Shown here piece after piece: positions 1 to 20,699 of a DNA stretch of 20,699 nt. This DNA is from a virus. Where the stretch lies: the IMG/VR virus record IMGVR_UViG_3300025671_000681, positions 1 to 20,699 of that record, one strand, 5' to 3'. The stretch's first letter is position 1. The number at the start of each line of letters is the position of its first letter. The notes beneath the pieces are model-generated. The model saw nothing but the letters and a program-made list of their open reading frames with translations, did not search any database and had not been told where the DNA came from. The position numbers were made by a program, and so were the translations under genes.

Positions 1-91
1 AAAGTCAGATATTTATGTTTCAGCAATAGCAAGTTCTACCTCTTCTGCTTCTGCTTCATTTGATTTATTATTAGTACAGGATGGATATTAA
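1..91 (+). CDS. C-terminal end of an upstream virion-type protein (partial)
   Basis: An open frame enters from the left edge (first full codon at base 2) and ends with TAA at 89-91. The 29 visible residues are Ser/Ala-rich and then hydrophobic (FDLLLVQDGY at the end). The stop overlaps the next ATG by one base in a TAATG junction, the arrangement used repeatedly in this window, so this is very probably the real end of a gene translationally coupled to the next. The position upstream of small virion proteins suggests a tail or other structural protein. Too little is visible to name a family. Confidence 0.6.
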   Translation, partial: KSDIYVSAIASSTSSASASFDLLLVQDGY

Positions 92-441
92 TGGCTAACG
101 TATATAAAAACGCATTCTATGCACCGACTTTAACTGCTCCAGAGACAATCTATACTTGTCCAACAGAAGCTAGAGCTATATTTCAAACTATACAAGTAAC
201 AAATACTAGTGGTAATAAGACAGTAAAAGTTTATATTTATGATAATTCTGTTAGTACATCCTATTTAATAGCTCATGCGGAGATAACAGGACCCACTATT
301 TGTAATCTTTTAAAAGGGTCTGTAGTATTAGAAGAATCAGATGAATTGAGGATTGAAACGTCTAATATATCTGGTATAAGTGGAACAGCAGCTTTACTAG
401 AAGTTAGCAGAGTTTATATTGCTGACAGTGGAGCATCATAG
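91..441 (+). CDS. Small beta-rich virion-type protein, probable tail component
   Basis: This 116-residue protein has no signal peptide or membrane segment and looks all-beta: alternating hydrophobic strands, many Thr/Ser/Val and few charges. The N-terminus MANVYKNAFY, a central TIQVTNTSGNKTVKVYIYD strand pair and a late VLEESDELRI segment resemble a type of small protein I associate with tail genes of marine phages. That assignment rests on memory of the family style, not on a search. It starts in a TAATG overlap with the preceding gene and is followed after 8 bases by the next gene, so it sits in the late structural operon. A head decoration or adaptor role cannot be excluded. Confidence 0.6.
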   Translation: MANVYKNAFYAPTLTAPETIYTCPTEARAIFQTIQVTNTSGNKTVKVYIYDNSVSTSYLIAHAEITGPTICNLLKGSVVLEESDELRIETSNISGISGTAALLEVSRVYIADSGAS

Positions 442-449
442 GAGATAAT

Positions 450-698
450 ATGGCTTTTATAGAAGAAGGCGAAGTAGCATATACAATGATTAATGGCAAA
501 AAGGTGCCAGTAGTTAAATGTGAAACCGAAGTAGTATTAAGAAACAAGGAAACTAATCAAGAATACAATTCTGATGCTGAAGCAGAAGCAGATATAGCAA
601 ACCCAGAAACAGCTACTCAAAGAGAGCATGTTGTAAGGTCTGTTAAGATAAAAGTGGCTGCAATGCCACCGTTAGGCGCTTCATCTTCTGACTTGTAA
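450..698 (+). CDS. Small acidic protein of unknown function in the structural operon
   Basis: This 82-residue acidic protein is preceded by an AGGAGA ribosome binding site at 440-445 that overlaps the upstream stop codon. The N-terminal half contains a GEVAYTMINGKKVPVVKCETE beta-like stretch, the middle is Glu/Ala/Asp-rich (about residues 38-55) and a short basic strand (VVRSVKIKV) follows. There is no membrane segment and no catalytic motif that I recognise. The position between a tail-type protein and an acyltransferase homologue suggests a virion or assembly role. Similar short acidic proteins occur near tail genes of marine phages as I recall them, but I cannot assign a function. Confidence 0.55.
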   Translation: MAFIEEGEVAYTMINGKKVPVVKCETEVVLRNKETNQEYNSDAEAEADIANPETATQREHVVRSVKIKVAAMPPLGASSSDL

Positions 699-699
699 A

Positions 700-1128
700 A
701 TGTTCGAAAATGGTGTAGTTTTTAACAAACAGGTAATCCCTGCGGACATACAGAGTGTCATTGATCTGTATAAGTCATTTAGCAAATATGATGATAATAC
801 CGAAGAGGAGATTTATTACCATATCTTGCCGTCCTTTAAACTTAAACAATGCAAATATTTTAAGGAGAACAACAAAGTGATTGCTTTTGCAAACTGGGCT
901 TTTTTAAATTATAAAACTGAAAAAGAGTATATTAATACTAAAGACTTCAGTGACGAAGATTGGAACAGTGGTAATAGTACTTGGGTAATTGATGTTGTTT
1001 CTAAAAACAAAGGAAAAGAAATGGCAAATTGGTTGAGAAAAAAATTTAAACAATTTAAGTGGATGAGATCAAACGATAAATTTAATTTTTATAGAATAGG
1101 ATCAAAAGGATACCAATGTCAAAAGTAG
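700..1128 (+). CDS. HlyC/RTX-type toxin-activating lysine acyltransferase homologue
   Basis: This 142-residue protein carries the core pattern of toxin-activating lysine acyltransferases, which move a fatty acyl group from acyl-ACP to lysines of RTX toxins and adopt a GNAT-like fold. In order it shows HILPSF (41-46, matching NVLPAI of HlyC), VIAFANWAFLN (60-70, matching the PVAYCSWANLN region), EDWNSGNSTWVIDVV (86-100, matching EDWTSGDRKWFIDWI) and LRKKF (112-116). Asp98 matches the essential family Asp. By a hand alignment Tyr30 falls where family members have the catalytic His, and His41 where they have Asn, so the chemistry may differ or be lost. No RTX toxin is visible. The gene begins 1 base after the preceding stop and overlaps the next gene by 13 bases, inside the tail gene cluster, so a virion protein is the likeliest partner. 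Confidence 0.72.
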   Translation: MFENGVVFNKQVIPADIQSVIDLYKSFSKYDDNTEEEIYYHILPSFKLKQCKYFKENNKVIAFANWAFLNYKTEKEYINTKDFSDEDWNSGNSTWVIDVVSKNKGKEMANWLRKKFKQFKWMRSNDKFNFYRIGSKGYQCQK

Positions 1129-2627
1129 TTAAAAAAATTACAAGACCTGTTTCAAAAGTTTTAGATAAAGTTATACCTAATGAAATAAAACCTATACTAC
1201 CTTATCTTGCAGCAGCAGCTCCTTTCTTAGCTCCAGCAACATTTGCAGCAGGAGCATCGGGTATTGGTTCAATATCTGGTTTAGGTTCAATGGCTTCAAG
1301 AGCGGCTTTATCAGGTGCATTAAATTTAGGAGCACAATTATCTCAAGAAGGTTCAGAAGGAGATTTCAATCCATTTACTTTAGCATTAGCAGCAGGCTCA
1401 GGTGCATTAACTGATCCAACTGCAGGTGCTACACTAAGAGGAAAAACATTTGCATCACAAATGGGAGATACAGGTGCAACAAGAAATTTATTTCAAAAAG
1501 GTGTTGATTTTGGTTTAGAAGGTTTAGCAAAAACTGCTGATGTAATGTCTGCCGGTGCAACACCAGGTGCTACACTTGGAGCTAAATTAACTGCAGCATC
1601 TGCTCCAATTGGAATTGAAGCAACTAAATCTGCGTATGATGCAGCACTTGCAGCACAAAAAGCTTATGAACAACAATTATCAGATTACTATAAACAAACT
1701 GGTGAATTATTAGAGGATAATTCTTCAGCAAGAATTAGTGCTATTACTTCTTCAATGTTAAATGCTGGTTTTGGTCAAACTGATATTGATGATGCATTAA
1801 GACAAATAGGTTTATTATCAGTGGGTGGTAGAGTTGGTTTTAATAGTGGTGGAGATACAAACACTCCAATTAAAAAAATTATTGAAGAATATGATGAATA
1901 TTTAAAATTTTTAAAAGAACAAAAAGAAAAAGAAACTGAAAAAAAAGCAGAAGGTGGAATTATAAGTTTAAGAGATGGATATAAGTTTGGTGCTTTAGTT
2001 AAAGCAGCACAAAAAGGAAAACAAGTTGTTAACTATTTAAGAAGAATGTTTGATAATACAGAATTAAATATGAATTTAATAGATTCAGATGTTGATGGTG
2101 TAGCAACACCTACTGGATATGATGTTTACTTAAATCCTAAATCTAAAAAAGCTAAACAAGTAATAGAAGGTTTAATGGATGAAGGTTATTCTATAAAAAA
2201 ATCTGGAGATGAATATGTTTTAGATATGTCTGGATTAGATGAAGGAGCTTTAGAAGCCGGTAAATCAAAAGGATTAAGAATAGGTGGAGAAGATATAGAT
2301 AGATTAAAAAAAGAAGGAGTTGATCCTATGTATTCTTCAATGGAAGAAAAAGAAATATATGATCAATTAATTAGACCTAAAAGAGCAGAAGGTGGAATTA
2401 TGAATTTAAGTATGGGTGGAACTCCAATGGAAATGGATTATAGAGGTGGTGGATTTATTCCTATAGGAGCAAAAGAAAAAGCAGATGATGTTCCTGCTAG
2501 ACTTTCTAAAAATGAATTTGTTATGACAGCTGACGCTGTTAGAGGTATGGGTGGCGGAGATGTAAATAGAGGTGCTGAAAGAATGTATGACATAATGAAT
2601 CGATATGAAGCAATAGGAAGGGCATAA
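1116..2627 (+). CDS. Gly/Ala-rich putative internal or tail virion protein with GGR/AEGG motifs
   Basis: This 503-residue protein begins with a basic segment (residues 1-20). An Ala/Gly-rich hydrophobic region follows (about 28-80) with short stretches able to sit in membranes. The middle is helical (about 165-235), followed by VGGRVGFNSGG (about 236-246) and a charged coiled-coil-like stretch (about 250-278). AEGGI occurs twice, near residues 278 and 424. The C-terminus, from about 450, contains an ADDVPARLSKNEFVMTADAV segment and ends in a helix. I associate this C-terminal pattern with virion proteins of marine phages, where it often ends large structural proteins. There is no enzymatic motif. 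It overlaps the acyltransferase gene at its start and the next gene by one base (TAATG). A tape-measure-like or ejection role is possible but not shown. Confidence 0.6.
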   Translation: MSKVVKKITRPVSKVLDKVIPNEIKPILPYLAAAAPFLAPATFAAGASGIGSISGLGSMASRAALSGALNLGAQLSQEGSEGDFNPFTLALAAGSGALTDPTAGATLRGKTFASQMGDTGATRNLFQKGVDFGLEGLAKTADVMSAGATPGATLGAKLTAASAPIGIEATKSAYDAALAAQKAYEQQLSDYYKQTGELLEDNSSARISAITSSMLNAGFGQTDIDDALRQIGLLSVGGRVGFNSGGDTNTPIKKIIEEYDEYLKFLKEQKEKETEKKAEGGIISLRDGYKFGALVKAAQKGKQVVNYLRRMFDNTELNMNLIDSDVDGVATPTGYDVYLNPKSKKAKQVIEGLMDEGYSIKKSGDEYVLDMSGLDEGALEAGKSKGLRIGGEDIDRLKKEGVDPMYSSMEEKEIYDQLIRPKRAEGGIMNLSMGGTPMEMDYRGGGFIPIGAKEKADDVPARLSKNEFVMTADAVRGMGGGDVNRGAERMYDIMNRYEAIGRA

Positions 2628-3376
2628 TGGCAGATCCAACCACAATAACACAAGTATTACCTGCACCGATATTAGAAGGTGCATTAACTGCGTTTACTAA
2701 AAAATTAGAACCATTAATTGGTCAAGAAATTCAAACTGGTGCATACGCTCCGCAAATCGCGGCTGAGTCTGCATTACAACAACAAGCAAGAACCGCGGCC
2801 GGTGGATTGGGATCATTACTAGGTCCACAAGCTTATGAACAATTTATGTCACCTTATCAACAAGAGGTGGTTCAAACAACTTTATCAGAATTTGATAAAC
2901 AAGCTGCATTACAAAGACAAGGTATTGGTCAAGCTGCGATTCAAGCAGGCGCTTTTGGTGGTGGTAGAGAAGGTGTTCAGTTAGCTGAATACGATGTAGG
3001 ATCAGCACAAAAAAGAGCCGGCTTACAAGCACAGTTAATGCAACAAGGATTTCAACAAGCACAAGCTGCAGCACTACAACAATTACAAGCACAACAAGGT
3101 TTAGGTGCATATCAAACTCAATTAGGTCAAGCAGGTCAAGCTCAACAACAAGCAGTTCTTGATGCAGCAGCACAAGCAGCAAGAGAAGCTCAATACGAAC
3201 CGTTTACAAGATTAGGTTTAGTAGGACAACAACTTGCACAAATTCAACCAGGTGCATTTCCTACTCAAACTGTTGGTTATCAACAACCAGCTCCTACACC
3301 AAGTCCATTAGGAACAGCTATTGGTGCGGCTTCAGGTATTGCTGGTATCATGGGTAAATTAGGAATATTTGGATAA
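2627..3376 (+). CDS. Gln/Ala-rich putative internal virion protein
   Basis: This 249-residue protein is dominated by Gln, Ala and Gly. The N-terminal third is moderately hydrophobic and includes a FMSPYQQEVVQTTLSEFDKQ segment (about 83-102). A long, almost uninterrupted helical Gln/Ala region follows (about 125-195), then a Pro/Gln-rich linker (about 210-228) and a Gly/Ala-rich hydrophobic tail that could contact membrane (about 229-249). No catalytic motif is present. The composition and the place between two other Gly-rich structural genes suggest a virion protein such as an internal core or ejection protein. Start and stop codons both overlap their neighbours in TAATG junctions, so it is tightly coupled with the genes on either side. 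Function is inferred from context only. Confidence 0.6.
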   Translation: MADPTTITQVLPAPILEGALTAFTKKLEPLIGQEIQTGAYAPQIAAESALQQQARTAAGGLGSLLGPQAYEQFMSPYQQEVVQTTLSEFDKQAALQRQGIGQAAIQAGAFGGGREGVQLAEYDVGSAQKRAGLQAQLMQQGFQQAQAAALQQLQAQQGLGAYQTQLGQAGQAQQQAVLDAAAQAAREAQYEPFTRLGLVGQQLAQIQPGAFPTQTVGYQQPAPTPSPLGTAIGAASGIAGIMGKLGIFG

Positions 3377-4548
3377 TGAGTAGAATATTAAGAAGACCAA
3401 TGTTTAGAGGTGGTCGTGTTGATAGTAGAGGAACTGGAATTACTTCTGGTTTAGATAAACCTAAAAGAGGTTTAGTAAATGAACCAGGTGGTTATGCTGG
3501 TCAATATGTAACTGGTGCAGAATTATTAGCACAAGCTCAAAAAGCAGGTCAAAATATTCAAGTTAATCCAAAAAGTTTATACAGTTCAGCAGAACCAATT
3601 TCTGGATTTAGTTTCTTTAGTCCGTCAAGACAATTTCCATCTACAGTTACAGGTCCTGAAAATAATTTATTAGTAAGTACTGATGTAAATTATGTTCCTA
3701 AAGAGGAAGAAGATCAAAAATCAGAATTAGATAAAGTATTAGAACAAGCATTACAAACTAAATATTCATCAGATTACGATTATACTGAAGGTGAATTACC
3801 TGTAGATACATCTAATGTAGCTGTTCAAAATGAAAAAGGAAAAACAACTCCTGATAAAGACAGTGGATCTAGTATGGACACAAATACAGGTAAGACAAAC
3901 ACAGGCAAAGGATTGGATGAGCCTACAGTTGAATTAACAGATTTACAAAAAGATATTGCTGAGTATGAAAAAATACTTGGATTAGAAAAAGCTAAAAAAT
4001 CTTCTATCTATGATTTCTTAGCAGGTGATGTTGCACCAGCATTCTTAACAGGTGAAAATTTAAGAGAAGCTGCAGCAACTGCATTAGCTTCACAAGCTAA
4101 AAGAGGTACATTTGATAAACCAGCTAAGATTAGAGAAACAGCTGGATTATTAGGTATCAAAGGAAAACAAGCATCAGATTTAGCTAAATCAAAAGCAGAG
4201 ATGGATGCGTATAAACAAGCATTAAAAACATATGCTCCTGTTAAAGAAAAGAAACTATATGAATTCTTAAAAACAAAAATGTCTGATAGAGATGCAATGA
4301 GAATTGCATTAGGTGGGGCTAGAAACTTTGCAGCGGCCTACAATGAAAAAACAAAAGATTTGGGATTACCTAAATTAGATGCTAACTCATTTAAAACATT
4401 AGCTAGAGATTTCTATGGTGATTTATATGTTGGAGATATTGATCCAAAAGAAGATACAACAGGTAAATCAGGAGCTTATACAATTAAAGGAACTACAAGA
4501 GTAGTTATTCTCGATAAAGGTAAAGTAGTCGAAGATTTACAGTTCTAG
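3376..4548 (+). CDS. Putative virion protein with RRPMFRGGR N-terminus
   Basis: This 390-residue protein opens with a basic RRPMFRGGRVDSRGTGITSG segment (residues 6-25) of a type I associate with marine phage structural proteins. A low-complexity, acidic and polar middle follows (about 105-185, rich in Asp, Glu, Thr, Lys and Gly) and then an Ala/Lys/Leu-rich helical domain (about 190-345). The last 45 residues look beta-rich (GDLYVGDIDP onwards). No enzyme motif or membrane helix is evident. It begins in a TAATG overlap and ends just before a strong AGGAGG site that serves the giant gene downstream. Together with the two preceding genes it forms a set of Gly-rich proteins probably built into the virion. 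Function is unknown. Confidence 0.58.
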   Translation: MSRILRRPMFRGGRVDSRGTGITSGLDKPKRGLVNEPGGYAGQYVTGAELLAQAQKAGQNIQVNPKSLYSSAEPISGFSFFSPSRQFPSTVTGPENNLLVSTDVNYVPKEEEDQKSELDKVLEQALQTKYSSDYDYTEGELPVDTSNVAVQNEKGKTTPDKDSGSSMDTNTGKTNTGKGLDEPTVELTDLQKDIAEYEKILGLEKAKKSSIYDFLAGDVAPAFLTGENLREAAATALASQAKRGTFDKPAKIRETAGLLGIKGKQASDLAKSKAEMDAYKQALKTYAPVKEKKLYEFLKTKMSDRDAMRIALGGARNFAAAYNEKTKDLGLPKLDANSFKTLARDFYGDLYVGDIDPKEDTTGKSGAYTIKGTTRVVILDKGKVVEDLQF

Positions 4549-4552
4549 GAGG
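4547..4552 (+). promoter_or_regulatory. Strong Shine-Dalgarno site of the 1284-aa gene
   Basis: AGGAGG six bases before the ATG at 4559, overlapping the upstream TAG stop. Most structural genes here rely on overlap coupling. This full-consensus site suggests that the large virion protein is initiated independently and at a high rate. Confidence 0.75.
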
Positions 4553-4558
4553 TAATAA

Positions 4559-7500
4559 ATGCCAACACTAGCAGAACAATTAAACATCAGCGACGATCCA
4601 AACGTTAATCCTACACAATTAAGTGATGCAGAAAATAATAATGATGTAAGTACTATTGCATCTATACTTGCCGGAGTAGGTTCTGGTTTAATTAAAATAC
4701 CAGAAGGTGTTGTATCTTTAGGTGCAACTATCATGGATTTAGGTGGTGATAGTAATTATGCTGCTCAAGTAGAAAAATGGTTTGATGATATTAATCCATT
4801 TGATGAAATGGCTGAAGCAACTACAGCTGGTAAATTAGTAGAAACATTTACAAACTTAGCTGTACCTGGAGGAATTGCATTTAAAGCAGGATCTAAAATA
4901 GCAAAGACAGCTTTATCTGCAAAAAAAGCAGGTAAGTATTTTCAATTAAATAATCCAAATTTAGTTAAAGGTGCACAGAAAGCTATTGAATTAAATAAAA
5001 AAGGTAAAGCAGCACAATTTGTTGCAGGATCAACAGCAGGTGGTTTAGCTGAAGGTGTGTTTGTAGCTGATGTTGAAGAAGCAGGAACTTTTGGAGATTT
5101 ATTAGGTGGTCCTACAGAATTAGAAAGAGATAATGAGTATGATCCAGAAAGAGAAATTATAAACAGAATTAAATTTGGTACAGAAGGTGCTTTATTTACT
5201 GGAGTTATAGGTGGTGCTGGATCTACTATTAAAAAATTAGCTACTAGAGGTAAAGATTTAAGATTCAGTAATAATAGTATAGATAGATTATTAGATAAAG
5301 CCGCATCTAAATTAAGAGCCAGAGGTGGTAAAACTCAAGAATTTTTTGATTTAGAAAGACAACAATTAGGTAAAAGAGCTGCAGACGTAAACTTTGCACA
5401 AAACGTAGCAAGAGAATTAGATAAAAATATTGATGCAATATTTCCACCAACAAAAACTATTTTAAATAAACAAACTGCAAAACAAAGAACTGATACATTA
5501 AGAACATTAAATGATTTATTATTATCAGGTAAACCTGTAGTTAATGAAGCAGGTAGTGTTGTATTTGGTAATGTAGATAAAAAAATAAAAGATAAATTAA
5601 TGACCGAGTTTAAAAGAGTCGGTGGTAAAAAAGAAAACATAGATGCAATCTTTAATAATATAGATTCTATAAGAAATGGTTGGGGAGAAATGTTTTCAGC
5701 ACTTGGTTCTAAATTACAAGGTGCAAAATTAAATCAATTTAAAGATTTATTTGGTAAAAAATTTCAAAACTATCTTGGATCTACATACGATCTTTTTCAA
5801 AATAAATCACTTATACCTTATTTAAATTATAAACCTGCTGAAGAAGCAGTTAATGCAGCTAAGAAAATGTTTAAAAGTGTTGCTGCACAAAATGGTAAAA
5901 AACTTACAGATGAACAAGCTAATTATTATGTAGAAAGATTAGTTAAAACAGCAAGATTACCTAAAGGATTTAGAATGGATAAACCTTCTGATCCTGTATT
6001 TCAAATACCAGATTTCTTTGTAGGTAAAACTGTATTAGATGATGCTGTAACTGATAGAGGATTTACTTCTTTAGCTATGTTACCAAAAGCAGAAAGAGAA
6101 GTTATAGAAGAATTATTAGGTAGAACTAAAAATCCTATGCAAACTATATTAGGAGGCACAGGTCGTTTATCTTTAGTTACAAGAAGAAATGAATTCTTTC
6201 AAGATTTAGTACAAAAATCTAATGAACTTTCAAAAAGTGGTAAAAGAGGAATGATCTATGAAACAGAGGAAGAAGCATTACAAGCATTAGGTCCTGATAT
6301 TAAAAAAATAAATATTGATCCAGGTAAAACTTTAGAAGCAGGAATTACTAATCCTGTTAATGGTAAATGGGCAATTAATGAAGTTGCAGATGCATTAGAA
6401 CTTACAGCTAAACAAAGCAGAAGCGATTCTATTGTAGGTAAGTTATATGAAAATTTAGTATTATATCCTAAAGCAACGTCACAAATTGCTAAAACAATTT
6501 TATCACCTATTACACATGCACGTAACTTTATTAGTGCAGGAGCATTTGCTACGGCAAATGGTATTATACCAACTCCAGGTGCAATGAAAGATGCATACCA
6601 AGCATTACAAGTAGGTCTTAAAGGTACAAGACAACAAAATGAATTATATAGAAAATTATTAAAACTAGGAGTGGTTAACTCTAACGTTAAATTAGGAGAT
6701 CTTAGAAAACTAATGGAAGATGTTAGGTTCGGTGAAACATTAACATCGGACAAAGGATTAAGAGCATTATTAAAACCATTATCTAAAATTAAATCATTTG
6801 CTGAAGATGCATATACAGCTGAAGATGATTTTTGGAAAATTACATCATGGGCCGTTGAACGTGATCGTTTAGGTAAAGCATATTTAAAAGCAGGTGTAAA
6901 AAGAACAGCATCTGAACTAGATGAAGAAGCTGCTAATATTGTTAGAAATAATATACCTAATTATGATTATGTTTCTGAATTTGTAAAAGGTTTAAGAAAA
7001 TTACCTTTTGGTAATTTCGTGTCTTTCCCTGCTGAAATCATGAGAACTTCAACAAACATCGTGAAACGTGCTTTAGATGAAATTAATTACACTGTTAAAG
7101 TTGGGGGTAAAGAAGTTAAACCATTAGCTAGTATTGGTTATAAAAGATTAATAGGAATGGCTACAACTACAGCAGCAGTTCCATATGCAACAACAGAAGT
7201 AGCTAAATCTTTATATAATGTTACTGAAGATGAAATGAATGCACTAAGAAGATATGTTGCTGATTGGTCTAAAAATTCTACATTAATACCTATAAGAGGA
7301 AAAGATGGTAAATTAAAATATGTAGATTTCTCTCGTATCAATGCATACGACACATTAGCAAGACCTTTTCAAACTGTTATTAATTCTGTTGCAGAAGGAG
7401 AAAAAGATAAAGATGGTATTATGGATGATTTTATTTCTGGTTTATTTGAAGCAACAAAAGAATTAGGAACTCCATTTGTAAGTGAATCAATTTGGACTGA

Positions 7501-8413
7501 AGCAGTAGGAGATATTCTTGCAAGAGGTGGAAGAACAAGAGAAGGTTCAGAAGTTTGGAATCCTTTAGATGCTCCAGGGCTTAAAGTTGAAAAAATGGTT
7601 AAACATTTAGTTAAATCACAAGCACCATTGAATTGGGAACAATTAAAAAGATTAGATATGGCTATCGAACCAGTCGATATTATTGTTAAAGGTAAATATA
7701 ATAAATACGGACAAACATTTGAATTAGGAAATGAATTAGCAGGATTAGCTGGATTTAGAGCTATTGAAGTTGATCCTCAAAGAACTTTTGATTTTAAAAT
7801 TGCTGCATTCCAAAAAGGTGTAAGGGATTCTAGAAAAATATTTACAAAAGAAGTTTTAAGAGGAGGACCTGTTACTCCTAAACAAATTATAGATGCATAT
7901 ATAAATGCTAATAGAGCTTTATTTAAAGTTAATAAAAACTTATTTGAAGATATTAATGCAGCTAGAATTTTAAAAATGGATGAACTTGATATTGCAAAAG
8001 CAATGAAAGATAGAGCTTCAACTAAAAATTATGCAGCTATGAATATGGCTTTATTTAGACCTTTAAATATATCTAAAGATGTATTTAGAGTATTTCAAGA
8101 AAATGCTGATAAGATAGGAGTAGAGAATCCTATTCTTCCTGCATTAGATGCTTTATCAGAAATTAAATCACAATTATTTGATGTTCCATTAACAGAAGAA
8201 AGAATACCAGATATTATTAACCCTTTTGATAACATACCAGAACCTAATTTAAATCAATTAGGAGCTTTACCACCTATGCCAGCTCCTATTCCAACTAATC
8301 AATTTGGCCAAATACCTAACTCAATTACAGGCTTGACACAAACTGAGACTGCTCTACTATCACCTAGCGAGCAGGAAATTCGTAAAAAACAAAGAGGCAC
8401 AAGATTAACATAA
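4559..8413 (+). CDS. Large internal virion (DNA-ejection-type) protein
   Basis: At 1284 residues this is the largest gene in the window and close in size to T7 gp16 (about 1,300 aa). The start is fixed by an AGGAGG at 4547-4552, six bases before ATG. Residues about 35-65 form a Gly/Ala/Ile-rich hydrophobic stretch, and another weakly hydrophobic Ala/Thr-rich stretch lies at about 860-885 (IGMATTTAAVPYATTEVAK). Long Lys/Glu/Leu/Ala-rich helical regions make up most of the rest. A Pro-rich tail (about 1218-1262) ends in a basic RKKQRGTRLT. I see no lysozyme or polymerase motif. Size, hydrophobic segments and the position just before the lysis genes fit an internal core protein that enters the cell envelope during DNA injection. 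This is an inference; a tail fibre is less likely because the sequence is helical. Confidence 0.55.
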   Translation: MPTLAEQLNISDDPNVNPTQLSDAENNNDVSTIASILAGVGSGLIKIPEGVVSLGATIMDLGGDSNYAAQVEKWFDDINPFDEMAEATTAGKLVETFTNLAVPGGIAFKAGSKIAKTALSAKKAGKYFQLNNPNLVKGAQKAIELNKKGKAAQFVAGSTAGGLAEGVFVADVEEAGTFGDLLGGPTELERDNEYDPEREIINRIKFGTEGALFTGVIGGAGSTIKKLATRGKDLRFSNNSIDRLLDKAASKLRARGGKTQEFFDLERQQLGKRAADVNFAQNVARELDKNIDAIFPPTKTILNKQTAKQRTDTLRTLNDLLLSGKPVVNEAGSVVFGNVDKKIKDKLMTEFKRVGGKKENIDAIFNNIDSIRNGWGEMFSALGSKLQGAKLNQFKDLFGKKFQNYLGSTYDLFQNKSLIPYLNYKPAEEAVNAAKKMFKSVAAQNGKKLTDEQANYYVERLVKTARLPKGFRMDKPSDPVFQIPDFFVGKTVLDDAVTDRGFTSLAMLPKAEREVIEELLGRTKNPMQTILGGTGRLSLVTRRNEFFQDLVQKSNELSKSGKRGMIYETEEEALQALGPDIKKINIDPGKTLEAGITNPVNGKWAINEVADALELTAKQSRSDSIVGKLYENLVLYPKATSQIAKTILSPITHARNFISAGAFATANGIIPTPGAMKDAYQALQVGLKGTRQQNELYRKLLKLGVVNSNVKLGDLRKLMEDVRFGETLTSDKGLRALLKPLSKIKSFAEDAYTAEDDFWKITSWAVERDRLGKAYLKAGVKRTASELDEEAANIVRNNIPNYDYVSEFVKGLRKLPFGNFVSFPAEIMRTSTNIVKRALDEINYTVKVGGKEVKPLASIGYKRLIGMATTTAAVPYATTEVAKSLYNVTEDEMNALRRYVADWSKNSTLIPIRGKDGKLKYVDFSRINAYDTLARPFQTVINSVAEGEKDKDGIMDDFISGLFEATKELGTPFVSESIWTEAVGDILARGGRTREGSEVWNPLDAPGLKVEKMVKHLVKSQAPLNWEQLKRLDMAIEPVDIIVKGKYNKYGQTFELGNELAGLAGFRAIEVDPQRTFDFKIAAFQKGVRDSRKIFTKEVLRGGPVTPKQIIDAYINANRALFKVNKNLFEDINAARILKMDELDIAKAMKDRASTKNYAAMNMALFRPLNISKDVFRVFQENADKIGVENPILPALDALSEIKSQLFDVPLTEERIPDIINPFDNIPEPNLNQLGALPPMPAPIPTNQFGQIPNSITGLTQTETALLSPSEQEIRKKQRGTRLT
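8333..8360 (+). promoter_or_regulatory. Possible sigma70 promoter for the lysis genes
   Basis: A perfect TTGACA (8333-8338) is followed after 16 bases by TACTAT (8355-8360), a four-of-six match that keeps the three most conserved -10 bases. It lies inside the 3' end of the large virion gene, about 50 bases upstream of the holin-like gene. It may be coincidental, since the -10 is imperfect and it overlaps coding sequence. Confidence 0.3.
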
Positions 8414-8637
8414 TGGCAATAGAACCAAAAAATGTCAGAGAACACATCGTAGCTTTATATGGACACATTACAGGTGTTAAAAAAGACCTGTACCAAATAA
8501 AAAATAATCATCTCAAACACATGCATGATGACATCGAGAAATTGGGCGGTAAGATAGACAAGATCTATTGGGTTCTCTTAGCGGCAGTGGGAACAGTTGC
8601 TATGTCGTTATTGCTTGAGTTTTTATTACTTAAATAA
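8413..8637 (+). CDS. Holin-like small membrane protein with C-terminal helix
   Basis: This 74-residue protein has a soluble charged, helical N-terminal part (residues 1-50, with the His-rich NNHLKHMHDDIEKL segment at 31-44). One strongly hydrophobic segment follows (about 51-73, IYWVLLAAVGTVAMSLLLEF) and then a terminal Lys. This layout, coiled helix then a single C-terminal membrane span, recalls XhlA-like and other small phage lysis proteins. It starts in a TAATG overlap with the large virion gene and ends one base before the ATG of the M15 peptidase, the classic place for a holin. Sequence alone cannot separate a holin from a spanin-like or other membrane accessory protein. I favour a holin role because the muralytic enzyme is the next gene. 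Confidence 0.55.
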   Translation: MAIEPKNVREHIVALYGHITGVKKDLYQIKNNHLKHMHDDIEKLGGKIDKIYWVLLAAVGTVAMSLLLEFLLLK

Positions 8638-8638
8638 A

Positions 8639-9115
8639 ATGAATCTTTCAAGAAATTTTAGTCTTGCAGAGCTTACTAAATCTGATACCGCTATTAGAAG
8701 AGGTATTAATAATAATCCAAATGCAGGACAAATAGAAAAACTTAAACTACTTTGTGAAAATATATTACAGCCTGTAAGAGACAGGTTTGGTAGAGTTCAA
8801 GTAACCTCAGGATATCGAAGCCCTGAGTTATGTATTGCAATCGGAAGCTCAGTTGAATCACAACATACAAAAGCAGAAGCAGCGGATTTTGAATGTCCAG
8901 GAGTTGACAACGCTGAAGTAGCAGACTGGATTCATCAAAACTTAGATTGGGATCAATTAATTGTTGAGTATTATACTCCAGGAGAACCTAACTCTGGATG
9001 GATACATTGTAGCTATGTTCAAAAAGATCCAAGAAAACAATTTTTATGGGCATATAGATCAGAAGGTAAAACAAAATATAAACCAATTATTGGCAAAGCC
9101 ATAGATTTAGTATAA
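8639..9115 (+). CDS. M15-family zinc D-Ala-D-Ala carboxypeptidase-like endolysin
   Basis: This 158-residue protein matches the M15A peptidase pattern of many phage endolysins, which cut peptide bonds in peptidoglycan using one zinc ion. Visible features are the N-terminal NFSLAELTKS segment (6-15), SGYRSPEL (57-64), the zinc-binding SQHTKAEAADF (74-84, ligands His76 and Asp83), a DQLIVEY strand with Glu110 as the likely catalytic base, and GWIHCSY (120-126, third ligand His123). I chose the ATG at 8639. A longer frame opens at 8597, but its extra residues are encoded inside the holin-like gene, whereas 8639 lies one base after that gene's stop and gives the standard N-terminus. There is no signal peptide, so export would depend on the holin. 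It could alternatively be a virion-associated peptidase. Confidence 0.85.
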   Translation: MNLSRNFSLAELTKSDTAIRRGINNNPNAGQIEKLKLLCENILQPVRDRFGRVQVTSGYRSPELCIAIGSSVESQHTKAEAADFECPGVDNAEVADWIHQNLDWDQLIVEYYTPGEPNSGWIHCSYVQKDPRKQFLWAYRSEGKTKYKPIIGKAIDLV

Positions 9116-9124
9116 AGAGCCATA

Positions 9125-9502
9125 ATGGAAAATGGTTTATTAGTTCACAAACATCTTATCGTTCGGGCAGAAATAAATAATCCTCCGGTAGATGAAAATT
9201 ATTTAAAGAGTTGGTTAAACAACTTTATTATGGATATAAATATGAAAGTATTTATGGGTCCATATGTTAAATATTGTACTATGCCTGGTAATAGAGGTAT
9301 TACCGCTGTTGCAATTATTGAAACATCACATATTGCAATGCATGTATGGGATGAAGTTAAACCTGCATTAATGCAATTTGATGTATATAGTTGTGGTGAG
9401 TTTGATCACGAACAAATTTGTAAAAAAATACAAAACGATTTTAATACATCTAAAATTGAATATAAGTACTTAAATCGCGAAACTGGGCTAGTTGACCTTT
9501 AA
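9125..9502 (+). CDS. speD: S-adenosylmethionine decarboxylase-type pyruvoyl enzyme (SpeD-like)
   Basis: This 125-residue protein resembles the proenzyme of prokaryotic AdoMet decarboxylase, which cleaves itself to form a pyruvoyl group and makes the aminopropyl donor for spermidine. Visible hallmarks are GNRGIT (55-60), TSHIAMHVW (67-75) and FDVYSCG (85-91). Ser68 is the expected pyruvoyl residue, His73 the processing residue and Cys90 the catalytic acid. The usual ESH at the cleavage site is TSH here, with Glu two residues before the Ser. SpeD-like genes occur in cyanophages and other marine phages, and some viral SpeD relatives have been shown to decarboxylate ornithine or arginine, so the substrate is not certain. 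No spermidine synthase gene is in the window. It follows the endolysin by 9 bases and closes the late operon. Confidence 0.78.
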   Translation: MENGLLVHKHLIVRAEINNPPVDENYLKSWLNNFIMDINMKVFMGPYVKYCTMPGNRGITAVAIIETSHIAMHVWDEVKPALMQFDVYSCGEFDHEQICKKIQNDFNTSKIEYKYLNRETGLVDL

Positions 9503-9541
9503 AAAGTCTTCCTGAGAGCCTCATATTTTAACGAAACGACC

Positions 9542-9570
9542 TTGACATGACCCTAGGTAACCCCTATATA
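9542..9570 (+). promoter_or_regulatory. Sigma70 promoter of hsp20
   Basis: Consensus TTGACA (9542-9547), a 17-base spacer and TATATA (9565-9570), in the 131-base gap upstream of hsp20. A start near 9577 would give a leader of about 57 bases that begins almost exactly at the first leader hairpin. This is one of the best-formed promoters in the window and implies reading by the host RNA polymerase. Confidence 0.7.
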
Positions 9571-9578
9571 TTACGCAG

Positions 9579-9600
9579 GTGCAGCAATTGGGCTGGCCAC
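9579..9600 (+). promoter_or_regulatory. First hairpin of the hsp20 leader RNA
   Basis: Bases 9579-9585 can pair with 9592-9600 (GTG with CAC, then CAGC with GCTG across a two-base bulge), leaving a six-base loop. It sits immediately 5' of the Shine-Dalgarno hairpin and is noticeably more GC-rich than its surroundings. A stable upstream hairpin beside the thermosensing one is the usual layout of ROSE leaders. Hand-folded only. Confidence 0.4.
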
Positions 9601-9632
9601 TAGACTTTGCTTAACATTAACAAGGAGGTTTA
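9601..9632 (+). promoter_or_regulatory. ROSE-like RNA thermometer over the hsp20 Shine-Dalgarno
   Basis: Bases 9601-9612 can pair with 9622-9632 in an 11-bp helix (three of the pairs are G-U) around a nine-base loop. The helix covers the whole AGGAGG site (9623-9628). The 5' arm carries UUGCU (9607-9611) opposite AGGA, with one unpaired G at 9609. That is the signature of ROSE elements, the thermometers known upstream of small heat shock genes of alphaproteobacteria and others, which melt as temperature rises and free the ribosome site. Position, motif and gene function all agree. Melting behaviour is inferred. Confidence 0.65.
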
Positions 9633-9633
9633 T

Positions 9634-10056
9634 ATGACAGGTTTAGATTTAATTAATAAATTCCAAAAAGATCTTTGGGATAATTCCAATAGAATGTTCG
9701 GTGATTCTTTTGATTCTATCTTTGATAGTTTATCAAAAGTACAATCATTCCCATTTTACAATGTGGTAAAATATGGAAAAGGACAATATGGAATTGAACT
9801 AGGTCTTGCTGGTTTCAACAAAAAGAATGTTAAAGTTGAATATAAAGACGGTGTATTATCTGTTTCTGGTCAAGTAGATGACAAAGAAAAAGAATACATT
9901 GAAAAAGGTTTAGCATTCAGAAAATTCTACAAACAATTTCAATTAAGAAATGATGTAGTTGTTGATGATGCTACAATGGAAGATGGTGTATTGACAGTTA
10001 AATTAGGTGTTAATGAACCAGAAGAAATTAAAGCTCAAGAAATAAAAATCAAATAA
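9634..10056 (+). CDS. hsp20: Small heat shock protein, Hsp20/alpha-crystallin family
   Basis: This 140-residue ATP-independent holdase chaperone would bind partly unfolded proteins in the cytoplasm and keep them refoldable. The N-terminal arm (1-38) includes DSFDSIFDSL. The alpha-crystallin domain starts at PFYNVVKYGKGQYGIELGLAGF (40-61), continues through NVKVEYKDGVLSVSGQ (65-80), the Hsp20-type EYIEKGLAFRKFYKQFQL (87-104) and MEDGVLTVKL (115-124), and ends in a short tail without an obvious I-x-I motif. The ATG at 9634 is chosen because AGGAGG lies five bases before it; an in-frame ATG at 9607 would fall inside the leader structure. Hsp20 genes are common in T4-like cyanophages and other marine phages and are thought to help virion assembly. 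It is a single-gene unit with its own promoter, thermometer-like leader and terminator. Confidence 0.9.
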   Translation: MTGLDLINKFQKDLWDNSNRMFGDSFDSIFDSLSKVQSFPFYNVVKYGKGQYGIELGLAGFNKKNVKVEYKDGVLSVSGQVDDKEKEYIEKGLAFRKFYKQFQLRNDVVVDDATMEDGVLTVKLGVNEPEEIKAQEIKIK

Positions 10057-10272
10057 TTATTGTGGGGCTTCGGCCCCATAATTCTGACAAATAAAACCAA
10101 ACCAATCTCCAATACCATTTTTCATTACCCAACGGTTTTCAGGATTATCTAAATAAGTAGCAACTTTTTCACGAAGAATGTTTCCATAGTCTAAACATTC
10201 CATAACATTATTAAAATAAATATCTAAACTATATAAATGATATAATCCTTCTTTATATATAATTAAATCCAT
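10057..10272 (-). CDS. Small protein of unknown function downstream of the SNF2 helicase
   Basis: This 71-residue, mildly acidic protein is rich in Tyr, Asn, Asp and Leu and has no membrane segment or metal-binding motif. Its start overlaps the end of the helicase gene by 10 bases, so the two are probably translated from one minus-strand message. The last seven codons or so (GAEAPQ and stop) are encoded by the shared terminator hairpin, so its C-terminus is constrained by the RNA structure. I do not recognise a family. An accessory to the helicase is the simplest reading of the context. Confidence 0.6.
   Translation of the reverse strand: MDLIIYKEGLYHLYSLDIYFNNVMECLDYGNILREKVATYLDNPENRWVMKNGIGDWFGFICQNYGAEAPQ
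10059..10082. terminator. Bidirectional terminator between hsp20 and the minus-strand helicase unit
   Basis: A ten-pair stem (10059-10068 with 10073-10082, one G-U pair) closes a TTCG tetraloop, with GGGGC/GCCCC at the top. It starts two bases after the hsp20 stop. On the minus strand it is followed by a T-rich stretch (AATAATTATTTGATTTTT), on the plus strand by a weaker one. The two transcription units converge here, and the last codons of the minus-strand gene lie inside the stem. Confidence 0.8.
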
Positions 10273-11696
10273 TCTTTTAATTCTTCCCCTAATATTTCAG
10301 ATGCAATATCTATTTTTTTACGAAGAGCTTTTACAATCTTTTCATCTACTGTTTTTTCTGCTATAAGATCAATATATGTTACAGATTTTTTCTGACCTAT
10401 TCTATGTGCTCTATCTTCTGATTGTAATCTTTTTTCTAAATCATAACCATTGGAATAATAAATAACTGTATTGGCTGCAGTTAATGTAATACCGTATCCA
10501 CCAGTTTGTGGATTACCTACAAAAAATCTTACAGGAGATTCAGGGTCTTGAAACTGTTCAATATTTTTTTGTCTTTTTTCTGCTTCAATTGCACCATAAT
10601 ATTGTACTACTGAATCTTCTCCATATTCTTTTTTAATTTCTTTAACAATGTTTTCTATATCATGAATATAGTTAGCCCATATAATTGCTTTACCTTCAGT
10701 TTCTTCTAAGACATTCATTAATTCTGTTATTCTATTATTTTTAATATCAGTTATTTCACCGTCTTCAGATTTAATATGACCACAAGAGATTTGATGTAGT
10801 CTCATCATTTGAGTTAATACGTGAGGAGCTGTAATAGTTTGGCCTTCTATTAAAGCAAGAGCCATAGTTTTCATACTATTATAACTTTTAATTTGTTCTG
10901 GTGTTAACTCTACAATACGTTTTATATAAATTTTATCAGGTAAATCTAAACAATCTTCTTTTAATACTCTGTAAGAAAAAGGTTTTAATTTTTCAGATAA
11001 TTCATCAAGTTTTCTATAAGATGCGACAATTTGCACTTGTCTACCACCAAAATTTCTAGTGACCATATGTGCATATCTTTGTCTAAAAGCATAATAACTA
11101 TAAAAACCAAGTAATTCTTCATGTAAAAAACCACATTGAGTATATAAATCTAATGGAGATTTAGTTACAGGAGAACCAGTTAATATTCTTCTATACTTTG
11201 CACTTTTACCTAAAGCTAAAATAGCCTTAGTTCTTTTTGCAGTAGGTGTTTTAATAGATGTAGATTCATCTATTGCCATAATTGTTTTATGGGTTCTTAA
11301 AAATTTTTCTGCAAATTCAAGACCTTTTTTAGTCGAGAACGCCTCAACATTCATTACAAGGATGTGAAGGTCATAGTCTACTTTGAACAATTGTTGATAC
11401 TCTTTATCCTTTGCTTTAGATGTTGAAGCAACCCATAGTACCTTTTTATGTTGTATATGACTAGGTAAATGATTTGGTATTTCTTGAGAAAACCAGTTTC
11501 TATAAACACCTTTTGGTGCTATAATAAGTGCCCCATTTATTTTACCTTGATCATATAGCATAGCAATATTATCTACTAATACTTTAGATTTACCTGTACC
11601 CATTTCCATAAAATAAGCATACTCTTCTTTATTCCAGGATTTTTCTAACGCAGTTAATTGATGTGCGTATGGTTTAGTTTTAAATTTATAGTTCAT
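10263..11696 (-). CDS. SNF2-family superfamily 2 DNA helicase/translocase
   Basis: This 477-residue ATPase has all main SNF2-type motifs. The Q-like motif KPYAHQLTALEK (8-19) comes first, then Walker A MGTGKS (32-37), IIAPKGVYRNW (58-68, motif Ia), Walker B AIDEST (141-146), LTGSP (172-176, motif III), a long connecting region, and the second RecA domain with IIWANY (338-343), GGYGITLTAAN (399-409, motif V) and QSEDRAHRIGQ (425-435, arginine-finger motif VI). Such proteins translocate on duplex DNA, and in phages they are linked to replication, recombination or remodelling of DNA-bound proteins. Length and the DRAHRIGQ signature point to the compact phage SNF2 group, without fused nuclease or chromatin-reader domains. 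It is transcribed opposite to all other genes from the face-to-face promoter region and shares a message with a 71-aa gene. Confidence 0.9.
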   Translation of the reverse strand: MNYKFKTKPYAHQLTALEKSWNKEEYAYFMEMGTGKSKVLVDNIAMLYDQGKINGALIIAPKGVYRNWFSQEIPNHLPSHIQHKKVLWVASTSKAKDKEYQQLFKVDYDLHILVMNVEAFSTKKGLEFAEKFLRTHKTIMAIDESTSIKTPTAKRTKAILALGKSAKYRRILTGSPVTKSPLDLYTQCGFLHEELLGFYSYYAFRQRYAHMVTRNFGGRQVQIVASYRKLDELSEKLKPFSYRVLKEDCLDLPDKIYIKRIVELTPEQIKSYNSMKTMALALIEGQTITAPHVLTQMMRLHQISCGHIKSEDGEITDIKNNRITELMNVLEETEGKAIIWANYIHDIENIVKEIKKEYGEDSVVQYYGAIEAEKRQKNIEQFQDPESPVRFFVGNPQTGGYGITLTAANTVIYYSNGYDLEKRLQSEDRAHRIGQKKSVTYIDLIAEKTVDEKIVKALRKKIDIASEILGEELKEWI

Positions 11697-11715
11697 AATT
11701 TATTTTTTCTTTCTA

Positions 11716-11751
11716 TTGACATTCATATAATAATCTTTATATCTCTGTCAA
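11716..11751. promoter_or_regulatory. Face-to-face divergent promoter pair
   Basis: Two perfect TTGACA boxes point at each other: 11716-11721 on the plus strand, and TGTCAA at 11746-11751, which reads TTGACA on the minus strand. Each has a -10-like hexamer inside the other's spacer, after 16 bases in both cases: TATATC at 11738-11743 (plus) and TATATG at 11724-11729 (minus). A TATAAT also occurs at 11726-11731 on the plus strand. The plus promoter would serve the gene at 11772, the minus promoter the SNF2 helicase starting at 11696. One polymerase would block the other. Confidence 0.5.
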
Positions 11752-11771
11752 CAAGAATAATAGAATGAAGA

Positions 11772-11918
11772 ATGTATAAAAAAGAATTTACAATAGAAGT
11801 AAGATTAACTAATAAGCAATATAATATTGCTAAATCATTAGGCGTTCCAATAAAAGAATTTATCGGTCGTTTAAGTGATATGGCTAAAATAAAAAGAAAG
11901 AAAAAAAATGAAAAATAA
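11772..11918 (+). CDS. Small basic protein, first gene of the replication-side operon
   Basis: This short gene encodes 48 residues (MYKKEFTIEVRLTN at the start). A middle of strand then helix is followed by a very basic tail (AKIKRKKKNEK). The tail and size suggest nucleic acid binding, but no known domain is recognisable. It begins about 22 bases after the predicted plus-strand start of the face-to-face promoter and overlaps the next gene by 11 bases, which supports real translation. The ribosome site is weak (GAAG). As the first gene after the divergent promoter it could be a small regulator; this is inference from place and charge only. Confidence 0.5.
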   Translation: MYKKEFTIEVRLTNKQYNIAKSLGVPIKEFIGRLSDMAKIKRKKKNEK

Positions 11919-12318
11919 AATTTTTGAATTATATAAACCAAAATCTTTAGCAGAGTTTTTAGAATTTTCTAAAACAAATCCTGAAGAAAGATTTGTGTAT
12001 GTATTACAACATCCACCTGCAAATATAAATGTATTAAGTGCATCTGAATTTGGTTATTTAGTAATTTGTTTACCTAACTATGGTCCTGAATCACAAATAA
12101 TTTTTAGTTCTGGTCCTTTTGTTTTTAAAATGCAAAAAAACTTAAGAGACTTTAGACAAAAAGATTATGTGTTATTGACTGGTGATCCAGCAATAATAGG
12201 TATTTCTTGTGCAATAGTTAGTGATCAAACAAATGGTAAATTTAACCTCTTGAAATGGGATCGAAGAGAGTTTAAATATTATCCAATATCATTCGATCTA
12301 TATCAGAAAGGAGAATAA
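11908..12318 (+). CDS. Protein of unknown function
   Basis: This 136-residue protein has mixed alpha/beta character: a helical start (MKNKIFELYKPKSLAEFLEF), then several hydrophobic strands (RFVYVLQHP, FGYLVICLP, SQIIFSSGPFVFKM, DYVLLTGDPAIIGISCAIV) and a charged end. There is no membrane segment and no Cys/His cluster, and I recognise no catalytic motif. It overlaps the small basic gene by 11 bases. It stops one base before the ATG of the next gene, whose AAAGGAG site (12307-12313) lies inside this coding end, so it is part of the same operon as the SSB-like protein. I do not recognise it. Confidence 0.6.
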   Translation: MKNKIFELYKPKSLAEFLEFSKTNPEERFVYVLQHPPANINVLSASEFGYLVICLPNYGPESQIIFSSGPFVFKMQKNLRDFRQKDYVLLTGDPAIIGISCAIVSDQTNGKFNLLKWDRREFKYYPISFDLYQKGE

Positions 12319-12319
12319 A

Positions 12320-12922
12320 ATGAGTGATGATGTAAAAATAGAAACGTTTACAGGTAGTGGTACATTTAATATTACTGATGCGTTTGAGGAGGATAAAGAA
12401 AAGATTGTAGAAAAAGCAGACATAGAATCTTTATCTATTCATGTAGAAAAACTAGTTGAACTAGAACAAAGAATAGCTACTTCAGAAGAGGTAACTAAAG
12501 ACTTAAAAAGTCAATATGATAAAATTAGTTCAGAGGTAATTCCTAATATATTAGCAGAACAAGGATTTAAATCTCTGAAACTCGCTGATGGATCTTCATT
12601 AGAAGTGAATAAGAAGTACAGTTGTACTCTTCCTAAAGATCCAGTTAAAAAAGAAGCAGCGTATAAATGGCTTCGAGACAACGGGTTAGGTGATCTTATT
12701 AAAAATGAGGTTGCTGTAACTTTTGGTGTCGGAGAAGATAACAAGGCGGAGCAATTGCTTAACCTTGCGGTCAACAATGGTTATGAACCTCAACAAAAAT
12801 CTAAAGTTGAGCCAATGACATTGAAGGCCCTATTTAGGGAGCGTATCGAGGCCGGCCTCGATATGCCTTCCGATCTTTTTCATTTGTTTGTTAAAGATGA
12901 AACTAAACTTAGCCGGAAATAG
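12320..12922 (+). CDS. Unrecognised acidic coiled-coil protein upstream of the SSB-like gene
   Basis: The 200-residue product has an acidic, Thr/Ser-rich N-terminus (1-35) and a heptad-like coiled-coil stretch (about 36-76, with VEKLVELEQRI). A globular region follows with LADGSSLEVN (88-97), AAYKWLRDNGLGDLIKNEVAV (about 113-133) and a C-terminal segment ending in charged residues. It is preceded by AAAGGAG and followed 11 bases later by the SSB-like gene, which has its own AGGAGA site. The coiled coil plus the position next to a presumed single-strand binding protein suggest a replication or recombination accessory role. An analogy to phage Gam or other nuclease-modulating coiled-coil proteins is possible but unsupported by any motif. 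I treat the function as unknown. Confidence 0.6.
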   Translation: MSDDVKIETFTGSGTFNITDAFEEDKEKIVEKADIESLSIHVEKLVELEQRIATSEEVTKDLKSQYDKISSEVIPNILAEQGFKSLKLADGSSLEVNKKYSCTLPKDPVKKEAAYKWLRDNGLGDLIKNEVAVTFGVGEDNKAEQLLNLAVNNGYEPQQKSKVEPMTLKALFRERIEAGLDMPSDLFHLFVKDETKLSRK

Positions 12923-12933
12923 GAGAAACATAA

Positions 12934-13740
12934 ATGGCGACTAACGAAGCGAGAACGGTGAAAGAAGAACAAAGAACCGTGACTAAGATGAAAGAGAATC
13001 TACCTAGTGCAGATCTCTTTGAAGCAGATGCCCATGAAGGGTTTGATAATATGGATCAGCAAGACCTTGCTCTTCCATTTTTAAGAATCCTTGGACAACT
13101 GTCACCACAAGTAAATAAACGTGATGCAAAGTATGTAGAAGGTGCTGAAGCAGGTATGATCTACAATACTGTGACTAACGAACTTTACGATGGTGAAAAA
13201 GGAATCAATGTAATCCCTTGTCATTATAAAAGGGAATATATTGAATGGACTGATAGAGGAGAAGGAACTGGAGCACCAGTTGCAGTTCACTCAGCTACAA
13301 GTCCTATTATTCAAGAAGCAACTAGAGATTCAATGGGTAAAGACCGATTGAAGAATGGTAACTATCTTGAAAACACTGCATCGTACTTTGTAATGATTTG
13401 CAAAGAAGATAGCGCAGAAACTGCATTGATTACAATGAAATCAACACAGTTAAAAGTAAGTAGAACTTGGAACTCCATGATGAATGGATTAAAGATTCAA
13501 GGTAAAAATGGTCTATTTACTCCACCTATATTTAGTCATGTGTATAGTTTAAGAACTGTACAACAATCAAATGACAAGGGAACTTGGTTTGGTTGGACTG
13601 TTAATAAAGTGGGTGCTGTCAGTAACAGAAACCTATACGAGCAGGCAAAAGGCTTCGCACAAAGTGTGAAGAAGGGAGATGTTCAGGCGAAACATACCCA
13701 AGAAGAGAAGAGCACTGGATCGGATTCAACTCCGTTCTAG
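12934..13740 (+). CDS. Putative single-stranded DNA-binding protein
   Basis: This 268-residue protein has a charged N-terminus (1-40), a large beta-rich core (about 45-235, with DLALPFLRILGQLSP, GINVIPCHYKREYIEW and NTASYFVMICK) and a flexible, charged, Gly/Ser-rich tail ending GSDSTPF. The terminal Pro-Phe after an acidic/Ser stretch resembles the tip of bacterial SSB and some phage SSB proteins, which recruits replication partners. Core size, tail and location directly before the primase suggest a phage SSB; similar proteins in marine phages are, as I recall, mostly left hypothetical or called SSB-like. No OB-fold signature can be read off with certainty. The codons are less AT-biased than those of the virion genes, which fits a highly expressed protein. 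A strong terminator follows immediately. Confidence 0.5.
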   Translation: MATNEARTVKEEQRTVTKMKENLPSADLFEADAHEGFDNMDQQDLALPFLRILGQLSPQVNKRDAKYVEGAEAGMIYNTVTNELYDGEKGINVIPCHYKREYIEWTDRGEGTGAPVAVHSATSPIIQEATRDSMGKDRLKNGNYLENTASYFVMICKEDSAETALITMKSTQLKVSRTWNSMMNGLKIQGKNGLFTPPIFSHVYSLRTVQQSNDKGTWFGWTVNKVGAVSNRNLYEQAKGFAQSVKKGDVQAKHTQEEKSTGSDSTPF

Positions 13741-13746
13741 TATGGA

Positions 13747-13770
13747 GGGGCCCCAAAAGGGGCCCCTTTT
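13747..13770 (+). terminator. Strong rho-independent terminator after the SSB-like gene
   Basis: GGGGCCCC (13747-13754), AAAA loop (13755-13758), GGGGCCCC (13759-13766), then TTTT. The eight-pair all-GC stem stands out sharply in this AT-rich DNA. It starts six bases after the stop at 13738-13740 and separates the SSB-like operon from the primase gene 30 bases on. Partial read-through would lower primase relative to SSB. Confidence 0.9.
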
Positions 13771-13798
13771 CATTTTATGTTTGTAAAGAAAGGAAAAT

Positions 13799-15328
13799 AT
13801 GATAACTAAAACAAATAAATTCAAATCAATATTCGAAGGACTCACAATCGCTTATGGTCAATACCAAAAAGGCGATAGAGATGAAAATGGTAAACAAAAA
13901 GGAAAGGCATTCATTGTTCGAAAAAATGTTAGCGATGATTTGTGGCAAAACCATTTACAAGGTGAAGGTCCGGCTTTGGGCATTATCCCCATTAATGAAA
14001 ATAATTTATGCAAGTGGGGCTGTATTGATATTGACGAATATGATTTTGACCACGCTGGCTTCATACAAAGCGTACGTTCAGCTAACTTCCCTTTAGTAGT
14101 TTGCCGTAGTAAATCAGGCGGCGCACACGTATTTTTATTTACAAAAGATTTTATTCCTGCATCAGTCATGCAGGCAACTCTTAAAAAGATGGCAGCAACA
14201 TTAGGTTATGAAGGTTGTGAAATATTTCCTAAACAAACAGAAATACTCGTGGATCGTGGTGACACTGGTAATTTTTTAAATCTTCCATATCACAATGAAA
14301 TGAAAGGATTGCGTTATGCAATTAAAGACGATGGAAATGCAGCAACATTAGAAGAATTCTTTGAATTATATGACAAGTATGTACAAGAAGAATTAAAAGA
14401 AATTAAAGCAGAAAAAATAAAAGTTGTAGAAGCATTTAAAGATGGACCACCTTGTTTAAATAAATTAGCTAAAGATGGTTTTGGAGAAGGTTCGAGAAAT
14501 AATTCATTATTTAATATTGCGGTTTATTTAAAACAAGCAGCACCAGATATTTGGGAAGATGAATTAGTAAAAGCAAATCAAAAATATATGATACCACCAT
14601 TAAGTAATGGTGAAGTACAAATGTTAATTAAATCTGTAAATAGAAAAGGATATGATAAATATAGATGTAAAGATGCTCCAATTAATTCTGTATGTCAATC
14701 AGGTTTATGTAGAATGAAAAGATTTGGAGTAGGTTTTGGAGAAGAAGATATACCACAATTAGGAAATTTAACAAAGTATGCATCTAAACCACCACAATGG
14801 TTTTTAAATGTAGGTGATTCAAGAATAGAATTAAAAACAGAACAATTATATAGTCCAGCATTATTTGCAATAGCATGTTTAGATCAAGCAAATTTAATTG
14901 TACCAATAGTAAAACCAAAAGATTGGAAACAATATTATTTAAAACCATTAATAGATAATGGTTTGCAAGAAGTAGAACCTTTAGAATCATTAGATCCAGT
15001 AAATCAAATAACTTCTTTATTACAAGATTGGACTACCAATAGACAATCAGCAAGAACAATGGAGGATATATTTAATAAACTTCCATATACAGATAAAGAT
15101 TCAGGATTTACATATTTTAGAATGGAAGACTTTTATACTTTCTGTAAGAAAAATAACTGGGAAACAGATAAAACTAGAACAGGTAATTTAATTAAACAAT
15201 TAAGTTGTTTTGTAGGTGAAGTTAGAGAAGAATTAAAAGGTGGTACACCTAGATTAATTAAAATTAAAACTATGAAAAAAATAAAAATATCAACTACAAA
15301 GGAACCATATCAACAGGATAATTTTTAA
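13799..15328 (+). CDS. Archaeo-eukaryotic-type primase (PrimPol-like) with C-terminal extension
   Basis: This 509-residue protein would make primers for DNA replication. The AEP catalytic core spans about residues 10-190. Motif I is CIDIDEYD (75-82) with metal-binding Asp77 and Asp79, motif II is CRSKSGGAHVFLF (102-114) with His110, and motif III is VDRGDTGNFLNLPYH (151-165) with Asp152. A PriCT-like helical region (about 228-285, EGSRNNSLFNIAVYLKQ) and a Cys cluster that could hold zinc follow (Cys290, Cys299, Cys304 and possibly Cys219). The last 190 residues are unrecognised, with a helical region and a basic end. It resembles primases of the TOTE-conflict/PrimPol type seen in phages. No Walker A is present, so it is not a primase-helicase fusion. 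AAGGA precedes the start and the next gene begins in a TAATG overlap. Confidence 0.8.
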   Translation: MITKTNKFKSIFEGLTIAYGQYQKGDRDENGKQKGKAFIVRKNVSDDLWQNHLQGEGPALGIIPINENNLCKWGCIDIDEYDFDHAGFIQSVRSANFPLVVCRSKSGGAHVFLFTKDFIPASVMQATLKKMAATLGYEGCEIFPKQTEILVDRGDTGNFLNLPYHNEMKGLRYAIKDDGNAATLEEFFELYDKYVQEELKEIKAEKIKVVEAFKDGPPCLNKLAKDGFGEGSRNNSLFNIAVYLKQAAPDIWEDELVKANQKYMIPPLSNGEVQMLIKSVNRKGYDKYRCKDAPINSVCQSGLCRMKRFGVGFGEEDIPQLGNLTKYASKPPQWFLNVGDSRIELKTEQLYSPALFAIACLDQANLIVPIVKPKDWKQYYLKPLIDNGLQEVEPLESLDPVNQITSLLQDWTTNRQSARTMEDIFNKLPYTDKDSGFTYFRMEDFYTFCKKNNWETDKTRTGNLIKQLSCFVGEVREELKGGTPRLIKIKTMKKIKISTTKEPYQQDNF

Positions 15329-15546
15329 TGTTTGATAATGATGTTGGAGCTAATTGGCATTTGAGATTTCGTTTAAAGATTGAAGAATTACAAAAGGAAA
15401 ATGATAAACTTAAAACACAGAAAAATATACTAGAAAGAAAATTAAAAAAATATGAAAACAATAATATTAGGACCACCTGGAACAGGGAAGACAACAACAT
15501 TGTTGAACCTAGTGGATCAATTTATACAGCAAGGGATAAGACCTAA
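15328..15546 (+). CDS. Small coiled-coil protein overlapping the helicase gene
   Basis: This 72-residue frame begins in a TAATG overlap with the primase stop. Residues about 10-42 form a charged coiled coil (RLKIEELQKENDKLKTQKN at its core). From residue 42 on, the frame runs for 95 bases in a different frame over the start of the UvrD-like helicase gene, and the residues there (NNNIRTTWNREDNN) look unstructured. The helicase start cannot be moved downstream because its Walker A motif is within the first 15 residues, so both frames are used if this gene is real. The coupling to the primase and the clear coiled coil favour a real gene. Its function is unknown; a bridging role between primase and helicase is speculation. 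Confidence 0.55.
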   Translation: MFDNDVGANWHLRFRLKIEELQKENDKLKTQKNILERKLKKYENNNIRTTWNREDNNIVEPSGSIYTARDKT

Positions 15547-16960
15547 ACAAATAGGTTATTTCTCTTTTACAAAAAAAGCTGCAACAGAAGCAGCAACTAG
15601 AGCTGCTGATAAATTTTCATTAGATTTAGATAATGATTTAGAAAACTTTAGAACTTTGCATTCTTATGCATTTAAAATGTTAGGAATGACAAAAGAAAAA
15701 ATGATGTCAGTAGATAATTATAAAGAGTTTGGACAAAAATGTAATATTCCAATTAAGACTGCAAGATATTCTTCTGATGATGGTACATTTAATTCTGATA
15801 ATGAATATTTAACTATTATTAATACAGCTAGAGTAAAGAGAATGGATCTATTAGATTATTATGATTCAAGAAGAAATATATTAGATATAGAAAGAGATAC
15901 TTTATATTTAATATCAGAAGAACTTAAAAGATATAAAGAAGAAAAGAAATTAAAAGATTTTACAGATTTAATAGAAGACTTTATTGATCAAGATTTAAAA
16001 TCACATTTTGAAGTATTGTTTATTGATGAAGCTCAAGATTTATCTTTATTACAATGGGAAATGGTTAGAAAGATTTGGAACAATGCAAAGAAAACTTACA
16101 TAGCTGGTGATGATGATCAAGCTATATTTAAATGGGCCGGTGCAGATGTAGATCATTTTATATCATTAAAAGAAGAAGTAGATGATATTAAAACATTAGA
16201 TCAATCTTATAGAATACCAGGTGGACCAATACATGATTTATCTAAAAAAATAATAAGTAAAGTACAAAATAGATTTGATAAAGAATATAGACCTAGGGTT
16301 GAGGAGGGTATTTTGAAAAGATATTCTGATGTTACTCAGGTAGATATGTCTGAGGGAAATTGGTTAGTACTTTCCTCCGCTAACCATTTCCTGGAAGACG
16401 TAAAAGAATTGTGTGAATTAAGAGGATGGTATTATCAATACAAAGGACATAATTCTGTTAAATTAAAATTATTATTAGCATTACAAAATTGGGAACAATG
16501 GAGAAATGGTGGTTTATTAACTCATATAGAAATAAAAAATATTTATGAATATTTAGGAACCAATGTAGCAAGTGGTTTTAGAACAGGAAAATTATTTCAT
16601 TCCGAAGAAAAATATACATTAAAGGAATGTCAGGAAAAATACGGTCTTCTTACAGATAAAGTTTGGTATGAATCTTTTGAGGGTTTAGATACATTAACTG
16701 AAAATTACATTAGAAATATGAGAGCTAATGGTGAGAAGATAAACACAAACCCTAGAATAACAATGTCAACAATACATGGAGCGAAAGGAGGAGAAGCAGA
16801 TAAAGTATTGATATTACAAGATTTAACTAATGCAGCTATAGAAACATTTCAGCATGATCCTGATGAATTACATCGATTGTTTTATACTGGAACAACTAGA
16901 GCTAAAAAAGAGTTACATATTGTAGATCCAAAAAACTTTGATCGTGCTTATTTAATATGA
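15452..16960 (+). CDS. UvrD/Rep-like superfamily 1A DNA helicase
   Basis: This 502-residue protein would unwind DNA 3' to 5' using ATP. Motifs in order are Walker A GPPGTGKTT (7-15), motif Ia YFSFTKKAATEA (36-47), RTLHSYAF near 67, Walker B FIDEAQDLS (about 189-197), motif III GDDDQAIFKWAGAD (about 219-232), motif IV DQSYRIP (about 249-255), motif V TIHGAKGGEADKV (about 438-451) and motif VI LFYTGTTRAKKELHIV (about 474-490). The set is complete, so it should be active. It is shorter than UvrD (about 720 aa), with reduced 1B/2B inserts, as is usual for phage versions. The Walker A motif right after the ATG fixes the start. Position between primase and polymerase suggests the replication-fork or recombination helicase. 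It overlaps the next gene by 4 bases (ATGA). Confidence 0.92.
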   Translation: MKTIILGPPGTGKTTTLLNLVDQFIQQGIRPKQIGYFSFTKKAATEAATRAADKFSLDLDNDLENFRTLHSYAFKMLGMTKEKMMSVDNYKEFGQKCNIPIKTARYSSDDGTFNSDNEYLTIINTARVKRMDLLDYYDSRRNILDIERDTLYLISEELKRYKEEKKLKDFTDLIEDFIDQDLKSHFEVLFIDEAQDLSLLQWEMVRKIWNNAKKTYIAGDDDQAIFKWAGADVDHFISLKEEVDDIKTLDQSYRIPGGPIHDLSKKIISKVQNRFDKEYRPRVEEGILKRYSDVTQVDMSEGNWLVLSSANHFLEDVKELCELRGWYYQYKGHNSVKLKLLLALQNWEQWRNGGLLTHIEIKNIYEYLGTNVASGFRTGKLFHSEEKYTLKECQEKYGLLTDKVWYESFEGLDTLTENYIRNMRANGEKINTNPRITMSTIHGAKGGEADKVLILQDLTNAAIETFQHDPDELHRLFYTGTTRAKKELHIVDPKNFDRAYLI

Positions 16961-17196
16961 CAAACAAAGATATATTTAAAGGAGTGAATTATGATTCCTT
17001 AGAAAAGCAGGTAGGCGGGAAACACTACCGGTCGATGAAAATTCAACCTGCACATTTTATAAATGAAAACAAGTTGCTTTTTGCAGAAGGCAACGCTATA
17101 AAGTATATTTGTAGACATTCAAATAAAGGAGGAGAAGAGGATATAAAGAAAGCTATACATTATTTAGAAATGATCCTGGAAAGGGATTATTCATGA
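16957..17196 (+). CDS. DUF3310 (SaV-like) small phage protein
   Basis: This 79-residue protein matches the DUF3310 pattern: EKQVGGKHYRSMKIQPAHFI (16-35) followed by GNAIKYICRHSNKGGEEDIKKA (45-66) and a Leu-rich helix (HYLEMIL). The family is widespread in phages and is annotated as SaV-like. Some database entries call it a nucleotide kinase, but the chain has no Walker A and I would not assign that activity. Genes of this family usually sit among replication and nucleotide metabolism genes, as here between helicase and polymerase. It overlaps the helicase stop and the following 17-codon frame in ATGA junctions, so all are coupled. Confidence 0.85.
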   Translation: MTNKDIFKGVNYDSLEKQVGGKHYRSMKIQPAHFINENKLLFAEGNAIKYICRHSNKGGEEDIKKAIHYLEMILERDYS

Positions 17197-17246
17197 ACTT
17201 TATGATGTTAATAACTATAGTTGTTTTAATCCAATATTTATCATGA
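17193..17246 (+). CDS. Seventeen-residue hydrophobic mini-protein
   Basis: A frame of 17 codons (MNFMMLITIVVLIQYLS) begins in an ATGA overlap with the DUF3310 stop and ends in an ATGA overlap with the next start. Residues 4-16 are almost entirely hydrophobic, enough for a short membrane-embedded helix. The two perfect ATGA junctions and the fact that it exactly fills the 46-base gap argue that it is translated. Without it the neighbouring gene would have no upstream coupling. Function is unknown; it could modulate the membrane protein encoded next. Confidence 0.5.
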   Translation: MNFMMLITIVVLIQYLS

Positions 17247-17434
17247 AAGAAACTATTATAAAATTTAGTGAAAAGATTGCTTCTATGCATGAAAGATTTT
17301 TTACTTATTTAGCTAAAAAATCTAAGACAAGCTTTTTATTTACCCTAATTTTAATATTTATGGCTCTGTATGAAATAGTAGAACATTTCATTATACCTGC
17401 TTTATTAATTTGGTGGGGTATTAAAAATGCCTAG
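17243..17434 (+). CDS. Small membrane protein of unknown function
   Basis: The 63-residue product has a soluble, basic N-terminus (1-29) and a long hydrophobic region (about 30-60, FLFTLILIFMALYE then HFIIPALLIWWGI). The region may form two short spans, split by Glu-rich residues 44-48, or one long hairpin. It starts in an ATGA overlap with the mini-protein and overlaps the polymerase start by 8 bases. Small membrane proteins among phage replication genes may anchor replication at the membrane or exclude superinfection, but nothing in the sequence decides this. Confidence 0.6.
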   Translation: MKETIIKFSEKIASMHERFFTYLAKKSKTSFLFTLILIFMALYEIVEHFIIPALLIWWGIKNA

Positions 17435-19292
17435 AACAATACAACCACCTTTATTTGCACCTGAAACAGAATGGGTGATGCCTGATGAATTAAAAGATTT
17501 AACAGGATACAAAGAAATTGCAATTGACTTAGAGACCTGTGATCCAGAGTTAACTACTTTAGGATCGGGGAACGTGGTTGGAAGAGGACACATTGCAGGA
17601 ATTGCTGTAGCTGTAGAAGGTTGGTCCGGCTATTATCCAATAGGTCATGAACACGGTGGCAACATGGATAAGAGATTAGTTTTATCTTGGTTGCAAGATT
17701 TACTAAAAAAAGAAGATGTAACTTTTATATTTCATAACGCAATGTATGATGTGTGTTGGTTAAGATCATCAGGTCTTATTATTAAAGGTAAGATTGTTGA
17801 TACCATGATTGCAGCATCATTAATAAATGAAAATAGATTATCTTACAGATTAGATTCACTTGCAAAAGAATATGTTGGTTTAGGTAAAGATGAAAAAGTT
17901 TTACAAGCAGCAGCTAAAGAATATGGTTTGGATGCTAAAAAAGATATGTGGAGATTACCTTCTTTGTATGTTGGTCAATATGCAGAGAAAGATGCAGAAG
18001 CAACTTTAAAACTTTGGCAAAGATTACAAGCAGAGATTTATGCACAAGAATTAACTTCTATATTTGATTTAGAAACAAGATTGTTTCCATGTCTAGTTGA
18101 TATGAGATTTAAAGGTGTCCCTGTGGACCTCGAAAAAGCTAATAAAATCAAGGCTAATTTGATGTCTCAAGAAAAAATTATACTTCAAAAAATAAAAAAA
18201 TTAACTGGTATTGATGTAGAGATATGGGCAGCGGCTTCTATTGCAAAAGTATTTGATAAATTAAAATTGCCTTATGACAAAACAGAAAAAACTGGTGCAC
18301 CTAGTTTTACAAAAAACTTTTTAGCAAATCATCCAAATGAAATTGCACAAGATATTGCAAACGTAAGAGAGATTAATAAAGCACACACAACTTTTATTGA
18401 TACAATTACTAAGCATGCAGTTAAAGGAAGAATACACGCAGATATAAATCAAATACGATCTGATGATGGTGGTACAGTTACAGGAAGATTTAGTATGTCT
18501 AATCCTAACTTACAACAAATTCCGGCAAGACATAAAGAATTAGGACCAATGATTAGATCTATTTTTATTCCTGAACAAGATTGTAAATGGGGTACATTTG
18601 ATTATTCACAACAAGAACCAAGAATTTTAGTACACTATGCTAAGTTACAAAATTTAACTGGAGTAGATGAAATTGTAGATGCATATAAAAAAGGTGATGC
18701 AGACTTTCACCAGGTTGTTGCAGACATGGCAGGTATTGAACGTAAACAGGCCAAAACAATTAATTTAGGTTTAATGTATGGTATGGGTAAAAATAAATTA
18801 ATGGCTGAACTAGGTTTAATGAAAGATTCAGCTGAAAAATTAATTAGACAGTATCATTTAAGAGCGCCATTTGTAAAACAACTCATGGATGATGTATCGC
18901 GGAAAGCGAATGATGCAGGAAAAATTAGAACTTTACTAGGTAGAGCATGTCATTTTGAGTTATGGCAACCTATGCAATTTGGTATTAATAAACCATTACC
19001 ATTAGAACTTGCTAGAAAAGAATATGGAGAGCCTTTAAAACGTGCATTTACGTACAAAGCTTTAAATAGACTTATTCAAGGATCTGCGGCTGATATGACA
19101 AAAAAATCTATGGTATCTTTGTATGAAAATGGTATAATCCCGCACATTCAAATTCATGATGAAGTCGATATTTCAATTGAATCTGATAAAAAGGCGGAAG
19201 AGGTTATACAAATAATGGAATCTGCTATTCAATTAGAGGTTCCTAATAAAGTAGATTATGAACACGGTAATAATTGGGGGGAGATTAAATAG
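17427..19292 (+). CDS. polA: Family A DNA polymerase with 3'-5' exonuclease
   Basis: This 621-residue replicative polymerase has a proofreading domain (about 25-205) with DxE (Asp34, Glu36; Exo I), FHNAMYDVCW (Exo II, Asp108) and YAEKDA (Exo III, Asp189). The polymerase domain has TGRFSMSNPNLQQIP (352-366), motif A DYSQQEPR (392-399, catalytic Asp392), motif B RKQAKTINLGLMYGMG (439-454) and motif C QIHDEVDIS (575-583, His577, Asp578, Glu579). All metal-binding and exonuclease residues are present, and there is no 5'-3' exonuclease domain, as is usual for phages. In motif B, Leu447 lies at the E. coli Phe762 position. In marine phage surveys Phe/Tyr here is tied to fast virulent phages and Leu to slower or temperate ones. 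It overlaps the membrane protein gene by 8 bases. Confidence 0.95.
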   Translation: MPRTIQPPLFAPETEWVMPDELKDLTGYKEIAIDLETCDPELTTLGSGNVVGRGHIAGIAVAVEGWSGYYPIGHEHGGNMDKRLVLSWLQDLLKKEDVTFIFHNAMYDVCWLRSSGLIIKGKIVDTMIAASLINENRLSYRLDSLAKEYVGLGKDEKVLQAAAKEYGLDAKKDMWRLPSLYVGQYAEKDAEATLKLWQRLQAEIYAQELTSIFDLETRLFPCLVDMRFKGVPVDLEKANKIKANLMSQEKIILQKIKKLTGIDVEIWAAASIAKVFDKLKLPYDKTEKTGAPSFTKNFLANHPNEIAQDIANVREINKAHTTFIDTITKHAVKGRIHADINQIRSDDGGTVTGRFSMSNPNLQQIPARHKELGPMIRSIFIPEQDCKWGTFDYSQQEPRILVHYAKLQNLTGVDEIVDAYKKGDADFHQVVADMAGIERKQAKTINLGLMYGMGKNKLMAELGLMKDSAEKLIRQYHLRAPFVKQLMDDVSRKANDAGKIRTLLGRACHFELWQPMQFGINKPLPLELARKEYGEPLKRAFTYKALNRLIQGSAADMTKKSMVSLYENGIIPHIQIHDEVDISIESDKKAEEVIQIMESAIQLEVPNKVDYEHGNNWGEIK

Positions 19293-19300
19293 GAGTATGA

Positions 19301-19948
19301 ATGGCTTATTTAAATGCAAACATTCCACCAATTTACTGCAAAGTAAGGAAGGAGTATTTATATGATCTTAAAGAACATCAGGGAGAGTCTAGTGACTGCG
19401 TTATCTTTGGTCTTAGCTCTATATCAGGAAGGGCGCTCTTATTTCACATTATGTTACCGAATGGTGCATGTTATTGGCGTTTGCCTATCTCAGCGTTTTT
19501 CCAAAAATCATACGATAGAGCCTCTGTGCCGGATATGCAGGCGAACGAGCTACAGTTGTGGAACTGTTTTAGTTATTGGCCTAGTATTCATTGCTTTGAT
19601 TGGCTGGCTAGTGTAGACGGCAAATATCTAGGAAAAGATAAAAAATTTTATCACGGGCAATATCTTTTTACTATTGACTGGGCACACCCAGAGACTAATA
19701 TACTAAATGTCGAACATTCTGAAATACCTCAAGAGCACAAGTGTGCACATGTACTGGCTCTTGCTAACGGCAACTTTGCAGCTCAGCCTAATAATCGCAT
19801 TTTGTGGCATGTTAATTCATACACTACTGATAACAGCTGGCCTGACTATAAAGTACAAAACACTGTCTGGGATGTTGAAGGTTCGGACTGGGTTACAGAA
19901 GATACTGACAAAATGTTCTATGGAATAGAAACAAAGGAGGATAAATGA
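19301..19948 (+). CDS. Protein of unknown function downstream of the polymerase
   Basis: The 215-residue product is rich in aromatic residues (many Trp, Tyr and Phe) and His, with a beta-like pattern: DCVIFGLSSISGRALLFHIML (32-52), CYWRLPISAFF (57-67), and a WPSIHCFDWL segment near residue 93. A later VLALANGNFAAQPNNRILWHV region follows. There is no membrane span and no enzyme motif I can name. Codons are visibly less AT-biased than in the virion genes. AGGAG at 19291-19295 overlaps the polymerase stop, and the stop overlaps the next start in an ATGA junction. Proteins of this appearance are, as I recall, common hypothetical genes beside polymerase or replication genes of marine phages. Function unknown. 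Confidence 0.6.
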   Translation: MAYLNANIPPIYCKVRKEYLYDLKEHQGESSDCVIFGLSSISGRALLFHIMLPNGACYWRLPISAFFQKSYDRASVPDMQANELQLWNCFSYWPSIHCFDWLASVDGKYLGKDKKFYHGQYLFTIDWAHPETNILNVEHSEIPQEHKCAHVLALANGNFAAQPNNRILWHVNSYTTDNSWPDYKVQNTVWDVEGSDWVTEDTDKMFYGIETKEDK

Positions 19949-20100
19949 ACTTTAAATGGGATTTAAAAAAGCAGTTAGATGAAAAAAGAAAAGCTGAATC
20001 TGCTGCAGCTCAACTTCGTAAAAGAAGTAAAGAGTCTATTGCTAGACCAAAAGCGACCAAAAACATTACATCAAATGATCCAAGACTACAAGGTATATAA
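19945..20100 (+). CDS. Small basic helical protein
   Basis: A frame of 51 codons starts in an ATGA overlap with the preceding gene, with AAAGGAGG (19934-19941) four bases ahead. It ends in a TAATG overlap with the next gene. The protein is strongly basic and mostly helical (KWDLKKQLDEKRKAE, then AAAQLRKRSKES), followed by a Thr/Asn-rich end (NDPRLQGI). No domain is recognisable. The perfect junctions and very strong ribosome site make it a convincing real gene. The charge suggests nucleic acid or nucleoprotein binding. Confidence 0.65.
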   Translation: MNFKWDLKKQLDEKRKAESAAAQLRKRSKESIARPKATKNITSNDPRLQGI

Positions 20101-20282
20101 TGGCTAAAAAATATTGTGATTACTGCGGACATAGATGTCATTGTGAAGGACAGGGGTTTTATGTTGATATGGATCAATGTGATTCATGCGATTGTTCTAA
20201 TTGTATGTGTGAACCTTTGGTCCTAGATAAAGTTAAAAAGAAATCTTGGTGGCAAAAATACGTAGATTGGTTGTTTAATTAA
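20100..20282 (+). CDS. Cysteine-rich putative metal-binding small protein
   Basis: This 60-residue protein has nine Cys (6, 9, 13, 15, 27, 30, 32, 35, 37) and two His (11, 14) in its first 37 residues. They are arranged as CxxC-x-HxC-HC and then CxxC-x-CxxC-x-C, which could hold two zinc ions or a small metal cluster. The last 20 residues are basic and Trp-rich (KKKSWWQKYVDWLF), suited to binding a membrane surface or nucleic acid. It is coupled to the previous gene by TAATG and followed at once by another small gene. No known zinc-finger family fits the spacing well. Function unknown. Confidence 0.6.
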   Translation: MAKKYCDYCGHRCHCEGQGFYVDMDQCDSCDCSNCMCEPLVLDKVKKKSWWQKYVDWLFN

Positions 20283-20283
20283 T

Positions 20284-20424
20284 ATGTTTGATAAATATTT
20301 TATAATTTTTTTAGAATCTATTGATAATTTTTTTGATAGAATAAAGAATTGGTTCACTGCGCCAAGATGTCAGTGCAAATTAAAAAAGAAAAAAACTAAA
20401 ACATTTTTAGATGAGGGTATTTAA
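20284..20424 (+). CDS. Very small basic protein
   Basis: A 46-codon frame begins one base after the previous stop and ends in a TAATG overlap with the next gene. The first 24 residues form an amphipathic, aromatic helix (MFDKYFIIFLESIDNFFDRI). A short CQC turn and a poly-Lys stretch (CKLKKKKTKT) follow. The basic patch suggests binding to membrane lipids or nucleic acid. There is no recognisable domain; acceptance rests on the end-to-end fit with both neighbours. Confidence 0.5.
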   Translation: MFDKYFIIFLESIDNFFDRIKNWFTAPRCQCKLKKKKTKTFLDEGI

Positions 20425-20561
20425 TGGCAAAAGAATGTAAAAAATGTAATAAAGAATTTGAACCAAAAGATGAATTGGATTTATTCTGTAGTCAAGATTG
20501 TAAAGAAGAGGCATTAGCAGAACTAGATTCAGGTTCTGATGAGTGTCTATCATGTCAATAA
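20424..20561 (+). CDS. Small zinc-finger-like protein
   Basis: A 45-codon frame with CKKC (Cys5, Cys8) and CSQDC (Cys22, Cys26) forms a compact four-Cys zinc knuckle pattern. The arrangement is Cx2C, then 13 residues, then Cx3C, as in short treble-clef or YacG-like fingers. A second pair, CLSC (Cys41, Cys44), sits at the C-terminus. It starts in a TAATG overlap and overlaps the next start by 10 bases. The role is unknown, but small zinc proteins in phages often bind nucleic acid or host proteins. Confidence 0.6.
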   Translation: MAKECKKCNKEFEPKDELDLFCSQDCKEEALAELDSGSDECLSCQ

Positions 20562-20699
20562 AAAGATTATCAGACAATACTGAAATTGGATTACCATTAC
20601 GTAATCTAATTATGATTATTGGGGCCATTGTTGCAGGCGCATGGTTTGCCTTTGGTGTGATTGAGAGGCTCAACCAATTGGAAACTAGAAATAAACTAT
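20552..20699 (+). CDS. Membrane protein, N-terminal part, cut by the window end
   Basis: An open frame starts at ATG 20552, overlapping the end of the previous gene by 10 bases, and runs off the right edge after 49 codons. The N-terminal part (MSIKRLSDNTEIGLPLRN) is polar. A hydrophobic span (about 19-39, LIMIIGAIVAGAWFAFGVIE) and then a charged coiled-coil-like start (RLNQLETRNKL) follow. I recall similar short N-terminally anchored proteins (SDNTEIGLPLRN pattern) in marine podoviruses and cyanophages, where function is unknown. The layout, anchor then coiled coil, would suit a spanin-like or scaffold protein, but the rest of the gene is not visible. Confidence 0.6.
   Translation, partial: MSIKRLSDNTEIGLPLRNLIMIIGAIVAGAWFAFGVIERLNQLETRNKL

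Follow-up and report, generated by a model that had tools for sequence, protein, structure and literature searches.

The locus considered here raises the question of whether a marine phage controls its small heat shock gene through an RNA that senses temperature. The window, by which we mean the whole 20,699-nucleotide stretch that was analysed, is a 20.7 kb virus contig from a marine phage. ROSE thermometers were previously known from bacteria, and the original prediction was that the leader of the hsp20 gene in this phage is a thermometer of the same type. We consider it probable that the leader at 9578-9633, with its two hairpins, acts as a short RNA thermometer of ROSE-like type and restrains translation of hsp20 until warming, the temperature response itself being inferred. 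A conserved thermometer makes the regulation of phage hsp20 directly testable, and the element would link temperature to the infection of the most abundant bacteria of the ocean.

The gene hsp20 belongs to the core genes of T4-like cyanophages (PMC3037559); no description of a trigger for it in these phages was found in the literature. In papers from 2023-2024, the tally of phage RNA thermometers stands at only two or three, with no ROSE element among them (PMC10586365, PMC11182007). The remark accompanying the original prediction, that no phage ROSE element had been described, agrees with our own search, in which none was found in the open-access literature (subscription papers and preprints were outside its scope).

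The hsp20 locus

Besides Hsp20, the window encodes a peptidase M15, an S-adenosylmethionine decarboxylase, an SNF2-type helicase, a primase, a UvrD-type helicase and a family A DNA polymerase. The polymerase is 81% identical to that of phage 023Pt_psg01 and 55% identical to that of pelagiphage HTVC027P; because of these identities, it is likely, although not proven, that the phage infects a SAR11-type host. The features of the locus are collected in Table 1. No other gene lies between the promoter of hsp20 and the GC-rich hairpin that follows it. This hairpin, which was not picked up as a terminator in a scan by the T-run rule, is a probable terminator between convergent genes, and hsp20 is therefore regarded as a one-gene unit. 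On its upstream side hsp20 adjoins speD (9125-9502), the gene for S-adenosylmethionine decarboxylase; in some relatives (e.g. L019) the end of speD is overlapped by the -35 element of the hsp20 promoter. In Synechococcus phage S-T4 (L088, MH412654.1), the annotated hsp20 start lies downstream of the likely true ATG, which is at position 720 behind a ROSE-like leader.

Table 1. Features of the hsp20 locus, in positions of the window.
Feature	Position	Strand	Evidence
Promoter	9541..9570	+	SAR11 matrix rank 2; CTTG(A/T) in 47/51 clade members; likeness to SAR11 dnaK L722
Hairpin I, bulged G9581 (Y-[G]-C / G-G module), near predicted mRNA 5' end	9578..9598	+	Covariation; 241/264 leaders
Hairpin II, thermosensor candidate	9601..9632	+	Fold, covariation, R1 model, motif count
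UUGCU anti-Shine-Dalgarno (ROSE motif)	9607..9611	+	Sequence; 52/52 unique clade leaders
Shine-Dalgarno AAGGAGG, wholly within hairpin II	9622..9628	+	Sequence
hsp20, 140 aa small heat shock protein	9634..10056	+	PF00011 E 2.6e-15
GC-rich hairpin GUGGGGC-UUCG-GCCCCAU 3' of hsp20	10058..10081 (approx.)	+	Read off sequence

Structure of the leader

The helix that was proposed to bury the Shine-Dalgarno (SD) sequence, formed by 9601-9612 and 9622-9632 with G9609 bulged, is present in the sequence as claimed. In this hairpin II, 9601-9608 and 9610-9612 pair with 9622-9632 around a loop at 9613-9621, the anti-SD motif opposing 9623-9626. A second hairpin had been placed upstream at 9579-9600; it exists, but not in that register, since compensatory changes give 9578-9598, with the pairing GG-U-[G]-CAGC/GCUG-G-CC. 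The predicted stability of the helix in the window (-4.1 kcal/mol, z -1.0) is not unusual, nor is the result of a second folding-energy test (z -0.3). With z near 0 to -1, single-sequence folding energy was rejected as proof of the element. The search with the Rfam ROSE models (ROSE, ROSE_2 and ROSE_3) by which the assignment was to be checked gave no match in the window. As the folding energy is ordinary and the window has no Rfam ROSE match, the claim cannot be judged from one sequence alone.

The heptamer AGGUUUA occurs twice in the window, at the SD (9626-9632) and in codons 2-4 (9639-9645), so that the anti-SD arm is able to pair with either copy. This may be a bistable switch or chance.

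Conservation and covariation in the window clade

Related hsp20 loci, 80 in number, were taken from IMG/VR, and 44 distinct leaders were aligned (alignment A1). The two-hairpin leader containing UUGCU with a bulged G is found in all 52 unique leaders of the window clade. In A1, standard pairs fill 89.1% of the predicted pair cells; sliding the arms lowers this to 34-60%. The covariation score of 0.183 compares with 0.02-0.08 for slid arms (maximum 0.076). Changes that are compensatory on both sides occupy 50 cells in the clade, against 21.5 after shuffling. Compensatory changes in related phage hsp20 leaders, the lack of which would have refuted the original prediction, are seen in both hairpins. 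In hairpin I, both partners have changed in 17 sequences at pair columns 8-17 and in 19 at 9-16, pairs being swapped among C-G, G-C and A-U. In hairpin II, the UUGCUU/AAGGA core is constant and the lower stem varies with its pairing mostly retained; the core pairs being near-constant inside the clade, covariation in this hairpin comes from flanking pairs and from changes across clades.

Re-pairing of the arms with only 12 haplotypes gave 1159/20000 ungapped and 53/20000 with one bulge, which amounts to weak to moderate support, and cross-clade evidence was therefore sought. A DNA search for the nearest phage found no close relative of the window hsp20 leader. Judged from the aligned leaders, the element is clearly beyond chance by its conservation, not by its folding energy.

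Distribution among phages and SAR11 bacteria

With very few exceptions, the same element is present in the leaders of HTVC115P, HTVC103P, Mosig, HTVC008M, Melnitz-3, C48C1, several cyanophages and 240 further contigs. The hairpin II core, U(U/C)GCU with a G bulged against the SD, is retained in 261 of the 264 hsp20 leaders compared from phages and SAR11, which fall into five diverged groups. As background, the motif precedes 9 of 611 other SD-preceded ORFs, two of which are hsp20, leaving 7 of about 609 (approximately 1%). The anti-SD reads UUGCU in the window clade and UCGCU in cyanophages and HTVC103P-like phages; the base opposite the second G of the SD is a pyrimidine throughout, U or C depending on the clade, and the neighbouring pair is C-G, U-G or, together with AGGAU in the HTVC103P-like phages, A-U. 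A hairpin I bulged in the same way (Y-[G]-C/GG) occurs in 241 of the 264 leaders, where about four would be expected from shuffles. The bulge module is common to hairpin I and the thermosensor hairpin, which suggests a common structural or protein-binding role.

A covariance model built solely from A1 (R1) matches the window at 9578-9636 with 59 bits. It also matches 35 of 58 distant phage loci at E<=1, all at the start of hsp20, with no off-target match. Over 118 SAR11 genomes it gave 29 matches at E<=0.01, one per genome, situated just 5' of the genome's own hsp20 (G059 ends at the contig edge), and the motif is present in every one of the 52 distinct SAR11 leaders examined (L574-L634). Rfam does not detect these SAR11 hsp20 leaders, and no description of them as thermometers was found in the open-access literature. 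The element is general among the sampled aquatic phage hsp20 genes and SAR11 hosts, and is not peculiar to the window phage. In a tree of Hsp20 proteins, resting on few columns, the window clade has a long stem (2.3) and its placement relative to SAR11 Hsp20 is unresolved; direct acquisition from SAR11 is thus neither shown nor excluded. As far as the tree resolves, the window Hsp20 does not appear to be a recent copy of SAR11 Hsp20.

Promoters

The leader had been said to start at a consensus-like promoter, and TTGACA (9542-9547) is indeed followed, after a 17-nt spacer, by TATATA (9565-9570). In an alternative register, CTTGAC (9541-9546) is combined with CTATAT, the boxes starting at 9541 and 9564. 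The site fits the SAR11 RpoH (sigma32) pattern CTTG(A)-N17-C(C)ATAT/CTATAT and, read as CTTGAC...CCCTATAT, resembles SAR11 heat-shock promoters; the promoter of SAR11 dnaK in L722, CTTGTAGAATCGGATTTAACCCCTATAT, may be compared with CTTGACATGACCCTAGGTAACCCCTATAT in the window. CTTGAA-N17-CCATATA is conserved before nearly all of the 52 distinct SAR11 hsp20 leaders, and with a matrix made from 52 SAR11 hsp20 promoters the window site ranks second, at 11.4 bits compared with mostly 15-24 in the hosts. In the window clade, CTTG(A/T)...TATAT stands ahead of the leader in 47 of 51 members. The window promoter thus resembles an RpoH (sigma32) promoter and would also be acceptable to sigma70; that RpoH uses it is an inference.

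Other lineages have other promoters. The sigma70 form is found in 24 of 34 HTVC103P-like phages and the RpoH-like form in none. T4-like phages have a late promoter of the TATAAATA type (49/56 Mosig-like, 31/49 cyanophage and 53/54 dnaK), and about half of the 49 Mosig-like cases also carry a CTTG-type site. As similar leaders lie behind differing promoters, it can be argued that the RNA itself is under selection.

Relation to known thermometers

The window meets the criteria for a ROSE-like element, namely the 5' UTR of a small heat shock gene, the anti-SD motif, a bulged anti-SD G and two hairpins (criterion 2-4). The ROSE-type identity originally proposed is upheld, as ROSE-like, by the motif, the bulged G, the two hairpins, position, covariation and homology to host leaders. 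In relatives, ROSE_3 gave matches below its threshold of 43 with both hairpins aligned: Melnitz-3 at 34.1 bits (E 0.0017), MED4-213 at 29.2 and C48C1 at 26.8. Since motif and architecture fit and the Rfam threshold is unmet, we call the element ROSE-like and not a member of Rfam ROSE. Assignment to the fourU class was rejected, because the strand opposite AGGA, CUUUGCUU, contains no run of more than three U.

Pseudomonas ibpA leaders are proven thermometers behind sigma32 promoters, in which hairpin II melts whereas hairpin I stays folded (PMC3669281). In common with these leaders and Rfam ROSE_3 (RF02523), the phage leader fits two hairpins into a UTR of about 60 nt on a small heat shock gene, sets U(U/C)GCU opposite the SD with one G left bulged, and has a G-bulged hairpin I (as in the ROSE_3 consensus) and a sigma32-type promoter; it differs in belonging to a phage gene, in its A+U-rich hairpin II, in the sequence of hairpin I and in scoring below the Rfam thresholds. 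The E. coli ibpA ROSE (Rfam ROSE_2, RF01832) shares the anti-SD motif, the bulge and the gene family, but its leader is longer and is not matched by R1. SAR11 (Pelagibacterales) hsp20 leaders have the same two hairpins, bulges, spacing and CTTG-type promoter, and differ in that the gene is cellular and its Hsp20 protein diverged. ROSE-G (PMC12857270) likewise has a bulged G against the SD, but it consists of CUGCU with G opposite G before ABC transporter genes, whereas the window has the U(U/C)GCU type. The known phage thermometers include lambda cIII, which heat switches off, and SPbeta blyA, of the fourU type (PMC10586365). These too are phage mRNA leaders responsive to temperature, as is inferred for the window leader, but they are not ROSE elements and do not control a chaperone.

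Inferred temperature response and alternative readings

In the mechanism that we favour, the SD would be paired in the cold with CUUUGCUU in hairpin II, the bulged G and G-U pairs would hold this helix close to its melting point, and warming would open it and allow ribosomes to start on hsp20; hairpin I may serve as a stable helper at the 5' end. Given the likeness to host heat-shock (RpoH) promoters, it is proposed that warming or protein stress in an infected SAR11-like cell would increase both transcription and translation at once. Thermal melting, like any benefit to the phage, is inferred. With Vienna, SD opening in the UTR plus AUG was predicted to rise from 0.03 to 0.24 between 10 and 42 C; when 24 nt of coding sequence were included, a rival helix (9600-9607/9639-9646) was preferred and the SD stayed open whatever the temperature. 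In the same program, almost no temperature response was obtained for the E. coli ibpA element, a proven thermometer. As this positive control fails, Vienna melting is not decisive either way, and it was rejected as proof of a thermometer.

E. coli IbpA binds and represses its own ROSE 5' UTR, for which Arg93 is required (PMC10474464). The main role of the leader might likewise be to bind its own product: surplus Hsp20 would shut off translation, its release during protein aggregation would open the leader, and melting would be secondary or additional. The equivalent of Arg93 is present in 16/16 Hsp20s of the window clade and in 97 of the 98 Hsp20s from phages and SAR11 whose sequence spans this position, there is an aromatic residue at position 34 (alignment to E. 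coli IbpA), and both the hairpin I module and the nearly constant UUGCUUAA exceed the needs of plain pairing. Of the cationic cluster of IbpA, the window Hsp20 keeps Arg93 and has Lys for Arg97 and Gln for Lys98; against such feedback, Lys98, a requirement in E. coli, is Gln throughout the window clade and mostly Ser or Thr in SAR11. Furthermore, IbpA-type feedback has, to our knowledge, never been demonstrated beyond gammaproteobacteria. We consider autorepression unlikely as the main function; it is in any case compatible with a thermometer and no substitute for one.

That the leader is merely structured, hairpin I guarding the 5' end of the mRNA and hairpin II fixing a low, temperature-independent level of translation, would accord with the weak or competing predicted folds and with hairpin I lying at the predicted 5' end. 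It seems to us rather improbable, as it explains neither the retention of the bulged G and U(U/C)GCU across the five groups nor the tie to hsp20 and dnaK (the 111 ORFs linked to the pattern in a scan of IMG/VR comprise 100 Hsp20, 7 DnaK and others). The shared leader and promoter type of SAR11 hsp20 genes could also mean that the leader is a passive relic, brought in from a SAR11 host along with hsp20 and useless to the phage. We give this very little credence: the compensatory changes within the phage clade, the long divergence of Hsp20 and the persistence of the leader in phages with quite different promoters all point to continuing selection. A thermometer thus remains the preferred reading.

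dnaK leaders in freshwater phages

The core also precedes dnaK in 54/54 distinct leaders from freshwater phage contigs, and in 48 of these a second copy lies just 3' of dnaK, the next gene being hsp20 where inspected. In a review, ROSE is associated with small heat shock genes (PMC4166951), beyond which a ROSE-like leader on a phage Hsp70 gene extends; a search of the open-access literature found no Hsp70 gene under ROSE control. The motif is absent from the three SAR11 dnaK leaders inspected, and Rfam scans of the freshwater dnaK loci, as of the SAR11 loci, gave no ROSE match. The freshwater phage dnaK genes are accompanied by genes for ribonucleotide reductase, endolysin and ClpS. A dnaK-hsp20-clpS cluster is seen in contigs L346, L406, L430, L432, L438, L445, L447 and L636-L715, with dnaK starting at 1501 in most of the last series.

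We incline, if only slightly, to the view that aquatic phages collectively operate a heat-shock response encoded in their own genomes, with ROSE-like control of hsp20 in the SAR11, cyanobacterial and methylophage viruses and, in freshwater phages, of dnaK as well as hsp20. Each lineage would have swapped in its own promoter and kept the RNA, and the window clade, by stacking a host RpoH-type promoter on the thermometer, would read host heat shock at two levels.

The ROSE core pattern was also observed at L345:5833-5852, before a 412-aa ORF (VANIDLTSLNPVLKELYDDQ...) that is neither Hsp20 nor DnaK; it lacks an obvious hairpin I, and either is a chance occurrence or marks another controlled gene.
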